Of a stretch of DNA of 64,000 nt, positions 1 to 64,000 are shown piece by piece. Source of the DNA: Rhizobium sp. C4. GTDB taxonomy: Bacteria > Pseudomonadota > Alphaproteobacteria > Rhizobiales > Rhizobiaceae. Made by a program: the position numbers and the translations under genes. The stretch covers positions 124,001 to 188,000 of the forward strand of contig NZ_JAJNCX010000010.1 in the NCBI RefSeq assembly GCF_021026315.1. Direction: 5' to 3'. The number at the start of each line of letters is the position of its first letter. Positions within the stretch are counted from its first letter, which is position 1. The notes under the pieces were generated by a model. It was given only the letters and a program-made list of their open reading frames with translations, did no database searches and was not told the origin of the DNA.

Positions 1-3000
1 TCGTCCCGCATGGCGCTGGCCAGCGCGATCTTGATATTCACCTCGACGTCGGAGGTGTTGACGCCGGCGGAATTGTCGATCGCATCCGAATTGGAGCGGC
101 CGCCCTTGAGCCCGAAGGCGATGCGGCCCTTTTGCGTGACGCCGAGATTGGCGCCTTCGCCGATCACCTTGGCGCGCACCTCAGCGGCGGCCACGCGGAT
201 CGGGTCGTTGGCGCGGTCGCCCACTTCGGCATCCGTTTCGGAGGCCGCGCGGATATAGGTGCCGATGCCGCCGAACCAGAGAAGATCGACCTCCGCCTTC
301 AAGATGGCGGTCATGATTTCGTAAGGCGTGGCTGATCCCTTGGGCAGGCCGATGGTGGCTGCTGCCTCTGCCGTCAGGCTCACCGATTTCTCGTTGCGCG
401 AGACGATCATGCCGCCCTTGGAGAGCTTGGACCGGTCATAGTCCTGCCAGCTCGAACGGGGCAGGTTGAAGAGCCGCTGGCGCTCTGCGAACGAGGCCGC
501 CATGTCCGGATCGGGATCGATGAAGATATCGCGGTGATCGAAGACGGCGACGAGGCGGATCTTGCGCGACAGAAGCATGCCGTTGCCGAAGACGTCGCCC
601 GACATGTCGCCGACGCCGGCCACGGTGAAGGGGGTCGACTGGATGTCGATATCCATTTCGCGGAAATGGCGCTTGACGGTTTCCCAGGCGCCGCGCGCGG
701 TAATACCCATCTTCTTGTGGTCATAGCCCGCCGAGCCGCCCGAGGCGAAGGCGTCATCGAGCCAGAAGCCGGCTTCCTGCGCCAGCGCATTGGCAGTGTC
801 GGAAAAGGTCGCCGTGCCCTTGTCGGCCGCGACAACGAAATAGGGGTCGTCGCCGTCGTGGCGGACAGTCTTTTCGGGCGGAACGATCTCCGCACCTTCC
901 AGATTGTCGGTCACGGAGAGGAGCGTGCGGATATAGGTCTTGTAGGCTTCCGTTCCGGCGGTGAAGATGGCGTCACGGCTGCCGCCCGCCGGCAGGCGCT
1001 TCGGATAGAAGCCGCCCTTGGCGCCAACGGGCACGATGACGGCGTTCTTGACCTGCTGTGCCTTCACGAGGCCCAGAACTTCGGTGCGGTAATCCTCGGC
1101 GCGGTCCGACCAGCGGATACCGCCGCGCGCGACCTTGCCAAAGCGCAGGTGGATGCCCTCGACCTCGGCGCCATAGACGAAGATTTCGCGGAAGGGCTTG
1201 GGCTCCGGCAGGCCGTCGATCTCATGCGGGTTGAGCTTGAAGGCGAGCGTGGCGCGGGGCAGGCCGTAGAGCCCCTTCTGGAAATAGTTGGTGCGCAGCG
1301 TTGCGCGGATCACGTTGATGTAGCGGCGCAGAATCCGGTCGTCATCGAGGCTAGGCACGGAGGCAAGGCGCTCCTCGATATCTGCGACGATGTCGTCCTC
1401 GCGCTTGCCGCGCTGCTTGGCTGAGGCGGCGGGATCGAGCCGGTTGACGAAGAGCGCGAAGAGCCGCGCCGTGATCTCCGGATATTTGTTCAGCGTGTCG
1501 GCGATATAGCCCTGCGAATAGGCGATCCGCGTCTGGCGCAGATAGCGCGCATAGGCGCGCATCACCATGACTTCGCGAGCCGTCAGGCCGCTGGTGAGCA
1601 CGAGTCGGTTGAAGCTGTCATTGTCGATGGCGCCGCTGAAGGCGGCCAGCAGCGCCTCCTCCAGCGGCTTGCGTTCGGTTGCCAGATCGATGGAGCGGCC
1701 GCCGGCATGCGCGAGTTCCATATCGTGCAGGACAACGGGCGAGGTCTCAGCCCCGTCGCGCAGCAGGAACGCGTAGGTGCTTTCTGCAATCACCTGAAAG
1801 CCGAGATTTTCCAGAAGCGGCACGCGGCGCGAGAGCGAAAGGGGCTCGCCGCCATGGAAAATCTTCAGGCTCACTTCGGAGGCCTCGCCGCCGGCACGGT
1901 AGAATTCCACCGAGACGTCGTGGGTGACGGCCTGCTTGATCTTCGCAAGATCGGCAAAGGCGTCCTTCGGTTCGAAGGCAGCCTGGAAATCCGGGCCGGT
2001 GGTCAGCGCGCAATCGTGGCTGCCGGCAAGCGCGCTGAAGCGTTCTTCCCAGGAGGTGGCGATGCTGCGGACTTCCCGTTCCAGCTCGGCCTGCGAAATA
2101 CGCGGCGTCTTGCCGCCGGAGCGGCCGATGATGAAATGGACGCGGGCGACGCCCCCTTCGGGGAAGGCAGGATAGTAGGCGGAAACGCGGCCGTCATAGA
2201 CGGTCTTCAGATAGTTGCCGATCTTCTCGCGCACCTCTGAGTCATATTGCTCGCGCGGCACATAGACGAGGAGAGAGACGAAGCGGTCGAAATGGTCGAT
2301 GCGGGCGAGAACCCGCACGCGCGGCCGGTCGGAAAGATCCATGATCTGTTCGCAGAAGCCCGCAAGCAGGTTGCTGTCGATCTGGAAAAGGTCGTCGCGC
2401 GGGTAGGATTCCAGCACGTTCATCAGCGTCTTGCCGGAATGGCTGTCCGGCGCATAGCCGAAATGGCGCACCACCTTGTCGACCTTGGAGCGCAGCAGCG
2501 GGATCTGCGAGGCGCCCTGCGTATAGGCCGTGGAAGTGAAGAGGCCGACGATGCGCAGTTCGCCGATCACATCGCCATGCTTGTCGAAGCGCTTGATGCC
2601 GACATAGTCCATGTAGGCGCGGCGGTGGATGACGGATTTGACATTCGCCTTGGTGACGATGAGATAGTCCGGACCTTCGAGGAATTCGATGATTTCCGGC
2701 GTCGTCGTCACGGCGTCCTTGCCGAGCCTCAGCACGCGGACTTCCGGATCGGAGAGGATGCCAAGGCCCGCACCCTTGCCACGCTCGACCGTCGCCTCCG
2801 CGCCCTTGCCGGAATAGGTATATTCGCGCATGCCGAGGAAGGTGAAATTGTCGGCGCGCAGCCAGTCGAGGAAGGCAAGCGATTCTTCCTTTTCGCGGCG
2901 TCGCGAATCCTGCGCGCGAATGCCCTCGACCGCATGGTCGAGCGTCGAGACCATCTTGCGCCAGTCGCGGACGGAGAGATGCACCTGTTCCAGCACGCTC

Positions 3001-3503
3001 TCGATGCGCTTGATCAGCGCTTTGGCTGTGTCGGGCGCGACGCGCGTCAGATGGATCTGCATGTGGCTGACGCGGCTTTCCGGGGTGCTGCCATCGTCGC
3101 TGACATGAAGCCGCGGCTCCTTGCCGTCTTCCACGATCAGGATCGGATGCACGACCATGAAGATGTCGCGATGCGTGCTGGTCAGTTCGCCCATGACGGA
3201 GTCGAACAGGAAGGGCATGTTGCGATCGGTGACGGAGAGGACCGATGCGGCCACGCCATCCGGCGCCACGGCGTCGAGATTGGCGACCGTGACGCGCGCA
3301 CCCTTGCCGTCCCAGGCAGCGATCTCGGCTGCGGCATGCGCGCTCCCGGCAAGCAGCATGTCGGGGCCATAGGCCTCGATGTCGTCGGCGCTTGCCCGGC
3401 CGTAGAGGATGATGGGATCGATCGCTGGAAAGTCCGCAGCCTTGGCGGCCTGCCGGGCTGCCTCCAGAACCTTGTCGCGCTTGGGGTTGCTGCGGCCTGC
3501 CAT
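1..3503 (-). CDS. gdhZ: NAD-specific glutamate dehydrogenase, large type (3' truncated by window edge)
   Basis: Oxidatively deaminates glutamate to 2-oxoglutarate and ammonium with NAD in the cytoplasm. About 1,167 codons are present and the C-terminal part lies off the left edge; the family is usually about 1,600 residues. The N-terminus (MAGRSNPKRDKV) begins at an ATG with GGGAGG upstream, and the next ATG is far inside. The catalytic-domain signatures KVARGGIRWSDR and VPVGAKGGF are present in the C-terminal third, with the long regulatory N-terminal region typical of the large NAD-GDH class before them. It is divergent from pdxY across an AT-rich gap (3504-3752) that holds an imperfect inverted repeat of about 17-bp arms near 3567-3616. 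The symbol follows Caulobacter usage. No frameshift is seen. Confidence 0.93.
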   Translation of the reverse strand, partial: MAGRSNPKRDKVLEAARQAAKAADFPAIDPIILYGRASADDIEAYGPDMLLAGSAHAAAEIAAWDGKGARVTVANLDAVAPDGVAASVLSVTDRNMPFLFDSVMGELTSTHRDIFMVVHPILIVEDGKEPRLHVSDDGSTPESRVSHMQIHLTRVAPDTAKALIKRIESVLEQVHLSVRDWRKMVSTLDHAVEGIRAQDSRRREKEESLAFLDWLRADNFTFLGMREYTYSGKGAEATVERGKGAGLGILSDPEVRVLRLGKDAVTTTPEIIEFLEGPDYLIVTKANVKSVIHRRAYMDYVGIKRFDKHGDVIGELRIVGLFTSTAYTQGASQIPLLRSKVDKVVRHFGYAPDSHSGKTLMNVLESYPRDDLFQIDSNLLAGFCEQIMDLSDRPRVRVLARIDHFDRFVSLLVYVPREQYDSEVREKIGNYLKTVYDGRVSAYYPAFPEGGVARVHFIIGRSGGKTPRISQAELEREVRSIATSWEERFSALAGSHDCALTTGPDFQAAFEPKDAFADLAKIKQAVTHDVSVEFYRAGGEASEVSLKIFHGGEPLSLSRRVPLLENLGFQVIAESTYAFLLRDGAETSPVVLHDMELAHAGGRSIDLATERKPLEEALLAAFSGAIDNDSFNRLVLTSGLTAREVMVMRAYARYLRQTRIAYSQGYIADTLNKYPEITARLFALFVNRLDPAASAKQRGKREDDIVADIEERLASVPSLDDDRILRRYINVIRATLRTNYFQKGLYGLPRATLAFKLNPHEIDGLPEPKPFREIFVYGAEVEGIHLRFGKVARGGIRWSDRAEDYRTEVLGLVKAQQVKNAVIVPVGAKGGFYPKRLPAGGSRDAIFTAGTEAYKTYIRTLLSVTDNLEGAEIVPPEKTVRHDGDDPYFVVAADKGTATFSDTANALAQEAGFWLDDAFASGGSAGYDHKKMGITARGAWETVKRHFREMDIDIQSTPFTVAGVGDMSGDVFGNGMLLSRKIRLVAVFDHRDIFIDPDPDMAASFAERQRLFNLPRSSWQDYDRSKLSKGGMIVSRNEKSVSLTAEAAATIGLPKGSATPYEIMTAILKAEVDLLWFGGIGTYIRAASETDAEVGDRANDPIRVAAAEVRAKVIGEGANLGVTQKGRIAFGLKGGRSNSDAIDNSAGVNTSDVEVNIKIALASAMRD

Positions 3504-3752
3504 GAAACGTCCTCCCGATGATTTGTACGGAACCATATCAGAAAACATGAATTTTTTGAGCCGAATGTGAAAATCGGCGAAATTCGTAACTTTCCGTCAG
3601 ATTCTCGGCGATTTTCATGACATTTCTGCCATTTCCGGATCGTTTTTAAGCATTTTTGCACGAGCGCTGCGATTTTTTGCCGAAATTGCAATAAAGCCGA
3701 AACGTTGACATGCGACCCAGAGCGGGTGATCACAGAGCCCTGAAGCGGAGTA

Positions 3753-4667
3753 ATGCGTTTGGACCAGAAGAAGACGATCCTGTCGATTTCGAGCCACGTC
3801 ATCCGGGGTGGCGTTGGCAACCGCGCTGCGGTCTTTGCGCTGGAATCGCGCGGGCATGCGGTCTGGTCGGTGCCGACCGTCATCCTGCCCTGGCATCCGG
3901 GCCATGGGCGTTCGACGCGCATCCCGGTGGAAACGGCGGCCTTTGCCAGTGCACTCGAAGACCTGAAGGGATCGAAATGGCGGGGCGAGGTCCGCGCCGC
4001 GATGACCGGCTATTTCGCCGATGCCGGACAGGTTCGCGCTGCGGCTGATCTCATTCGCGCCTTCAAGGCGGCGGATCCCGATTTTCTCTATCTCTGCGAT
4101 CCGGTCATTGGCGATGCGGGCGGACTTTATGTGGCCGAGGCGGTTGCCGCCGCCATTCGCGATGAGCTGCTGCCGCTTGCGGATCTCGCGACCCCCAACC
4201 GGTTCGAACTCGGCTGGCTGGCCGGCGCGCCCGTTGACGACAATGCCGGCATTGCCGCCGCCGCACGCCTCACAGGCATTGCCCGTGTCGTGTCCACGTC
4301 TGCCCATGCGATGATGAAGGGGGCGATCGCCAATCTCCTGGTCGAGGGCGACCGTCAGGTTCTGGCCGAGCATCAGGCGCTCGATGCCGCGCCAAACGGT
4401 CTGGGCGACCTGTTTTCTGCGCTCCTGCTGTCGCATGTCGTTGAGGGCCGTTCGGCTGAGGAGGCGCTTCGCCTGTCATCCTCCAGCGTGTTCGAAGTGG
4501 CCGCCCGCTCGATCCGCGCAGGCTCGGATGAACTCCTGCTTCAGGCCGAGGCGGCATCGCTGAGCACGCCGATGGCAAGCGTTGCGATCCGGCATCTCGT
4601 CAGCCCCGTTTCGCTTCGCAGGCGCAATGTCGCCATCACCCCGCTCGATAATGAGCCCGCGCCTTGA
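3753..4667 (+). CDS. pdxY: pyridoxal kinase PdxY
   Basis: Phosphorylates pyridoxal with ATP to pyridoxal 5'-phosphate in vitamin B6 salvage. The 304-residue protein is of ribokinase-like PfkB/ThiD fold. It opens with the family pattern ILSISSHVIRGGVGNRA (residues 9-25) and carries DPVIGDAGGLYV and the nucleotide/anion-hole region around NGLGDLFSALLLS, where the GD aspartate is the expected catalytic base. The start ATG has GCGGAG just upstream. The gene is alone on the plus strand, divergent from the glutamate dehydrogenase. PLP is the cofactor of the aminotransferase GabT elsewhere in the window, but there is no operon link. PdxK is the alternative, though length and motifs favour PdxY. Confidence 0.9.
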   Translation: MRLDQKKTILSISSHVIRGGVGNRAAVFALESRGHAVWSVPTVILPWHPGHGRSTRIPVETAAFASALEDLKGSKWRGEVRAAMTGYFADAGQVRAAADLIRAFKAADPDFLYLCDPVIGDAGGLYVAEAVAAAIRDELLPLADLATPNRFELGWLAGAPVDDNAGIAAAARLTGIARVVSTSAHAMMKGAIANLLVEGDRQVLAEHQALDAAPNGLGDLFSALLLSHVVEGRSAEEALRLSSSSVFEVAARSIRAGSDELLLQAEAASLSTPMASVAIRHLVSPVSLRRRNVAITPLDNEPAP

Positions 4668-4726
4668 TTGACGTTTGCTGCGAATGCTAAGGATGGCTGG
4701 CTTCAGTCCAGCAAAGGCGGATCACC

Positions 4727-5368
4727 TTGGCGCAGTTTCCTGACGAACTTCTGAACGGCTATCGCAAGTTCATGAGCGGCCGTTACCTTGAAGAGAGCGA
4801 CCGCTACCAGAACCTGGCCAAGGACGGTCAGAAACCGAAGGCCATGATTGTCGCCTGTTGCGACTCGCGTGCTGCCCCGGAAACCATCTTCGACTGCGGA
4901 CCGGGCGAGCTTTTCGTCGTTCGCAACGTCGCCAATCTCGTGCCCCCTTACGAGCCGGACGGGAATTACCACTCGACATCCGCCGCGCTCGAATTTGCCG
5001 TGCAGGGGCTGAAGATCCGCGACATCATCGTCATGGGTCATGGCCGTTGCGGCGGCATCGGCGCAGCGCTGTCGCCCTCGACAGAGCCGCTTTCGCCGGG
5101 CGATTTCATTGGCAAGTGGATGGGCCTGCTCGATGAGCCGGCCGAACAGATCCGCAGCGCCGGCATCCTGACGGCGGCCGAGCGGCAGCGGGCGCTGGAG
5201 CGCGTCTCCATCCGCAACTCGCTGCTGAATCTCCGGACCTTCCCGTGCGTGAAGATCCTCGAAGACGCCGGCAAGATGCGGCTTCATGGCGCCTGGTTCG
5301 ACATTTCGACCGGCGAGCTCTGGATCATGGATGCGGCGAGCGGCGATTTCATCCGCCCGAAGCTCTGA
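4727..5368 (+). CDS. beta-class carbonic anhydrase
   Basis: Interconverts CO2 and bicarbonate in the cytoplasm. The protein is 213 residues, normal for bacterial beta carbonic anhydrases. The zinc ligands are visible: a cysteine in VACCDSRAAP (with the Asp-Arg dyad) and the His/Cys pair in MGHGRCGG. The most likely start is a TTG giving MAQFPDELL; it has AAAGGCGG 6-7 bases upstream, and no ATG in this frame precedes the conserved domain. It lies 59 bp after pdxY and before a bidirectional terminator, so co-transcription with pdxY is possible. It might equally be annotated SulP-linked 'cynT/can'; the sequence does not decide. Confidence 0.9.
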   Translation: MAQFPDELLNGYRKFMSGRYLEESDRYQNLAKDGQKPKAMIVACCDSRAAPETIFDCGPGELFVVRNVANLVPPYEPDGNYHSTSAALEFAVQGLKIRDIIVMGHGRCGGIGAALSPSTEPLSPGDFIGKWMGLLDEPAEQIRSAGILTAAERQRALERVSIRNSLLNLRTFPCVKILEDAGKMRLHGAWFDISTGELWIMDAASGDFIRPKL

Positions 5369-5388
5369 GCCGGTCAGCGCATGACCTC

Positions 5389-5440
5389 AAAAAAAGAATG
5401 CCCGGCGACCTCAGGTCACCGGGCATTTCTCATTCGTTTT
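5389..5440. terminator. bidirectional intrinsic terminator
   Basis: A 13-bp stem with one mismatch (5399-5411 with 5415-5427) is flanked by a run of A on the left (U-run for the minus strand) and T-rich sequence on the right. It separates convergent carbonic anhydrase (+) and lytic transglycosylase (-). Confidence 0.8.
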
Positions 5441-5457
5441 CCCAGGTCGCAGCGAGA

Positions 5458-6276
5458 TCAGTGACCTTCGATCTGCTTGCCCATGATGGCGATGGCCTGC
5501 TGATAGACGGTCGCGGCGTTCCAGCCCTGGATGGCGCCGAAGTTCGGCTCACCCGGCTGATAGCCGGCACCGGCGCGCCAGCCGTGACCCTTGAGGAAGT
5601 TGGCGGTGGAGGCCAGCGCATCGGCCTTCGAGCCAGCCAGATTGATGCGGCCGTCGCCGTCGCCGTCGACGCCGTAAAGCAGCACGTTCTTCGGCAGGAA
5701 CTGCGTCTGGCCAACCTCGCCATGGGCGGCGCCCGTGGAGTTGACCGACAGCGTGCCGGCTTGCACGAGCTTCAGTGCGGCATAGAGCTGGTCGGTGAAA
5801 TATGCCGTGCGGCGGCAGTCATAGGCGAGCGTCGAGACTGCCGACAGCGTGTGCTGGTCGCCCATGTAGCTACCGAAGCCGGTTTCCATGCCCCAGATGG
5901 CAATCAGCGGGCCGGGCGAAACGCCGAAGCGGCTCTGGATGCTGTTGAAGAGGGCAGCGTTGGATTTCAGCATGGCGCGGCCGCGCGAAACGATGCCGGC
6001 GGAGCCGCGCTTCTTCATGAACGCATCGAGCGAGAGCTTGAAGCTGTGCTGGCCGCGGTCGGCGCGAATGGTGGGTACGTTGTAGTGAACGTTGGAAAAT
6101 ACGTTGTCGAGAACCGATGGCTTGATGCCGTTCTTGGCAGCTTCCGCCTTGAATTCCTGCACCCAGGCTTCAAAGCCGGCGCTGTTGTTTCCACATTTCG
6201 CAGCCTCGGCAGGATTGGCAAAGGCAACCGTGACCATCAGCGCTGCAGACAGGCCCAACCATTTCGAAAATTTCAT
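5458..6276 (-). CDS. lytic murein transglycosylase, MltB/SLT_2 family
   Basis: Cleaves peptidoglycan glycan strands in the periplasm, leaving 1,6-anhydromuramyl ends. The 272-residue protein begins with a signal peptide (MKFSKWLGLSAALMVTVAFA...AEA, cut about residue 26) and no lipobox cysteine, so a soluble periplasmic form is expected. The catalytic glutamate is Glu131 in IAIWGMETGFGSY. The block GEVGQTQFLPKNVLLYGVDGDGDG is the MltB-family substrate-cleft region. It ends with GHGWRAG and a typical C-terminal helix. It lacks the C-terminal peptidoglycan-binding domain seen in longer rhizobial paralogues. Monocistronic, convergent with the carbonic anhydrase gene. Confidence 0.9.
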   Translation of the reverse strand: MKFSKWLGLSAALMVTVAFANPAEAAKCGNNSAGFEAWVQEFKAEAAKNGIKPSVLDNVFSNVHYNVPTIRADRGQHSFKLSLDAFMKKRGSAGIVSRGRAMLKSNAALFNSIQSRFGVSPGPLIAIWGMETGFGSYMGDQHTLSAVSTLAYDCRRTAYFTDQLYAALKLVQAGTLSVNSTGAAHGEVGQTQFLPKNVLLYGVDGDGDGRINLAGSKADALASTANFLKGHGWRAGAGYQPGEPNFGAIQGWNAATVYQQAIAIMGKQIEGH

Positions 6277-6443
6277 TCAACGCCCCCATTTTTAAAGAAC
6301 GGCGCAGCCGCGCCCCATATTCGCAATCTCTGTCGAGTGAACCGACTCAAGGTCTGCATCAAGATGCCGTGCCTTCATTGAGCGAAAATGGTGGCTTTTC
6401 GCAACCTGGCCCGTCGGTGGAGGCCATCAAATTTCGGTGACTG

Positions 6444-6476
6444 CTCCGCCCCGCCGGCAATTGCGGCGGAGCGGAG
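6444..6476 (-). terminator. hairpin downstream of asd
   Basis: A GC-rich stem of 13 bp with one mismatch (6444-6456 and 6464-6476) closes on a 7-base loop 15 bp past the asd stop. There is no clear U-run, so the terminator role is inferred from position. Confidence 0.5.
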
Positions 6477-6491
6477 AGCGAAATGTGCCGA

Positions 6492-7526
6492 TCAGGCAGC
6501 CTTGCGCTTGGCCTTGATCAGGCCGCGGTTGACGAGCAGTTCCGCGATCTGGATGGCATTGAGGGCGGCACCCTTGCGCAGGTTGTCGGAAACGACCCAG
6601 ATGTTGAGGCCGTTCTCGACGGTGGCGTCTTCGCGGATGCGCGAGATATAGGTCGCATCTTCACCGGCGCATTCGTAAGGCGTGATGTAGCCGCCGTTCT
6701 CATGCTTGTCGATGACGAGGCAGCCGGGGGCTTCGCGCAGGATTTCGCGGGCCTTTTCGGCGGTGATCTCGTTTTCGAACTCGATGTTGACCGACTCAGA
6801 GTGGCCGATGAAGACCGGAACGCGCACGGCCGTGCAGGTCACCTTGATCTTCGGATCGAGCATCTTCTTCGTCTCGGCCAGAACCTTCCACTCTTCCTTC
6901 GTGTAGCCGTCTTCCATGAAGACGTCGATATGCGGGATGACGTTGAAGGCGATGCGCTTCGTGAACTTCTTGGTCTCGATCGGATCGGCGACGAAGACGG
7001 CGCGGGTCTGGTTGAACAGCTCGTCCATGCCGTCCTTGCCGGCGCCGGAAACCGACTGGTAGGTCGAGACGACGACGCGCTTGATCTTGGCATAGTCGTG
7101 CAGCGGCTTCAGCGTGACGACGAGCTGGGCGGTCGAGCAGTTCGGGTTGGCAATGATGTTCTTCTTGGTGAAGCCTTCAACAGCGTCGGGGTTCACTTCC
7201 GGAACGATCAGCGGCACTTCGGAATCGTAGCGCCATGCCGAGGAGTTGTCGATGACGACGCAGCCCTGCGCGCCGATCTTCGGGGACATCTTCTTCGAAA
7301 CGTCGCCGCCGGCCGACATCAGGCAGATGTCGGTGTCGGAGAAATCGTAATTCTCAAGATTGGAAACCCGCAGCGTCTTGTCGCCGAAGGACACTTCCGT
7401 GCCGACGGAACGGCTGGACGCCAGCGCCACGACCTCATCGGCCGGAAAGCCGCGTTCGGACAGAATGTTGAGCATTTCCCGGCCTACGTTGCCGGTTGCG
7501 CCCGCGACTGCAATCTTGAAACCCAT
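6492..7526 (-). CDS. asd: aspartate-semialdehyde dehydrogenase
   Basis: Reduces aspartyl phosphate to aspartate semialdehyde with NADPH, the branch point to lysine/diaminopimelate, threonine and methionine. The 344-residue protein shows the Rossmann P-loop GATGNVGREML at residues 9-19, the active-site cysteine in NPNCSTAQL, and the GAGKDGMDEL region. Length and order match the family. It feeds homoserine to MetA, which is also in this window. It is monocistronic with a leader of nearly 300 bp that contains a sigma-70-like promoter and two hairpins. The start ATG is the only one before the Rossmann motif. Confidence 0.96.
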   Translation of the reverse strand: MGFKIAVAGATGNVGREMLNILSERGFPADEVVALASSRSVGTEVSFGDKTLRVSNLENYDFSDTDICLMSAGGDVSKKMSPKIGAQGCVVIDNSSAWRYDSEVPLIVPEVNPDAVEGFTKKNIIANPNCSTAQLVVTLKPLHDYAKIKRVVVSTYQSVSGAGKDGMDELFNQTRAVFVADPIETKKFTKRIAFNVIPHIDVFMEDGYTKEEWKVLAETKKMLDPKIKVTCTAVRVPVFIGHSESVNIEFENEITAEKAREILREAPGCLVIDKHENGGYITPYECAGEDATYISRIREDATVENGLNIWVVSDNLRKGAALNAIQIAELLVNRGLIKAKRKAA

Positions 7527-7569
7527 GTCTTCGCTCTCTTTCTTTTCTCTCCTCGTCCGGTGAGGGGGG

Positions 7570-7612
7570 AACCTGACCGAAATCAGGTTTCCTGTCCCCG
7601 GCCGGGCCGGGG
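7570..7612. repeat. two tandem palindromes in the asd leader
   Basis: A 7-bp stem (7570-7576 with 7583-7589) is followed at once by a second (7596-7602 with 7606-7612, CCCCGGC/GCCGGGG). They lie between the asd promoter and its start codon. They resemble dispersed rhizobial intergenic palindromes rather than a terminator, because no U-run follows on the minus strand. Confidence 0.6.
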
Positions 7613-7777
7613 AGAGAGCGGCAGGCCAGAGACGTCAGACGGTTTTCGTCGTCGTCGTTTTGGCCTTGGTTTTGGAAACGAAAGAACGGAAAGCACCGCA
7701 GTCGCAAAGCGCTGCGTCAATCATGCCGGACATGTGTTGGTCACACGAAAGCATTGGCCCGTCCTTTTCCGCTGCTG

Positions 7778-7805
7778 CTCATACGCTCTTTTGGCGAAGA
7801 GTCAA
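7778..7805 (-). promoter_or_regulatory. candidate sigma-70 promoter of asd
   Basis: On the minus strand TTGACT (7800-7805) is followed after 16 bases by TATGAG (7778-7783), about 250 bp upstream of the asd ATG. It overlaps the space just 5' of the xthA stop codon. Assignment is by pattern and position only. Confidence 0.45.
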
Positions 7806-7828
7806 TATTTGCAGGGCGCGGCTTTTGA

Positions 7829-8632
7829 CTAAAATGCGAAGCGGGCGATCACCGGAACGTGGTCGGACGGCTGCGTCCAGCCGCGCGCCTCGCGCAGGAT
7901 TTCGATGTCGGTGACATGCGGGGCAAGATCGGGCGAGGACCAGATATGGTCGAGCCGGCGGCCCTTGTCGGCGGCGTCCCAATCCTTGGCGCGATAGCTC
8001 CACCAGGTGTAGAGCTTCTGCGGCTCGGGGAATTTCTCTCGCATCAGGTCCGACCAGCCGCCTTCTGCAATGATCGCCTTCAGTCCGTCGGTCTCGATCG
8101 GCGTATGGCTGACGATCTTCAGCAGCTGCTTGTGCGACCAGACATCGTGTTCGAGCGGCGCGATATTGAGGTCGCCGACGAGGATCGAGGAGCGGCCGGT
8201 GCCGTCGAGCGCGCGCATGGCCCGCATTTCCTCAATGAAATCGAGCTTGTGGCCGAATTTCGGGTTGATCGTGCGGTCCGGTTCGTCGCCGCCGGCGGGA
8301 ACGTAGAAATTGTGCAGGCGGATATTGCGGCCGGCATGTTCGAAATCGACCGCGAGGTGCCGCTTGTCGCCGACGCCGCAGAAATCGCGGGTCTCGTGGA
8401 TGTCGATCCTGGCTTTCGCGACCGTGGCGACGCCGTGATAGCCCTTCTGGCCGCTCACCGCCATGTGTACATAGCCGAGCTCGCGGAAGGCCTCATAGGG
8501 AAACTCTTCGTCGCGGCACTTGATTTCCTGCAGGCACAGAATGTCCGGCTGGAAGCGGGTGAGGAACTCACCGACGATCGGCATTCTCAGCCGCACGGAG
8601 TTGATGTTCCAGGTGGCAAGCGTGAAGGTCAT
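7829..8632 (-). CDS. xthA: exodeoxyribonuclease III
   Basis: AP endonuclease and 3'-5' exonuclease of base-excision repair. The 267-residue protein has the complete exonuclease-endonuclease-phosphatase signature: WNINSVRLR near the N-terminus, QEIKCRDEEFP with the metal-binding glutamate, GDLNIAPLEHDVW, and the C-terminal RRLDHIW and SDHVPV with the catalytic Asp/His pair. Its ATG lies just 3' of the U-run of a terminator assigned to lolA, so it may have its own weak promoter or depend on read-through. The order ftsK-lolA-xthA on one strand is, to my knowledge, common in Rhizobiales. Confidence 0.95.
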   Translation of the reverse strand: MTFTLATWNINSVRLRMPIVGEFLTRFQPDILCLQEIKCRDEEFPYEAFRELGYVHMAVSGQKGYHGVATVAKARIDIHETRDFCGVGDKRHLAVDFEHAGRNIRLHNFYVPAGGDEPDRTINPKFGHKLDFIEEMRAMRALDGTGRSSILVGDLNIAPLEHDVWSHKQLLKIVSHTPIETDGLKAIIAEGGWSDLMREKFPEPQKLYTWWSYRAKDWDAADKGRRLDHIWSSPDLAPHVTDIEILREARGWTQPSDHVPVIARFAF

Positions 8633-8634
8633 GA

Positions 8635-8669
8635 CAAAAAGGTCCTGCAGGGGTTCTCCGGCAGGACCT
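8635..8669 (-). terminator. intrinsic terminator of lolA, abutting xthA
   Basis: On the minus strand a 9-bp stem (8661-8669 with 8640-8648) is followed directly by TTTTTG and then, after two bases, by the xthA ATG. The hairpin therefore sits inside the xthA translation-initiation region. Confidence 0.75.
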
Positions 8670-8709
8670 ATTCGGTGATGGCGTGGATGTCCAACAAATT
8701 CAGCGGCGT

Positions 8710-9360
8710 TTACTTGCCCGGAGCCGTCGGCTTCATCTGGTCATAGGGCAGCGCGAAGACGCTTTCGGCAAAATCGACGCCAGCCTTCACGTTGTAGATC
8801 ATGACCGAGGTTTCCTTGCCCTGCGCGTCGGTGATCGTCCATTGGCGCAGGTCGTTGGTGGCGGGGTCGAACATCATGGTGATGGTCGAATCGCCGAAGA
8901 TCGACTTGTCGCCCAGAACGATGGTCACGAGATCGGGGTCCTGCTTGACGCTGCGGACCATCTTGCCGGTCAGGTCGATCTTGTCGTTGAGCAGCAGTGC
9001 CAGCGGCGTCTTGGACAGCGGATACTGGTCCCAGGTGCCGAGCTTCATGTTGCCGACAACGAGGGTGCGGCCATCGGAAATCACGCGCATCGGCGAGGGG
9101 GCGTCATAGTTGAAGCGGACCTTGCCGGGGCGGGCGATGTAGAACTTGCCGCCGGTCTGGTCGCCGCGCGGACCGAACTGCACGAAATCGCCCATCATCG
9201 TCTTGATGCTGGAGAAGTGGTTGGCGATTTCCTGCGCCTTGTTGTTCTGCGCGCCGGCCGGCGCGGCAAACAGCCCAAGCGCCAGTGCCAGCGTGGCCAC
9301 AATCGTCGCAAGCGGACGCTTCATGTCAGCCATGCCCGCAAAAACTTTCAGGAATTTCAT
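8710..9360 (-). CDS. lolA: outer-membrane lipoprotein carrier protein LolA
   Basis: Periplasmic chaperone that takes lipoproteins from LolCDE and delivers them to the outer membrane. 216 residues; the signal peptide runs MKRPLATIVATLALALGLFA..AGA, preceded by 13 residues if the upstream ATG is used. That upstream ATG (MKFLKVFAG) has AGGAG 8 bases before it, so I keep it, but the internal ATG at MKRP is the alternative. The core shows the DFVQ / GGKFYIARPGKVRF beta-strand pattern and a central SPMRVISDGRTLVV segment. It lies downstream of ftsK and ends at a strong terminator. Confidence 0.92.
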   Translation of the reverse strand: MKFLKVFAGMADMKRPLATIVATLALALGLFAAPAGAQNNKAQEIANHFSSIKTMMGDFVQFGPRGDQTGGKFYIARPGKVRFNYDAPSPMRVISDGRTLVVGNMKLGTWDQYPLSKTPLALLLNDKIDLTGKMVRSVKQDPDLVTIVLGDKSIFGDSTITMMFDPATNDLRQWTITDAQGKETSVMIYNVKAGVDFAESVFALPYDQMKPTAPGK

Positions 9361-9446
9361 TCTCGTCTCCTCGAATCTTCCTTTATCTCTCAGGCAAACG
9401 CGGCGCCTTCAAGGCGAGTTCCGCGTGTATGCTTAGGTCTGCCGTT

Positions 9447-9476
9447 ATCGCAAAACCGCTGCACACTTTTGCGCGA
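9447..9476. repeat. short member of dispersed palindromic repeat
   Basis: The imperfect palindrome with ATCGCAAAA left arm and TTTTGCGCGAT right arm lies between ftsK and lolA. Its core (AAACCGCT...CACTTTT) matches the centre of the longer elements at 17994, 30501, 30558 and 63377. Confidence 0.55.
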
Positions 9477-9484
9477 TCTGCCTG

Positions 9485-12163
9485 TCACACGCCGCCGGTA
9501 ATGTCCGATTCGGTTGGAACGAGGATTTCGCGTTTGCCGGCATGGTTGGCCGGACCGACGATACCTTCCTGTTCCATGCGCTCGATGATCGAGGCAGCGC
9601 GGTTGTAGCCGATGCCGAGACGGCGCTGGATGTAGGACGTCGAGGCCTTGCCGTCGCGCAGAACGACCGCGACTGCCTGATCATAGGGATCATCCGAATC
9701 GGCGAGGTTCGACGTACCGGCTGGGCCGCCACCTTCACCATCGCCGTCTTCGTCGTCCGCCGTGATCGCGTCGAGATATTGCGGCACGCCCTGCGTCTTC
9801 AGATAGGCGACGATGTCTTCGACTTCATGGTCGGACACGAAGGGGCCGTGGACGCGCTGGATGCGTCCGCCGCCGGCCATGTAGAGCATGTCGCCCTGGC
9901 CGAGCAGCTGTTCGGCGCCCTGTTCGCCGAGAATCGTGCGGCTGTCGATCTTCGACGTCACCTGGAAGGAGATGCGGGTGGGGAAGTTGGCCTTGATCGT
10001 ACCGGTGATGACGTCGACCGAGGGGCGCTGCGTTGCCATGATGACATGGATGCCGGCGGCGCGCGCCATCTGGGCCAGACGCTGGACCGCGCCTTCGATA
10101 TCCTTGCCGGCGACCATCATCAGGTCGGCCATTTCGTCGATGATGACGACGATGTAGGGCAGGGGCTTGAGCGCGAATTCTTCCGTCTCGTAGACGGCCT
10201 CGCCGGTTTCGCGGTCAAAGCCGGTCTGTACCGTGCGGGTGATCGCCTCGCCCGAGGCCAGCGCCTGCTCGACGCGGGTGTTGAAGCCGTCGATATTGCG
10301 GACGCCGATCTTCGACATCTTCTTGTAGCGGTCTTCCATCTCGCGCACGGTCCACTTGAGCGCGACGACGGCCTTCTTCGGATCGGTCACGACCGGCGAC
10401 AGCAGATGCGGAATGCCGTCATAGACGGAAAGTTCGAGCATCTTCGGGTCGATCATGATCAGGCGGCACTTTTCCGGCGAGAGCCGATAGAGCAGCGACA
10501 GGATCATGGTGTTGATGGCGACCGACTTGCCCGAGCCGGTGGTACCGGCTACGAGAAGATGCGGCATCTTGGCAAGGTCTGCAATGACCGGCTCGCCGCC
10601 GATCGTCTTGCCGAGGCTGAGCGCCAGCTTGCCCTTGGCGTCGTGGAATTCCTGGTTTTCGATCAGTTCGCGCAGGTAAACCATCTCGCGCTTCTGGTTC
10701 GGCAGTTCGATGCCGATGGCGTTGCGGCCCTGCACCACGGCGACGCGGGCGGCGATCGCGCTCATCGAGCGGGCGATGTCGTCGGCGAGACCGATGACGC
10801 GCGACGATTTGATGCCGGGGGCCGGCTCCAGTTCGTAAAGCGTGACAACCGGGCCCGGACGGACATGGATGATCTCGCCCTTGACGCCGAAGTCGTCGAG
10901 AACGCCTTCGAGCAGGCGGGCATTGTGTTCCAGTGCTTCCGGCGACAGCGTCGAATCGCGGCCGGTCGATTTCGGTTCGGCAAGCAGCTCGGTCGAGGGA
11001 AGGATGAAGCTGTCATTGCTGCTGTGGGCGCGCGGCGTCGGGGCCGGCGCACGCTGGGTGGTGCGCATCGGGGCCGGGCGGGGCGCTTCCGCGGCGGGCT
11101 GGCCCTGCGGGGCTGCGACGCGCTGCGGCTGCGGCGGCATGGAGACGCGCGGGCTTGCGGCCGCCGGGCGGCTCTGCGGCACGTCGATATCGAAGGGCGC
11201 GTCGTCGTCCTCGTCGAAATAGGGGTCGGCGGGCGGAGCTGCGATCACGCGGCGCTGAACGGCGGCAGCGTGAACGGGGCGCTCTTCATGCGCAGGCGAA
11301 TAGGGCGCTTCATCGATTTCGGCGGCGTCCGGATCGACGCTGGCATATTCGTCCTCGTTGAAATCGTAGGGCTCTTCGATGTGGCCGCTGCTGCGGCTCG
11401 AGGCCTGGATGCCGAAGATGCGGCGGAAGCGGGCCTGCCAGTTATACCAGTGATGCGCTGCGCCACCGAAGAAGACGGCGATCGGCGAATAGCTTTCGTC
11501 GTCCTCGCCATCGTCGCGGGCGTCCGCCTGGCCCTGAGCGACCGTGCGGGCATTGGAGGCGGCGGAAGACTTCGGAGCGCGTTCCGGCGGATTGCGCAGC
11601 AGGAGCCCACAGGCGATCATCAGCAGCCACGCGGCCGGAACGGCCAGAACGATGCCGAGGATGAGGCCGAAGGTCCCGCTCGGATAGGCGCCCGCGAAAA
11701 GGGCAGGCAGGCGCAGGATGAGATCGCCGGCCACGCCGCCAGCACCGTTGGGAAGCGGCCAGGTGATCGGGGGCGGCACGCAGCCGACGGCTGCGGCGGC
11801 CAGAACCGATCCGCCGAACCAGGCGGCAAAGCGCTGCGCCACCCGGTTGATTCGGCGGTGGAACATCAGCGCGATGGCAAGGCAGAGCGGCGGCAGCAGC
11901 GAAATGACGCTGGCGAGGCCAAAGAACTGCATGATGATGTCGGCAAAGACCGCGCCCGGATAGCCGAGAATGTTGGTCGCCGGCCTGCCTGTCGCAAAGC
12001 TCAGGCTTGGATCGGTGACGTTCCATGTCGACATGGCGGCCACGCCCAGCGCCAGCAGTGCGAAAAGCGCAATGCCGGCGGCAAGGCCTGCCTGCCTGAT
12101 GATGAAGGTTGAAAGCGCAAAGCCCTGGGGCCTGCCATCCAGCGCTACCGTCGTCCGTGCCAT
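9485..12163 (-). CDS. ftsK: DNA translocase FtsK
   Basis: Septal DNA pump that clears chromosomes from the closing division plane and activates XerCD. 892 residues: four hydrophobic segments within about residues 20-190, a proline/glutamine/acid-rich linker to about residue 400, then the motor. The motor has Walker [13 protein letters not shown] near residue 540, Walker [12 protein letters not shown] and the RecA-like block [13 protein letters not shown]. The C-terminal gamma winged helix ([21 protein letters not shown]) recognises oriented DNA sites. A perfect CtrA box lies about 90 bp upstream and a GANTC site 2 bp before the ATG, suggesting cell-cycle control. First gene of a likely ftsK-lolA unit. 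Confidence 0.97.
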
Positions 12164-12248
12164 GGAATCCAGCTCGTTTACTCAAATCACGATCAGGCAC
12201 CGCCGGTCGCAGCGATGCCATGTTGAGCCGACGTTAGCAGGCGGAGAG

Positions 12249-12263
12249 TTAAAGCCCCTTTAA
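12249..12263 (-). promoter_or_regulatory. CtrA-binding box upstream of ftsK
   Basis: The sequence is TTAA-N7-TTAA exactly (TTAAAGCCCCTTTAA), followed by CC as in the extended consensus, 86-100 bp upstream of the ftsK ATG. A GAATC methylation site is at 12165-12169. The motif matches the known alphaproteobacterial CtrA consensus; binding is inferred. Confidence 0.7.
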
Positions 12264-12315
12264 CCATCCGCCTTCAGAAACTGTTTTCCTTTCGAAAGAG
12301 CGTGGCACCGAAAGA

Positions 12316-13539
12316 TCAGCGGATTTCGGCTTCCGGCGACGAACCGATCTTGTGGATCGACAGGTCCGCGCCGCGATATTCCTGTTCCTCATCAAGGCGG
12401 ATGCCGATCGTGGATTTCAGCACGCCATAGACCGCAAAGCCGGCGACGGCGCCGAAGGCTGCGACAGCGAGAGAGCCTGCGACTTGCGCCACGAGCGAAA
12501 CGCCACCCATGCCGCCGAGACGTTCGAGCCCGAAGATCCCGCAGGCGATGCCGCCCCACAGGCCGCAAAGTCCGTGCAGAGGCCAGACGCCCAGAACGTC
12601 GTCGATCCGCAGCCGTTCCTGGCAGATATGGAAGCCGCGCACGAAGATGATGCCGGCGATTGCGCCGGTGACGAGTGCGCCGATCGGATGAAAGACATCG
12701 GAGCCGGCGCAGACCGCGACGAGGCCGGCAAGCGCGCCGTTGTGCACGAAGCCTGGGTCGTTGCGGCCCATGACGGCGGCCGCGATGATGCCGCCGACCA
12801 TGGCCATCAGCGAGTTGATGGCGACAAGACCGGAAACGCTGGTGAGCGATTGCGCGCTCATGACGTTGAAGCCGAACCAGCCGGTGCACAGAAGCCACGA
12901 CCCGAGCGACAGCCAGAGGATCGATGACGGCGGAAAGGGATGCGAGCGGCCGGCGGCGGTGTAGCGGCCCTTGCGGGCGCCAAGCGTGATCACCGCACCG
13001 AGCGCGACCCAGCCGCCGAAGGCGTGAACGACGAGCGAGCCGGCAAAGTCATGCAGCTTGGTGCCGGTCAGTGATTCGATGGTTGCCTGGATGCCGTAAT
13101 TGCCGTTCCAGACCACGCCCTCGACGAGCGGATAGAGGAGGCCGACAAGGGCGAGCGTCGCAATGCTCTGCGGCAGGAACTTCATCCGTTCGGCGATGCC
13201 GCCGGAAATGATCGCCGGCACGGCGGCGGCGAAGGTTGCGAGGAAAAAGAACTTCACCAGCGTCAGCCCCTGCGCGCCGAACAGGGTTCCGCCGGCAAGG
13301 CCGGAAAGCTCATGGGCGCTGACGAAGAAGGAAATGCCATAGGCAATCGGGAAGCCGATGGCGAAATAGGCGAGCGTCGACAAGGCGAAGTCGACAAGGA
13401 TCTTCACGAGCGCATTGACCTGGTTCTTCTGGCGCACCGTGCCTGCTTCCAGGAAGGCAAAGCCGCCGTGCATGGCGAAGACGAGAATGGCGCCCGTCAG
13501 CAGAAAGAAGACGTCGCCGCCGATATGTGTGTGATCCAT
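12316..13539 (-). CDS. ammonium transporter, second Amt paralogue
   Basis: Membrane channel of the Amt/Mep/Rh family, about 11 transmembrane segments over 407 residues. The pore histidines are kept (VVHAFGG and PLHGLCG), as is the aspartate in HDFAGSL, so conduction should be possible. I start at the ATG giving MDHTHIGGD, which has GGCGGA upstream; an upstream in-frame ATG (13579-13581) would add 14 unrelated residues. Unlike the neighbour amtB it has no signal peptide and diverges at HDFAGSLVVHAFGG versus the usual DFAGGTVVHINAG. It lies downstream of glnK-amtB but behind a strong terminator, so it is probably expressed separately. Confidence 0.88.
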   Translation of the reverse strand: MDHTHIGGDVFFLLTGAILVFAMHGGFAFLEAGTVRQKNQVNALVKILVDFALSTLAYFAIGFPIAYGISFFVSAHELSGLAGGTLFGAQGLTLVKFFFLATFAAAVPAIISGGIAERMKFLPQSIATLALVGLLYPLVEGVVWNGNYGIQATIESLTGTKLHDFAGSLVVHAFGGWVALGAVITLGARKGRYTAAGRSHPFPPSSILWLSLGSWLLCTGWFGFNVMSAQSLTSVSGLVAINSLMAMVGGIIAAAVMGRNDPGFVHNGALAGLVAVCAGSDVFHPIGALVTGAIAGIIFVRGFHICQERLRIDDVLGVWPLHGLCGLWGGIACGIFGLERLGGMGGVSLVAQVAGSLAVAAFGAVAGFAVYGVLKSTIGIRLDEEQEYRGADLSIHKIGSSPEAEIR

Positions 13540-13692
13540 GGTATCCGCCCAAATTTTATTCTCTTGTTGCAGCGGATGCAATCAAGATGCATGCCAAATG
13601 GGCAATGCCTGCAAAACAGGCGCCTGCGGTGTTTTTTCTGGCTGCTCCTGGTGATATTTTATGCAGCTTGTGCCGATGGTTTCGGCATGTGC

Positions 13693-13724
13693 AAATAAAA
13701 AAGCCCGGACAGTGAGGCCCGGGC
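13693..13724 (-). terminator. intrinsic terminator of glnK-amtB
   Basis: On the minus strand a GCCCGG/CCGGGC stem (13719-13724 with 13703-13708) is followed by TTTTTTATTT. It isolates the second amt gene from the glnK-amtB transcript. Confidence 0.85.
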
Positions 13725-13794
13725 AAAACGTGCAATCCGAAGATTGCGACGGGATTGAAGGAGCGCGCGGTTCTCGCCGCGCTGCTCGCCGATC

Positions 13795-15159
13795 TTAGTT
13801 GTGGTAGGCAGCTTCGCCGTGGGACGAGAGGTCGAGACCTTCGCGTTCGGCTTCCGGAGCAACCCGCAGGCCGATGATGAGGTCGGTCACCTTGTAGAGG
13901 ATGATCGAGCCGATACCGGTCCATGCAACGGTGGTCAGGACAGCTTCGATCTGAACCCAGACCTGGTGGCCCATGGTCACGCCTTCTGCATAGCCGATGC
14001 CGCCGAGGCTGGCCGATGCGAGAACGCCCGTGCCGATGGCGCCGAACATGCCGCCGATGCCGTGAACGCCGAAGACGTCAGCGGTGTCGTCGTAGCCGAA
14101 CTTGTTCTTCACCACGGAGACGAAGAAGAAGCACAGCGGGGAGACGAGTGCGCCGAGGACGATTGCGCCCATCGGGCCGGCAATGCCGGCTGCCGGCGTG
14201 ACGGCAACCAGACCGGCAACCATGCCGGAGATTGCGCCGAGCATCGAGGCCTTGCCGCGGACGATCTTTTCAACCAGCGACCAGGAGAGCGTTGCAGCAG
14301 CGGTGGCAACGAAGGTGTTGACCGTTGCGAGCATCGCACCGCCCGAAGCTTCGAGGTTGGAGCCGGCGTTGAAGCCGAACCAGCCGAACCAGAGCATGGC
14401 AGCGCCGACCATCGAAAGCGTCAGCGAGTGCGGAGCCATCATGTCCTTGCCGTAGCCAAGACGCTTGCCGACCATGATCGCGCCAACCAAACCGGCAACA
14501 CCGGCGTTGATGTGAACGACCGTGCCGCCGGCGAAGTCAAGTGCGCCGAGCTTGAAGAGAAAACCGTTCGCGTCCCAGACCATGTGAGCGACCGGGAAGT
14601 AGACGAAGGTTGCCCAGAGACCGCAGAAGAGCACGGCAGCGCCGAACTTGATGCGCTCGGCGAAGGCGCCGAGGATGAGGGCGGGCGTGATCGCCGCAAA
14701 CGTCATCTGGAAGAGCATGAAGATCATTTCAGGAATGACGACGCCCTTGGAGAAGGTTGCCGACGTCGTCGACGTGGTCACGCCGGCGAGGAACATCTTG
14801 GCGGTGCCGCCGAAGAAGGCGTTGGTGCCGCCGCCAAAGGCGAACGAATAGCCGTAGATGACCCACAGCAGCATGACGACGCAGCCGACGACCGTCGTCT
14901 GCATCAGAACCGACAGCATGTTCTTGCCGCGGACGAGGCCGCCGTAGAACAGAGCGAGGCCCGGGACGATCATGAACAGAACGAGCAGGGTCGAGATGAA
15001 CATGAAGGCGGTGTCGCCCTTGTTCGGGATCGGGTCAGCGGCGGCAGCAGCTGCTGCTGCAGGCGCGGCAGCGTCCTGCGCAAATGCAACGACGGGCGCG
15101 AGGAGCGCCGCCGCTGCGAGGCCTGCCCGGCCGAGAATGGAAAGCTTCGATGAGGACAT
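13795..15159 (-). CDS. amtB: ammonium transporter AmtB
   Basis: High-affinity ammonium channel of the inner membrane, gated by GlnK. 454 residues: a signal peptide (SILGRAGLAAAALLAPVVAFAQ), an alanine-rich spacer to about residue 42, then eleven membrane helices. The pore motifs are canonical: DFAGGTVVHINAG with the first histidine and DVFGVHGIGG with the second. It follows glnK by 26 bp, the usual partner order, and the transcript ends at the terminator at 13693. Expression under nitrogen limitation is expected from the sigma-54-like promoter upstream of glnK. Confidence 0.96.
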   Translation of the reverse strand: MSSSKLSILGRAGLAAAALLAPVVAFAQDAAAPAAAAAAAADPIPNKGDTAFMFISTLLVLFMIVPGLALFYGGLVRGKNMLSVLMQTTVVGCVVMLLWVIYGYSFAFGGGTNAFFGGTAKMFLAGVTTSTTSATFSKGVVIPEMIFMLFQMTFAAITPALILGAFAERIKFGAAVLFCGLWATFVYFPVAHMVWDANGFLFKLGALDFAGGTVVHINAGVAGLVGAIMVGKRLGYGKDMMAPHSLTLSMVGAAMLWFGWFGFNAGSNLEASGGAMLATVNTFVATAAATLSWSLVEKIVRGKASMLGAISGMVAGLVAVTPAAGIAGPMGAIVLGALVSPLCFFFVSVVKNKFGYDDTADVFGVHGIGGMFGAIGTGVLASASLGGIGYAEGVTMGHQVWVQIEAVLTTVAWTGIGSIILYKVTDLIIGLRVAPEAEREGLDLSSHGEAAYHN

Positions 15160-15185
15160 AGATATTAACTCCCTGAACGCAACGC

Positions 15186-15539
<354 letters not shown>

Positions 15540-15614
15540 TCATGTGTACGCCCCAAAGGAGGGGCAACGCGTCATGCCGCCGGTCGGATATCCGTCCGGG
15601 ACCGCATTGACACA

Positions 15615-15630
15615 TTCAAGGTCCGTGCCA
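15615..15630 (-). promoter_or_regulatory. sigma-54 (RpoN) promoter candidate of glnK-amtB
   Basis: The minus strand reads TGGCACGGACCTTGAA. The -24 GG and the spacing to the -12 region fit RpoN promoters, but the invariant -12 GC is GA. It lies about 90 bp upstream of the glnK ATG. I could not find a convincing NtrC dyad further upstream (15640-15760). Confidence 0.6.
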
Positions 15631-15763
15631 GATTCGAAATTCAGAGGAAGTAGCTGAAATTATTAATGAAAAATGACAGCTTCGGTTCTTGGCCGAAAAT
15701 TGTCGAAAATGTGGAGCTGTTGATCGCTTAAATATTGTGCATATTTTTCAATTTGCCGATATT

Positions 15764-16648
15764 TTAATCAGTTGCACGTTTCCGAATCAAACCTTCCTGT
15801 GCCACCGAAGCGACCAGAACGCCGGAACGATCATAAAGGCTGCCTCGCGTCATGCCGCGCGCACCGGAGGCGCTGGGGCTGTCCTGAACGTAGAGCAGCC
15901 AGTCGTCGAGCGAGAAGTCGCGGTGGAACCACATGGCGTGATCAAGGCTGGCGACCTGAAGCCTGCTGTCGAAGACGGAGGTGCCATGCGCATAGAGCGA
16001 GGTGTCCAGGAGCGTCATGTCGGAGAGGTAGGCGAGGATCGCCGTCCGGAGGCGGCGGTCGTCCGGTGAGGGGCCTGTTGTCCGCACCCAGACATTCTGC
16101 AGCGGTTCGAGCTGCTGGCGGTTGAAATAGTCTTCCGGATAGGCCGGGCAGAATTCGATCGGGCGCGGGCGCAGCCAGTAGCGGCGGATCGCCTCGGGGG
16201 CGTTTTCGACATAGCGCGACACGATGTCGCCCTCGCCGCCCAATTGTTCCGGCGTCGGAACCGGCGGGATCGTCTGCTGGTGTTCGAAGCCTTCTTCGTC
16301 TTCCTGGAAGGAAGCGGAGAGCGAGAATATCGCCTTGCCGTGCTGGATCGCCACGACGCGGCGCGTGGTGAAGCTCTTGCCGTCGCGGATGCGGTCGACC
16401 TCGTAGACGATCGGGATCGACGGATCGCCGGGGCGCATGAAATAGGCGTGCAGCGAGTGCACGAAGCGGGCGTCGTCCACCGTGCGCTGGGCGGCGACGA
16501 GGGCCTGCGCGATCACCTGTCCGCCAAACACGCGCTGCCAGCCGACCTGCGGGCTGGTGCCGCGAAACAGGTTTTCCTCAAGCTTTTCCAGATCAAGCGT
16601 GGCGATCAATTCCTGCATGGGCGAAAAATTGCCTGCTTCGGACGACAT
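15764..16648 (-). CDS. tesB: acyl-CoA thioesterase II
   Basis: Hydrolyses medium- and long-chain acyl-CoA to free acid and CoA. 294 residues, the usual length, made of two hotdog folds in tandem. Conserved features include RVFGGQVIAQALVAA and HSLHAYFMRPGD in the first half, and LATLDHAMWFHR-like (VASLDHAMWFHRDF) with DWLLY in the second, where the catalytic Asp/Gln/Thr group lies. The ATG chosen gives MSSEAGNFSPM; a second ATG ten codons on is possible. Divergent from the flavin hydroxylase gene across a short region with a near-tandem repeat. Confidence 0.94.
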   Translation of the reverse strand: MSSEAGNFSPMQELIATLDLEKLEENLFRGTSPQVGWQRVFGGQVIAQALVAAQRTVDDARFVHSLHAYFMRPGDPSIPIVYEVDRIRDGKSFTTRRVVAIQHGKAIFSLSASFQEDEEGFEHQQTIPPVPTPEQLGGEGDIVSRYVENAPEAIRRYWLRPRPIEFCPAYPEDYFNRQQLEPLQNVWVRTTGPSPDDRRLRTAILAYLSDMTLLDTSLYAHGTSVFDSRLQVASLDHAMWFHRDFSLDDWLLYVQDSPSASGARGMTRGSLYDRSGVLVASVAQEGLIRKRATD

Positions 16649-16659
16649 GTTTGATCCTT

Positions 16660-16694
16660 CTCAATGGTAAGAATGGGCTCAATGGTAGGAATGG
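16660..16694. repeat. near-tandem 17-bp repeat in the tesB/hydroxylase intergenic region
   Basis: CTCAATGGTAAGAATGG (16660-16676) and CTCAATGGTAGGAATGG (16678-16694) differ at one base and repeat with period 18. They lie between two divergent start codons, so an operator role is possible but unproven. Confidence 0.6.
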
Positions 16695-16761
16695 CGTTTT
16701 CCATCCTCTATATAGGTCAGGTAGTTTGCTCAAGGGCAGTCATACAAGCGAGGTTGGTGCG

Positions 16762-17976
16762 ATGATCGATATCTGTATTGCGGGCGGGGGATATGTCGGG
16801 ATTTCGCTCGCGGTCGCCGTGAAGTCGGCAGCACCGCATCTGGATGTGCGCGTCTATGATGCTGCACCCGAAGGGGTGTGGGAAAAGGACGAGCGCGCCT
16901 CGGCGATTGCCGCCGGCGCCAAGCGCCTGCTGACAGTTCTCGGTGCCTGGGACGATATCGCGCCCGAGGCCGAGCCGATCCGCAAGATGATCATCACCGA
17001 TTCGAAGACCGCCGACCCGGTGCGCCCGGTCTTCCTCACCTTTGACGGTGAGGCGGAGGCCGGCGAGCCCTTCGCCTACATGGTTCCGAACCCGGCCATG
17101 GTGCGGTCGCTCCGAAAGCGCGCCGATGCTCTGGGCGTCGAAATCCGCCAGGGCGTTTCGGCCGTCGACTTCAAGACCGGCGATGCCTGGCAGACGATCA
17201 CGCTTTCGAATGGCGAGACGCTTGATGCGCGGCTGCTGGTGGCCTGCGACGGCGTGCGTTCGAAGCTGCGCGACATTGCCGGCATCAAGACCGTGCGTTT
17301 CGATTATGGCCAGTCCGGCATCGTGACGACGATCGAGCATGAGCGGCAGCATGAGGGCATTGCCGAGGAGCATTTCCTGCCCGCCGGCCCGTTCGCGACG
17401 CTGCCGCTCAAGAACAACCGCTCCTCGCTCGTCTGGAACGAGCGGACGGAAGATGCGGATGCGCTTCTGAGGGCCGATGATCTGGTGTTCGAGGAAGAGC
17501 TGGAGCGTCGCTTCGGCCACAAGCTCGGGTCGATCAAGGTCGTCGGCGGCAAGCGGGCCTTCCCGTTTGCGCTGACGCTCGCCCGCGAATTCGTCGCGCC
17601 CCGCTTCGCGCTCGCCGGCGATGCGGCGCATGGCATCCATCCGATCTCCGGCCAGGGGCTCAATCTCGGCTTCAAGGATGTGGCCGCACTTGCCGAGACG
17701 ATTGTCGAGGCAGACCGGCTCGGGCTCGATTTCGGCCAGCTCAACATTCTGGAGCGCTATCAGGAATGGCGGCGGTTCGACACGTTCCGCATGGGCGTGA
17801 CGACCGATGTGCTCAACCGCATGTTCTCCAACGATTTCACGCCGATGCGCATGGCGCGCGATTTCGGGCTGAGCGTTGTCGACCGGCTGCCGGGCCTGAA
17901 GAACTTCTTCATCCGCCAGGCGTCCAACGTCGGCGGTTCGGGCGACCCGAGACTGCTGGGCGGCCAGCCGATCTGA
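16762..17976 (+). CDS. FAD-dependent monooxygenase, UbiH/Coq6 type
   Basis: Aromatic-ring hydroxylase, most likely acting in ubiquinone biosynthesis. 404 residues from the ATG giving MIDICIAGGGYVGISLA; the open frame runs 37 codons further upstream through the repeat region without coding character. The three class-A flavin hydroxylase motifs are present: the GGGYVG dinucleotide fold at residues 7-12, the LLVACDGVRSKLRD (DG) motif, and FALAGDAAHGIHPISGQGLN (GD). The GQGLNLGFKD stretch is typical of UbiH/UbiF/COQ6. Which ring position is hydroxylated cannot be told from sequence. Probably monocistronic. Confidence 0.85.
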   Translation: MIDICIAGGGYVGISLAVAVKSAAPHLDVRVYDAAPEGVWEKDERASAIAAGAKRLLTVLGAWDDIAPEAEPIRKMIITDSKTADPVRPVFLTFDGEAEAGEPFAYMVPNPAMVRSLRKRADALGVEIRQGVSAVDFKTGDAWQTITLSNGETLDARLLVACDGVRSKLRDIAGIKTVRFDYGQSGIVTTIEHERQHEGIAEEHFLPAGPFATLPLKNNRSSLVWNERTEDADALLRADDLVFEEELERRFGHKLGSIKVVGGKRAFPFALTLAREFVAPRFALAGDAAHGIHPISGQGLNLGFKDVAALAETIVEADRLGLDFGQLNILERYQEWRRFDTFRMGVTTDVLNRMFSNDFTPMRMARDFGLSVVDRLPGLKNFFIRQASNVGGSGDPRLLGGQPI

Positions 17977-17993
17977 TCGGCTTCTTGTTTTGC

Positions 17994-18037
17994 GCAATTC
18001 CGGACGCGAAACCGGCGTCCACTTTCGCTGGACTTGC
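17994..18037. repeat. dispersed 44-bp palindromic repeat, copy A
   Basis: An imperfect palindrome beginning GCAATTCCGG and ending GGACTTGC, with core GAAACCGG...CCACTTTCGC. It lies just downstream of the hydroxylase gene. Related copies are at 30501, 30558 and 63377. Confidence 0.75.
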
Positions 18038-18042
18038 TCGGC

Positions 18043-18231
18043 TCAGTCCTCGATCTTGCGGGCTTCCGACATCAGCATGATCGGAATGCCGTCGCGCACG
18101 GGATAGGCGAGCTTTGCCTTTTCCGAAATGAGTTCGTTGCGCTCGGCGTCAAAACTCAGCCGCCCCTTGGTCAGCGGGCAGACGAGCAGTTCCAGCATTT
18201 TCGGATCGATACCGCTGGTGCGTGCGCTCAT
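18043..18231 (-). CDS. Trm112-family small protein
   Basis: A 62-residue protein of the Trm112/YcaR family, related to the zinc-ribbon activators of methyltransferases in eukaryotes and of unclear role in bacteria. The hallmark [13 protein letters not shown] and the C-terminal [11 protein letters not shown] are both present. Only one of the usual four cysteines remains (CPLTKG), so zinc binding is unlikely. I start at the ATG 10 bp after the Lon-N stop codon; the longer open frame reads through the neighbouring gene. Last gene of the cnoX / Lon-N / Trm112 cluster. Confidence 0.85.
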
Positions 18232-18241
18232 GGGCGGCCTC

Positions 18242-18910
18242 TTACTGCAAGGTGCTTCCGCCACCATCCGAGCCGGCCTTGGCCAGGGCAATCTCGGTGA
18301 TGGCAATCAGCGTTTCGGCACGCGTCTTCAGGTCCGGGGCTTCGAGCAGCGCCTGCTTTTCCGCCGGGCCATAGGGCGACATCATCGACATGGAATTGAC
18401 CAGCGTGGCATTGCTGGCGCGGGAGATGTTGTCCCAGTCGGCTTCCAGGCTGTTGGCGTCGAGATAGTCGCGGAAGGCCTGCAGCAGGCCCTTGCGATCG
18501 ACGCTTTCCTCGTTCACCGGCTCGAGGTCGGTGAGGAAGGGCGCAAGCTTGACCTGCCGGTAGGGTGTCGTGACGGACAGTTCCTCCAGCACGCGGAAGC
18601 GTGTCACGCCGGTCAGCGACAGGATATAGCGCCCGTCGCCGGTCTCGCCGAAGGAGGTGATGCGGCCGATGCAGCCCACCTTGGCGAGCGGCGGCTTCGG
18701 ATCGGCGGCGGCCGCGTCGAGTGCGGGCTGGATCATGCCGATCAGCCGGCTTCCAGAAATCGCATCGTCGAACATCGCCAGATAGCGCGGCTCGAAGATG
18801 TTGAGCGGCAATTGCGCGCCGGGCAGAAGCAGCGCACCGGCGAGCGGAAACACGGCCAGCGTTCTCGGAAGATCGTTTTCGGTCAGATAGCGTGCGTTAC
18901 CGACTTGCAT
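18242..18910 (-). CDS. Lon N-terminal (LON substrate-binding) domain protein
   Basis: A stand-alone PUA-like LON domain protein of 222 residues without ATPase or protease domains. Motifs include [26 protein letters not shown] (start of the domain) and GCIGRI / [15 protein letters not shown]. Function is not established; a role in substrate recognition or stress is assumed from the Lon domain. The ATG (MQVGNARYL) is preferred over a GTG two codons upstream because AAAGGAG sits 6 bases before the ATG and would overlap the GTG. It is 119 bp after cnoX and 10 bp before the Trm112-like gene. Confidence 0.87.
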
Positions 18911-19029
18911 CGTCACTCCTTTGAGCCTGCCGGCTCGTCATCGATCCAGGCAGGCTCTGCGCTTCTTTGCTCGCGTCTGTCTTGCGGCGGGACCAGCGTC
19001 CCTTTGCTTCGGACAAACGCCGGGCGGGA

Positions 19030-20010
19030 TCAGGAAAACAGGATCGATGACATCTTGCGCCGCGCGTAAGCCGTCGCCGGCTCCTTCGGGCCCCAAACAT
19101 CAAAGAGGTTCAACAGTTCCCGGCGGGCGCCGTCGTCCTCGTAGGTGCGGTCCTTCTTCATGATGTAGAGAAGGTGGTCGGCCGCGTCCTGGCGGTTGCC
19201 CTGAACATTGGCGATCTTGGCGAGCTTCATGCGCGCCTCGTGATTGTCCGGGTTCAGAGACAGCTCGTGTTCCAGCGCATTCGGATCGCCCAGCTTGCGG
19301 GCTTCCTCATAGAGTTCCAGCGACTTGCGCACCGCGAGAATGGCCGGATCGGCCTTCTTCTCGTCATCAAGGCTGTCGATGAGGCCGAGCGCACGGTCAT
19401 GCTGGCCGGCGAGGATCATGCATTGCGCCATGCCGGCAAGGGCTGCGATATTTTCCGGATCGGCCTGAAGCACGGCGGCATAAAGCGAGGCTGCGCCGCC
19501 GGCGTCGCGAGCGGCGAGCAGTTCGCCGGCCTGCACAAGCGTTTCGGCTATGGCTTCGGCCTGATCGTCGCCGGGGGCAGCACCCGCAATCTTGTCGATG
19601 AACTGGCGAATCTGGCTTTCCGGGATCGCGCCCATGAAGCCATCGGCCGGGCGGCCGTTGACGAAGGCGACGACCGCCGGGATCGACTGGATGCCCATCT
19701 GGCCGGCATATTCCGGGTGGTCGTCAATGTTCATCTTGACGAGCTTGACGCGCCCGCCCGCTTCCTTGACGACGCGCTCGATGATCGGTGTCAGCTGGCG
19801 GCAGGGACCGCACCACGGCGCCCAGAAGTCGACCAGAACCGGCTGATTCTTTGACTCCTCGATCACGTCGCGCGGGAAGGCCGCCGTCGTCGTTTCCTTG
19901 AACAGATCCGCGCCGCCGCCCGCAGGCGCCGCTGGCTTGCCGCCAAACGAGGCCGAGGCACTCATCGTGCCGCCATAAGAAGAACCATAAGGGTTATAGT
20001 CGCCGCTCAT
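19030..20010 (-). CDS. cnoX: CnoX-type thioredoxin-TPR chaperone
   Basis: A redox chaperedoxin: thioredoxin fold at about residues 35-145 followed by tetratricopeptide repeats to residue 326. The active site WAPWCGPC keeps both cysteines (Cys67, Cys70), unlike E. coli CnoX, so thiol-disulfide reductase activity is expected, as described for the Caulobacter protein. The N-terminal 30 residues are low-complexity (MSGDYNPYGSSYGG). The TPR region has repeated A-x-L-x-x-D-P-x-N patterns (LQADPENIAALAGMA, LSLNPDNHEARMKLA). It heads a cluster with the Lon-N and Trm112-like genes. Older annotation would be simply 'thioredoxin'. Confidence 0.9.
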   Translation of the reverse strand: MSGDYNPYGSSYGGTMSASASFGGKPAAPAGGGADLFKETTTAAFPRDVIEESKNQPVLVDFWAPWCGPCRQLTPIIERVVKEAGGRVKLVKMNIDDHPEYAGQMGIQSIPAVVAFVNGRPADGFMGAIPESQIRQFIDKIAGAAPGDDQAEAIAETLVQAGELLAARDAGGAASLYAAVLQADPENIAALAGMAQCMILAGQHDRALGLIDSLDDEKKADPAILAVRKSLELYEEARKLGDPNALEHELSLNPDNHEARMKLAKIANVQGNRQDAADHLLYIMKKDRTYEDDGARRELLNLFDVWGPKEPATAYARRKMSSILFS

Positions 20011-20065
20011 CGAAGTGCTCCCTCCGCGCCGTCGCGCAGACTTTTTTCATCCTACAGATCGTATG

Positions 20066-20578
20066 TCACTCGGTGACTTTCAAGACAATGGCCTCGTGGC
20101 CCGTCGCTTCCATGAAACGCAGCAAATCGTCGCGCTTGATTGCCGTGGTCGCGCTGTTGCGCAGCGGATGGCAGTTGATGATTTCGCTCTGCATCAGATC
20201 GGCGTCGAGGATAAAGGTCACCTGATGGTCCGTGTCGTTGATCGCGCCGAGCGCCGTCACTGAGCCCGGCACGACGCCGAGATATTCCATCAGCTTTTCC
20301 GCAGAACCGAAGGAGACGCGGCCGGAGCCGCCGATCAGCGTATGGACCGATTTGAGGTCCACGGTCGCATGTTCCTCGACGGTGAGCAGGAAATAGCGGC
20401 TCTTCTTGTCCTTGATGAACAGGTTCTTCGTATGCCCGCCGGGGATCGCGTCGCGCAGATCCTGGCCCTCGGCCACGGTAAAGACCGGCCGGTGCTCGTG
20501 GTTGATATAGTCGATGCCAAGGCCATCGAGAAATTCAAACAGGTCCTTGTCGGTTTTCGGTGTGCCGCTCATCATCAA
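20066..20578 (-). CDS. YbaK/ProXp-type prolyl-tRNA editing protein
   Basis: Trans-editing deacylase that removes mischarged amino acids (typically alanine) from tRNA-Pro. 170 residues of a single YbaK/aaRS-associated fold. The signature GHTKNLFIKDKKSRYFLLTVEE with the key lysine, and LGVVPGSVTALGAIND, match the ProX/PrdX subgroup. Three ATG codons overlap at the start (MMMSG gives two); I keep the longest, and MSGTPK is equally plausible. Monocistronic; upstream lies the tRNA-Gly promoter region. Confidence 0.88.
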   Translation of the reverse strand: MMMSGTPKTDKDLFEFLDGLGIDYINHEHRPVFTVAEGQDLRDAIPGGHTKNLFIKDKKSRYFLLTVEEHATVDLKSVHTLIGGSGRVSFGSAEKLMEYLGVVPGSVTALGAINDTDHQVTFILDADLMQSEIINCHPLRNSATTAIKRDDLLRFMEATGHEAIVLKVTE

Positions 20579-20726
20579 GTCTCGCGCATGAGGTTTGCAA
20601 TCTGAGCATCCCCAATAGGCCGCAAAGCCTTATGATGCAATCGTTCCGCACCCCGCCCGGTTCCCCTTGATCTTCCTTCACAAAATGCCTCAGTCAAAAA
20701 AACTTCACCGTTTGCAATTTTCCCTG

Positions 20727-20755
20727 TTGCATTTGAAAAGGGCTTGGGCCATATA
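20727..20755 (+). promoter_or_regulatory. candidate promoter of tRNA-Gly
   Basis: TTGCAT (20727-20732), 17 bases, then CATATA (20750-20755), with the tRNA 63 bp further on. The pattern fits the relaxed alphaproteobacterial housekeeping consensus. Confidence 0.5.
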
Positions 20756-20818
20756 GCGCCCGTCGCCGCAAGTCGGGGACGCTTCCACGGCCAACCACTA
20801 CCCAGGCCGTTTGGATGA

Positions 20819-20893
20819 GCGGGTGTAGCTCAGGGGTAGAGCACAACCTTGCCAAGGTTGGGGTCGAGGGTTCGAATCCCTTCGCCCGCTCCA
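20819..20893 (+). tRNA. tRNA-Gly (GCC)
   Basis: A complete cloverleaf of 75 nt including an encoded CCA. The acceptor stem pairs GCGGGTG with CGCCCGC (one wobble), the D-arm is AGCTCAGGGGTAGAGC, the anticodon loop CTTGCCAAG gives GCC, and the T-arm contains GGTTCGAATCC. The stretch just 3' drops in GC and carries a toxin-antitoxin pair, a common arrangement because tRNA genes are integration targets; no duplicated tRNA 3' end was found downstream. Confidence 0.97.
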
Positions 20894-21056
20894 ATTTTCC
20901 TAGGATTTGATTTGTATGTGATTAAGTTCATCTTGATGAAAGATGGATTTGGTATCACCGTTGCGCAGTTCCGCTCACGTGTGGTCAGCGGGCGAGCCAT
21001 TGCATTCCGAGTACCTGCGGGCTTGCCTAACCGGAAGATAAGCGTAGGTTAAGGTT

Positions 21057-21782
21057 ATGCTAATCGTGAATGGCCGTGATTTGCTTCCAAGGACGATCGG
21101 AGTGGGGTCATACACTGCGAGCGAAGCTGCACGACTGTTGAAGACCAGCCCGGCGAACCTGAATCGTTGGCTGCGAGGTTACACTTACAAGCGAGCCGGC
21201 GAATCGAGGGAGATACCCCCACTTTGGGATGTGCAGCATCCTCTGGTCGAAGGCCAACTTGAGATTGGGTTTCGTGACCTGATAGAGCTTCGTTTCGTGA
21301 AGGCATTTATCGATGCAGGCGTTGGTTTGTTGGCCATTCGCAACTGCCTAGATTATGCTCGTGTTTGCGTGAATGACGGCCACCCCTTTTCAACGAGACG
21401 TTTCCAGACTGATGGCAGAACGATCTTTCTTGAGAGTATCGACCGCATGGCTGAAGTTGATTCTCAGTCGAAAATTCTCGACCTGAAGAAGCACCAATAT
21501 GTCTTTAAAGACATTATTCAGCAGACGTTTAAAGATCTTGATGTCGAGAATGACGCTGTCGCGCGGTGGCGGCCGTTTAACGGCAAGAAATCCATTGTCA
21601 TTGATCCAGATCGTGCATTCGGACAGCCGATAGCTACTGATTTTGGAGTCCCAACAGTCGTTCTAGCTGACGCGGTTGACGCTGAGGGCTCGCCGGAAGA
21701 CGTCGCTAGGATCTTCGAAATTCCGGTTTCTGTGGTGCGGGATGCTGTACAATTTGAAAGTCACCTAAAGAGAGCGGCTTGA
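21057..21782 (+). CDS. antitoxin with N-terminal HTH and DUF433-like C-terminus
   Basis: Probable DNA-binding antitoxin of the adjacent PIN-like protein. 241 residues: an N-terminal winged-helix/excisionase-like unit (YTASEAARLLKTSPANLNRWL, about 19-39), a central alpha-helical part (IELRFVKAFIDAGVGLLAIRN), and a C-terminal DUF433-like helix-turn-helix (SPEDVARIFEIPVSVVRDAV, about 213-232). Its stop overlaps the toxin start (TTGA), so the two are translationally coupled. Base composition is clearly lower in GC than the flanks, with codons such as TTA, AGG and ATA that neighbours avoid, pointing to transfer. No good ribosome site precedes the ATG; AAGG is 4 bases away. Confidence 0.75.
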   Translation: MLIVNGRDLLPRTIGVGSYTASEAARLLKTSPANLNRWLRGYTYKRAGESREIPPLWDVQHPLVEGQLEIGFRDLIELRFVKAFIDAGVGLLAIRNCLDYARVCVNDGHPFSTRRFQTDGRTIFLESIDRMAEVDSQSKILDLKKHQYVFKDIIQQTFKDLDVENDAVARWRPFNGKKSIVIDPDRAFGQPIATDFGVPTVVLADAVDAEGSPEDVARIFEIPVSVVRDAVQFESHLKRAA

Positions 21783-22171
21783 AGGTTCTTGTCGACGAAA
21801 ACCTTCCACCTGCATTGGCGCGTGCGCTGAACGCGCTATTTGCCGGTAAACACGAAATCATTCACCTGCGTGACCGATATGGCCCAGGTGTAAAAGATAC
21901 TCATTGGATCACGGATTTGAGTGCTGACGGTCGTTGGGTTGTGATTTCGGGCGACCGGCGAATTACCCGAAACAAGGCTGAATACAGCGCGTTTCGCAAT
22001 TCAAATCTCGTTGGCTTCTTCTTGGCCAAGGGGCTCTACAAATCATCTCTCTTAAAACAAATGGAACGAATCCTTGCGCTTTGGCAAACGATAGAGGCCC
22101 AATCCAACATAGTTCAGGGCGGAGCCATGTTTGAATTGCCAATGTCCAGCACACGTCTCAAGCAGCTTTGA
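21779..22171 (+). CDS. PIN-like toxin (DUF5615/VapC45-like)
   Basis: A 130-residue protein starting MKVLVDENLPPALARAL, the hallmark of the PIN-like DUF5615/Mut7-C-type nucleases, with acidic residues in VDENLP and a second conserved block VVISGDRRITRNKAEYSAF. By family it would be an RNase toxin. The start is TTG, overlapping the antitoxin TGA by three bases of TTGA, with AAGAGAG upstream. It forms the second gene of the low-GC islet next to tRNA-Gly. Whether it is active is not provable from sequence, but the conserved acids are intact. Confidence 0.75.
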   Translation: MKVLVDENLPPALARALNALFAGKHEIIHLRDRYGPGVKDTHWITDLSADGRWVVISGDRRITRNKAEYSAFRNSNLVGFFLAKGLYKSSLLKQMERILALWQTIEAQSNIVQGGAMFELPMSSTRLKQL

Positions 22172-22185
22172 ACTTGAAATCTACC

Positions 22186-23004
22186 TCAGAACGACGCCGG
22201 CGTATTGATCCACAGCAGTACCGTCTCGCCCTCGCTCAGGTTCCGCCAAGAATGCGGCCTCCGGCTTTCGAAGTAGAAGCTGTCGCCTTCCGAGATGACG
22301 AAGAACTGGTCGTCGTCGAGGACGATTTCCATGGAGCCGGCGAGCACATGGATGAATTCCTCGCCTTCATGCGCGTAGGCGCCTTCGCTGGTCGCGCCGG
22401 GCGCCAGCACGAAGCGGTGACAGTCCATCATGTTGCGGCCTTCGGCCAGAACCTGCACGCTGACGCCGGTCGTTGTTGCCGGCCATGAGGTCCAGTGGCC
22501 GCGGCGGATCAGTGATTCGGCGGTGCGCGTGCCGCCCGTGCCGCTCAGGACCGAAAACGACGTGCCGAAATGGTGGGCAAGGTCGTGCAGCGATTTCAGC
22601 GACAGGCCTTGCGAGGTGCGCTCGAAGGTCGACAGAAGCGAGGCGGAAATGCCGGTCTCCTGCGACACCTTTTCCAGCGTTTCGCCGGCATCGCGGCGCA
22701 GCTTGCGGATTTTGGCGCCCATCTGCTGGGCCGGCGTCCGGCGCGGGGCCTTTTTCGGCTTGGCAGGCTCAGGCTCTTCGGCGGCGAGATTGTCGCGAAT
22801 GGCGGCGGGGTTGATGCCCTTTTCCGATCTCAGCCAGCTGATCTTCTTCAGCCGGTCGATATGGGGCTGTTCATAGAGGCGCTGTCCGGTCTCGGTGCGC
22901 ACCGGCTCGATCAGGCCCTGGCTTTCCCACAGGCGCAGCGTGGACGCTGAAACGCCGGCCATGCGGGCCGCTTCGGCAATCTTGAATCGCACCGTTTCAG
23001 TCAT
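22186..23004 (-). CDS. MerR-HTH / XRE-HTH / cupin three-domain regulator
   Basis: Transcription factor of 272 residues with three units in order: a MerR-type winged helix (KIAEAARMAGVSASTLRLWE, about 8-27, with QRLYEQPHIDRL following), an XRE helix-turn-helix (about 95-150, LEKVSQETGISASLLSTFER), and a C-terminal cupin (about 185-268, with AHEGEEFIHVLAGSMEIVLD). Small-molecule sensing by the cupin is inferred. It is divergent from gabT across 135 bp that contains an inverted repeat, so the simplest reading is a local regulator of gabTD. Such double-HTH plus cupin fusions are uncommon compared with plain XRE-cupin regulators. Confidence 0.85.
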   Translation of the reverse strand: MTETVRFKIAEAARMAGVSASTLRLWESQGLIEPVRTETGQRLYEQPHIDRLKKISWLRSEKGINPAAIRDNLAAEEPEPAKPKKAPRRTPAQQMGAKIRKLRRDAGETLEKVSQETGISASLLSTFERTSQGLSLKSLHDLAHHFGTSFSVLSGTGGTRTAESLIRRGHWTSWPATTTGVSVQVLAEGRNMMDCHRFVLAPGATSEGAYAHEGEEFIHVLAGSMEIVLDDDQFFVISEGDSFYFESRRPHSWRNLSEGETVLLWINTPASF

Positions 23005-23089
23005 CTCGTCGCCCCGGTTGTCAGCTTGTCTCTACGGGAAAAATATCGCTCAGACCGTATTGCAAGTCTACAGAAAAAATGCAAAGTTT

Positions 23090-23112
23090 TTGTCGCGCCG
23101 AAGAGGCGACAA
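23090..23112. promoter_or_regulatory. inverted repeat upstream of gabT (possible operator)
   Basis: TTGTCGC (23090-23096) and GCGACAA (23106-23112) form a 7-bp inverted repeat with a 9-bp spacer, 28 bp before the gabT ATG, in the divergent gabT/regulator region. Confidence 0.45.
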
Positions 23113-23139
23113 GATTTCCCCATCCGTTTGGAGACGACG

Positions 23140-24420
23140 ATGCAGAATACCCAGATTGCAGCCCGCCGGGCTGATGCCATTTCGCGCGGTGTAGGCGTGA
23201 CCACGCAGGTCTATGCTCAGAAGGCCGAGAATGCCGAGATCTGGGACGTCGAGGGTCGCCGCTATATCGACTTCGCCGCCGGCATCGCCGTCGTCAACAC
23301 CGGCCATCGCCATCCGCGCGTCATCGAGGCCGTCAAGGCGCAGCTCGACAGCTTCACGCATACCTGCCACCAGGTCGTGCCCTATGAAAACTATGTCGAG
23401 CTGGCCGAGCGCCTGAACGATGCCGTTCCGGGCAATTTCAAGAAGAAGACGATCTTCGTGACGACGGGTGCCGAAGCGGTTGAAAACGCCGTGAAGATCG
23501 CGCGTGCCGCCACCAACCGTTCCGCCATCATTGCCTTCACGGGCGCCTTCCATGGCCGCACCTTCATGGGCATGACGCTGACCGGCAAGGTCCAGCCCTA
23601 CAAGGTTGGCTTCGGCGCGATGATGCCCGATGTTTTCCACGTTCCCTTCCCGGTCGAGCTGCATGGCACGACGATGGAAGAATCGCTTGCCGTTCTCGAA
23701 AAGCTCTTCAAGGCCGATGTCGATCCGAGCCGGGTCGCTGCCTTCATCGTCGAGCCGGTTCAGGGCGAGGGCGGCTTCTACGAAGTGCCGCGCGCGTTCA
23801 TGGTCAAGCTGCGCGAAATCGCCGACAAGTATGGCATCGTGCTGATTGCTGACGAAGTGCAGACCGGCTTTGCCCGCACGGGTTCGCTGTTTGCGATGGA
23901 AAAGTATGACGTCGTTGCCGACATCACCACCATGGCAAAGGGCCTTGGCGGCGGCTTCCCGATTGCAGCCGTCACCGGCCGCGCCGATCTCATGGATGCG
24001 CCCGGCCCCGGCGGCCTCGGCGGCACCTATGGCGGCAACCCGATCGGCGTTGCAGCAGGTCTCGCCGTTCTTGACGTCATCAAGGACGAAAACCTCTGCG
24101 ATCGCGCCACCCAGCTCGGCAATCGCCTCAAGCAGCGCCTGTCGTCGCTCTCCGCGTCCGTTCCGCAGATCGCTGATATCCGTGGTCCGGGTTTCATGAA
24201 CGCGGTTGAGTTCAACGTGGCGGGAACGAAGACCCCGAGCCCGGAGTTCACCAACAAGGTGCGTGAAAAGGCGCTGGAAAAGGGCCTGATTCTCCTGACC
24301 TGCGGCGTTTACGGCAATGTCATCCGCTTCCTGGCACCGCTGACCATCCAGGACGATGTCTTTGCCGAAGCGCTCGACATTCTGGAAAACACTCTCGTCG
24401 AATGCGCGAAGGAGGCGTGA
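23140..24420 (+). CDS. gabT: 4-aminobutyrate aminotransferase
   Basis: PLP enzyme moving the amino group of GABA to 2-oxoglutarate, giving succinate semialdehyde. 426 residues from the ATG giving MQNTQIAARR, with GGAGACG upstream; the frame is open 38 codons further 5' but without coding character. The class-III aminotransferase signature is clear: ADEVQTGFARTGSLFAME followed by the Schiff-base lysine in TTMAKGLGGGFP. gabD follows after 3 bp, making a GABA-to-succinate operon. 5-aminovalerate (davT) activity is a possible alternative for this family. Confidence 0.93.
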   Translation: MQNTQIAARRADAISRGVGVTTQVYAQKAENAEIWDVEGRRYIDFAAGIAVVNTGHRHPRVIEAVKAQLDSFTHTCHQVVPYENYVELAERLNDAVPGNFKKKTIFVTTGAEAVENAVKIARAATNRSAIIAFTGAFHGRTFMGMTLTGKVQPYKVGFGAMMPDVFHVPFPVELHGTTMEESLAVLEKLFKADVDPSRVAAFIVEPVQGEGGFYEVPRAFMVKLREIADKYGIVLIADEVQTGFARTGSLFAMEKYDVVADITTMAKGLGGGFPIAAVTGRADLMDAPGPGGLGGTYGGNPIGVAAGLAVLDVIKDENLCDRATQLGNRLKQRLSSLSASVPQIADIRGPGFMNAVEFNVAGTKTPSPEFTNKVREKALEKGLILLTCGVYGNVIRFLAPLTIQDDVFAEALDILENTLVECAKEA

Positions 24421-24423
24421 TTC

Positions 24424-25902
24424 ATGGCGATTTCTGAAAAGCTGACAGCCAAGCTGAAAGATCCGAGCCTTGTCACCGACAAGGCTGTGATCGGCGGCGA
24501 ATGGCTTGCAAAAAGCGATAGCGGCAAGACGTTCGACGTGACGAACCCCTCGACCGGCGAACATGTCGCGACGCTGCCCGATATGGGCCGCGCCGAGGCC
24601 GCGCGCGCGGTTGACGCCGCCTACAAGGCGCAGAAGGCCTGGGCGAAGAAGACGGGCAAGGAGCGCGCTGGCGTTCTGCGCAAGCTCTTCGACCTGATGG
24701 TCGCCAATGCCGACGATCTGGCCACGATCCTGACCATGGAAATGGGTAAGCCTTGGGCGGAAGCCCGCGGCGAAATCCTCTATGGCGCATCCTATGTGGA
24801 GTGGTTCGGCGAAGAGGCCAAGCGCGTCTATGGCGACACGATCCCCGGCCATCAGGGCGACAAGCGGATCATCGTCATCAAGCAGCCGATCGGTGTTGTT
24901 GCGGCCATCACGCCCTGGAACTTCCCGAATGCGATGCTTGCCCGCAAGATGGCGCCTGCCGTTGCCGTTGGCTGCGCCATGGTGTCCAAGCCGGCTGCCG
25001 AAACGCCGCTTTCGGCGCTTTCGCTGGCGATCCTGGCCGAACGTGCCGGCGTTCCCGCCGGCATTTTCAACGTCGTCCCCGGCACGGATTCCTCGGCAAT
25101 AGGCAAGGAATTCACCGAGAATGACAAGGTGCGCAAGCTGACCTTTACGGGTTCGACCAATGTCGGCCGCATCCTCATGCGTCAGGCCTCCGACCAGATC
25201 ATGAAGCTCGGCCTTGAGCTCGGCGGCAATGCGCCGTTCATCGTGTTCGATGATGCCGATCTTGATGCGGCTGTCGAAGGCGCGATCGTGTCCAAGTATC
25301 GCAACAACGGCCAGACCTGCGTCTGCGCCAACCGGCTCTATGTTCAGGCCGGCGTTTACGATGCCTTCGCCGAGAAGCTGGCTGCCAAGGTTGCCCAGAT
25401 CAAGGTCGGTGACGGCTTTGAAGAGGGCGTCAATGCCGGTCCGCTGATCACGTCCAAGGCGATGGAAAAGGTCGAGGATCACATTGCCGATGCGCTGTCC
25501 AAGGGTGCCTCCGTCAAGCTCGGCGGCAAGCCGGATCAGCGCGGCGGTCTCTTCTTCCAGCCGACGGTTCTGACCGGGGTGACACCTGAAATGAAGATTG
25601 CCCGCGAAGAGACCTTCGGTCCCGTCGCGCCGCTCTTCAAGTTCGAGACGGAAGACGATGTGATTGAAATGGCGAACGATACCGAATTTGGTCTCGCGTC
25701 CTATTTCTACTCGAAGGATGTCTCGAAGATCTTCCGGGTCGCGGAAGCGCTGGAATATGGCATGGTCGGCATCAATACCGGCCTGATTTCCACGGAAGTC
25801 GCCCCTTTCGGCGGCGTCAAGCAGTCGGGCCAGGGCCGCGAAGGTTCGAAATACGGCATCGACGACTATACCGAGATCAAATATCTCTGCCTCAGCATCT
25901 GA
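24424..25902 (+). CDS. gabD: succinate-semialdehyde dehydrogenase (NADP+)
   Basis: Oxidises the product of GabT to succinate for the TCA cycle. 492 residues; aldehyde dehydrogenase motifs include FTGSTNVGR (cofactor loop), the catalytic glutamate in LELGGNAPFIVF and the nucleophile in GQTCVCANR. The two neighbouring cysteines (C-V-C) are characteristic of GabD, where they can form a redox switch. Starts 3 bp after the gabT stop and ends at a strong terminator. Confidence 0.95.
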   Translation: MAISEKLTAKLKDPSLVTDKAVIGGEWLAKSDSGKTFDVTNPSTGEHVATLPDMGRAEAARAVDAAYKAQKAWAKKTGKERAGVLRKLFDLMVANADDLATILTMEMGKPWAEARGEILYGASYVEWFGEEAKRVYGDTIPGHQGDKRIIVIKQPIGVVAAITPWNFPNAMLARKMAPAVAVGCAMVSKPAAETPLSALSLAILAERAGVPAGIFNVVPGTDSSAIGKEFTENDKVRKLTFTGSTNVGRILMRQASDQIMKLGLELGGNAPFIVFDDADLDAAVEGAIVSKYRNNGQTCVCANRLYVQAGVYDAFAEKLAAKVAQIKVGDGFEEGVNAGPLITSKAMEKVEDHIADALSKGASVKLGGKPDQRGGLFFQPTVLTGVTPEMKIAREETFGPVAPLFKFETEDDVIEMANDTEFGLASYFYSKDVSKIFRVAEALEYGMVGINTGLISTEVAPFGGVKQSGQGREGSKYGIDDYTEIKYLCLSI

Positions 25903-25927
25903 GTCAGCTGATTATTGACATCATCGA

Positions 25928-25964
25928 AGCCGGCTCGCTGTTCAAGCGGGCCGGTTTTTCATTT
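25928..25964 (+). terminator. intrinsic terminator of gabTD
   Basis: A 10-bp stem with one wobble (25930-25939 with 25945-25954) is followed by TTTTTCATTT. The U-run overlaps the stop codon of the convergent ParB-like gene. Confidence 0.85.
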
Positions 25965-26576
25965 GCCGCCGTCGACCCAGCCCGGCAGGTGCCTGGCGTC
26001 CTTGCTGCGGGATAGTTTCAGCGCCTTTTCGGCCGCATCATCGAAATCGTCGTCGGTTTCGGGGCGCTTCAGGCGGCGGCGGTAGAAGTCGGCCCAGAGG
26101 AATTCGGTATAGGGCGTCGATTCCTTGGCAAAGCCGCCTGCCTCGCGCACCGCGCCCGCCAGCGAGCGGAAGGGATCGTCCTGCAGGTCCCAGATCCGCT
26201 TCGGCAGGTCTTTCGCCGGTCGGCGCTCGCCGTCACCGTTGAAGGGATGCAGCCAGTTGCGATTGTCCATGAAGGTCAGGAATTCGTCCTTGCCGAGGTC
26301 GCTCAGATCGGCAAGCGTCGAGACGAGCACACTCTTGACCCCCTCCTTGTGCAGCGCCAGCGCCAGATGGTGATGGTCGACAATCCAGCAGCGGCCTTTC
26401 GGACCCAGCACACCCGGCAGCATGTGCTGGCCGAGAAAATCCGCATCTTCGCCTGCCGACATGTCTCGCCATTCGCGGCGCTTGCGATAGACCTCCCGCA
26501 TGCCGACCGTCATCTGCGTCGGGCGCAGATCGGCAATCGGGACCGGGTGGAGCCGGGGTTGAAATTCATGGCGCAT
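25959..26576 (-). CDS. ParB-like nuclease-fold protein (ParBc_2 family)
   Basis: A 205-residue single-domain protein of the 'putative ParB-like nuclease' family, not the chromosome-partitioning ParB: it lacks the HTH and dimer domains. The family core is seen in PVPIADLRPTQMTVGMREV and in GRCWIVDHHHLALALHKEG, where the DHHH cluster is the likely active or metal site. The start ATG lies inside the end of the SulP gene (11-bp overlap), so the two are coupled. The biological role is unknown; a link to sulfate or anion transport is only positional. Confidence 0.78.
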   Translation of the reverse strand: MRHEFQPRLHPVPIADLRPTQMTVGMREVYRKRREWRDMSAGEDADFLGQHMLPGVLGPKGRCWIVDHHHLALALHKEGVKSVLVSTLADLSDLGKDEFLTFMDNRNWLHPFNGDGERRPAKDLPKRIWDLQDDPFRSLAGAVREAGGFAKESTPYTEFLWADFYRRRLKRPETDDDFDDAAEKALKLSRSKDARHLPGWVDGGK

Positions 26577-28230
26577 GGGATTGTGCCTCCGTGATGATCT
26601 TGCGTGCGGCGTCCGCCGTGTCCTCGACGCTGTAATAGGCGCGCTGCACCAGGGCAACGGCTCCGGCTGTGGTCAAGATATCCCGCACCGGGTCGCGGGC
26701 GCGGGCCAGAAGCAGCGTCCGTCCGGAGGCGGCGATCCGCCTGTCCGTCTCCTGGATCGCCTCCAGTGCGGTGCTGTCGAGATTGAGCGTTTCCTCGAGG
26801 CTCAGCACAACCACGCGGATGGCAGGGTCGGCTTCCGCCTGCTCGGCAATGGTGGCCAGTGTGCGCTCGGCATTGGCAAAGAAGAGCGCTTCGGAGGGCC
26901 GCCAGATGCCGACATGGGCCGGCACTTGCGCCTCCGGATGGCGGGCGATGTCGGCGAAATCGTGCGTGCCGGGCAGGCGGCCGAGCCGGGCAATCTGCGG
27001 CAGCGCCAGACGGCTCATGAGGGCCGCGACCGAGAAGGCAACCGCCAGCAACATGCCGTTGACGACGCCAAAGACCAGGACGCCGGCTGCGGCGGCAAGC
27101 GCGATCCACTGGTCGCGATCGATCTTCCAGAGCCGGATCAGCGGCGACGGGTCGAGCGCGTGGGCGAGCGCCGAAATGACGATGGCCGCAAGGACGGCTT
27201 CCGGAAGATGCGCAATCAGGCCGGCGGCCAGGACGACCAGAATGGTGAGTGCTACCGCTGCAATGAGGCTCGACCAGCGGCTCTGGGCGCCGGCGCTCTC
27301 ATTGGCATTGCCGGCGGAAAAGCCGGCACCGACCGGCATGCCCTGAACGATGGCAGCGGCGATGTTGGAGAAGCCAAGCGCTGCCAGTTCGCGGTCCGGC
27401 TCGATCGGATCGCCATGGCGAAGCGCCAGCGCCCGCATCGTGCCCCAGCTTTCGGCAAAGAGGATCAGCACCAGCGGCAGGGTGAGCTGGATGAGGCGGG
27501 AAAGATCGGCCCAGACGAGGCTCGGCATTTGCGGCCATTCGAGCGTCAGCGAGAGAGCGCCGGTTTCCTTCAATCCGTATTGTGGAAGGTTCAGCGCCAG
27601 CGAAAGGCCCGCCCCGACAATCACCACCGCGAAGGCGGCGGGAAACAGCGGCCAGCGGCGCGTTCCGAACAGCACGGCCAGCGAAAGCGCTGCTGCGATG
27701 AGGCCGGCAGGCTGCCAATGCGGAATGCTGCGCACCAGACCGGCCACGAATTCGAAGATGTCGTCCGCCTTGACCGGGACGCCGGTGATCGAGGGCAATT
27801 GATGCAGGATGATCGAGACGGCAAGGCCGAAGGCGAAGCCGCGCAGCACAGGCCGCGCGATGAAGCCAGTCAGAATTCCCAACCGCAGCGCCCAGGCTGC
27901 CAGAAAGACGAGACCGGCAATGGCAATGGAAAGTGTGGCGAGAACAGATTTCGTCGCCGCATCGCCCGGAAAGGTCGCGAGCATGGCGGCGAGGATGGCG
28001 GCCGAAGAGGAGGTGGCCGAAACGACGGCAAAGCGGCTTCTGCCGATGAGCGCATAGACGAAACAGCCGGCGACTGCCGCATAGACTGCCCGGCCCGGCG
28101 GCAGGCCGGCAATTGTTGCATAAGCCACGGCTTCGGGAAGCAGCAGGCCCGCGACGGAAAGGCCGGCCACGATGTCGCGGCCGCCCGGTTTCTTCAGATG
28201 ACTGCCGGCGCCGGGGGCCATTTCCGCCAT
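26566..28230 (-). CDS. SulP family anion transporter with STAS domain
   Basis: Inner-membrane transporter for sulfate, bicarbonate or similar anions. 554 residues: roughly the first 400 are hydrophobic with the SulP motif GLLLPEAVAYATIAGLPPG near residues 28-46, and the last 110 form a cytoplasmic STAS domain (IRVVVLSLEETLNLDSTALEAI). The substrate cannot be read from sequence. It lies 12 bp after galM in the same direction and overlaps the ParB-like gene, so the three may be one transcript. A carbonic anhydrase gene is 21 kb away, not linked. Confidence 0.9.
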   Translation of the reverse strand: MAEMAPGAGSHLKKPGGRDIVAGLSVAGLLLPEAVAYATIAGLPPGRAVYAAVAGCFVYALIGRSRFAVVSATSSSAAILAAMLATFPGDAATKSVLATLSIAIAGLVFLAAWALRLGILTGFIARPVLRGFAFGLAVSIILHQLPSITGVPVKADDIFEFVAGLVRSIPHWQPAGLIAAALSLAVLFGTRRWPLFPAAFAVVIVGAGLSLALNLPQYGLKETGALSLTLEWPQMPSLVWADLSRLIQLTLPLVLILFAESWGTMRALALRHGDPIEPDRELAALGFSNIAAAIVQGMPVGAGFSAGNANESAGAQSRWSSLIAAVALTILVVLAAGLIAHLPEAVLAAIVISALAHALDPSPLIRLWKIDRDQWIALAAAAGVLVFGVVNGMLLAVAFSVAALMSRLALPQIARLGRLPGTHDFADIARHPEAQVPAHVGIWRPSEALFFANAERTLATIAEQAEADPAIRVVVLSLEETLNLDSTALEAIQETDRRIAASGRTLLLARARDPVRDILTTAGAVALVQRAYYSVEDTADAARKIITEAQSHAP

Positions 28231-28242
28231 TTGGGGTCCCGA

Positions 28243-29256
28243 TCAGACTTGTTTGCTGAACACGTAGTCCGTTTCCTGGCGCAGCACCTCGCCGGGGCGG
28301 AGGATCGCGTTGGGGAAATGGGCGTGGTTGACCGCATCCGGCCAGACCTGTGTTTCCATGCAGAGGCCGGCATAGGGGCCATAGTGGCGGCCGCCGAGGC
28401 CGGGGACCGGGACGTCAAGCTTGAAGGCGGCATAGACCTGCACGCCGGGCTCCGTCGTCAGCACGTCCATGGAGACGCCGGATTTCGGGCTCTTCAGTGT
28501 TGCCACCTTGCGCTTGGCGACGCGTTCCGCCGAAAGGCAGAAATTGTGGTCGTAGAGGACCTGTTCGCCGTTTTCGAGCTTGCGGATCGGGCGCGATGTG
28601 CGGAAATCGTAACCCGTGCCGGCAATATCGGGCGTTTCGCCCGTCGGGATCTGCGCCGCATCGGTCGGCAGATAGCTATAGGCGTCGATCTGGAGTTCGT
28701 GGTCGACAATGCTCGGACCGCCGTCGAGATTGAAATAGCTGTGATTGCAGATATTGACCGGGGTCGGGGCATCCGTGGTCGATTCGTAGACGATGGAGAG
28801 GCAACCGCCGTCCTTGAGCGTGAAGATCGCCTTGATCTTCGCGTTGCCGGGATAGCCGGCGCGACCATCGGGATCGAGGATGCTTAAGGTGACGCTGTTG
28901 GCGGTCAGCGCGTCGATCGTCCAGACGCGCTTGGCAATGCCGTCCGAGCCGCCATGCAGGTGGCCGATGCCCTTTTCGTTCTTTTCCAGCTGGATCGTCT
29001 TGCCGTCGAGCGTGAATTTGCCGCCGGCAATGCGGTTGGAGCAGCGGCCGGGCGTGGCGCCGAAATAGGAGGAGTGGAGCGGATAGTCCTCGAACTTTTC
29101 GAAGCCGAGCGAAAGGGGCGCGTCATGGCCTTCCAGACGCAGGTCCTGGATGACTGCGCCCCAGGTCATGATATGGGCCGTCAGGCCGCCGCCGGAAATG
29201 GTGACGCGATGCACATCCTCGCCCTTGGCCGTCTTGCCGAACAGTTCAGCGTCCAT
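28243..29256 (-). CDS. galM: aldose 1-epimerase (mutarotase)
   Basis: Interconverts alpha and beta anomers of hexoses. 337 residues, normal length. The catalytic histidine is in NICNHSYFNLDGG and the catalytic glutamate in GLCMETQVWPDAVNH; the substrate-binding segment ATPGRCSNRIAGGKF is also typical. Follows the VWA gene by 28 bp and precedes the SulP gene by 12 bp. Confidence 0.92.
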   Translation of the reverse strand: MDAELFGKTAKGEDVHRVTISGGGLTAHIMTWGAVIQDLRLEGHDAPLSLGFEKFEDYPLHSSYFGATPGRCSNRIAGGKFTLDGKTIQLEKNEKGIGHLHGGSDGIAKRVWTIDALTANSVTLSILDPDGRAGYPGNAKIKAIFTLKDGGCLSIVYESTTDAPTPVNICNHSYFNLDGGPSIVDHELQIDAYSYLPTDAAQIPTGETPDIAGTGYDFRTSRPIRKLENGEQVLYDHNFCLSAERVAKRKVATLKSPKSGVSMDVLTTEPGVQVYAAFKLDVPVPGLGGRHYGPYAGLCMETQVWPDAVNHAHFPNAILRPGEVLRQETDYVFSKQV

Positions 29257-29284
29257 ATTGATATTCCTCTATGTTCAATGAGAC

Positions 29285-30472
29285 TTAGCGGGAGAGCTCG
29301 CGGGTGGCGTCTTCCAGTCCGCCAAGCGTCAGGGGATACATGCGGCCGTTCATCAGCGTGCGCAGCATCTGCGTGGACTGGCTATAGCCCCAATACTCTT
29401 CCTTGACCGGGTTGATCCAGACGCTTTTGCTGAAATGGCTGGTCAGCCGGTCAAGCCAGACGGCGCCGGCCTCGGCATTCCAGTGCTCCACCGAGCCGCC
29501 CGGATGGGAAATCTCGTAAGGGGCCATGGCGGCGTCGCCGATAAAGATCGCCTTGTAGTCGGAGCCGAAGGTGCGGATGAGGTCGAAGGTTGACGTCACA
29601 TCGACGCGGCGGCGCTTGTTGTCCTTCCACACGCCCTCATAGACGCAATTGTGGAAGTAGAAATATTCCATGTGCTTGAATTCGGACTTGGCAGCCGAGA
29701 AGAGCTCTTCCGCCACCTTGATATGGTCGTCCATCGAGCCGCCAATGTCGAAGAACATCAGCAGCTTCACCGCATTGCGGCGCTCGGGCCGCGTCTTCAC
29801 GTCGAGATAGCCGTGCTCGGCGGTCGAGCGGATCGTGCCGGAAAGGTCCAGCTCCTCATCAGCGCCCTGCCGGATCCATTTGCGCAGGCGCTTCAGCGCG
29901 ACCTTGATATTGCGCGTGCCGATCTCGACGCTGTCGTCGAGGTTCTTGAAGTCGCGGCGATCCCAGACCTTGACGGCGCGGCGGTTGCGCGACTTGTCCT
30001 GGCCGATGCGCACGCCTTCGGGATTGTAGCCGTAAGCGCCAAAGGGGGAGGTGCCGGCGGTGCCGATCCATTTGTTGCCACCTTGGTGGCGGCCCTGCTG
30101 CTCGGCAAGGCGCTGTTTCAGCGTCTCCATCAGCGCCTCGAAACCGCCCAGCGATTTGACGAGCGCCTTTTCTTCCTCGGTCAGGAATTTCTCCGCCATG
30201 CGGCGCAGCCATTCGTCGGGAATATCGGTCGGATCAACCGCGTCGGCGCTGCCGGACACGGCCTCAAGCCCCTTGAAGACCTGCGAGAAGACGCGGTCGA
30301 AACGGTCGATGAAGCGCTCGTCCTTCACCAGCGTGGCGCGGGAGAGATAATAGAAGCCTTCAACGTCGAAATCGACCAGACCTTCCTTCATGCCTTCCAG
30401 AAGCATCAGATATTCCCGCAGCGAAACGGGAACTTTCGCGGCCTTCAATTCGAGGAAGAAGGGGATGAACAT
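29285..30472 (-). CDS. VWA domain protein, CoxE-like
   Basis: A 395-residue protein with a C-terminal von Willebrand A domain, of the CoxE-like group that works with a MoxR AAA+ ATPase in metal-centre or complex assembly. The N-terminus MFIPFFLELKAAKVPVS is the conserved beginning of the family, so I reject the longer frame, whose first 38 codons translate a repeat element. The MIDAS is atypical: MFFDIGGSMDDH has DIGGS where DxSxS is usual, as seen in this subgroup. The likely MoxR partner is at 32345-33190 on the same strand, separated by brnTA and metA. Confidence 0.85.
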   Translation of the reverse strand: MFIPFFLELKAAKVPVSLREYLMLLEGMKEGLVDFDVEGFYYLSRATLVKDERFIDRFDRVFSQVFKGLEAVSGSADAVDPTDIPDEWLRRMAEKFLTEEEKALVKSLGGFEALMETLKQRLAEQQGRHQGGNKWIGTAGTSPFGAYGYNPEGVRIGQDKSRNRRAVKVWDRRDFKNLDDSVEIGTRNIKVALKRLRKWIRQGADEELDLSGTIRSTAEHGYLDVKTRPERRNAVKLLMFFDIGGSMDDHIKVAEELFSAAKSEFKHMEYFYFHNCVYEGVWKDNKRRRVDVTSTFDLIRTFGSDYKAIFIGDAAMAPYEISHPGGSVEHWNAEAGAVWLDRLTSHFSKSVWINPVKEEYWGYSQSTQMLRTLMNGRMYPLTLGGLEDATRELSR

Positions 30473-30500
30473 GCGGGCCTTACCCTTGTCTTTGTTTGCC

Positions 30501-30601
30501 GCAATTCCGGACGTGAAACCGGTTCCCACTTTCACTGGAATTGCATTTTTGCTCTCCGCAATTCCGAACGTAAAACCGCTTTCCACTTTTACTGGAATTG
30601 C
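30501..30601. repeat. two tandem copies of the dispersed 44-bp palindrome (B, C)
   Basis: Copies at 30501-30544 and 30558-30601 each begin GCAATTCCG and end TGGAATTGC, with core AAACCG...TTCCACTTT. They separate the VWA gene from brnA and are translated in the spurious extension of the VWA frame as two related peptides. Confidence 0.85.
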
Positions 30602-30602
30602 T

Positions 30603-30923
30603 TTAAAGCCCAGCAGCTTTCCTCAAGGCGTCGTTGATCCTCGATTGCCAGCCCTTGCCCGTCGATTTGTAATGCGCCAGCACGTCCGGGTCCAGCCGGA
30701 TCGAAACCTGCCGACGCGGATTTTCAACCGGCGGACGGCCGCGGCGGGCCAACTCGCGGTCGATGGACGCGGCGAGGTCGGGGAAGACTTCGCGGAAGGG
30801 GCGCAGATTTGAAATCTGCTCGTCGGTCAGTTCGGGATTATCCGGATCGGAGGCAATCATCTGCTGGATTTCGGCCTCTTCTTCGTCCGTGAGCGGCCGC
30901 TTCGAAGAAAATTTCGTATGCAT
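30603..30923 (-). CDS. brnA: BrnA family antitoxin
   Basis: A 106-residue antitoxin. The C-terminal ribbon-helix-helix region (RRQVSIRLDPDVLAHYKSTGKGWQSRINDALRK) is diagnostic of BrnA/CopG-type DNA binding, while the acidic N-terminal half (DEEEAEIQQMIASDPDN) should wrap the toxin. Its ATG overlaps the brnT stop (TGATG), the usual toxin-first order of brnTA. Autoregulation of the brnT promoter is known for the family. Confidence 0.88.
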   Translation of the reverse strand: MHTKFSSKRPLTDEEEAEIQQMIASDPDNPELTDEQISNLRPFREVFPDLAASIDRELARRGRPPVENPRRQVSIRLDPDVLAHYKSTGKGWQSRINDALRKAAGL

Positions 30924-31168
30924 CAGCGCCTCCTTTCACGTTCGCTCGCGGGCCGCATCGAGATGATGGAAATGGCCTCCACCCCTAAAGGGCGAAATAT
31001 GACCGCAACCACCAAACGCCCTCGAAAATCACCCACCGCCACGAATCGCCCTAGCTTGGCTCGCTCAACATCGGCCAACGCGAAAAACTCCAGCGTCAAA
31101 TCGGCAAAATCCAGCCCGTGCTTGGCCAGATTCGCTCGCCGCTTGTTTTCATCCCAGACGATCTTCAA
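30923..31168 (-). CDS. brnT: BrnT family ribonuclease toxin
   Basis: RelE-fold ribonuclease toxin (DUF497) of 81 residues: KIVWDENKRRANLAKHGLDF at the N-terminus, a central RFVAVGDFRGRLVVAVIF, and the C-terminal ISMRPASERERRR are all family hallmarks. The start appears to be TTG (MKIVWDE). The 68-bp gap to metA has ATCACA / TGTGAT half-repeats that could be the BrnA operator. The pair sits between metA and the VWA gene, in a slot that may be an insertion. Confidence 0.88.
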   Translation of the reverse strand: MKIVWDENKRRANLAKHGLDFADLTLEFFALADVERAKLGRFVAVGDFRGRLVVAVIFRPLGVEAISIISMRPASERERRR

Positions 31169-31236
31169 TTTAATGTATCACATTTAATCGTGCAATACGA
31201 TCAGTGTGATGGAAATTGAAGGCTGTTACAACCGGA

Positions 31237-32175
31237 TCAGTATCCCGGGTTGTGTTCTTCCTCGCCGATCCTGGCCATGTCATAGGGCGTTGTCTGGTAG
31301 ATGTTGTTGATCCAGTTGCCGAAAAGCAGATGGGCGTGGCTCTTCCAGCGGTTGAGCGGCTTGTTGGCCGGATTGTCGTCCGGGAAGTAGTTATGCGGGA
31401 CTTCGATGGCCGAGCCTGCCTGCACGTCGCGGAAATATTCGTCCGCCAGCGTCGTGGAATCATATTCGATATGGTTGAACACATAGAGCCGATTGCCCTT
31501 GCGCTCATGCACGATGCACACGCCGGTTTCCGGCGATTCCATCAGGATTTCCAGTCCCGGCACCTTTTCGATATCGGCGCGGCGGACCTCCGTCCAGCGG
31601 GAGACGGGGATCTGGAAGTCATCCGAGAAGCCGTTGAGATAGGGTGAGGCTGGCGCGAGATTGCGGTGGCGGTAGACGCCGAAGGCCTTGTGATCGAGCG
31701 TGTGTTTCGGCACGCGGTTGAAGTGCCAGATGGCGGCCATGCCGCCCCAGCAGATATTCATGGAGGAATGGACGTTGGTTTGCGTCCAGTCGAGGATCTG
31801 TTCCATCTCTTTCCAGTAGGTCACGTCCTGGAATTCGAGCGTTTCAATCGGCGCGCCGGTGATGATGAAGCCGTCGAATTTCTGGTCCTTCACCTCGTCC
31901 CAGGTGTTGTAGAAGGAGAGCAGATGCTCCTCCGACGTGTTCTTGGCCTTGTGGCCGCCGACGCGCACAAGCGTCAGTTCGATCTGCAAGGGCGAGGCGC
32001 CCAAGAGGCGGGCGAATTGCAGCTCGGTCTTGATCTTGTTGGGCATGAGATTGAGCAGGCCGAAGCGCAGCGGGCGGATGTCCTGGCGGACGGCGACCGC
32101 CTCCGTCATCACGCGCACGCCTTCGTTGACAAGGGTTTCCTTGGCGGGCAATCCATCGGGAATCTTGATCGGCAT
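31237..32175 (-). CDS. metA: homoserine O-acyltransferase MetA, predicted acetyl-CoA type
   Basis: Acylates L-homoserine, the first committed step to methionine. 312 residues. The nucleophile is Cys142 in [10 protein letters not shown] and the His/Glu pair follows near NHIEYDS. Residue 111 is glutamate (GAPIETLEF); in this family Glu111 goes with acetyl-CoA and Gly111 (as in E. coli) with succinyl-CoA, so the product is predicted to be O-acetylhomoserine although many annotations say succinyl. Transcription is controlled by a SAM-II riboswitch and terminator in the leader. asd in this window supplies the pathway upstream. Confidence 0.93.
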
Positions 32176-32198
32176 GGTCTTCTCTTCTTCTCAAAACA

Positions 32199-32231
32199 CA
32201 AAAAAACCGGCGGCGAAAATCGCTACCGGTT
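32199..32231 (-). terminator. riboswitch-controlled terminator of metA
   Basis: On the minus strand an AACCGG/CCGGTT stem (32226-32231 with 32205-32210), extended internally by GCG/CGC, is followed by a run of seven T. It lies between the SAM-II aptamer and the metA ATG and is the likely expression platform. Confidence 0.8.
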
Positions 32232-32254
32232 CCAGACTTCTCAGTCATCTGGGC

Positions 32255-32311
32255 CCATTTTAGCGACTTATTTTACGTGGCTGCAAGCCGGCCGGCAAAT
32301 CACCACGAATT
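32255..32311 (-). promoter_or_regulatory. SAM-II riboswitch (metA leader)
   Basis: The minus strand carries the conserved SAM-II blocks in order: CGTGGTGATTTG, CCGGCCGGCTTGCAGCC, ACGTAAA, then AAGTCGCTAAA. GTGG and CCAC pair for the P1 stem and the 3' part forms the pseudoknot. Known to bind S-adenosylmethionine and switch off metA in alphaproteobacteria. The 3' end is about 80 bp upstream of the start codon. Confidence 0.92.
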
Positions 32312-32344
32312 CCAGAGTCTATTTAGTCTTAACGTGACGAAGAA

Positions 32345-33190
<846 letters not shown>

Positions 33191-33280
33191 TCGAACCTGC
33201 TCCTTATCAAATTGCGAGCAAGGTAATGAGCATGTGCGGTTTGTGCAAGCTTGAACGAATAGCAGGCAACAGGCGTGCGC

Positions 33281-33742
33281 TCAGACCTCGTCCTTCGGGC
33301 TCAGCGGTCGTTCGCCCAGCTCTTCCGTCATCATGATCAGATAGCCATTGGGGTCGAGTACGAAAATCTCGCGATTGCCACCTTCCCGATCACCCCATTG
33401 GCGCCAGACCTCGCGCGGGCCTTCATGGAGCGGAATACCCAAAGCCTCCAGCGCTTTTTGAACCGGTTCGGTGGCCTCCACATGGATCTGAAACATCGCG
33501 CCGCGCCCGAATGGCATTTCCATCGGGCCGGTCTCCCATTTGCCCCAGCGTTGGCACAGCATGATCTGCGCCCCTTCGGGACGCTCCAGATAGGCAAATT
33601 TGCTCTCCGTCCGCTGATAGGCAATGGTGAAACCGAGACCGTCGATCCAGAAGCGCAGGCTCGCCTCGATGTCTACGACGAGCAGTTCGGGAACCAGGCC
33701 GGCAAATCCGCCGCGTGGCGGTTGTCCGTTGTCGGTGGCCAT
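33281..33742 (-). CDS. VOC superfamily (glyoxalase/bleomycin-resistance-like) protein
   Basis: A 153-residue vicinal-oxygen-chelate protein with a paired beta-alpha-beta-beta-beta fold: VPELLVVDIEASLRFWIDGLGF in the first half and FQIHVEATEPVQKAL...IFVLDPNGYLIMM in the second. The histidine and glutamates usual for metal binding are only partly kept, so function could be binding rather than catalysis. It starts 3 bp after the ABC-F stop codon and is in operon with it and thiN. Substrate unknown. Confidence 0.85.
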   Translation of the reverse strand: MATDNGQPPRGGFAGLVPELLVVDIEASLRFWIDGLGFTIAYQRTESKFAYLERPEGAQIMLCQRWGKWETGPMEMPFGRGAMFQIHVEATEPVQKALEALGIPLHEGPREVWRQWGDREGGNREIFVLDPNGYLIMMTEELGERPLSPKDEV

Positions 33743-33745
33743 GGT

Positions 33746-35572
33746 TCAGCCCTCCAGCTCCTCGCGCAGCATTTCCAGTTCCAGCCATTCCTCTTCCCAG
33801 GCGGCGATCTGGTTGCGCAGCTTTTCGAGCTCTGCGGCGGTCTTGCTGAAGCCGGCTGGGTCCTTGGTGAAGAAGCTGGCATCCGCCATCTTCTCTTCGA
33901 GCTTCACGGCCTTCTTTTCCGCCTCGTCCATCTGCTTGGGCAGGTTTTCGAGCGCGAATTTCTGCTTGTAGGAGAGTTTCCCCTTGGCTTTTTCGGGCGC
34001 TGCCGCAGCGGCACCGCTCTCGTCCTTCGGCTTGTCCTTCTTCGCTTCCGCCTGACGCCGTTCGGCCTCAAGCCCCTTGCGCTGGGTCAGCATGTCAGAA
34101 TAGCCGCCGGCATATTCGATCCAGCGGCCGTCCGGCGCGTCCGGATTGGCGGGCGCAATGGTCGAGGTGACGGTGCGGTCGAGGAAGTCGCGGTCGTGGC
34201 TGACGAGAATGACGGTGCCGTTGAAGCCGGCGACGATTTCCTGCAGCAGGTCCAGCGTCTCGATGTCGAGATCGTTGGTCGGTTCGTCGAGGATCAAGAG
34301 GTTGGTGGGCCGCGCGAGAATGCGGGCCAGCATCAGGCGGGCGCGCTCGCCGCCGGACAGCTGCAGGATCGGCGTGCGGGCCTGTTCCGGCTGGAAGAGG
34401 AAGTCCTTCATATAGCCGGTCACATGACGCTGCTCGCCATTGACCAGCAGGTTCTCGCCGCGCCCGTCGGTCAGATAATGCGCCAGCGTATCATTCAGGT
34501 TCAGGTCCTCGCGGCGCTGGTCGAGTGTCGCGATGTCCAGATTGGTGCCGAGCTTCACTGTGCCGGTGTCCGGTTCCAGCTGGCCCGTCAGCATCTTCAG
34601 CAGCGTCGTCTTGCCGGCGCCGTTCGGGCCGATCAGGCCGATGCGGTCGCCGCGATGGACACGGATCGAGAAGGGCGCAACGATGGAGCGCTCGCCATAG
34701 GTCTTGGTGATCTTTTCGGCCTCGATGACCAGCTTGCCGGATTCGCGTGCGTCGGTGACGCTTGCCTGCACCGTGCCCTGCGGTCCCTTGTGGCCGCGAT
34801 AGTCCTTGCGCATGGTCTGCAATTCGCCAAGCCGGCGCATATTGCGCTTGCGGCGCGCGGTTACGCCATAGCGCAGCCAGTGTTCCTCGCGCTCGATCGC
34901 CTTGCCGAGCTTGTGCTGTTCCAGCTCTTCCTGTTCGAGAACCTGATCGCGCCATTCCTCGAAATGGGCAAAGCCGCGGTCGAGCCGGCGCGCCGTGCCG
35001 CGATCGAGCCACACGGTGGCATTGGAGACTTTCTCCAGAAAGCGACGGTCGTGCGAGATCAGCACGATGGCGGAGCGGCTGCGGGTGAGTTCGCCTTCCA
35101 GCCATTCGATCGTGTTGAGGTCGAGATGGTTGGTGGGCTCGTCCAGCAGCAGGATATCGGGTTCGGGGGCCAGCACGCGGGCGAGTGCCGCGCGTCGGGC
35201 TTCACCACCGGAGAGGTTGGCCGGGTTCTCGTCGCCCTGAAGGCCCAGATGCTCGAGCAGATAGGTGACGCGATAGGGATCGTCGCCCGGTCCGAGGCCC
35301 GACATTGCATAGGCCTCGACGGTCTTGTGGCTGCCGAAATCCGGGGCCTGTTCCAGATAGCGGATGGTGGCCGAGGGGTGGCGGAAGATCTCGCCGCTCT
35401 GGGCCTCGGCAAGACCGGCAGCGATTTTCATCAGCGTCGATTTGCCCGAGCCGTTGCGGCCGACAAGGCAGATGCGGTCGCCCGGCTCCACCTGCAGGTT
35501 GGCGCCGGCCAGCAACGGCGAACCGCCGAAGCTTAAGAAAATATCATCGAGTTTCAGGATCGGCGGGGCCAT
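33746..35572 (-). CDS. ABC-F ATPase, Uup-like
   Basis: Cytoplasmic twin-ATPase ABC-F protein of 608 residues with no membrane part; such proteins act at the ribosome or, for Uup, on DNA/ribosome assembly. Domain 1: Walker A GRNGSGKST (about 38-46), signature LSGGEARR, Walker B LLLDEPTNHLD. Domain 2: GPNGAGKTT, LSGGERARL, LLILDEPTNDLD. An inter-domain linker of the P-site tRNA interaction type lies near 215-270 and a charged C-terminal coiled coil (about 520-600) points to Uup. It begins one base after the thiN stop codon. Confidence 0.9.
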   Translation of the reverse strand: MAPPILKLDDIFLSFGGSPLLAGANLQVEPGDRICLVGRNGSGKSTLMKIAAGLAEAQSGEIFRHPSATIRYLEQAPDFGSHKTVEAYAMSGLGPGDDPYRVTYLLEHLGLQGDENPANLSGGEARRAALARVLAPEPDILLLDEPTNHLDLNTIEWLEGELTRSRSAIVLISHDRRFLEKVSNATVWLDRGTARRLDRGFAHFEEWRDQVLEQEELEQHKLGKAIEREEHWLRYGVTARRKRNMRRLGELQTMRKDYRGHKGPQGTVQASVTDARESGKLVIEAEKITKTYGERSIVAPFSIRVHRGDRIGLIGPNGAGKTTLLKMLTGQLEPDTGTVKLGTNLDIATLDQRREDLNLNDTLAHYLTDGRGENLLVNGEQRHVTGYMKDFLFQPEQARTPILQLSGGERARLMLARILARPTNLLILDEPTNDLDIETLDLLQEIVAGFNGTVILVSHDRDFLDRTVTSTIAPANPDAPDGRWIEYAGGYSDMLTQRKGLEAERRQAEAKKDKPKDESGAAAAAPEKAKGKLSYKQKFALENLPKQMDEAEKKAVKLEEKMADASFFTKDPAGFSKTAAELEKLRNQIAAWEEEWLELEMLREELEG

Positions 35573-35573
35573 C

Positions 35574-36218
35574 TTAGCCTCCAGACATGTCTGCGGGCCT
35601 TGCGATGACCATCGCGCGGCCGGATTGAAGCGTAATCGTCACCGGACCTTCGGCGACATTGGAAACAGTGCGCGACGAGCCATTGCCGATCTCGGCGCGG
35701 TCGAGCGGATAGCGCGCGCCTTCGATCGTCAGGCCCGAAAGCGCAGAAAAGGGCAGGATCGAGAAGAGCGCGCCCTTCGGCAGATCAATTCGCAAGGTGC
35801 CGCCGAGAAGGGCCTGCGCCTCTTCCTCGCCGGTCGTCAACAGCGTCGGGATGCCGCGCTCGGCGAGAGACAGGGCGAGCAGCAGATGCATGACGGCGTG
35901 GTCGGTGCGTTCGCCACCCAGCGCGCCGGCAATGACGAGCGATGTCGCGCCCCGGGCAATGGCGGTATCCACCGCAATCTCGCCATCGGTGGCGTTCTTG
36001 GCGCGCGGATAGGGCTGGCGCTCGATGCCCTGCCATTCGGCAAGCAGCGTTTCCGGCGCGGAATCGAAATCCCCGACCCAGAGTTCCGGCGTCAGCTTCA
36101 GCGCCGCCGCATGGCGCATCCCGCCATCGGCCGCAATCACGCGCGTGCCGGCCACCTGGGCGGCAAGTCGGTCGGTCATGGCGAGGTCGCCGCCAAGGAG
36201 AAGGGTGAAAAGGCTCAT
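35574..36218 (-). CDS. thiN: thiamine pyrophosphokinase ThiN
   Basis: Transfers pyrophosphate from ATP to thiamine to make TPP. 214 residues, starting MSLFTLLLGGDLAMT; the longer open frame upstream is repeat sequence. Family motifs are VIAADGGMRHAAAL, WVGDFDSAPE and TDGEIAVDTA, with the aspartates that bind Mg-ATP, plus GALGGERTDHAVMHL. It is the first gene of an operon with abc-F and VOC genes. Divergent, 1.4 kb away, are the thiamine importer genes thiBPQ, so the two units together salvage thiamine. Confidence 0.9.
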   Translation of the reverse strand: MSLFTLLLGGDLAMTDRLAAQVAGTRVIAADGGMRHAAALKLTPELWVGDFDSAPETLLAEWQGIERQPYPRAKNATDGEIAVDTAIARGATSLVIAGALGGERTDHAVMHLLLALSLAERGIPTLLTTGEEEAQALLGGTLRIDLPKGALFSILPFSALSGLTIEGARYPLDRAEIGNGSSRTVSNVAEGPVTITLQSGRAMVIARPADMSGG

Positions 36219-36389
36219 GACTGGCGCTGATAGCCGAAAACCGGCCCGCCCGGAAGGGTAAAGCGTGAGGGGATGTTTCGGGAGGGTTGGATAATAAGGT
36301 CTGGCTTGGGCTGGGGAGCGTGCGTTTGGGGGAATGGTCTGAGAAAGACGGTGATGTCGCAGTTTGGATTGGCGGGGCAAGACGGCGCG

Positions 36390-36585
36390 GCACCTCCTCG
36401 CCCCATCGGGGAGAGGATAGCTCGCCCCAAGAGCCGAAGGCGATTGGTGTGGCGAGCTTGGTGAGGGGGAACTTGTGGTGAGCGGCGGGGACAAAATGGC
36501 CCCCTCACCTGGAAAATCTGGCACTTAGCGTCCCGCTAAGATGCTGATTTTCCTTCCTCTCCCCGTTGGGTAGAGGCGGGCGGAT
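36390..36585. repeat. mosaic palindromic intergenic element I
   Basis: Outer arms CTCCTCGCCCCATCGGGGAG (36393-36412) and CCTCTCCCCGTTGGGTAGAG (36553-36572) flank an internal palindrome near 36512-36554 with arms AAAATC...TTAGCG and CGCTAA...GATTTT. No gene. Base pattern matches known dispersed rhizobial intergenic elements. Confidence 0.7.
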
Positions 36586-37060
36586 GCCACACCGTTTTCC
36601 CCCCTCTCTGCGGTATCCATTATCCTGTAGCCCTCCCGCCACCGGATGGACCAGCGACGACTGGCCCAGGCGGGAGGAGAGCCTGGTGGCATCCCTCGTA
36701 ACGTGCGGGAGATGTCATCAGGGGACGCGGGCAGCGTTGGGGCAAAAATCCCGACGAAACGTTTCCCCCGATGGGCCGCGAATGGCTCGGCGGCTTGGCT
36801 GCGCCAAAGAACCCGTCTGCCTCCGCAGACGGCTTAGCGAGGCGGCCCGCGTTTGAGGATCAGGGTCGGATGAGGCCCTGCCTTGCAGATCTCGACGGGT
36901 CGCGCTGGCGCTCCGCCGTTATTTTTAAACTACCCATCAGGGCGGCGCGTCAGCGTGGCTCTCCGGAAGCTGATGTCCAGAGAAAGGGACGGAGGCGGTT
37001 AGACCGGAGTGAAACTCGGGGAAGGTTTTTCCCGGGGATTTTGACGTGCCCACCCGTGAG
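36586..37060. other. gene-free stretch between repeat elements
   Basis: No open frame with coding character is seen. Short palindromes occur (for example CCGTCTGC...GCAGACGG at 36808-36831). Open frames here have unusual proline/arginine/glycine composition, as expected for GC-rich non-coding DNA. A structured RNA cannot be excluded, but I recognise no RNA family. Confidence 0.5.
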
Positions 37061-37061
37061 A

Positions 37062-37182
37062 CCTCACCCTGAGGTGCCTGCGCAAGGCGCAGGCCTCGAA
37101 GGGTCAAAGCCACACGCTCAAGGGCCCCGCGCCACAAGCGCATCCTTCGAGGCCGCCCTGCGGGCGGCACCTCAGGATGAGG
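37062..37182. repeat. mosaic palindromic intergenic element II
   Basis: Long imperfect inverted repeat: the left arm runs from CCTCACCCTGAGGTGCC to GGCCTCGAAGGGT (37064-37103) and the right arm from ATCCTTCGAGGCC to GGCACCTCAGGATGAGG (37141-37181). Each arm carries its own small hairpin (CTGCGCAAGGCGCAG; CCTGCGGGCGG). Confidence 0.8.
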
Positions 37183-37204
37183 GCGGAGCAAGAGGCACGA
37201 CGTC

Positions 37205-37355
37205 AATCTCCCCCCTTGTGGGGGAGATGTCAGCGCAGCTGACAGAGGGGGGTGAGCCACACGGAAGAACGTCAATGGGGACAGAGCATGCCGCACCATA
37301 CCCCCCTCTGCCCTGCCGGGCATCTCCCCCGCAAGGGGGGAGATCGGCCGGAGGC
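37205..37355. repeat. mosaic palindromic intergenic element III
   Basis: Inverted repeat whose left arm is CTCCCCCCTTGTGGGGGAG...GACAGAGGGGGG (37208-37252) and right arm CCCCCCTCTG...CTCCCCCGCAAGGGGGGAG (37301-37351). Translated, it gives the 'ISPLVGEM' peptide often mis-annotated as protein in rhizobia. Confidence 0.8.
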
Positions 37356-37459
37356 ACCGGCCCCACCTCACCTTGACGCACCTGCGTAAGGCACACCCAC
37401 CGCGTCCGCCCCACAAAAACCTTGTCACAATTCCCGCCAGCCCTTACATGTCAAAGCGC

Positions 37460-37552
37460 TCTAACGGGGTGCTGTTTCGTCTGAAATGGCTGAGAGGCTT
37501 CAACGCCAACCCGAAGAACCTGATCCGGTTAGCACCGGCGGAGGGATTAGAC
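37460..37552 (+). promoter_or_regulatory. TPP riboswitch (THI element) of thiBPQ
   Basis: The conserved THI blocks are present in order: CGGGGTGC, TGGCTGAGAGG, then ACCCGAAGAACCTGATCCGG and TTAGCACCGGCGGAGGGA. GCGCCT at 37566-37571 can pair with AGGCGC at 37598-37603, which includes part of the thiB ribosome site (AAGGAGG), so translational sequestration is the likely output. Confidence 0.93.
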
Positions 37553-37605
37553 GGCTCGAGATCAAGCGCCTCTTCCCCTGTATTTAAAAACGCAAGGAGG
37601 CGCAG

Positions 37606-38610
37606 ATGCGCAAGACAGTTCTTCTGGCGGCCGTGGCCGCACTTCTTTCCTCAACATCCGCCTTCTCGGCCGACAAGGTGCTGAACGTCTATACCTATGA
37701 GAGCTTCACGGCCGAATGGGGACCGGGGCCGAAGGTCAAGGCGGCGTTTGAGAAGACCTGCGGCTGCACGGTCAATTACGTCTCGGTGGAAGATGGCGTG
37801 GCGCTGCTGAACCGGCTGAAGCTGGAAGGCAAGGACACCAAGGCCGATATCGTGCTGGGTCTCGACACCGGCCTCGTGGCGGATGCCAAGGCGACCGGGC
37901 TGTTCGCGCCGAGCGGCGTTGATGCTTCTGCCGTCAAGGTGCCGGGCGATTTCAAGGATGATGTCTTCCTGCCTTACGATTACGGCCATTTCGCCGTGGT
38001 CTATGACACGGAAAAGCTGAAGACGCCGCCGAAGAGCCTCGATGAACTGGTCAACGGCAATCCGGACGAGAAGATCGTCATTGAAGACCCGCGCACCTCG
38101 ACGCCGGGTCTCGGCCTGCTGCTCTGGATGAAGTCGGTTTATGGCGACAAGGCAGGCGACGCCTGGAAGAAGCTCTCCAGGCGCGTCCTGACCGTGACGC
38201 CCGGCTGGTCGGAGGCCTATGGTCTCTTCACCAAGGGCGAAGCGCCGATGGTGCTCTCCTACACGACCTCGCCCGCCTATCACGAGATCGAAGAAAAGAC
38301 CACGCGCTATCAGGCCGCAAGCTTCTCGGAAGGTCATTATATCCAGGTGGAAGTGGCGGGCATGACAGCAACGTCGAAGGACCCGGCGCTGGCCAAGTCC
38401 TTCCTCTCCTTCATGGTGAGCCCGGCATTCCAGGATATCATTCCGACGACCAACTGGATGCTGCCGGCCGCCAAGATGGACCAGCCGCTTCCCGAAGCCT
38501 TCAACAAGCTGGTGCAGCCGGCCAAGACATTCCTGATGTCGCCGGACGAGGTCGAGAAGAACCGCAAGGCCTGGGTGGCCGAATGGGTTGCCGCCATGGG
38601 CGCGAAGTAA
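37606..38610 (+). CDS. thiB: thiamine-binding periplasmic protein ThiB
   Basis: Periplasmic receptor of the thiamine/TPP importer. 334 residues: signal peptide [21 protein letters not shown], then [20 protein letters not shown], the characteristic mature start of ThiB. Other family patterns are [15 protein letters not shown] and [11 protein letters not shown]. Start ATG has AAGGAGGCGC. First gene of thiBPQ under the TPP riboswitch; 9 bp to thiP. Confidence 0.94.
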
Positions 38611-38619
38611 GGACCTGAG

Positions 38620-40203
38620 ATGAGGCCTCAGCGCGGCATGACCGGGGAGCGGATGGGCGGGGCCTTGGCGCTCGCCTTCATTCTCGGCTTTGTCGCGCTG
38701 GCGCTTGTCCCGCTGCTTCGCTTTGGTAGTGCCGGCGGGTTGGATGCGCAGATTGTCGGCGTGCTCAAATTCACGCTGCTTCAGGCCTCGCTTTCGACGC
38801 TGCTCTCGGTCGTCTTCGGCGCGGTCGTGGCGCTGTCCGTCGCGCGTCGGCCGCAGCTTGTGGGCCGCGTCTGGCTGCTCCGCTTCATGGCCGCGCCCAT
38901 GGGGCTTCCGGCCCTTGCGGCCGCCTTCGGTGTGCTGGCCGTCTGGGGGCGGGAAGGTGTATTCAATAGTGTGCTATCTTTCTTCGGCGTTGCGACCAAG
39001 TTCAATGTCTATGGAATGACGGGTATTCTGGTTGCCCATACATTCTTCAATATTCCGCTTGCCGCCCGTCTCTTCACAGCAGCGCTCGACCGCTTTCCCC
39101 CGACCTATTGGAAGCTTGCCGCCAATCTCGGTCTCGGCCGCGTCTCGCTCTTCCGCCTGGTCGAGGGGCCGGCGCTGATGGCGGCGCTGCCGGGTGTGGC
39201 GGGGCTGATCTTCATGCTCTGCGCCACGAGTTTCACGCTGGTGCTGACGCTTGGCGGCGGGCCGGCGGCGACCACGCTGGAAGTGGCGATCTATCAGGCG
39301 CTGAAATTCGATTTCGAGCCGGGGCGGGCGGTGTTTCTGGTTCTGGTTCAGGTCGTGTTGACCGGCCTCGTCCTGCTCTTCCTGGCGGCCTTTCCGACGC
39401 CGGCGGAAGAGCGCGCCCAGCAGGGGGCGGGCATCCGCCGGTTCGATGGCGGCTCTTTGGTTTCGAAGGTCTGGGATGGCGCGGTCATTCTTGTCTTTCT
39501 CATCTTCTGCGGTGCGCCCTTCGTGGCGATCCTGGTCGATGGATTGCGGGCGGATTTTCCGCATCTTCTGGCCGATCCGCTGTTCTGGCGGGCGCTGTCG
39601 ACCAGTGCTGCGCTCGGGCTTTCGGCCGGGCTTCTGGCGCTCATCCTCTCCTGGCTGATTGCGGTGGCGCGGATTTCGACGGCAAGCCGCGTCTTTGCCG
39701 GCGGGCTCGACGCGGGCGGGTCGCTGATCCTGCTCACGCCGCCCATCGTGCTGTCGACCGGGTGGTTCCTGTGGCTCAAGGGCGGCGGCGGGTTTGCGCC
39801 CTATGTGCTTGTCGCGGTGATCAATGCCCTGATGGCGCTGCCCTTTTCGCTGCGGGTCCTGCAGCCGGCGGTGCTGAGCCATTTCGAACGGACCCGGCGG
39901 CTGTCGCAAAGCCTTGGCCTCACCGGCTTTCAGCGGCTGCGCATCATCGACGCGCCGGCGCTGTCGCGGCCGTTGCTGATGGCGTTCTTCTTTGCGCTGG
40001 CGCTGTCGCTCGGTGATCTCGGGGCGGTGGCGCTGTTCGGCGGCGAAGGCTTCGTGACGTTGCCCTGGCTGATCTACGCGCGGCTCGGCAGCTATCGCAC
40101 CACGGATGCCGCGGCGCTGACGCTCATTCTGGCCGCCGTCTGCATGGCCTTTGCCGTGCTCGGCACACCGTCCGACCGGCGGCAAGGGGAGGCGGGGCGA
40201 TGA
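38620..40203 (+). CDS. thiP: thiamine ABC transporter permease ThiP
   Basis: Inner-membrane permease of 527 residues, a fused pair of BinPD-type permease domains with about 12 membrane helices. Coupling (EAA-like) loops are seen as AANLGLGRVSLFRLVEGPAL in the first half and SQSLGLTGFQRLRIIDAPAL in the second. Start MRPQRGMTGERM; an in-frame ATG follows at residue 7. Its last four bases overlap thiQ (ATGA). Confidence 0.93.
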   Translation: MRPQRGMTGERMGGALALAFILGFVALALVPLLRFGSAGGLDAQIVGVLKFTLLQASLSTLLSVVFGAVVALSVARRPQLVGRVWLLRFMAAPMGLPALAAAFGVLAVWGREGVFNSVLSFFGVATKFNVYGMTGILVAHTFFNIPLAARLFTAALDRFPPTYWKLAANLGLGRVSLFRLVEGPALMAALPGVAGLIFMLCATSFTLVLTLGGGPAATTLEVAIYQALKFDFEPGRAVFLVLVQVVLTGLVLLFLAAFPTPAEERAQQGAGIRRFDGGSLVSKVWDGAVILVFLIFCGAPFVAILVDGLRADFPHLLADPLFWRALSTSAALGLSAGLLALILSWLIAVARISTASRVFAGGLDAGGSLILLTPPIVLSTGWFLWLKGGGGFAPYVLVAVINALMALPFSLRVLQPAVLSHFERTRRLSQSLGLTGFQRLRIIDAPALSRPLLMAFFFALALSLGDLGAVALFGGEGFVTLPWLIYARLGSYRTTDAAALTLILAAVCMAFAVLGTPSDRRQGEAGR

Positions 40204-40880
40204 TGCAGGCCATCGAAGTTTCGGGCGTCGGTCTCACGCTCGGCGACCACCGTTTCGGCTTCGATCTCGTGGTTCCTGCCGGCGCCTTCGTTGCAGTCAC
40301 CGGGCCATCGGGCGCGGGCAAGAGCACGCTCTTCAACATTCTCGCCGGTTTCGAGGCGCCGGATGAGGGCCGCGTGTTGATCGGCGGGCAGGACATGGCC
40401 TCCGTTCCGCCGGGCAAGCGGCCCGTCTCGCTGGTGTTTCAGGACAATAATCTCTTCGCCCATCTCGATATTTTCACCAATGTGGCGCTCGGTGTCAGCC
40501 CGTCCTTGCGGCTGGATACGGTTGGCCGGGCGGCGGTGTCATCGGCGCTGTCCCGCGTCGGTCTTTCAGGTTTCGAAAAGCGCATGCCCGGCACGCTTTC
40601 GGGCGGTGAAAGGCAGAGGGCGGCCTTTGCCCGTGCGCTGGTGCGCAAGCGGCCGATCATGCTGCTGGACGAGCCCTTCGCCGCGCTCGATCCCGAACTG
40701 CGTCACCAGATGGGCGATCTGCTCGGCGCGCTGCATCGGGACGAAGGCTTCACCGTCCTGATGATCACGCATGATCGCGACGAGGCGCGGCGGCTTGCGG
40801 ACCGGTTCATCCTCGTCGAGGCCGGCCATGTCGCGGCGCAAGGGGCGATCGCGGACCTGCCTGTTCCGCAGGGCGGCTGA
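40200..40880 (+). CDS. thiQ: thiamine ABC transporter ATP-binding protein ThiQ
   Basis: ATPase energising ThiBP. 226 residues with Walker A TGPSGAGKSTLFN (about 34-46), Q-loop FQDNNLFAHLDI, signature LSGGERQRAAFARAL, Walker B MLLDEPFAALDP and switch histidine MITHDRDEA. The Q-loop FQDNNLF is typical of ThiQ. Overlaps thiP by 4 bp (ATGATG). Last gene of the operon; no clear terminator follows within 100 bp. Confidence 0.94.
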   Translation: MMQAIEVSGVGLTLGDHRFGFDLVVPAGAFVAVTGPSGAGKSTLFNILAGFEAPDEGRVLIGGQDMASVPPGKRPVSLVFQDNNLFAHLDIFTNVALGVSPSLRLDTVGRAAVSSALSRVGLSGFEKRMPGTLSGGERQRAAFARALVRKRPIMLLDEPFAALDPELRHQMGDLLGALHRDEGFTVLMITHDRDEARRLADRFILVEAGHVAAQGAIADLPVPQGG

Positions 40881-41070
40881 CGCGTCGCAATTCCGACAGG
40901 CGGGGATGCGATGCGGCTCTGCAACAGAGGGCAAATCTGCGGCATTTTTCTGTGTAAAAGTCTATGCAACCGAGGGTCAATCGGTTAGACCGGGCTTGCC
41001 ATGCTGCAAAAGCGAAGACTGGGCCGTTGAGGCTCGTGCTGGCGGGCTTCAGGCGGGAATGCGGAGCGAG

Positions 41071-42600
41071 ATGAACAAGGCATTGTTTTTGTTTGCTGAA
41101 GGCGTCAGGGCGCGTCACCTGCCCGCAGGCCTCGCCAGACGGGTGCCGCTTGTCGTCATGCTGTCCGCAAGCATTGCCCTCTCCTCGTGCCAGAGCATCG
41201 TCGCCGACTCGGCCGCAAGTGCGAACGCCATCGGCCCGTCGAGCAATCCGCAGGTCTTTTCCGAAGCGCAGAAGAACGATCCGAACGCCTCGATGGGCGC
41301 GCGGGAGCATCCGCGCATTCTGGCCACCTATGGCGGCGAATATAATGACGAGAAGACGGAAAAGCTGGTCGCCCGCATTGCCGGTTCGCTGACCGCCGTT
41401 TCGGAAAACCCGAAACAGTCCTATCGCATCACCATTCTCAATTCTCCCGCCATCAACGCGTTTGCGCTGCCGGGCGGCTATCTCTATGTGACGCGCGGTC
41501 TTCTCGCGCTCGCCAACGATGCCTCGGAAGTGGCGGCCGTTCTGGCGCATGAAATGGCCCACGTCACGGCCAATCACGGCATCCTGCGTCAGCAGAAGGA
41601 AGAGGCCGAGCAGATCGCAAGCCAGGTGGTCTCCGAGGTTCTGCAGAACGACATGGCCGGCCAGCAGGCGATTGCCCGCGGCAAGCTGCGCCTTGCCGCC
41701 TTCTCGCGCAACCAGGAACTCCAGGCCGACGAGATCGGCGTGCGCATGCTGGGCGAGGCGGGTTATGACCCCTACGCCGCCGCGCGCTTCCTGACCTCGA
41801 TGGAAAATTACGGCCGCTTCACCGCCGTCAACGGCGACGACCAGAGCCTCGACTTCCTCTCCAGCCATCCGAGCGCGCCGCAGCGCGTGGAACTGGCGCG
41901 CCAGCATGCCCGCCGCTTCGGCCAGGAGGGTACGGTCGGCGACAAGGGGCGCGACTACTATCTCTCCGGCATCGACGGCCTTCTGTTCGGCGACAGCCCG
42001 AAGGAAGGCTATGTGCGCGGCACGACCTTCCTGCATGCCAATCTCGGCATCCGCTTCGACGTGCCGGACGGGTTCCAGATCGACAACAAGGCGGAAGCGG
42101 TTCTGGCCACCGGGCCCGGCGATATCGCGGTGCGGTTCGATGGCGTCTCCGGCCAGGCCCAGATCTCGCTCACCGACTATATCGCCAGCGGCTGGGTCAC
42201 GGGGCTCGACAAGACGTCCATCCGGTCGATCAAGGTCAATGGCATGGACGGCGCCACCGCCCGCGCCTCGGCCCAGAAGTGGGATTTCGACGTCACCGTC
42301 ATCCGCTCCGGCTCGCAGATCTATCGGTTCCTCACGGCCGTGCCGAAGGGGGATGCGAAGCTCGAAGAGGTGGCCGGCGAGATCCGCGATTCCTTCCGCC
42401 GCATGACACCGAGCGAGATCGCCTCGCTGAAGCCGCTGCGCGTCCGGGTGATCACCGCCGGACCGAAGGACACGGTCGAAACGCTCTCTGCCCGCATGAT
42501 GGGCACGGATCGCAAACCCGATCTCTTCCGCCTTCTGAACGCCATGTCGCCCTTCAGCCCGGTTCGGCCCGGCGACAAGTTCAAGATCATCTCGGAATAA
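41071..42600 (+). CDS. M48 family zinc metalloprotease lipoprotein
   Basis: Envelope protease related to BepA/LoiP/YggG. 509 residues; I use the ATG at MNKALFLFAEGV because the frame upstream overlaps thiQ. A lipoprotein signal ends in SASIALSSCQS (lipid cysteine near residue 41). The zinc site is LAHEMAHVTANHG (HEMAH about residue 160) with the third ligand in LQADEIGVRML. After the protease come a small domain (about 330-440) and a LysM-like C-terminus (DTVETLSARM...RPGDKFKII). The 190-bp leader holds an AACCGA/TCGGTT inverted repeat at 40968-40986. It ends at a bidirectional terminator. Confidence 0.88.
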   Translation: MNKALFLFAEGVRARHLPAGLARRVPLVVMLSASIALSSCQSIVADSAASANAIGPSSNPQVFSEAQKNDPNASMGAREHPRILATYGGEYNDEKTEKLVARIAGSLTAVSENPKQSYRITILNSPAINAFALPGGYLYVTRGLLALANDASEVAAVLAHEMAHVTANHGILRQQKEEAEQIASQVVSEVLQNDMAGQQAIARGKLRLAAFSRNQELQADEIGVRMLGEAGYDPYAAARFLTSMENYGRFTAVNGDDQSLDFLSSHPSAPQRVELARQHARRFGQEGTVGDKGRDYYLSGIDGLLFGDSPKEGYVRGTTFLHANLGIRFDVPDGFQIDNKAEAVLATGPGDIAVRFDGVSGQAQISLTDYIASGWVTGLDKTSIRSIKVNGMDGATARASAQKWDFDVTVIRSGSQIYRFLTAVPKGDAKLEEVAGEIRDSFRRMTPSEIASLKPLRVRVITAGPKDTVETLSARMMGTDRKPDLFRLLNAMSPFSPVRPGDKFKIISE

Positions 42601-42666
42601 TCTGCAGCCCATCCGTGGCTGGGCCAGAGCTGGTCCGCTTCGCGGCTGACCATGCGTGACCGCAAA

Positions 42667-42698
42667 CGAAAAACCCCGGCCTTTCGACCGGGGTTTGA
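42667..42698. terminator. bidirectional terminator between M48 gene and carD
   Basis: A 9-bp stem AAACCCCGG (42671-42679) / CCGGGGTTT (42688-42696) with A-rich left and T-rich right flanks serves both convergent genes. Confidence 0.85.
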
Positions 42699-42724
42699 AC
42701 GTCTCGGAAAAGAAGCGTCGCAGA

Positions 42725-43303
42725 TTATGCGGCTTCTTCTTCCTCCTGCGCGTCGTCCTCTTCGATGGCCTTGCCACGCTTCGGACCCTTGTTGAGGTTC
42801 GCTTCGACCAGACGCACGGCTTCCGTTTCGGAGGTGCGGTTCACGGCGGCGATTTCGCGTGCCATGCGGTCAAGGGCTGCTTCATAAAGCTGACGCTCGG
42901 AATAGGACTGTTCCGGCTGGTTTTCAGCACGGTACAGGTCACGCACGACCTCAGCGATTGCGATCAGGTCACCGGAATTGATCTTGGCATCGTATTCCTG
43001 TGCACGGCGCGACCACATGGTACGCTTGACGCGGGCCTTGCCTTGAACAACCTTCAGAGCCTTCTCGACGCTGTCGTTCTCGGAAAGCTTGCGCATGCCG
43101 ATGCTGACGGCCTTGGCGACCGGAACCTTCAGCCGCATCTTGTCTTTCTCGAAATCGATGACAAAAAGCTCAAGCTTCATGCCCGCGACTTCCTGCTCTT
43201 CAATAGTCACAATCTGACCGACGCCATGAGCGGGATACACGATGGACTCGCCCGTCTTGAAGCCGTGTCTGATTGCTGCCGGTTTTTTCTGCTGGATCGT
43301 CAT
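42725..43303 (-). CDS. carD: CarD family transcription regulator (CdnL type)
   Basis: Binds RNA polymerase beta subunit and stabilises open promoter complexes, notably at rRNA promoters. 192 residues: the N-terminal Tudor-like RNAP-interaction domain begins at KTGESIVYPAHGVGQIVTIEE (about 16-36), a helical DNA-contact domain follows with VVQGKARVKRTMWSRR, and the C-terminus is a 15-residue acidic tail. It is preceded by a leader of almost 400 bp with several hairpins. Confidence 0.92.
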   Translation of the reverse strand: MTIQQKKPAAIRHGFKTGESIVYPAHGVGQIVTIEEQEVAGMKLELFVIDFEKDKMRLKVPVAKAVSIGMRKLSENDSVEKALKVVQGKARVKRTMWSRRAQEYDAKINSGDLIAIAEVVRDLYRAENQPEQSYSERQLYEAALDRMAREIAAVNRTSETEAVRLVEANLNKGPKRGKAIEEDDAQEEEEAA

Positions 43304-43687
43304 GCGTCAAAAAAACTCCCTGTTTTCCCCCGGCTCGTGAGAGAGCCGAGGCCGGGTCAGTTCGGCCCGGGTAGACGGCAAGGCCGTCGTTGGCACTGGC
43401 TGGCCCATCAGCCGGCGCAAAAACAAAATCCATCAACGCAAAAACACATGAGCAACGCGACGGTTGCTTTTCAGATGTTTGATCGCGTTTTCAGGATCAG
43501 TTGCTTTCGTGGTGGTTGGCGCGTTCAAGGTCACGCGTTTGGGTCAGTATCTATACCCTATCACAAAAAACTGAGGAAATCAACGATTTGATATGGAAAC
43601 CGAATAGCGTTCGGGGCAGCCACCTTCAAAAGGTGGCACCCGCGCTTCGTGATGTTCTTTCCCGGGCGTTGCGCCCTGGGGGACGGC
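43304..43687 (-). other. long carD leader / fdxA downstream region
   Basis: No gene of coding character is seen. It contains a CGGCTC/GAGCCG hairpin close to the carD start, AT-rich tracts around 43540-43600 that could hold the carD promoter (TATACCCTAT region), and the fdxA-proximal hairpins. Regulation of carD through this leader is possible but unproven. Confidence 0.4.
43619..43680 (-). terminator. two hairpins downstream of fdxA
   Basis: First hairpin: CCCGGGCG with CGCCCTGGG (43661-43680). Second: GCCACCTT with AAGGTGGC, loop of three (43619-43637). They start 8 bp beyond the fdxA stop. U-runs are weak. Confidence 0.55.
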
Positions 43688-44026
43688 TCAGTTGCCCTGG
43701 CCCGGCTCCGGCGAGAAGTACTTCTCGAACTTGCCTTCTTCGCCGTCAAACTTTTCGGCTTCCGGCATCGGGTCGCGCTTGACCGTGATGTTCGGCCAGA
43801 TGGAGGCGAATTCCGTGTTGACCTTCAGCCACTTTTCCATGCCCGGTTCGGTATCGGGCTTGATGGCTTCTGCCGGACATTCCGGCTCGCAAACGCCGCA
43901 ATCGATGCATTCGTCCGGATGAATGACGAGGAAGTTCTCGCCTTCATAGAAACAGTCGACCGGGCAAACCTCGACACAGTCGGTGTATTTGCAGCGAACG
44001 CAATTGTCAGTCACGACATAGGTCAT
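43688..44026 (-). CDS. fdxA: seven-iron ferredoxin FdxA
   Basis: Small electron carrier with one [3Fe-4S] and one [4Fe-4S] cluster. 112 residues; the N-terminus [17 protein letters not shown] and the second motif [12 protein letters not shown] supply the cluster cysteines, including [13 protein letters not shown]. The C-terminal 45-residue extension ([15 protein letters not shown]) is typical of the alphaproteobacterial FdxA group. Lies in the helicase-hslR-fdxA-carD row, with 139 bp before it. Confidence 0.94.
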
Positions 44027-44165
44027 GCGGCACTCCAGTTCAACAGGCGGATTTTCAAATCAATCGACGCCATCTTTTTCGAACGTCAGGTAACGGCTTT
44101 AAAATCCCATTGCAAGCGCAAAGACTGCAGAAATTGCCGCAGGTGCGGGCATGATTTTCCAATCG

Positions 44166-44576
44166 TCAATCGGGGTCCGAGCGCCCGCGCATCAGCCGGT
44201 CGATCGCGCGGCGATCCTTCTTTTCCGGACGTCCGGTGCCAACGGCGCGCTGCGCCTGCTCAAACGGTGTCAGGCCGTCTCTTGGCGGCGGGGGCGGGGA
44301 AAGATCTTCATAGAGGAGCTTTGCCTCCTCATAGGGACCACGCCGGTCTCCGGGGGCCACGACCTTCAGCACGACGTCACGCCGCTCGAGCGTGACGGCC
44401 ACCATGTCGCCGGGCTTCACCTGGACGGAGGGTTGCGCGATGCGCTGGCCGTTGACCGTCACCTTGCCGCCGGACACCAGCGTCTGGGCAATGGAACGGG
44501 ACTTGGCGACACGCGTGAAGAACAGCCATTTGTCGATGCGCTGGCGCGCGGTCACAAGGGGCTGGTCTCCTGACAT
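44166..44576 (-). CDS. hslR: S4-domain RNA-binding protein, Hsp15-like
   Basis: Heat-shock protein 15 homologue that in E. coli binds the free 50S subunit carrying nascent chains. 136 residues: the S4 domain RIDKWLFFTRVAKSRSIAQ and LVSGGKVTVNGQRIAQPS, then PGDMVAVTL, and a basic C-terminus. 15 bp after the helicase stop, so probably co-transcribed with it, uniting two RNA-acting proteins. Confidence 0.88.
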   Translation of the reverse strand: MSGDQPLVTARQRIDKWLFFTRVAKSRSIAQTLVSGGKVTVNGQRIAQPSVQVKPGDMVAVTLERRDVVLKVVAPGDRRGPYEEAKLLYEDLSPPPPPRDGLTPFEQAQRAVGTGRPEKKDRRAIDRLMRGRSDPD

Positions 44577-44591
44577 CGCGTGTCGACCTGA

Positions 44592-47500
44592 TTACTTCTT
44601 CATCTGATCCTTGAGGATCGCTAGCTTGGCGAAGGGTGAATCCGGATCGATCGGCTTTTCCTTGCGCGGCGGTGCGGCGCTCATGCCCTTGTTGCGGTCA
44701 TGCTGCGGCTTGCCGCCGCCGCCGTGACGGTTCTCGTCGCGGTCGCGTTGCGGCTTGCCACCGGGCTTGCCGCCAAAGCGGTCCTTGCGGTCGCCCTGGT
44801 TGCGGTCGCCTTGCGGACGATCACCCTGCGCGCGTTCACCCTGGGCGCGATCGCGATTGCCGCCACGGTTTGCACCCTGGTTGCGGTCGCCCCGGCCTTC
44901 ACCACGGCCTTCGCCGCGATTTTCGCCACGGTTCTGGTCGCGGGGACCTCGGTTGTCACGGCGCGGGCCGGCGTTCTGGCGCGGTTCGCGCTCGTGGCGG
45001 CCACCCGGACGCCACAGCAGAACCGGCTTGGGCGCTGTTTCTTCGGCAGGGGCTTCACCACCGGCTGCAGCGGCCTCTGCCGGTGCAGCTTCGGAAGCAG
45101 TCGTTTCAGACGCTACAGCTTCCGACGGGGCGGCTTCTGCGGGAGCTGCTGCCTCTGCCGGCTGTTCATCATGTTCGCTGCCAGCGTCGCTGTCTGCGGT
45201 GTCGTCGTCGGAGGCGGTCTCAGCGGATGCCGGTGCTGCCGCGCTCTCGGCCGGAGCCGCCTTGGCGTCCTGCGTGGCGAGGAAGCCTGCGGCCTCTTCG
45301 GCAGTCACGCTGTCGGCGCGATAGCCGAGACCCTTGAGGATCTCTTCCATGTCGTCCGGGGTCGCACCCAGAATGGAGAGCATGGCCGGCGTCGTTACGA
45401 AGCGGCGGCCGTCATAGGCGCCGTCCGGACGCTTGCCGGTTTCCGGCTTCCACTGGAGAAGCGGACGGATGAGGTCTGCCAGACGCTCCAGGATATCGAT
45501 GCGCACGGCGCGCTTGCCGAGGAAGCGGAAGCCGGCGAGGCGATAGAAATTGCGCTCGATGGCGTGATCGGTAACGACCGAGGTGCGGCCGGCGGCGAGA
45601 ACCGGGATCAGGTCGCCATAGCCCGGCTTGTCCATGGCGTCGTTCTTCAGCGCCCAAAGCAGCGTGATGAGTTCGGCCGGCGCCGGCTTCAGAAGTGCCG
45701 GCATGAAGACGTGGTAGGCGCCGAAGCGGACGCCCAGCTTGCGGAGGGCTGCGCGGTGCTCCTGGCTCAGCGATTTCACCTCTTCGGCGACGTCGCGGCG
45801 GAAGAGCACGCCGAGATTTTCGACGAGCTGGAAGGCGAGGCCCTTGGCCAGACCTTCAAGGTCTTCGGCGCGGGACAGATCGTCCAGCGGCTTCAGAACC
45901 GTTGCGATGTGATGATTGACGAAGCGCTCGATGCGGGCCGCGACGTGATCGCGGGCCGGGCCGGTCAGCTGCTCGTCCGCGAGAAGGATGACGCGCGGAT
46001 GCAGGATATGATCGGTCGAGGTGAGGCGTGCCACGGGATCGCCGAGCCAGCGCACGACGCCTTCCGACGTCAGCGCAAGATCGCCATTGCCGGCGGCATG
46101 GAGCCGGGCGGCACGCGCCTCGAATTCCAGCGCCAGCGCCTTCTGCGCTGCCGACAGCATCGCCTTGGCTTCCTGACCTTCCGCCGCGTTTGCCAGTGTG
46201 AACCGGAAACCGGCCAACTGTCCGACGTGGTGGCCCTCGACGAAGACGTCACCGTTTACACTGATTTCTGCTTCCAGCATCGCATTCTCTCTCAAGCGCT
46301 TCATGAGCACAGATGTCCTGCGATCAACAAAGCGTTTCGTCAACCTCTCATGCAGCGCGTCGGATAGCCTATCCTCGATTTCGCGCGTCTTTTCTTGCCA
46401 GTGTGTCGGATCGGCAAGCCATCCTGGTCGGTTCGACACATAGGTCCAAGTTCTGATTTGCGCAATGCGTGCCGATAAACTGTCGATTTCCCCATCGGTC
46501 CGGTCCGCGCGGCGGACCTGTTCGGCCATGTAATCCTCGTTGACATGACCGCGGCGGACAAGATCGGAATAAATGGTCGAAATGATGTCGGCGTGCTGCG
46601 CAGGGGCAATCCTGCGGTAATCGGGAAGTGCGCAGGCCTCCCACAATGTCTCGACGCGTGCCGGGCGGTCGGCAAGATCGCGAATCTCCGGAAGCGCGGC
46701 CAGGAAGTCCAGCGCCTGCAGGTCGACGGCGGGGAGTGCCCGCGTCAGGCCGTGCATGGTGGGGGCGGCATTCAGACTTTCCTGCAGCGCGCGGATCGAG
46801 GCATAGTCCACCGCCTTCGACCGCCACTGCAGGACCTTCACCGGATCGAAGACATGGGCCTCGATGCGCTCCACCAGTTCGTCGTCAAAGGGGGCGACCT
46901 GACCGGTCACACCAAACGTGCCGTCATTCAGGTGACGTCCGGCGCGGCCGGCAATCTGGCCAATCTCGCCGGGATTGAGATTGCGATACTGATAGCCATC
47001 GAACTTCCGGTCCTGGGCGAAGGCGACATGGCCGACATCGAGGTTCAGGCCCATGCCGATCGCGTCGGTGGCGACGAGAAAATCGACATCGCCCGACTGA
47101 TAGAGCCCGACCTGGGCATTGCGGGTGCGGGGCGACAACGCGCCGAGCACGACCGCTGCACCGCCGCGCTGGCGGCGGATCAGCTCGGCAATCGCATAGA
47201 CCTCTTCGGCCGAGAAGGCGACGATGGCCGAGCGGGCGGGAAGGCGGGTGATCTTCTTCTGCCCGGCATAAAGCAGCTGCGACAGGCGCGGGCGCTCGAC
47301 AATGGTGATGCCCGGCAGGAGGTGGCTGAGGATCGGCGCCATGGTGGCGGCGCCCAGAAACAGCGTTTCCTCGCGGCCGCGCAGATGCAGGATGCGGTCG
47401 GTAAAGATATGGCCGCGCTCAAGATCGCCGGCGAGCTGCACTTCATCGATCGCCGCAAAGGCCGCCTTCGTCTCGCGGGGCATGGCCTCGACCGTACAGA

Positions 47501-47744
47501 CGGTGAAGCGCGCGTTGGGCGGCGAGATCTTCTCTTCGCCGGTGACGAGCGCGACATTGGCCACACCCACACGTTCGGCAACACGGGTATAGACCTCGCG
47601 GGCCAGAAGCCGGAGCGGCAGGCCGATGACGCCCGAACCGTGCGCAACCATGCGCTCGATGGCGAAGTGGGTCTTCCCGGTATTGGTTGGTCCGAGCACT
47701 GCAGTCACGCCGCGGCCGCTCAGGATCATGGGCTTGATGGTCAA
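44592..47744 (-). CDS. SUV3-type RNA/DNA helicase with RG-rich C-terminal tail
   Basis: Large superfamily-2 helicase of 1,050 residues, closest in motif style to mitochondrial SUV3. Motif I GPTNTGKTHFAIERM (about 18-32), motif II AIDEVQLAGD (DEVQ rather than DEAD), motif III GAATM, motif VI QIAGRAGRH. From about 820 the chain is low complexity: an alanine/glutamate/serine stretch, then roughly 110 residues of repeated R-D-N-R-G, E-N-R-G-E-G-R-G and G-D-R-N-Q units, an intrinsically disordered RNA-binding type. The first start is TTG; an ATG five codons on (MILSGRG) is equally likely. Alphaproteobacterial homologues exist; a role in RNA turnover is inferred. Confidence 0.88.
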   Translation of the reverse strand: MTIKPMILSGRGVTAVLGPTNTGKTHFAIERMVAHGSGVIGLPLRLLAREVYTRVAERVGVANVALVTGEEKISPPNARFTVCTVEAMPRETKAAFAAIDEVQLAGDLERGHIFTDRILHLRGREETLFLGAATMAPILSHLLPGITIVERPRLSQLLYAGQKKITRLPARSAIVAFSAEEVYAIAELIRRQRGGAAVVLGALSPRTRNAQVGLYQSGDVDFLVATDAIGMGLNLDVGHVAFAQDRKFDGYQYRNLNPGEIGQIAGRAGRHLNDGTFGVTGQVAPFDDELVERIEAHVFDPVKVLQWRSKAVDYASIRALQESLNAAPTMHGLTRALPAVDLQALDFLAALPEIRDLADRPARVETLWEACALPDYRRIAPAQHADIISTIYSDLVRRGHVNEDYMAEQVRRADRTDGEIDSLSARIAQIRTWTYVSNRPGWLADPTHWQEKTREIEDRLSDALHERLTKRFVDRRTSVLMKRLRENAMLEAEISVNGDVFVEGHHVGQLAGFRFTLANAAEGQEAKAMLSAAQKALALEFEARAARLHAAGNGDLALTSEGVVRWLGDPVARLTSTDHILHPRVILLADEQLTGPARDHVAARIERFVNHHIATVLKPLDDLSRAEDLEGLAKGLAFQLVENLGVLFRRDVAEEVKSLSQEHRAALRKLGVRFGAYHVFMPALLKPAPAELITLLWALKNDAMDKPGYGDLIPVLAAGRTSVVTDHAIERNFYRLAGFRFLGKRAVRIDILERLADLIRPLLQWKPETGKRPDGAYDGRRFVTTPAMLSILGATPDDMEEILKGLGYRADSVTAEEAAGFLATQDAKAAPAESAAAPASAETASDDDTADSDAGSEHDEQPAEAAAPAEAAPSEAVASETTASEAAPAEAAAAGGEAPAEETAPKPVLLWRPGGRHEREPRQNAGPRRDNRGPRDQNRGENRGEGRGEGRGDRNQGANRGGNRDRAQGERAQGDRPQGDRNQGDRKDRFGGKPGGKPQRDRDENRHGGGGKPQHDRNKGMSAAPPRKEKPIDPDSPFAKLAILKDQMKK

Positions 47745-47897
47745 ATCGATGTTCCGGGCGTTGCCGGCCTTGCTGGTCTCTCTCGCTCAGAGACATGCCC
47801 GCTCGGGCGTTGAAGTGCAAGGGCGAAGGTGATGTGGACTGGCCCTGCAGATGGCGTTTCGAACCGCATTCTGCAAGCCTCGGAACAGCTTGGGAAC

Positions 47898-48374
47898 GAA
47901 TCGGAGACGAATCGATGACTCCGTCGCGTTCCTTTTATGTTCTATACCATATCTAGTTTGAATTGCCGATTCGACTCCAGATCGTGAATCGAGATGGGGA
48001 ATCCGGATTCGACTCGCGATGGAGGGGCGGAATCGGCTGAAAGGGCTGGCAAGCGGCTTTGGTGTTTATGGTTAATGGATTGTTAATTTTGGGCATTTTC
48101 GGCGCCTTTCGCGCCTCGCGTTAACATCTCGACCAAAGACGGAACGAATCATCGACGAATCAGAGATCTGTTCATGTTGCGGTTCTGTTCTCCACAAGAT
48201 GTGGTGTGTCCTGTGTCTCGCCGAGGATAGAAACGATTCGGCAGCGTTCCTGTTTCCTGTGCCGAACGAGCCTGCGTTAACGATTTGAAGCCGCGTGTTC
48301 ATCCCTCGGTAAGACCTGCGGAATGTTAACGTTTCGAGCCTCGAACCAAAGCGGGAACGAATCACAGACGAATC
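47898..48374. promoter_or_regulatory. GANTC (CcrM methylation site) array
   Basis: Fifteen GANTC sites start at 47898, 47909, 47917, 47968, 47973, 47986, 47999, 48006, 48011, 48030, 48146, 48157, 48235, 48359 and 48370, where fewer than two would be expected by chance at this GC. Three pairs are 11 bp apart in the context GGAACGAATC-N3-GACGAATC-like, and GATTCGACTC occurs twice. It fills the 816-bp gene-free gap between the helicase and a thioesterase. Confidence 0.85.
48072..48086. promoter_or_regulatory. CtrA-binding box in the GANTC-rich region
   Basis: TTAATGGATTGTTAA is an exact TTAA-N7-TTAA. Further TTAAC half-sites lie at the GTTAAC hexamers at 48120, 48276, 48325, 48432 and 48479; the one at 48432 continues as TTAACCAT. 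Confidence 0.65.
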
Positions 48375-48420
48375 ACCGACCTGTCTCCTTTCCCGGTTTG
48401 TTCACCGCAAGATGTGGTGT
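48120..48420. repeat. two related ~90-bp direct repeats
   Basis: Copy 1 (48120-48210) and copy 2 (48325-48420) share, in order: GTTAAC, TCGA, CCAAAG, GGAACGAATC-N3-GACGAATCA, CTGT, CGGTT, GTTC and CAAGATGTGGTGT. A partial third copy starts near 47891. Each ends with an imperfect CCACAAGATGTGG palindrome. Confidence 0.75.
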
Positions 48421-48560
48421 AAAAACAATTTGTTAACCATAGCAAATGGTCTGCGGAATGGCCCTTGACCGCTCGTTTGTTAACCTTTGCGCTTGCGGCG
48501 GCGGGCGATCTGTTTTCTGGTTGCCGGCAGTGGAATCAGGATGAAACTGGGGAGGGAACC

Positions 48561-48974
48561 ATGGAGCTCGTCACCTATCGCGGTGTTGTCTATCCCGTGC
48601 AATGCGATGTCATGGGGCATATGAATGTGCAGCATTATATCGGCGCGTTTGACCAGGCCGGCTGGCATCTGGTCGCGGCCATCGGCTACAAGCCGTCCTG
48701 GCTGAAAGAGCGCAACTGGGGCTGGGCGGACCGGCGCTACGAGATCGATTTCATCGACGAGCTGCCGGTGGGCAGCCTGTTCGAAGTGCGCAGCCGGTTC
48801 CTGAAGGTCGGGCGCACGTCGCTGACGACGCATCATGCGATGTATAACTCGGAGAAGGGGACGCTCTCGGCGGAAATCACCGCCGTGACGATCCTCTTCG
48901 ATCTCGTGGCGCGCAAATCGACGCCGCTGCCGCCGGAAATGGTCGAGGGGGCGAAGGCTTATCTGGTGGATTAA
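48561..48974 (+). CDS. acyl-CoA thioesterase, 4HBT hotdog family
   Basis: A 137-residue single-hotdog protein. The catalytic-type segment QCDVMGHMNVQHYIGAFDQA matches the 4-hydroxybenzoyl-CoA/YbgC family (Asp, then H-x-N). GGGGAGGG precedes the ATG (MELVTYRG), so the longer open frame upstream, which enters the repeat region, is rejected. Its promoter must lie in or next to the GANTC/CtrA region. Downstream are convergent PHB genes; substrate unknown. Confidence 0.86.
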   Translation: MELVTYRGVVYPVQCDVMGHMNVQHYIGAFDQAGWHLVAAIGYKPSWLKERNWGWADRRYEIDFIDELPVGSLFEVRSRFLKVGRTSLTTHHAMYNSEKGTLSAEITAVTILFDLVARKSTPLPPEMVEGAKAYLVD

Positions 48975-49150
48975 GGCCACTCCCACCGTCATCCTCGCCC
49001 TTGTGGCGAGGATCTACGGACGAGCCCGAGCAATCGACGGTGCGGCAGCAAGTAGACGTTGCAGATGGTCGGGACAGGCCCGACCATGACGACGTTTGGG
49101 GTTTGCGGCTTGATCGGGCCGCGCCTGAAGGCTCGGCCCAGTCTCGGCAA

Positions 49151-49876
49151 TCAAGCGAAATACTGCCCGCCATTGGCGGTGATGGTCGAGCCGGTGATGA
49201 AGCCGGCGTCGTCGGCCACGAGGAAAACCACGCAGCGGGCGATTTCTTCCGGTTCGCCGAGGCGGCCGACCGGGATCTGCGGGATGATGCGCTCGTTGAG
49301 CACCTTTTCCGGCACCGCGCGGACCATTTCCGTGCCGATATAGCCCGGGCAGATGGCGTTGACGGTGATGTTCTTCATCGCGCCTTCCTGGGCGAGCGCC
49401 TTGGTGAAGCCGATGTCGCCGGCCTTGGCGGCGGAATAGTTGGCCTGGCCCGCCTGGCCCTTCTGGCCGTTGATCGAGGAAATGTTGACGATGCGGCCGA
49501 AGGAGCGGTCACGCATGCCGCCCCAGACCTGGTGCGTCATGTTGAAGAGGCCCGTGAGGTTCGTATCGATGACTTCCTTCCACTGCTGCGGCGTCATCTT
49601 GTGGAACATCGAGTCGCGAGTGATGCCGGCATTGTTGACGAGAACGTCGACCGGGCCGAGTTCGGCCTCGACCTTGGCAATGCCCTCGCCGCAGGCTTCG
49701 TAGCTGGAGACGTCCCACTTGTAGGTGTGGATGCCGGTCTCCCTGGTGAAGGCGGCGGCGGTTTCGTCATTGCCGGCGTAAGTTGCGGCAACCTTGTAGC
49801 CTGCATTCTTGAGAGCGATGGAAATGGCCGCGCCGATGCCGCGCGAGCCCCCTGTGACGAGTGCGACTCTGCTCAT
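49151..49876 (-). CDS. phbB: acetoacetyl-CoA reductase
   Basis: NADPH-dependent reduction of acetoacetyl-CoA to (R)-3-hydroxybutyryl-CoA, second step of polyhydroxybutyrate synthesis. 241 residues, short-chain dehydrogenase: TGGSRGIGAAI at residues 8-18, NNAGITRD, catalytic serine in VNISSINGQKGQ and YSAAK with the catalytic Tyr/Lys. The SSINGQKGQ-GQ-NYSAAKAG block is characteristic of PhbB. The ATG has GGAGG upstream. 88 bp after phbA with a hairpin between. Confidence 0.95.
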   Translation of the reverse strand: MSRVALVTGGSRGIGAAISIALKNAGYKVAATYAGNDETAAAFTRETGIHTYKWDVSSYEACGEGIAKVEAELGPVDVLVNNAGITRDSMFHKMTPQQWKEVIDTNLTGLFNMTHQVWGGMRDRSFGRIVNISSINGQKGQAGQANYSAAKAGDIGFTKALAQEGAMKNITVNAICPGYIGTEMVRAVPEKVLNERIIPQIPVGRLGEPEEIARCVVFLVADDAGFITGSTITANGGQYFA

Positions 49877-49912
49877 GATTGTCCTCCGGAAGTTTTTTGG
49901 ATTCTTTTCTAT

Positions 49913-49937
49913 CCCGCGACCTTCCCGGGGTCGCGGG
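49913..49937 (-). terminator. hairpin between phbA and phbB
   Basis: A perfect 9-bp stem CCCGCGACC / GGTCGCGGG (49913-49921 with 49929-49937) with no U-run. It may attenuate or protect the transcript rather than end it. Confidence 0.5.
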
Positions 49938-49964
49938 TCATTCCATCGTGCCGGTTGCGGCCGA

Positions 49965-51146
49965 TTACAGCGCCTCGACGCAGAGCGCGACGCCCATGCC
50001 GCCGCCGATGCAGAGCGTGGCAAGACCCTTCTTGGAGCCGCGGCGGGCCATTTCGAAGAGCAGCGTGTTGAGGATGCGGGCACCAGAGGCGCCAATCGGG
50101 TGGCCGATGGCGATGGCGCCGCCGTTGACGTTGACGATCGACGGATCCCAGCCAAGGTCCTTGTTGACGGCGCAGGCCTGGGCGGCAAAGGCTTCGTTGG
50201 CTTCCACGAGGTCGAGATCGTTGATCGACCAGCCGGCCTTTTCGAGCGCCTTGCGCGAAGCCGGGATCGGGCCCGTGCCCATGATGCGGGGATCAACGCC
50301 GGCGGTGGCCCACGACACGATGCGGGCCATCGGCGTGATGCCGCGACGTCCGGCTTCGGCTTCCGATATCAGAACCGTGGCGGCAGCGCCGTCATTGAGA
50401 CCGGAGGCGTTGCCGGCGGTGACGGTGCCTTCCTTGTCGAAGGCGGGCTTCAGCTTGGTCATCGCGTCAATGGTCGTGCCGGCGCGGATATATTCGTCGG
50501 CGTCGACGATGATGTCGCCCTTGCGGGTCGAAATGGTGAAGGGGACGATTTCGTCCTTGAAGCGGCCGGCCTTCTGGGCGGCTTCCGCCTTGTTCTGCGA
50601 GGAAACGGCGAACTCGTCCTGGTCGTTGCGGGTCAGCTGCCACTGCTTGGCAATGTTTTCGGCCGTCGTGCCCATGTGATAGCCGTAGAAGGCGTCCGTC
50701 AGGCCGTCCTTGATCATCGTGTCGATGAGCTTGAAGTCGCCCATCTTTGTGCCGCCGCGCAAGTGCCCGCAATGCGGGGCCATGGACATGGATTCCATGC
50801 CGCCGGCGACGATGATCGAGGCGTCGCCCGTTGCGATCTGCTGCATGCCGAGCGCCACGGCGCGCAGGCCCGAGCCGCAGAGCTGGTTGAGGCCCCAGGC
50901 GGTGGCTTCCTGCGGAATGCCGGCCTTCATCGCGGCCTGGCGGGCCGGGTTTTGGCCTTCGCCTGCCGGCAGAACCTGACCCATGATGACTTCGTTGACT
51001 TCCGCAGCCGAAACACCGGCGCGCTCGAGTGCTGCCTTGATGGCGGCCGCGCCCAGCTCGTGCGCCGGGGTGTTGGCAAATGCGCCATTGAATGAACCGA
51101 CGGCAGTGCGGGCTGCGCTGGCGATAACGATGGAAGGGGTGCTCAC
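49965..51146 (-). CDS. phbA: acetyl-CoA acetyltransferase (beta-ketothiolase)
   Basis: Condenses two acetyl-CoA to acetoacetyl-CoA for polyhydroxybutyrate. 393 residues, biosynthetic thiolase: nucleophilic cysteine in [11 protein letters not shown], histidine in [17 protein letters not shown] and second cysteine in [10 protein letters not shown]. First of the phbAB unit; the polymer synthase gene phbC is not in the window. Regulator phaR lies 0.85 kb away on the opposite strand. Its promoter region shares an 11-bp motif with the phaR upstream region. Confidence 0.96.
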
Positions 51147-51314
51147 GGCTTGGTCTCCTCGCGTCCTTTGGGCATGATTTGCCCTTTGCGTGTTTTACGT
51201 GAGCGTGGCAAACCCGTCGAGAAGAGTCAAACGGGAATTCTGACCAAAAGGCTTTGAACTTTCTCGGCGATTTGCTGTCGCCGGAAAGTCGATCTCAAGT
51301 GGATATGAATTCAA

Positions 51315-51325
51315 TGTAAGTAAAT
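51315..51325. promoter_or_regulatory. TGTAAGTAAAT motif, copy 1
   Basis: The 11-mer TGTAAGTAAAT in the phbA/DUF4189 intergenic region recurs at 51851-51861 upstream of phaR. Here it is part of a GTAAG...CTTAC dyad. A shared operator is possible. The rest of the 300-bp gap 51147-51446 shows nothing else I can name. Confidence 0.35.
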
Positions 51326-51446
51326 TCTTACGTATTAAGTCGGCGGCGGCCTTCGTCAGCGGAAACATTTCTGGGTGATTTTTCAGGATAGTTGAAAATT
51401 AGCGGATTTGCGCGAATGTCACCCCTGTATTTTGAGGGAGTACACC

Positions 51447-51824
51447 ATGCGAAAATTCCATCTTGCCGCCATGACGGCGGCCACCATTCTTGCGTCCTGT
51501 GTGAGCGTCGTCGAGGCTCGCGCCGATTACTACGGCGCCATCGCCTATTCGCCGCGGACCGGGGCCACCGGCTGGTCCTACGATCATCCATCGCGCCGCC
51601 GGGCTGAGCGCGCCGCCATGGGCAACTGCCGCGGCTATGCCTATGATTGCCGCATCGTGACGTATTTCTCCAATGCCTGTGGTGCCGTCGCGCGCGGTTC
51701 CCGTGGTGCATGGGGTGCCGACTGGGGCGACGACCGCTACTCCGCGGAGAGCAACGCACTCGAGGCCTGCTACAATCACGGCGACAATTGCCGCGTCGTG
51801 CGCTGGGCCTGCACGAGCCAATGA
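51447..51824 (+). CDS. secreted DUF4189-like protein
   Basis: A 125-residue exported protein: signal peptide MRKFHLAAMTAATILASCVSVVEARA, then a mature domain of the DUF4189 type (YYGAIAYSPRTGATGWSYDH, AERAAMGNCRGYA and ALEACYNHGDNCRVVRWACTSQ). Four to six cysteines in the mature part suggest disulfides in the periplasm. Start chosen for GAGGGAG upstream and for the signal peptide. Function unknown; it lies between phbA and phaR but is probably independent. Confidence 0.83.
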   Translation: MRKFHLAAMTAATILASCVSVVEARADYYGAIAYSPRTGATGWSYDHPSRRRAERAAMGNCRGYAYDCRIVTYFSNACGAVARGSRGAWGADWGDDRYSAESNALEACYNHGDNCRVVRWACTSQ

Positions 51825-51850
51825 GGCCTCAGACGCGACCATCGACCTTG

Positions 51851-51861
51851 TGTAAGTAAAT
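51851..51861. promoter_or_regulatory. TGTAAGTAAAT motif, copy 2
   Basis: Identical to 51315-51325, about 135 bp upstream of the phaR ATG. Confidence 0.35.
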
Positions 51862-51994
51862 GCGAACGAAATGCGCGCTTGGCCCGAGTCGGCGCGCATT
51901 TCGCGGCGATGCACAAATCGATTGCGTTCCGTTCCACTCTCCGCTTAATCTCTTCTTCGGCAGCGCAGCAGACGCTGGAGGTGAGGAGGATTGA

Positions 51995-52576
51995 ATGGCT
52001 AAGAACGACGGCGAAATCGTCATCAAGAAATACGCCAACCGGCGGCTCTACAATACCGGCACCAGCACTTATGTGACGCTTGACGACCTTGCAGGCATGG
52101 TCAAGCGCGGCGAGAACTTTGCCGTTCAGGATGCGAAGTCCGGTGAGGACATCACGCATTCGGTTCTCACGCAGATCATTTTCGAGCAGGAGTCCAAGAC
52201 CGGCAACACGTTGCTGCCGATCTCGTTCCTGCGGCAGCTCATTTCCTATTACGGCGACCAGATGCAGATGGTCGTTCCGAGTTTCCTCGAACATTCCATG
52301 CAGTCCTTCGCCGAGCAGCAGGCGCAGATGCAGGAGCAGATCACCAAGGCCTTTGGCGAGACCCCGCTCACCAAGAACCTGCAGCTTCCGATCCAGATGA
52401 TCGAGGAGCAGGTTCGCCGCAATACGGAAATCTTCCAGAATGCGATGAAGATGTTCTCGCCCTTCTCCGGTGTCGCGCAGGCGGAAGCCAAGCCGGCCAA
52501 GAAGGCGGAGCCCTCCGACATCGAAGAGCTGAAGCAGCAGTTGAAGGCGCTGCAGACGAAGCTCGAAAGTCTCTGA
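51995..52576 (+). CDS. phaR: polyhydroxyalkanoate synthesis repressor PhaR (AniA)
   Basis: DNA- and polymer-binding regulator of PHB storage. 193 residues: the N-terminal PhaR DNA-binding domain (IVIKKYANRRLYNTGTSTYV, about 8-27), a central PHB-accumulation domain (FLRQLISYYGDQMQMVVPSFLE) and a C-terminal coiled-coil/lysine-rich end. The Y-x-N-R-R-L-Y-N-T core is diagnostic. Next to phbAB, as in other rhizobia. Ends at a strong terminator. Confidence 0.95.
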   Translation: MAKNDGEIVIKKYANRRLYNTGTSTYVTLDDLAGMVKRGENFAVQDAKSGEDITHSVLTQIIFEQESKTGNTLLPISFLRQLISYYGDQMQMVVPSFLEHSMQSFAEQQAQMQEQITKAFGETPLTKNLQLPIQMIEEQVRRNTEIFQNAMKMFSPFSGVAQAEAKPAKKAEPSDIEELKQQLKALQTKLESL

Positions 52577-52646
52577 GGTCTTCGAGGTGCTGCCCGCGGT
52601 TGCCGCGGGCCGCCTCGTTCAGCAAAGGCATCACCAGTCCGGACAA

Positions 52647-52678
52647 GGGCGCGCTTCCGCGGGAAGCGCGCCCTTTTT
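52647..52678 (+). terminator. intrinsic terminator of phaR
   Basis: A perfect 12-bp stem (52647-52658 with 52662-52673), three-base loop, then TTTTT. Confidence 0.92.
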
Positions 52679-52896
52679 CGTGTCTGCTTTCGTCAATCAT
52701 CGAGGCCGACAGTGGGGACGCGGCACCCTGCTTTGCAGCAGGGCATTTGCCTCATATTTGCGCTGTGTGCATAGGTGCTGTGCAGCATGAGCACTTTTTA
52801 TGGGCGATTGACGGGGCTATATAGGGGTCATCACAAAGACGCCGGGACTTGAAGTTAAGCCGCTGACGTCCAGAAGACCTCAGAAAGGAAACACCC

Positions 52897-53043
52897 ATGA
52901 AACTCGCTCGCTCTTTCAATGAATGGCGCAAGTATCGTCAGACCGTTAACGAACTCGGTCGCATGAACCACCGCGAACTGCAGGACCTCGGCCTGACCCG
53001 CGCCGACATTCCGCGCGTTGCCCGCGGCGGTTCGATCCGCTGA
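52897..53043 (+). CDS. DUF1127 small arginine-rich protein
   Basis: A 48-residue protein starting MKLARSFNEWRKYRQTVNEL and ending PRVARGGSIR. The pattern of an N-terminal W-R-x-Y-R helix, L-x-x-M-x-x-R-E-L-x-D-L-G-L-x-R-x-D-I is DUF1127. AGAAAGGAAA precedes the ATG. Small proteins of this family bind RNA in Rhodobacter (CcaF1) and Agrobacterium relatives affect phosphate/carbon metabolism. It is followed by the CCTCCTCCC hairpin cluster, the classical 'cuckoo RNA' arrangement, so the sRNAs may be processed from its transcript. Confidence 0.9.
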   Translation: MKLARSFNEWRKYRQTVNELGRMNHRELQDLGLTRADIPRVARGGSIR

Positions 53044-53204
53044 TTGATTGCGCCTGAAAAGGCATTGATCCAGGCGCTGTCTCCGGTGGAGCGGCGCCTT
53101 GTTCGTTTCGGAAACCGCCGGACTTCTTCGCAACTGCGATATGCGTTTCATGCATAGCTGCACTGCAGCAAAGACGCTTCAAACGGCGGCTGAAATCACT
53201 ATTA

Positions 53205-53367
53205 TAAGACTTATCGAAGCGATGCACCTCCTCCCGCAGAGCTTCGTGTGACCGGGTCCTACTCCTCCTCCCAGGGACCCCGTCGGAACAGCGGCACTCC
53301 TCCTCCCAGTCGCTGTTCGGTTCTTTTCGAAAAGCCTGTCGCACCTCCTCCCGCGGCAGGCTTTTTC
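53205..53367 (+). ncRNA. cluster of four anti-SD 'cuckoo' stem-loop RNAs
   Basis: Four consecutive hairpins each expose CCTCCTCCC: 53215-53246 (motif 53227), 53254-53280 (motif 53264), 53286-53318 (motif 53299) and 53331-53364 (motif 53344). The last is followed by TTTTT and acts as terminator. CCUCCUCCC is complementary to Shine-Dalgarno sequences. Location 160 bp after a DUF1127 gene matches the CcsR/cuckoo RNA family of Rhizobiales and Rhodobacterales, processed from the DUF1127 mRNA. Confidence 0.9.
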
Positions 53368-53500
53368 GATTCTGGAGGGCTTTCCCGACTTCATCCAGGC
53401 ATTTCCGGTTTTCGCCGCGGTTCCGCTCGGCAAACAAAAACGCGGCCTCCGCTTTCCGGAAGCCGCGCTCGAGGCATGCGCAAGACCGTTGAGGCCTGCG

Positions 53501-54727
53501 TTATGTCCTGTTTTCTTCCATGATCATCGCCGTCAGGCTGCCTTCCGCCGGGAAAAGCGGGATCAGGCAGGCCTGGAAGGCGTGGTAGATGTCCGGCTTG
53601 CCGATGAAGAGGCTTTCCTCCGGCTGCAAATCTTCCGAAAGCTCCGGCAGCCAGCCGCCGAAATCCTGATCGATCAGGTTGGAGGCGGCGAAATCCCAGA
53701 GCTTGCGATACCATTCCTCATGGAAATCGGACGGCGCATGGGCGTTGAGGAAGGCGGCGGCGCCAATGCCTTCCGAGATCGGCCACCAGAGCTTTTCGCG
53801 GCGCTTCGGGTTGTTGTCCCAATCGAGCGTGTAGAAGAAGCCGCCATAGGCCTTGTCCCAACCGAGATCGATCGAGGCCTTGAAAAGGGCGATAGCCGCG
53901 TCCTTCAGCCAGTCGAGCTTCTTGCCGCCGAGCACCCAGAGCTGCAGGCAGAGACGGGCCCATTCGAGCCAATGGCCGGGTGTTGAGCCGGAGGGGCGGA
54001 ACATCTCGTTGCCGGAATAGGCATTGTCGAGGCTCCAGTCGGCGTGGAAATGTTCGGCGACACGGTAGCCGAGCGAGCGGGCATGCTTGTCGATGATGAG
54101 CGATGCGATGCGCTCGGCGCGGGTGAGATAAATCCGTTCGCCGGTTGCCTCATAGGCGGCCATCAGGGCTTCGGTCAGGTGCATGTTGGAGTTCTGGCCG
54201 CGATAATCGGAGATCGGCGACCAGTCGCGCTTGTATTCTTCCGACACGGCGCCGTTTGCCTCTTCCCAGAAGCGCTTGTCGAGGACTTCGGAGACGTCCG
54301 CCAGGATGTCCTTGGCGAGCGGATGGCCGACAAGGCTGGCGCTGGAGGCGGCGAGAAGCACGAAGGCGTGGCCATAGGCCTGTTTCGTGTCATCCTTCGG
54401 CTGGCCGTCTTCGAGCGACCACATGTAGCCGCCGAATTTCTCGTCGCGGTGGCCCTTCTTCAGGAAGTTCATGCCGTGGTCGATCATTTCGGCCGAGCCC
54501 GGACGGCCGAGCAGTTGGCCGACGACATGGCAATGGACCATGCGGGTCGTGGCATGCAGGGCCTTCGGGCCTTCCATCGGCTCGCCTTCGCGGTCGAGAT
54601 CGTAGAAGCCGCCAGCGGGGTCGATTGTGTTCAGGCTGAAGAAATCGAGCAGGTTGACGGCTTCGGCCGCCAGCCAGTCGCGGTGAAATTGCCTCTTCTG
54701 CCAGCCCTTGCCGAGTTTTGCGGACAT
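53501..54727 (-). CDS. AGE family epimerase/isomerase (mannose isomerase-like)
   Basis: An (alpha/alpha)6-barrel sugar isomerase of 408 residues. The family's conserved histidine/arginine sites are visible in ATTRMVHCHV, YGHAFVLLAASSA, SPGHWLEWARL-like (STPGHWLEWARLCLQL) and NAYSGNEMFRPSG. Rhizobial members are D-mannose isomerases or N-acylglucosamine 2-epimerases; the closest guess is mannose isomerase. The ATG at MSAKLGKGW is used; the longer frame upstream has no coding character. Divergent from the PEP-mutase-like gene. Confidence 0.87.
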   Translation of the reverse strand: MSAKLGKGWQKRQFHRDWLAAEAVNLLDFFSLNTIDPAGGFYDLDREGEPMEGPKALHATTRMVHCHVVGQLLGRPGSAEMIDHGMNFLKKGHRDEKFGGYMWSLEDGQPKDDTKQAYGHAFVLLAASSASLVGHPLAKDILADVSEVLDKRFWEEANGAVSEEYKRDWSPISDYRGQNSNMHLTEALMAAYEATGERIYLTRAERIASLIIDKHARSLGYRVAEHFHADWSLDNAYSGNEMFRPSGSTPGHWLEWARLCLQLWVLGGKKLDWLKDAAIALFKASIDLGWDKAYGGFFYTLDWDNNPKRREKLWWPISEGIGAAAFLNAHAPSDFHEEWYRKLWDFAASNLIDQDFGGWLPELSEDLQPEESLFIGKPDIYHAFQACLIPLFPAEGSLTAMIMEENRT

Positions 54728-54881
54728 CGTGTCTCTCCCTGTCAAACGATTGTTGCGGCGATACATGCCGGAAATACGGCCTGATCTCAATCGATTTGAT
54801 GACAGGTCGACCGTCCGCGACTTGACAGGCGCGAGGATTTTTGTTCTCTTTTTGTTCAAATTTGTGGCAGGGGAGGCGGCG

Positions 54882-55721
54882 TTGCAGGATCAACAGAGCA
54901 GGTTTGAGCGCTTCAAGTCGCTGCATGCGCGCGACCGCGCCTTTGTGATTCCCAATCCCTGGGATGCCGGGTCGGCGATCATCCTTGCCAGTCTCGGCTT
55001 CGAGGCCCTGGCGACGACAAGTGCGGGCTATGCCTTTTCTGTCGGCAAGCGCGATTCCTTTGCCGGGCTGAGCCGTGAGGAGGTTCTGGCCAATGCGGCC
55101 CAGATTGTTGCGGCGACGGACCTTCCCGTCTCCGCCGACCTCGAGGACGGGTTTGGGGCCTCTCCCGCGGCCTGTGCGCGCACAATAGAGCTCGCGATCG
55201 CGACCGGTCTTGTGGGTGGATCGATCGAAGATGCGACGGGCGATCGTGATCGCCCCATTTACGATCTTGAGGCTGCCGTGGCGCGCGTTGAGGCCGCCGT
55301 CGATGCGGCAAGGGGAAAGCCGTTTCTCCTGACGGCGCGTGCCGAGAATTATCTTTGGGGTCGTGCTGATTTGAACGACACGATCAAGCGGCTGCAGGCC
55401 TTTTGCGCGGCTGGCGCCGATGTGGTCTATGCGCCCGGCCTGCCGGATCTGGATGCCATCCGGACGGTGTGTCGCGAGGTGGACAGGCCGGTCAATGTCG
55501 TGATGGGTCTCAAGGGGCCGCGTTACACCGTCGATCAGCTTTCAGATGCCGGCGTTCGCCGCATCAGCGTCGGCGGCTCTTTTGCCCGGGCGGCCTTGGG
55601 TGCTCTCAAGCGTGCGGGCGAGGAGGTGCTGGGCCAAGGCACGTTTGGCTATGCAGAGGGGGCGATTCCCGCAAGCGAGCTGCACGCGCTGATGTCTGAC
55701 GAAAAGCGTCAGGGTGGCTAG
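54882..55721 (+). CDS. isocitrate lyase/PEP mutase superfamily protein
   Basis: A TIM-barrel enzyme of 279 residues of the ICL/PEPM group, acting on C-C or P-C bonds of 2-oxoacids or related acids. Family elements are VIPNPWDAGSAIILASLGF, LPVSADLEDGFGASP with the Mg-binding acids, and GSIEDATGDRD. It lacks the KKCGH signature of true isocitrate lyase, so oxaloacetate decarboxylase, carboxyphosphonoenolpyruvate mutase or methylisocitrate-type activity are alternatives. Start by TTG (LQDQQSRFERF) with GGGGAGG six bases upstream; the longer frame begins within the AGE gene. Confidence 0.8.
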   Translation: MQDQQSRFERFKSLHARDRAFVIPNPWDAGSAIILASLGFEALATTSAGYAFSVGKRDSFAGLSREEVLANAAQIVAATDLPVSADLEDGFGASPAACARTIELAIATGLVGGSIEDATGDRDRPIYDLEAAVARVEAAVDAARGKPFLLTARAENYLWGRADLNDTIKRLQAFCAAGADVVYAPGLPDLDAIRTVCREVDRPVNVVMGLKGPRYTVDQLSDAGVRRISVGGSFARAALGALKRAGEEVLGQGTFGYAEGAIPASELHALMSDEKRQGG

Positions 55722-55750
55722 GGCCGAGCCGTGTCGCTCGGGCGCAAAGG

Positions 55751-56809
55751 TCAGCCCGTCTTGCCGACGCGCTTGATGCCGGAGATGAGGCTGGCGGCGT
55801 GTTTCAGCGCCACGCCCGTTGCATTCAGCATCTGCGGCAGGACCAGCCATTCCAGCGTCCAGGCCGCGCCCGAGCGTTCCTGTTCGTGGATGAGCGATTG
55901 ATGCAGGGCGGAGACTTGCGTTGCGTTGAAGCGGGCGAGTGTGACCAGCACTTCGGCGCGCACCGGGTTCTGCTTGTGCGGCATGGCGGAGGATGCGCCG
56001 CCGCCGGAAAGCGCGACTTCGGCCATTTCGTTCTGCGCCATCAGGGCCACGTCCTGGCCGATCTTGCCGAGCGCGCCGGTGATGCGCGACAGCCAGTTGC
56101 CGAGATCGGCGATACGGCCACGGGCGGCGTGCGGCACGTAGGCCGGGACGGTGAGGCCAAGTGACCGGGCGACGTCCTCGCGCACCGCGCCGATGCGGTC
56201 GCCGTATTTCTCTGCCGTGCCGGCGGCACCGGCGAGCGACAGGATGAGGCTCTGTTCACGGACAGCCTCAAGCGCATTGAGCGCCTGTGTGACGCCGGCG
56301 AGCCAGACGCGGATGCGGTCGCCGGACGTGATCGGGATGGCCGATTGCATGCGGGTGCGGCCGGGGATTTCGATGCTGCCGAAATTCTCGATCAGGCCTT
56401 CCAGAAGTGCCGCCACGCCGGTGAGGCGGGCTTCGAAGAGGTCGAACGTGTCGCCCAACTTCAAGGCCAGTGCCGTGTCGATGACGTCCTGGCTGGTCGC
56501 GCCGAAATGGACGGATTTTGCAGCCTCGCCGCCGACATGTTCGCGCAGCTGGCGGACATAGTCCGGGATGACGACGCCATCCTTCAGGGTGGCGCTTTGC
56601 AGCGAGAGGCGGTCGGGCTGGAAGGTGGCGGCTTTGTCGGTCAGCGCCCTGGCGTGATCGGCCGGGATGAAGCCATGGGCGGCGGCCGCTTCCCCGAGCG
56701 CCACTTCAAAGGCCAGCATGGCCGCCAGATCTGCATCCGTGCCGATCAGGTCGGCGACGTCCGGATCGTAGAGCAGGTCGTTGAGGAAGGCGGGGAAGAA
56801 TTCGGTCAT
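55751..56809 (-). CDS. pcaB: 3-carboxy-cis,cis-muconate cycloisomerase
   Basis: Closes 3-carboxymuconate to the lactone in the protocatechuate branch of the beta-ketoadipate pathway. 352 residues from the ATG giving MTEFFPAFLNDL; fumarase/adenylosuccinate lyase fold. The superfamily signature is GGGASSAMPHKQNPVRAE; HFGATSQDVIDTALALKL supplies the acid-base histidine. Shorter than the typical 450-residue PcaB, lacking much of the C-terminus, as in other rhizobial PcaB. Usually rhizobial pcaB lies in pcaDCHGB; here it sits beside pcaFJI, 266 bp apart, with a palindromic repeat between. Confidence 0.88.
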   Translation of the reverse strand: MTEFFPAFLNDLLYDPDVADLIGTDADLAAMLAFEVALGEAAAAHGFIPADHARALTDKAATFQPDRLSLQSATLKDGVVIPDYVRQLREHVGGEAAKSVHFGATSQDVIDTALALKLGDTFDLFEARLTGVAALLEGLIENFGSIEIPGRTRMQSAIPITSGDRIRVWLAGVTQALNALEAVREQSLILSLAGAAGTAEKYGDRIGAVREDVARSLGLTVPAYVPHAARGRIADLGNWLSRITGALGKIGQDVALMAQNEMAEVALSGGGASSAMPHKQNPVRAEVLVTLARFNATQVSALHQSLIHEQERSGAAWTLEWLVLPQMLNATGVALKHAASLISGIKRVGKTG

Positions 56810-56908
56810 GGAATGGTCAGGTCCTGCGCTCGCCGGGAGGCGGCTTGTGATGTTCGTCGCGAAGGATGTCACGAAGCGGGAGCGGTCGCAATTGCGGGCA
56901 CACATGCT

Positions 56909-57036
56909 TCCGTCATGCCGGACTTGATCCGGCATCCAGCCAGCCCGCGTCTGCGGGCTGATTGACGCTTACAAGAAGAGTCTCCCGCGCGATGGACATC
57001 GCGCGCTGGATCCCGGATCAAGTCCGGGATGACGGA
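56909..57036. repeat. long inverted repeat between pcaF and pcaB
   Basis: 32-bp arms (56909-56940 and 57005-57036) of the TCCGTCATGCCGGACTTGAT type differ at two or three positions. It is a typical alphaproteobacterial intergenic palindrome. Confidence 0.9.
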
Positions 57037-57075
57037 GAATAGGGCTCGCTATCCCCAAAAGGGGAGACGCTGCCA

Positions 57076-58281
57076 TCAAACCCGTTCGAGCGCCACCGCG
57101 ATGCCCTGGCCGACGCCAATGCACATGGTGGAGAGCGAGTAGCGGCCGCCGGAGAGCGCCAGTTCGAGCGCCGCCGTGCCGGTGATGCGTGCGCCGGACA
57201 TGCCGAGCGGATGGCCGAGCGCAATGGCCCCGCCGTTGATATTGACGCGCGGGTCATCATCGGCAATGCCGAGATCCCGCAGCGTCGCCAGGCCCTGGGA
57301 GGCAAAGGCTTCGTTGAGCTCGATCACGTCGAGTTGCTCCTGCTTCAGCCCAAGGCGGGCCAGCAGCTTTTTCGAGGCCGGTGCCGGACCGAAGCCCATG
57401 ATGCGCGGCGGAACGCCGGCGGTGGCGCCGCCGAGAACGCGGGCGATCGGCGTCAGGCCATGCTTCTTCGCGGCGGCTTCCGAGGCGATGATGAGGGCTG
57501 CGGCACCGTCGTTGACGCCCGAGGCATTGCCCGCCGTGACCGTGCCGCCTTCGATCTTGTTGACCGGCTTCAGCTTGCCGAGTGCTTCCATCGAGGTTGC
57601 GCGCGGATGCTCGTCGCGATCAACGACGATCGGGTCGCCCTTCTTCTGGGCGACGTGGACTGCGGTGATTTCCTTGCCCAGACGGCCATTGGCCTGCGCG
57701 TCTGCGGCGCGGGCCTGGCTGCGGACGGCAAAGGCGTCCTGGTCTTCGCGGGAGATCTTGAAGTCGATGGCAACATTGTCGCCGGTTTCCGGCATGGAAT
57801 CGACGCCATATTGCTTCTTCATCAACGGGTTGACGAAGCGCCAGCCGATCGTGGTGTCGTAGATTTCGGCATTGCGCGAGAAGGCCGTCTCGGCCTTCGG
57901 CATGACGAAGGGCGCGCGGCTCATCGATTCGACGCCGCCGGCAATCATCAGCTCGGCTTCGCCGGCCTTGACGGCGCGGGCGGCGGTGATGACGGCGTCC
58001 ATGCCGGAGCCGCAGAGGCGGTTGATCGTCGTGCCCGTTACAGACACGGGAAGCCCGGCGAGCAGCAGCGACATGCGGGCGACATTGCGGTTGTCTTCGC
58101 CCGCCTGGTTGGCGCAGCCATAGATGACGTCATCGATCGCTTCGAAGTCGACGGTCGGATATTGCGCCATCAGGGCTTTCAGCGGCACGGCGCCGAGATC
58201 GTCGGCGCGTACGGAGGAAAGCGAGCCGCCGAAACGGCCGATGGGCGTGCGGATATAGGCGCAGATAAAGGCTTCGGTCAT
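57076..58281 (-). CDS. pcaF: 3-oxoadipyl-CoA thiolase
   Basis: Splits beta-ketoadipyl-CoA into succinyl-CoA and acetyl-CoA. 401 residues, thiolase fold: cysteine in NRLCGSGMDAV, histidine in NGGAIALGHPLGMSGAR and second cysteine in CIGVGQGIAV. The N-terminal ICAYIRTPIGRFGG and length of 401 are typical of PcaF rather than PhbA. It lies 11 bp after pcaJ in one operon (pcaI-pcaJ-pcaF). Confidence 0.95.
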   Translation of the reverse strand: MTEAFICAYIRTPIGRFGGSLSSVRADDLGAVPLKALMAQYPTVDFEAIDDVIYGCANQAGEDNRNVARMSLLLAGLPVSVTGTTINRLCGSGMDAVITAARAVKAGEAELMIAGGVESMSRAPFVMPKAETAFSRNAEIYDTTIGWRFVNPLMKKQYGVDSMPETGDNVAIDFKISREDQDAFAVRSQARAADAQANGRLGKEITAVHVAQKKGDPIVVDRDEHPRATSMEALGKLKPVNKIEGGTVTAGNASGVNDGAAALIIASEAAAKKHGLTPIARVLGGATAGVPPRIMGFGPAPASKKLLARLGLKQEQLDVIELNEAFASQGLATLRDLGIADDDPRVNINGGAIALGHPLGMSGARITGTAALELALSGGRYSLSTMCIGVGQGIAVALERV

Positions 58282-58292
58282 CTTATTCTTCC

Positions 58293-58994
58293 TTACAGTG
58301 CCGGCACGACGAGATCGGCAACGGGGCCGTCGGTGTGGAGCTTGCCACCGGTCATGGCCTGAAGCTCGTCCATGGTCATGGCGGCGAGCTTTTCGCGCAC
58401 CGCGAACTTGCCGTCGACAATGTCGATCACGGCATGGCTCGTATAGACGCGGGTGATGCAGCCGACGCCGGTCAGCGGGAAGGTGCAGCGCTCGACCAGT
58501 TTCGGCTTGCCGTCCTTGGTCACATGCTCGGTGATGACGACGACCTGCTTGGCGCCGTGGACGAGGTCCATTGCGCCGCCAACGGCGGGAACGCCCTTGG
58601 AGCCAACGCGCCAGTTGGCGAGATCGCCGTTTTCGGCAACCTGATAGGCGCCGAGGATCGCGACATCGAGATGGCCGCCGCGCACCATGGCGAAGCTGTC
58701 GGCATGGTGGAAGAAGGCCGCACCCGGCTTCAGCGTGATCGCCTTCTTGCCGGCATTGATGAGATCCCAGTCTTCTTCGCCGGCAGCGGGGGCTACACCG
58801 AAGTTCAGCACGCCGTTTTCGGTGTGGAAGATTGCTTCGCGGCCGGGCGGCTGGAATTTGGCGACCATTTCCGGGAAGCCGATGCCGAGGTTCACATAGG
58901 CGCCGTCTTCAATGTCCTGCGCTGCGCGCCAGGCGATCTGGGCGTTGGAAAGCTTGATGTCTTCGCGCGTGTTGATGGTGGGTGCGTCGGTCAT
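58293..58994 (-). CDS. pcaJ: 3-oxoadipate CoA-transferase subunit B
   Basis: With PcaI moves CoA from succinyl-CoA to beta-ketoadipate. 233 residues; the catalytic glutamate lies in HTENGVLNFGVAP, and GIGFPEMVAKF precedes it. First four bases overlap the pcaI stop (ATGA), so the subunits are translationally coupled. Confidence 0.95.
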   Translation of the reverse strand: MTDAPTINTREDIKLSNAQIAWRAAQDIEDGAYVNLGIGFPEMVAKFQPPGREAIFHTENGVLNFGVAPAAGEEDWDLINAGKKAITLKPGAAFFHHADSFAMVRGGHLDVAILGAYQVAENGDLANWRVGSKGVPAVGGAMDLVHGAKQVVVITEHVTKDGKPKLVERCTFPLTGVGCITRVYTSHAVIDIVDGKFAVREKLAAMTMDELQAMTGGKLHTDGPVADLVVPAL

Positions 58995-59698
58995 GCGTAA
59001 GCCACTCCGGCTCGGATGAGCTCTTCTTCCTGTTGCGGATTGGCGACTTCAACGACGCCATCGACGAAAATGCCGGGGGTGATCACCTGTTCGGGATCGA
59101 TCTCGCCGGGGCGGACGAGCTTCGAAACCTGGGCGATCGTCTTGGCGGCTGCCATGCACAACAGCGGATTGAAGTTGCGGCCGGCCATGCGGTAGGTGAG
59201 GTTGCCCATCGTGTCGCCGAGATGCGCCTTGACGATGGCGAAGTCGGCCTTCAGCCAGCGTTCCTGCACATATTTGCGGCCGTCGAATTCGGCGATCACC
59301 TTGCCATTGGCCAGTTCGGTGCCGAAGCTGGTCGGCGTATAGAAGGCCGGGATGCCGGCACCGCCGGCGCGGATGCGCTCGGCCAGCGTGCCCTGCGGCA
59401 CCAGTTCCAGCTCGATCTCACCGGCCAGATAGCGGTCTGTGAAGGCGCGCGGGTCGGAAGAGCGCGGGAAGGAGCAGATCATCTTCTTGACCAGCCCCGC
59501 ATCGATCATCGCGGCAATGCCGATGCGGCCGTTGCCGGCATTGTTGTTGATGACGGTGAGGTTCTTCGGCCCCTTGTCGATGAGGGCGTGAATGAGCTCG
59601 ATCGGCGCGCCGGAGCCGCCGAAACCGCCGATCATGACGGTTGCGCCGTCGCCGATATCGGCCACCGCCTCCGCCAGACTTCCAATCGTCTTGTCCAT
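58991..59698 (-). CDS. pcaI: 3-oxoadipate CoA-transferase subunit A
   Basis: Alpha subunit of the heteromeric CoA-transferase. 235 residues; CoA-binding pattern VMIGGFGGSGAPIELIHAL near the N-terminus and GIPAFYTPTSFGTELA in the middle. First gene of the pcaIJF operon, divergent from pcaR, with the palindromic operator between them. Confidence 0.95.
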   Translation of the reverse strand: MDKTIGSLAEAVADIGDGATVMIGGFGGSGAPIELIHALIDKGPKNLTVINNNAGNGRIGIAAMIDAGLVKKMICSFPRSSDPRAFTDRYLAGEIELELVPQGTLAERIRAGGAGIPAFYTPTSFGTELANGKVIAEFDGRKYVQERWLKADFAIVKAHLGDTMGNLTYRMAGRNFNPLLCMAAAKTIAQVSKLVRPGEIDPEQVITPGIFVDGVVEVANPQQEEELIRAGVAYA

Positions 59699-59777
59699 GA
59701 AATCCTCCGTCGCGGTCGGCAGGCTCCCGACCTATCGTGGCGAGATGGATAAGACGAATCCTGCTCGACGGCAAATA

Positions 59778-59818
59778 ATTTGTGCGTTATACGATATTTG
59801 TTCGAATATCGCACAAAT
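59778..59818. promoter_or_regulatory. nested palindrome, probable PcaR operator
   Basis: ATTTGTGCG (59778-59786) with CGCACAAAT (59810-59818) encloses CGATATT (59792-59798) with AATATCG (59805-59811). It lies in the 130-bp pcaI/pcaR gap, overlapping the region just 5' of pcaR. IclR-type PcaR binds such sites; a matching half-site TCGCACAAATG is at 60644-60654. Confidence 0.7.
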
Positions 59819-59828
59819 GGAGATGGGG

Positions 59829-60590
59829 ATGGCAATCCAGGACCGCGATCTGATGGGCGGGCTGATGAAGGGGCTGAAGGTCATCGAGGCCTTCAGCGCC
59901 GAGCGCACGCGGCTTTCGATTGCCGAGGCTTCCGAGATTGCCGGGCTCGATCGCGCCACCACGCGGCGCTGTCTGCTGACGCTCGCCGAGGGGGGGTATG
60001 CGGATTATGATGGCAAGTTCTTCACGCTGACGCCGCGCGTGCTGCGGCTTGGCACGGGCGGTCTTGCCGCCATGCCGCTGCCGCGCGTGGTGCAGCCGCT
60101 GCTCGACGCCCTGTCGCAGGAGATTGGCGAGAGCACGTCGGTGTCCATTCTCGACGGCGCCGAGATCGTCTATGTGGCGCGCGCCGCACAGCGCCGGGTG
60201 ATGTCGATCGCCCTCATGCCGGGTTCGCGCCTGCCGGCCTATTGCACGTCCATGGGGCGGGTGCTGCTCGCGGCGCTCGATCCGGCGGAGGCGCGTGCGA
60301 TCCTTGCCAGCCAGCCGCGGCCGGCGCGCACGGAACGCACGGTGACCGATCTCGATGCGCTGATGGAGATCCTTGCGGACACCCGCGCGCGCGGTTTTGC
60401 AGTGATCGATCAGGAGGTCGAGATCGGGCTCCGGTCGCTTGCCGTTCCGCTCGTCAATGCGCGTGGCGCGACGGTCGCCGCACTCAATGTCGGGCTTGCC
60501 GCGAGCGGTGAAATGCCCGCCTCGGTTGCCGAACGTCTCCTGCCATCCCTGTTAAAAATCAAGGTTGAGTTCAGGAAACTTTCCCTCTAA
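59829..60590 (+). CDS. pcaR: IclR-type regulator PcaR
   Basis: Activator of pca genes with beta-ketoadipate as inducer. 253 residues: winged HTH (SIAEASEIAGLDRATTRRCL, about 28-47) and C-terminal IclR effector domain with ESTSVSILDGAEIVYVARA, LPAYCTSMGRVLLA and AVPLVNARG. Three in-frame ATGs follow each other; GGAG fits MAIQDRDLM best. Divergent from pcaI. Confidence 0.92.
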   Translation: MAIQDRDLMGGLMKGLKVIEAFSAERTRLSIAEASEIAGLDRATTRRCLLTLAEGGYADYDGKFFTLTPRVLRLGTGGLAAMPLPRVVQPLLDALSQEIGESTSVSILDGAEIVYVARAAQRRVMSIALMPGSRLPAYCTSMGRVLLAALDPAEARAILASQPRPARTERTVTDLDALMEILADTRARGFAVIDQEVEIGLRSLAVPLVNARGATVAALNVGLAASGEMPASVAERLLPSLLKIKVEFRKLSL

Positions 60591-60904
60591 AGACGTATTA
60601 TTCCGGTTTAAAAGATATATAAACGTATAGAAGCTTGAAATTGTCGCACAAATGAGACATTTCTTGTTCTGATAATTGTCAATATTTGCCGATTTTATTT
60701 AATGAATTCAGTCATCGAAAACGTCAAATCTTATTTTGACAGGATCTATCCCTAGATATGCAAGCTCTCGTTAAGAGACGCGAAAACCAGAGCTGCCAGC
60801 CTATCCCTCAGAATCGTGGGGGTTTCTGATCGTTCCCGTTGTGACCCACACGTTCTGTCAAAGCGATCGGCTTGAGATCGCATCGGGGCATCGGGGGTCG
60901 TTCA
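60591..60904 (+). other. AT-rich pcaR/chemoreceptor intergenic region
   Basis: No gene seen. It contains TCGCACAAATG (60644-60654), identical to one arm of the PcaR operator, and TTGACA at 60736-60741 as a possible -35 of the receptor gene, without a good -10. No clear terminator for pcaR was found. Confidence 0.45.
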
Positions 60905-63316
60905 ATGCAGTTCAAATCCATCAAATCGAAGATTGCCGTGCTGTCGGGGCTTTGCGTCCTGACGGCAGTCGGCGGTGTTCTTGCCTATGGCATCATTTCG
61001 GCGCAGAGCCGGCAGACATTCGTGACCGAAAATGTGTCGTCGCTGACCGAGGACATGACGAAGGACGGGCTGAAGCGCCTGGCCTCGACGCAGGCCGGCA
61101 TCATCCGGGCCTCGCTGGACGAGGCCTTCGGCGCGGCGCGCAACATGGCGCGGAGCTTCGAAATCGCGGCATCGCAAAAGGAAGGCGAGCCGGCAGAGAT
61201 GCGCCGGGCGCATTTCAATGCGATCCTCCTCAGCGTGCTGAAGGACAATCCGCGCTTCAACGGCACCTACAGTGCCTGGGAGGCCAACGCCATCGACGGC
61301 AAGGACGATCCGTTCAAGGGCAATGCCAAGGTCGGCTCGGATGCCACGGGCCGCTTCCTGCCCTACTGGACGCGCGCAGCCGACGGCAAGATCGATATCC
61401 AGCCGCTGGTCGAATATGACAGCAGCGCCACCCATCCGAACGGTCTCGTCAAGGGCGGCTGGTATATCGGCCCCGCCACGACCGGCAAGGAAAGCCTGCT
61501 GGCGCCGCTGCCATACATCGTGCAGGGCAGGAACGTCTATCTCGCCACCATGTCCGTTCCGATCATGGTCGATGGCAAGTTTGCCGGTGTGGCTGGCGCC
61601 GACTTTGATCTGGCCTTCGTGCAGAAGCTTGCCGAGAGCGTCAAGGCGTCGATCTATGACGGCAAGGCCTCGGTCGATATCGTGACGTCGGCGGGTCTCG
61701 TCGTGGCCTCGAGCGAGCATCCCGACAAGATCGGCGGCAGCTATTCGGCGGTCCGCGGCGATGCCTCCAAGGTTCTGGCGGATATTTCCAAGGGTCTGGA
61801 GTCGGTCGTCGCCGACGACAGGGCTTTCACGGCGCTTGCCCCGATCGTCAACGGCCGCACGCAGTCGACCTGGTCGGTTGTCGTCGATGTCCCGCGCGGC
61901 GTCGCTCTTGCCAAGGCTGATGCGCTCCGCGATGCGCTTTCCGGCCGCAGCCAGCGCGACACGACCCTGCAGCTTGTCGTTTCGGGTGTGATGGGCCTGC
62001 TCGGCATTCTCGCCATGTGGTTCGTTGCCGGCGGCATTGCCGGTCCGATCGGTGCGATGACGGCTGCGATGCGGCGTCTGGCCGGCGGTGACCTGCAGAT
62101 CGAGGTTCCCGGCGAAGGACGCGTTGACGAAATCGGCGCGATGGCCGGAGCCGTCGTTGTCTTCCGCGAGAATGCGATCGCCACCCGCCAGCTGGAAGCC
62201 GATGCCAGCAGCCAGCGCCAGATGTCGGAGGCTGAGCGCCAGCGCGTTGCCGAAGCCGAGCATCGCAAGGCTGCCGAAACGACGCAGGCGACCCAGCAGA
62301 TCGGCCTTGGCCTGCAGCATCTCGCCGATGGCGATCTCGGTTTCCGCCTGACGGAACCCTTCGCCGCCGACTTCGAACAGTTGCGGCAGGACTTCAACCG
62401 CTCGCTCTCGCAGCTCGCCCAGGCCATGTCGGCCGTGGCAACCTCTGCGGACTCCATCGACAGCGGCTCACGCGAAATCAGCCGCAGCGCGGATGACCTG
62501 TCGCGGCGCACCGAACAGCAGGCGGCTTCGCTTGAGGAAACGGCAGCGGCACTCGACGAGATCACCGCCAATGTCAGCAATTCCTCGCAGCGCGCCGACG
62601 AGGCCCGCAAGATTGCTGCCCGCGCCAATGTCAGCGCCACGGAATCCGGTCATGTCGTGGCCGGTGCCGTCGACGCCATCCATCGCATCGAGCAATCCTC
62701 GTCGCAGATCGCCAACATTATCGGCGTGATCGACGAGATTGCCTTCCAGACCAATCTGCTGGCGCTGAATGCCGGTGTCGAGGCGGCGAGAGCCGGCGAT
62801 GCAGGCAAGGGCTTTGCCGTTGTCGCACAGGAAGTCCGCGAGCTTGCCCAGCGCTCTGCGCAGGCCGCCCGCGAGATCAAGGCGCTCATCCAGTCTTCGG
62901 CAACGGAAGTTGGTCACGGCGTGAAGCTCGTCAGCGAGACGGGCGAGGCGCTGAAGACGATTGCCGACTATGTCATCAACATCAACCAGCACATGGACGC
63001 GATAGCCACCTCGGCGCGCGAACAGGCCGTCGGGCTTGCGGAAGTTAACACGGCCGTCAACCAGATGGACCAGGTGACCCAGCAGAACGCCGCGATGGTG
63101 GAAGAGGCCAATGCCGCGAGCGGCGCGCTGGCGGATGAATCGCATACGCTGAAGGAACTGATTGCCCGCTTCAGGCTCGATCATTCCGCCGGCATGCAGG
63201 CCGAGGCCCTGCGGCAGACGGCGCGGGCCATGGCACCGAGGACTGCGGCTCCGGCGGCCCGTCCGAAGCTCGCCGCCAATGGCGGTCGCGTCAGCAACGA
63301 ATGGACCGAGTTCTGA
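60905..63316 (+). CDS. methyl-accepting chemotaxis protein (dCACHE)
   Basis: Transmembrane chemoreceptor of 803 residues. First membrane segment at about 10-32 (IAVLSGLCVLTAVGGVLAYGI), a periplasmic double-CACHE sensor (about 35-350; NGTYSAWEANAIDG, FLPYWTRAADGKI, PYWTR-like ligand-binding segment), second segment about 360-385, HAMP (about 387-440), then the signalling hairpin with IDEIAFQTNLLALNAGVEAA and GFAVVAQEVRELAQRS. It ends NEWTEF, resembling the C-terminal W-x-x-F pentapeptide that tethers CheR/CheB. Start is the ATG giving MQFKSIKSK. Ligand unknown; an upstream PcaR-like half-site hints at a link to aromatic metabolism. Confidence 0.92.
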   Translation: MQFKSIKSKIAVLSGLCVLTAVGGVLAYGIISAQSRQTFVTENVSSLTEDMTKDGLKRLASTQAGIIRASLDEAFGAARNMARSFEIAASQKEGEPAEMRRAHFNAILLSVLKDNPRFNGTYSAWEANAIDGKDDPFKGNAKVGSDATGRFLPYWTRAADGKIDIQPLVEYDSSATHPNGLVKGGWYIGPATTGKESLLAPLPYIVQGRNVYLATMSVPIMVDGKFAGVAGADFDLAFVQKLAESVKASIYDGKASVDIVTSAGLVVASSEHPDKIGGSYSAVRGDASKVLADISKGLESVVADDRAFTALAPIVNGRTQSTWSVVVDVPRGVALAKADALRDALSGRSQRDTTLQLVVSGVMGLLGILAMWFVAGGIAGPIGAMTAAMRRLAGGDLQIEVPGEGRVDEIGAMAGAVVVFRENAIATRQLEADASSQRQMSEAERQRVAEAEHRKAAETTQATQQIGLGLQHLADGDLGFRLTEPFAADFEQLRQDFNRSLSQLAQAMSAVATSADSIDSGSREISRSADDLSRRTEQQAASLEETAAALDEITANVSNSSQRADEARKIAARANVSATESGHVVAGAVDAIHRIEQSSSQIANIIGVIDEIAFQTNLLALNAGVEAARAGDAGKGFAVVAQEVRELAQRSAQAAREIKALIQSSATEVGHGVKLVSETGEALKTIADYVININQHMDAIATSAREQAVGLAEVNTAVNQMDQVTQQNAAMVEEANAASGALADESHTLKELIARFRLDHSAGMQAEALRQTARAMAPRTAAPAARPKLAANGGRVSNEWTEF

Positions 63317-63376
63317 TCGTTCAGCACGTCCGGCGAAACCTGAAGCGCCGGACATGCCTTATCTCTTTGTCTGAAC

Positions 63377-63419
63377 GCAATTCCTGACGCGAAACCGGTT
63401 TCCACTTTCGCTGGATTGC
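63377..63419. repeat. dispersed 44-bp palindromic repeat, copy D
   Basis: GCAATTCCTG...GAAACCGG...CCACTTTCGCTGGATTGC, related to 17994 and 30501/30558. Located after the chemoreceptor gene. Confidence 0.75.
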
Positions 63420-63459
63420 CCTGGCATTCAGGCCCCCATCCCCTCCGGGGGCCGAATGG

Positions 63460-63504
63460 CCGGCGCGCCCGCCCCTCTCTCCACGGCGCGCCGGTCAGTT
63501 TTTT
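63460..63504 (+). terminator. intrinsic terminator on the plus strand
   Basis: A perfect 10-bp stem CCGGCGCGCC / GGCGCGCCGG (63460-63469 with 63485-63494) is followed by TCAG and TTTTTT. It lies about 150 bp beyond the chemoreceptor stop and just 3' of the RES gene, convergent. A second hairpin GGCCCCC/GGGGGCC is at 63431-63453. Confidence 0.7.
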
Positions 63505-63506
63505 CT

Positions 63507-64000
63507 TCAAAGCTCCCACTTGCCGCCCGTGGCGGACAGGCGGATTTCCATCGGATCTCCGGCCACCTCGACCTTCGGGCCACCCAGATCATTCCAGCGA
63601 AACAGATCGAGATGCCAGCCGCCCGGAATGTTGCGCGACGGATCGATGAGGCCATCGGCCCCGGAGGCCCTTGCGATATCGGATGTCTTCCAGGAGGGCG
63701 GTTCGCCACCCGCATCCAGCACCGTCCGCCAGGAGAGATTGGACTGGGTGCGGTCGATGCCGAGCCGGTCGCAAAGCGCTTCGTCATGCTGATCCAGCAC
63801 CATCGCTTCCGTCACCAGCAGCGGCACCAGCATGCGGGGTTTTCCATCCTCGCGCATATATCCGGCAATCGCCCGCATCGCCCATTCCGGCTCGGGGCTC
63901 ATGTAGAGCGCCGGCTGGCCATGCCGGTGATAGCGCCCGGCGCTTTGCGGCGCGGGCGGTTCAAGCACGCTGTCGACACGCCCGGAAAGGATGGCGCGGT
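63507..64000 (-). CDS. RES domain protein (partial, start beyond window)
   Basis: C-terminal about 165 codons of a RES-family NAD+-degrading domain, known as toxins of Xre-RES modules. Visible: an arginine in GRYHRHGQPALYMSPEPEWA, then VPLLVTEAMVLDQHDEAL, and the later SGADGLIDPSRNIPGGWHLDLF-like block (ASGADGLIDPSRN) with the conserved serine. The frame is open to the right edge; an internal GTG (MLEPPAP) exists, but in-frame codons continue upstream, so the true start and any Xre antitoxin lie outside. Confidence 0.75.
   Translation of the reverse strand, partial: RAILSGRVDSVLEPPAPQSAGRYHRHGQPALYMSPEPEWAMRAIAGYMREDGKPRMLVPLLVTEAMVLDQHDEALCDRLGIDRTQSNLSWRTVLDAGGEPPSWKTSDIARASGADGLIDPSRNIPGGWHLDLFRWNDLGGPKVEVAGDPMEIRLSATGGKWEL

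Follow-up and report, generated by a model that had tools for sequence, protein, structure and literature searches.

Regulators of the cell cycle and of nucleotide supply

GcrA is a master cell-cycle activator, and NrdR is a dATP-sensing repressor that represses at high dATP and whose palindromic box has the consensus acaCwAtATaTwGtgt. The alphaproteobacterial replication origin, oriC, lies next to hemE (Caulobacter Cori type), and SUV3-type helicases are best known from mitochondria. In the openly available portions of the literature on these regulators, the GcrA motif is given as YGAKTCG and GcrA targets are described as vastly different among close relatives (PMC7987155), and the ctrA P1 promoter provides a precedent in which GcrA is placed beside the -35 element and the adjoining GANTC (PMC3667746). 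NrdR boxes are mostly set apart by a spacer of 15-16 b, DNA with a single box being bound 530-1000 times more weakly by the E. coli protein (PMC12051234), and the alphaproteobacterial LexA box is given as GTTCN7GTTC (PMC12700426).

The locus described here appears to bring several of these motifs together. It is read, with moderate confidence, as a multi-copy promoter-operator array of a divergent SUV3-type helicase gene, ancient and predicted from its motifs to respond to GcrA/CcrM, NrdR and possibly LexA.

A tandem array beside a SUV3-type helicase gene

The window, that is, the whole 64-kb stretch of DNA analysed (1-64000), contains a gap between two genes that the initial annotation had identified correctly: a SUV3-type DExQ helicase gene (44592..47744, - strand; PF22527 DEXQc_Suv3, 1.5e-26), which is the usual partner of the element and is transcribed away from it, and a 4HBT thioesterase gene (48561..48974, + strand; PF13279), whose place is taken by other genes in relatives. 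Repeat analysis resolves this gap into three same-orientation copies of a unit of about 76-90 b with the core GGAACGAATC-N3-GACGAATC. Unit 1, the helicase-proximal copy (47873..47960, + strand; core GAAC at 47894), has 69/88 columns invariant across five congeneric genomes, unit 2 (48121..48208, + strand; core GAAC at 48142, with TTAAC at -21) has 73/88, and unit 3, the distal copy (48334..48421, + strand; core GAAC at 48355), has 68/88. On the + strand, unit 1 is laid out as GGAAC-N6-GGAACGAATC-N3-GACGAATC-N3-GACTC ... GTTC-N7-GTTC ... CCATATCTAG, and unlike most other units it lacks TTAA at -21. The general order on this strand, taken from alignments of 67 Rhizobiales units and 31 class matches, is TTAAC; GAaC-N7-GAAC; gaA.C..G.cCGAATC-R-cT.Ac; TTC-N7-GTTC; CWANATNTNG(TG). 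Of the 68 references proposed for the model alignment (A2), 67 were used (L113 was dropped; L064, L072-L075, L115, L118, L123 and L124 were left out), and the unit tables allow at most one mismatch and exclude L002-L009. Read on the helicase-sense strand, the unit consists of one or more NrdR-type boxes, a GAAC-N7-GAA arm, YGATTCG and TTYGTTC-N16/17-GTTAA, followed by the gene.

The fifteen GANTC sites within 477 b that first drew attention to the gap are there (starts 47898-48370, the last site ending at 48374), and the 801-b gap at 47760-48560 holds 16, against 5.0 under a first-order Markov null of the gap (sd 2.2, maximum 15 in 2000) and 3.0 in mononucleotide shuffles of the same segment. 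The excess is therefore real, but it amounts to some 3-5 fold by these nulls and not to the ninefold first estimated; it is larger when compared with the surroundings than with the composition of the gap. Nor does the same density recur in the other regions surveyed, since along 140 kb of this contig beyond the window no stretch of 477 b has more than five GANTC, and the densest stretches in samples from two relatives (260 kb and 400 kb) have five and seven. Over the whole window, GANTC is strongly depleted (96 vs 350 expected). The five GTTAAC hexamers of the gap (0.08 expected) were likewise recovered. GANTC pairs spaced 11 b apart occur three times in 64 kb, all inside the gap and all on the + strand, at 47898..47913 in unit 1 (CGAATCR, equivalent to YGATTCG on the helicase-sense strand), 48146..48161 in unit 2 and 48359..48374 in unit 3. 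What had been missed is that these pairs are the cores of the three repeat copies, and the GANTC cluster is dense because the unit of about 90 b is present three times. Nor had there been any mention of the NrdR-type boxes, of the GAAC/GTTC arms or of how the copies are spaced.

The TTAA-N7-TTAA reported as a perfect CtrA box does lie at 48072..48086, a second one being found at 12249 of the window. This full CtrA-type box is present in four of the five aligned congeneric genomes; among 12 further loci listed only L017 has it. CtrA was rejected as the core signal, given that its full box is a genus-level and not a class-wide trait. Directly after unit 3, AAAACAATTTGTTAACCATAGCAA (48422..48445, + strand; 21/24 columns invariant within the genus) includes TTAACCAT, which we take to be of the CtrA half-site type, and several other genera have text resembling AAAACAATTTGTTAACCATAGCAA just after their distal unit.

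Conservation and distribution

The 851-b gap aligns over its full length with four of five congeneric genomes at 79-81%, and piecewise with the fifth. Invariant columns within the genus make up 77-83% of the units, 46-50% of the sequence between them, 65% of the helicase side and 58% of the thioesterase side. Chance clustering or a decaying repeat could draw on the fact that the units are repeats, but it is refuted by this contrast between units and their surroundings and by class-wide conservation with invariant bases, and is given next to no credence.

In the 5.2 Mb of its own genome, the exact core is confined to these three sites, and the sequence model finds no further unit even at E<=10; run on 33 pattern loci alongside four controls, the nrdJ, recA, gcrA and hemE loci, it matched none of the controls. 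In the family, the core (at most one mismatch) was found in 229 of 346 genomes, this one included, and in 78 of 109 genera, at 1-4 copies; a reversed control pattern hit one of the 346. In a sample of 297 genomes from the order, 57 had it; 12 of the 57 belong to the same family, which contributed 13 genomes to the sample. For the class, the unit model matched at least 34 of 337 genomes, this one included, the strict filters making this a lower bound, and a class-level DNA pattern gave at least 120 loci in titled records, among them Parvibaculum, Stappia, Roseibium, Kaistia, Methyloligella, Prosthecomicrobium, Brevundimonas, Peiella and the OCS116 and PS1 clades. The position beside the helicase gene, whose conservation the initial annotation had proposed to check, is kept in sister species and across the class.

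The most constant trait of the unit is the base that follows CGAATC. It is a purine in 126/126 listed pattern elements and 175/175 Rhizobiales units, 301/301 in all, a tally that counts related genomes, near-duplicates included, more than once, compared with 173/325 (53%) in the background; the 31 class matches agree without exception. A purine here is what the degenerate Y of YGAKTCG, the GcrA motif, calls for (PMC7987155). GcrA is encoded in all 27 element-bearing genomes tested (of 34 matching), by a test that was also positive in a Sulfolobus control. A CcrM-type RAMA domain is encoded in 26 of the 27, the single miss being a 92% complete assembly; the genome studied here encodes both. Among class genomes without a unit match (20 of 303 were tested), 10 of 20 encode GcrA, a lower share than among the element-bearing genomes, though its presence in half of them also speaks against a GcrA-specific reading. 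The earlier suggestion of a cell-cycle or methylation-linked control element thus gains from the conservation of the unit, its invariable purine and the GcrA and RAMA counts; the element does not look like the origin, as GC skew argues against it.

Copy number and spacing

Loci carry one to five copies of the unit, all in the same orientation. The five tandem units of Prosthecomicrobium hirschii (L310 6404-7490) are the most seen, and one locus (G002:C10:155458-158720) has four units over 3.3 kb, the last three lying more than 1 kb apart each. First-interval spacings were compared for 86 genomes or loci under 42 labels, with an exact check on listed pattern loci under 16 genus or family labels. 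Within a genus, the first spacing either differs by 1-2 b or jumps, and the six changes of at least 4 b measure 8, 9, 10, 10, 10 and 11 b, which is about one helical turn. By the exact check, 14 of 15 two-copy loci of Stappia, Roseibium and Pannonibacter have a spacing of 223-226 b, the remaining one having 216 b; the spacing in L280 is 225 b. Steps of one turn would be tolerated by a complex that bridges units lying on the same face of the DNA. Pooled over all spacings, periodicity is strong but inflated by kinship, its best period is 11.5-11.7 b and not 10.5 b, and distinct values alone give P = 0.105; because of this confounding, the argument for phasing rests on the within-genus jumps. Second intervals are less regular, with within-genus changes of 8, 9 and 13 b in two genera, and isolated unit spacings measure 131, 164 and 173 b; both count against phasing.

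Linkage to the helicase gene

The gap was initially said to match the genes on neither side, a view that finds no support: the element is tied to the helicase gene, and it is the thioesterase side that varies. Among the 120 listed loci (of at least 120) found by DNA pattern alone, 104 adjoin the helicase gene, and in 103 of these the element lies on the opposite strand. The helicase is likewise within about 3 kb in 105 of 114 element loci of a first set, several of which share a genome, and the class search has it at 27 of 29 loci. In some marine lineages, the distance from the core to the helicase start, which is extrapolated, is as short as 31-33 b. It is because of this orientation lock, the short start distance in marine lineages, the -35/-10-like words and the regulator motifs that the promoter-operator reading is preferred. 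TTAA stands at -21 from the core in 121/175 Rhizobiales units and a TTAA-like word at -21/-22 in 54/116 listed class elements (L207, L262, L291, L299 and five Caulobacterales-type loci set aside), and in none of the five Caulobacterales-type loci. Against the promoter-operator reading, the promoter scan gave no sigma-70 consensus promoter in the gap, and unit 1 of the genus lacks the -10-like TTAA.

A further objection comes from the 16 listed loci without the helicase. Seven are records that end less than 460 b away on the helicase side; the other nine have room for it and keep the unit without it, namely L226, L233, L297, L306 and L300, which are of the Caulobacterales type, and L207, L262, L291 and L299. 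In all nine, a leftward ORF of at least 100 aa turns up within 500 b by mechanical search, so that a leftward target is possible there too, although several of these ORFs need not be genes. In L226, L233 and L306 a tRNA-Lys gene intervenes and an ORF judged by eye to encode an Hpt-type protein lies beyond it; also by eye, the leftward ORF is AraC-like in L300 and 450 aa long in L299. In L262 and L291, both MAG contigs, the unit lies between longer convergent ORFs, and the short leftward ORFs may not be genes.

These loci bear on the main rival explanation, in which the element is an autonomous chromosomal nucleoprotein site for replication timing, checkpoint or segregation, a phased complex with cell-cycle proteins that is tethered to the helicase gene by happenstance. 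Such a site would account for retention in the nine helicase-free loci, two of them convergent gaps, for the single locus in the genome studied, for one to five same-orientation copies, as many as five in P. hirschii, and for spacings that shift by about one helical turn. It leaves unexplained why 103 of 104 listed loci keep one orientation towards one gene, and the NrdR-type boxes and the -35/-10-like words suit transcription better; we regard it as unlikely.

The right flank is variable, with genes for the thioesterase, phaB, DUF3309, acyl-CoA dehydrogenase, rpmB or tRNA-Arg. A record labelled as the 489-kb plasmid p3 of Rhizobium sp. NLR16a (L001, NZ_CP072868.1) carries the array together with the helicase and beta-ketoacyl-ACP reductase / acetyl-CoA acetyltransferase genes. 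This is the only plasmid record, and the element has the same helicase there; a plasmid origin was rejected. In L226, L233, L297 and L306, three of the four from Brevundimonas or Caulobacterales by title, the unit stands by an ORF of 61-65 aa and tRNA-Arg(CCT), and in L171 and L176 the helicase, the unit and tRNA-Arg(CCT) are consecutive; comparison of the two arrangements indicates that Caulobacterales kept the unit while what lay to its left was replaced. The small protein (MGHA..DAQA..FR..LRRS...) is encoded between element and tRNA gene, for example at L226:1317-1499 and L233:2438-2620.

It can also be asked whether the array is the promoter region of a transcript that runs rightward, away from the helicase, and specifies a small RNA or a small protein. 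The related ORF that starts about 160-170 b to the right in L226, L233, L297 and L306 would agree with this, as would the direction of the NrdR pair, which faces right as at nrdJ, and the position of rpmB, which lies right of the element and on its strand in 56/56 listed loci having rpmB. However, right-hand neighbours vary widely, ungapped comparison of Rhizobiales units reveals no conserved sequence right of the boxes, and there is neither an Rfam match in the gap nor covariation in the unit; this explanation is rated slightly less probable than an autonomous site. The small ORF itself was discarded as a universal target, occurring in only 4 of 120 listed loci. A structured RNA or sRNA was rejected: Rfam returned nothing in the gap at gathering or at E<=1, none of five predicted pairs in the folded unit alignment shows a compensatory change, and ungapped comparison shows no sequence conservation past the unit. 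Elsewhere in the window, Rfam matches an ar14 sRNA (53244-53368, + strand), a TPP riboswitch (37455-37563, + strand) and a SAM_alpha riboswitch (32239-32316, - strand).

Candidate NrdR and LexA sites

Counts of boxes and arms for the class come from 80 of the at least 120 pattern loci. A palindromic NrdR-type box ends the unit in 69/82 class elements, compared with 5.7% of shuffles. In the window, this box is CCATATCTAG in unit 1 (47947..47956) and CAAGATGTGG in units 2 (48195..48204) and 3 (48408..48417). A second box is counted 76 times in 141 Rhizobiales units, 61 times at +31, 10 times at +30 and 5 times at +32 (other offsets at most 5 times each), and 16 times at +31 among the 69 class elements, an offset that matches the published NrdR spacer of 15-16 b (PMC12051234). 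The window has a pair in unit 1 alone, at +30, formed with the degenerate box CCAGATCGTG from 47977; no second box was seen in units 2 and 3, which, being single-box, weaken the NrdR part of the preferred reading. The position of the boxes upstream of the promoter-like words is odd for a repressor.

The same arrangement recurs upstream of nrdJ in this genome, as CTATATTTAG-N21-CAAGATACAG. That region (L165:460-800) contains DnaA-box-like TCCACA repeats together with NrdR-type sites, one of them a 31-b pair, and some relatives (L038, L039, L105-L107) have similar TCCACA repeats after their distal unit. No ribonucleotide reductase gene stands by the element, the PF02867 matches of the genome being all in one gene on contig C5.

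The GAAC-N7-GAA arms resemble the LexA box. The left arm has GAAC in 94/175 Rhizobiales units and 50/84 class elements; in the right arm, the first half-site GTTC is found in only 39/175 and 6/84, and AAA follows GAAC in 116/175 right arms. The figures for the left arm and for AAA would be the basis for seeing in GAAC-N7-GAAC and the inverted TTC-N7-GTTC arms LexA boxes of a locus induced mainly by damage, an SOS operator with the published box GTTCN7GTTC (PMC12700426) as its model. In addition to the scarcity of the right-hand GTTC half-site, an exact GTTC-N7-GTTC is missing from the recA locus in this genome, and the word "helicase" is absent from the main text of PMC12700426; that the locus is mainly an SOS operator is very unlikely. 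The weaker claim, a LexA contribution to the promoter-operator array, is a weak one, since the right arm is usually imperfect. Co-evolution of arms within a locus was rejected in Rhizobiales (0.390 observed vs 0.398 shuffled); in the class set it is slight (0.355 vs 0.315 shuffled, 1/500 shuffles reaching the observed value).

Distance from the replication origin

An oriC function is argued against by the GC skew of the genome, which is positive on both sides of the element; ahead of hemE it is mixed, and beyond hemE mostly positive. The skew samples of relatives (G001, G019) are noisy, that of G001 being positive also far left of hemE. In five of seven genomes tested, both loci are on one contig, separated by 74, 107 and 110 kb within the genus (three genomes) and by 249 and 483 kb outside it (two genera). 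A distance that is not fixed and the lack of a skew switch at the element in its own genome also count against an autonomous chromosomal site. Directly upstream of hemE, at the putative oriC (L128:1177-1750, equivalent to G000 C2:61177-61750), there is a smaller GANTC cluster with DnaA-type boxes.

Proposed mechanism and significance

The promoter-operator array can be given a working model, in which GcrA binding, NrdR binding and looping of copies are inferred. TTYGTTC and GTTAA would serve as the -35 and -10 elements of a weak sigma-70 promoter that would fire only with GcrA on CcrM-methylated GANTC, so that its output would track the passage of the replication fork. The NrdR boxes would add repression at high dATP, the GAAC/GTTC arms might add LexA (SOS) control, and copies on one DNA face would cooperate through looping or cooperative binding. 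In this way, the array would link helicase expression to replication, dNTP supply and perhaps DNA damage. The element probably ties the helicase gene to DNA replication, since it carries recognition motifs for GcrA and NrdR.

A broader proposal makes the element a chromosomal control locus beyond a promoter, a phased array in which GcrA on methylated GANTC, NrdR and possibly LexA would form one complex sensing fork passage, dNTP and damage, and acting usually via the SUV3-type helicase; this is considered unlikely. If it were true, the bacterial relatives of the mitochondrial SUV3 helicase would be implicated in DNA replication or repair. The element also offers a direct route to testing the role of this helicase in bacteria, DNA replication included. 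A non-coding layout of about 90 b kept base by base across alphaproteobacterial orders is rare, and the parts of this one point to GcrA and NrdR at one address. A candidate GcrA target of class-wide extent would be surprising, because GcrA targets are reported to differ between close relatives (PMC7987155).

Comparison with known systems

No description of the element was found in the open PMC text consulted, and as far as seen, each of its parts belongs to a known kind; what is new is how they are combined, how deeply the element is conserved and that it forms a phased array. Its likeness to GcrA/CcrM-dependent promoters (Caulobacter, ctrA P1) lies in GANTC with YGAKTCG near promoter-like words, in genomes encoding GcrA and a CcrM-type protein; it differs in its rigid class-wide layout of about 90 b, repeated 1-5 times, in its NrdR-type boxes and, in Rhizobiales, in having two GANTC 11 b apart per unit, and the case made here is one of sequence. 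With the NrdR operators of ribonucleotide reductase genes it shares palindromic boxes paired 31 b centre to centre, but no nrd gene adjoins it, the first box is fused to the GcrA/GAAC module and distal copies are often single-box. The LexA boxes of Alphaproteobacteria (GTTCN7GTTC) are matched in kind by GAAC-N7-GAAC arms with an 11-b period on both sides of GANTC, yet the arms are often imperfect, form an inverted pair and come in up to five tandem units. Like the repABC intergenic regions, described as GANTC-rich control regions in the available part of PMC11514494, the locus is rich in GANTC, but it is without rep genes. Finally, it resembles the hemE-linked oriC of the Caulobacter Cori type in combining GANTC with CtrA-type sites and, near some distal units of other genera, DnaA-box-like repeats, and departs from it in lying 74-483 kb from hemE, in showing no change of skew sign and in having one near-DnaA-box only in the gap.
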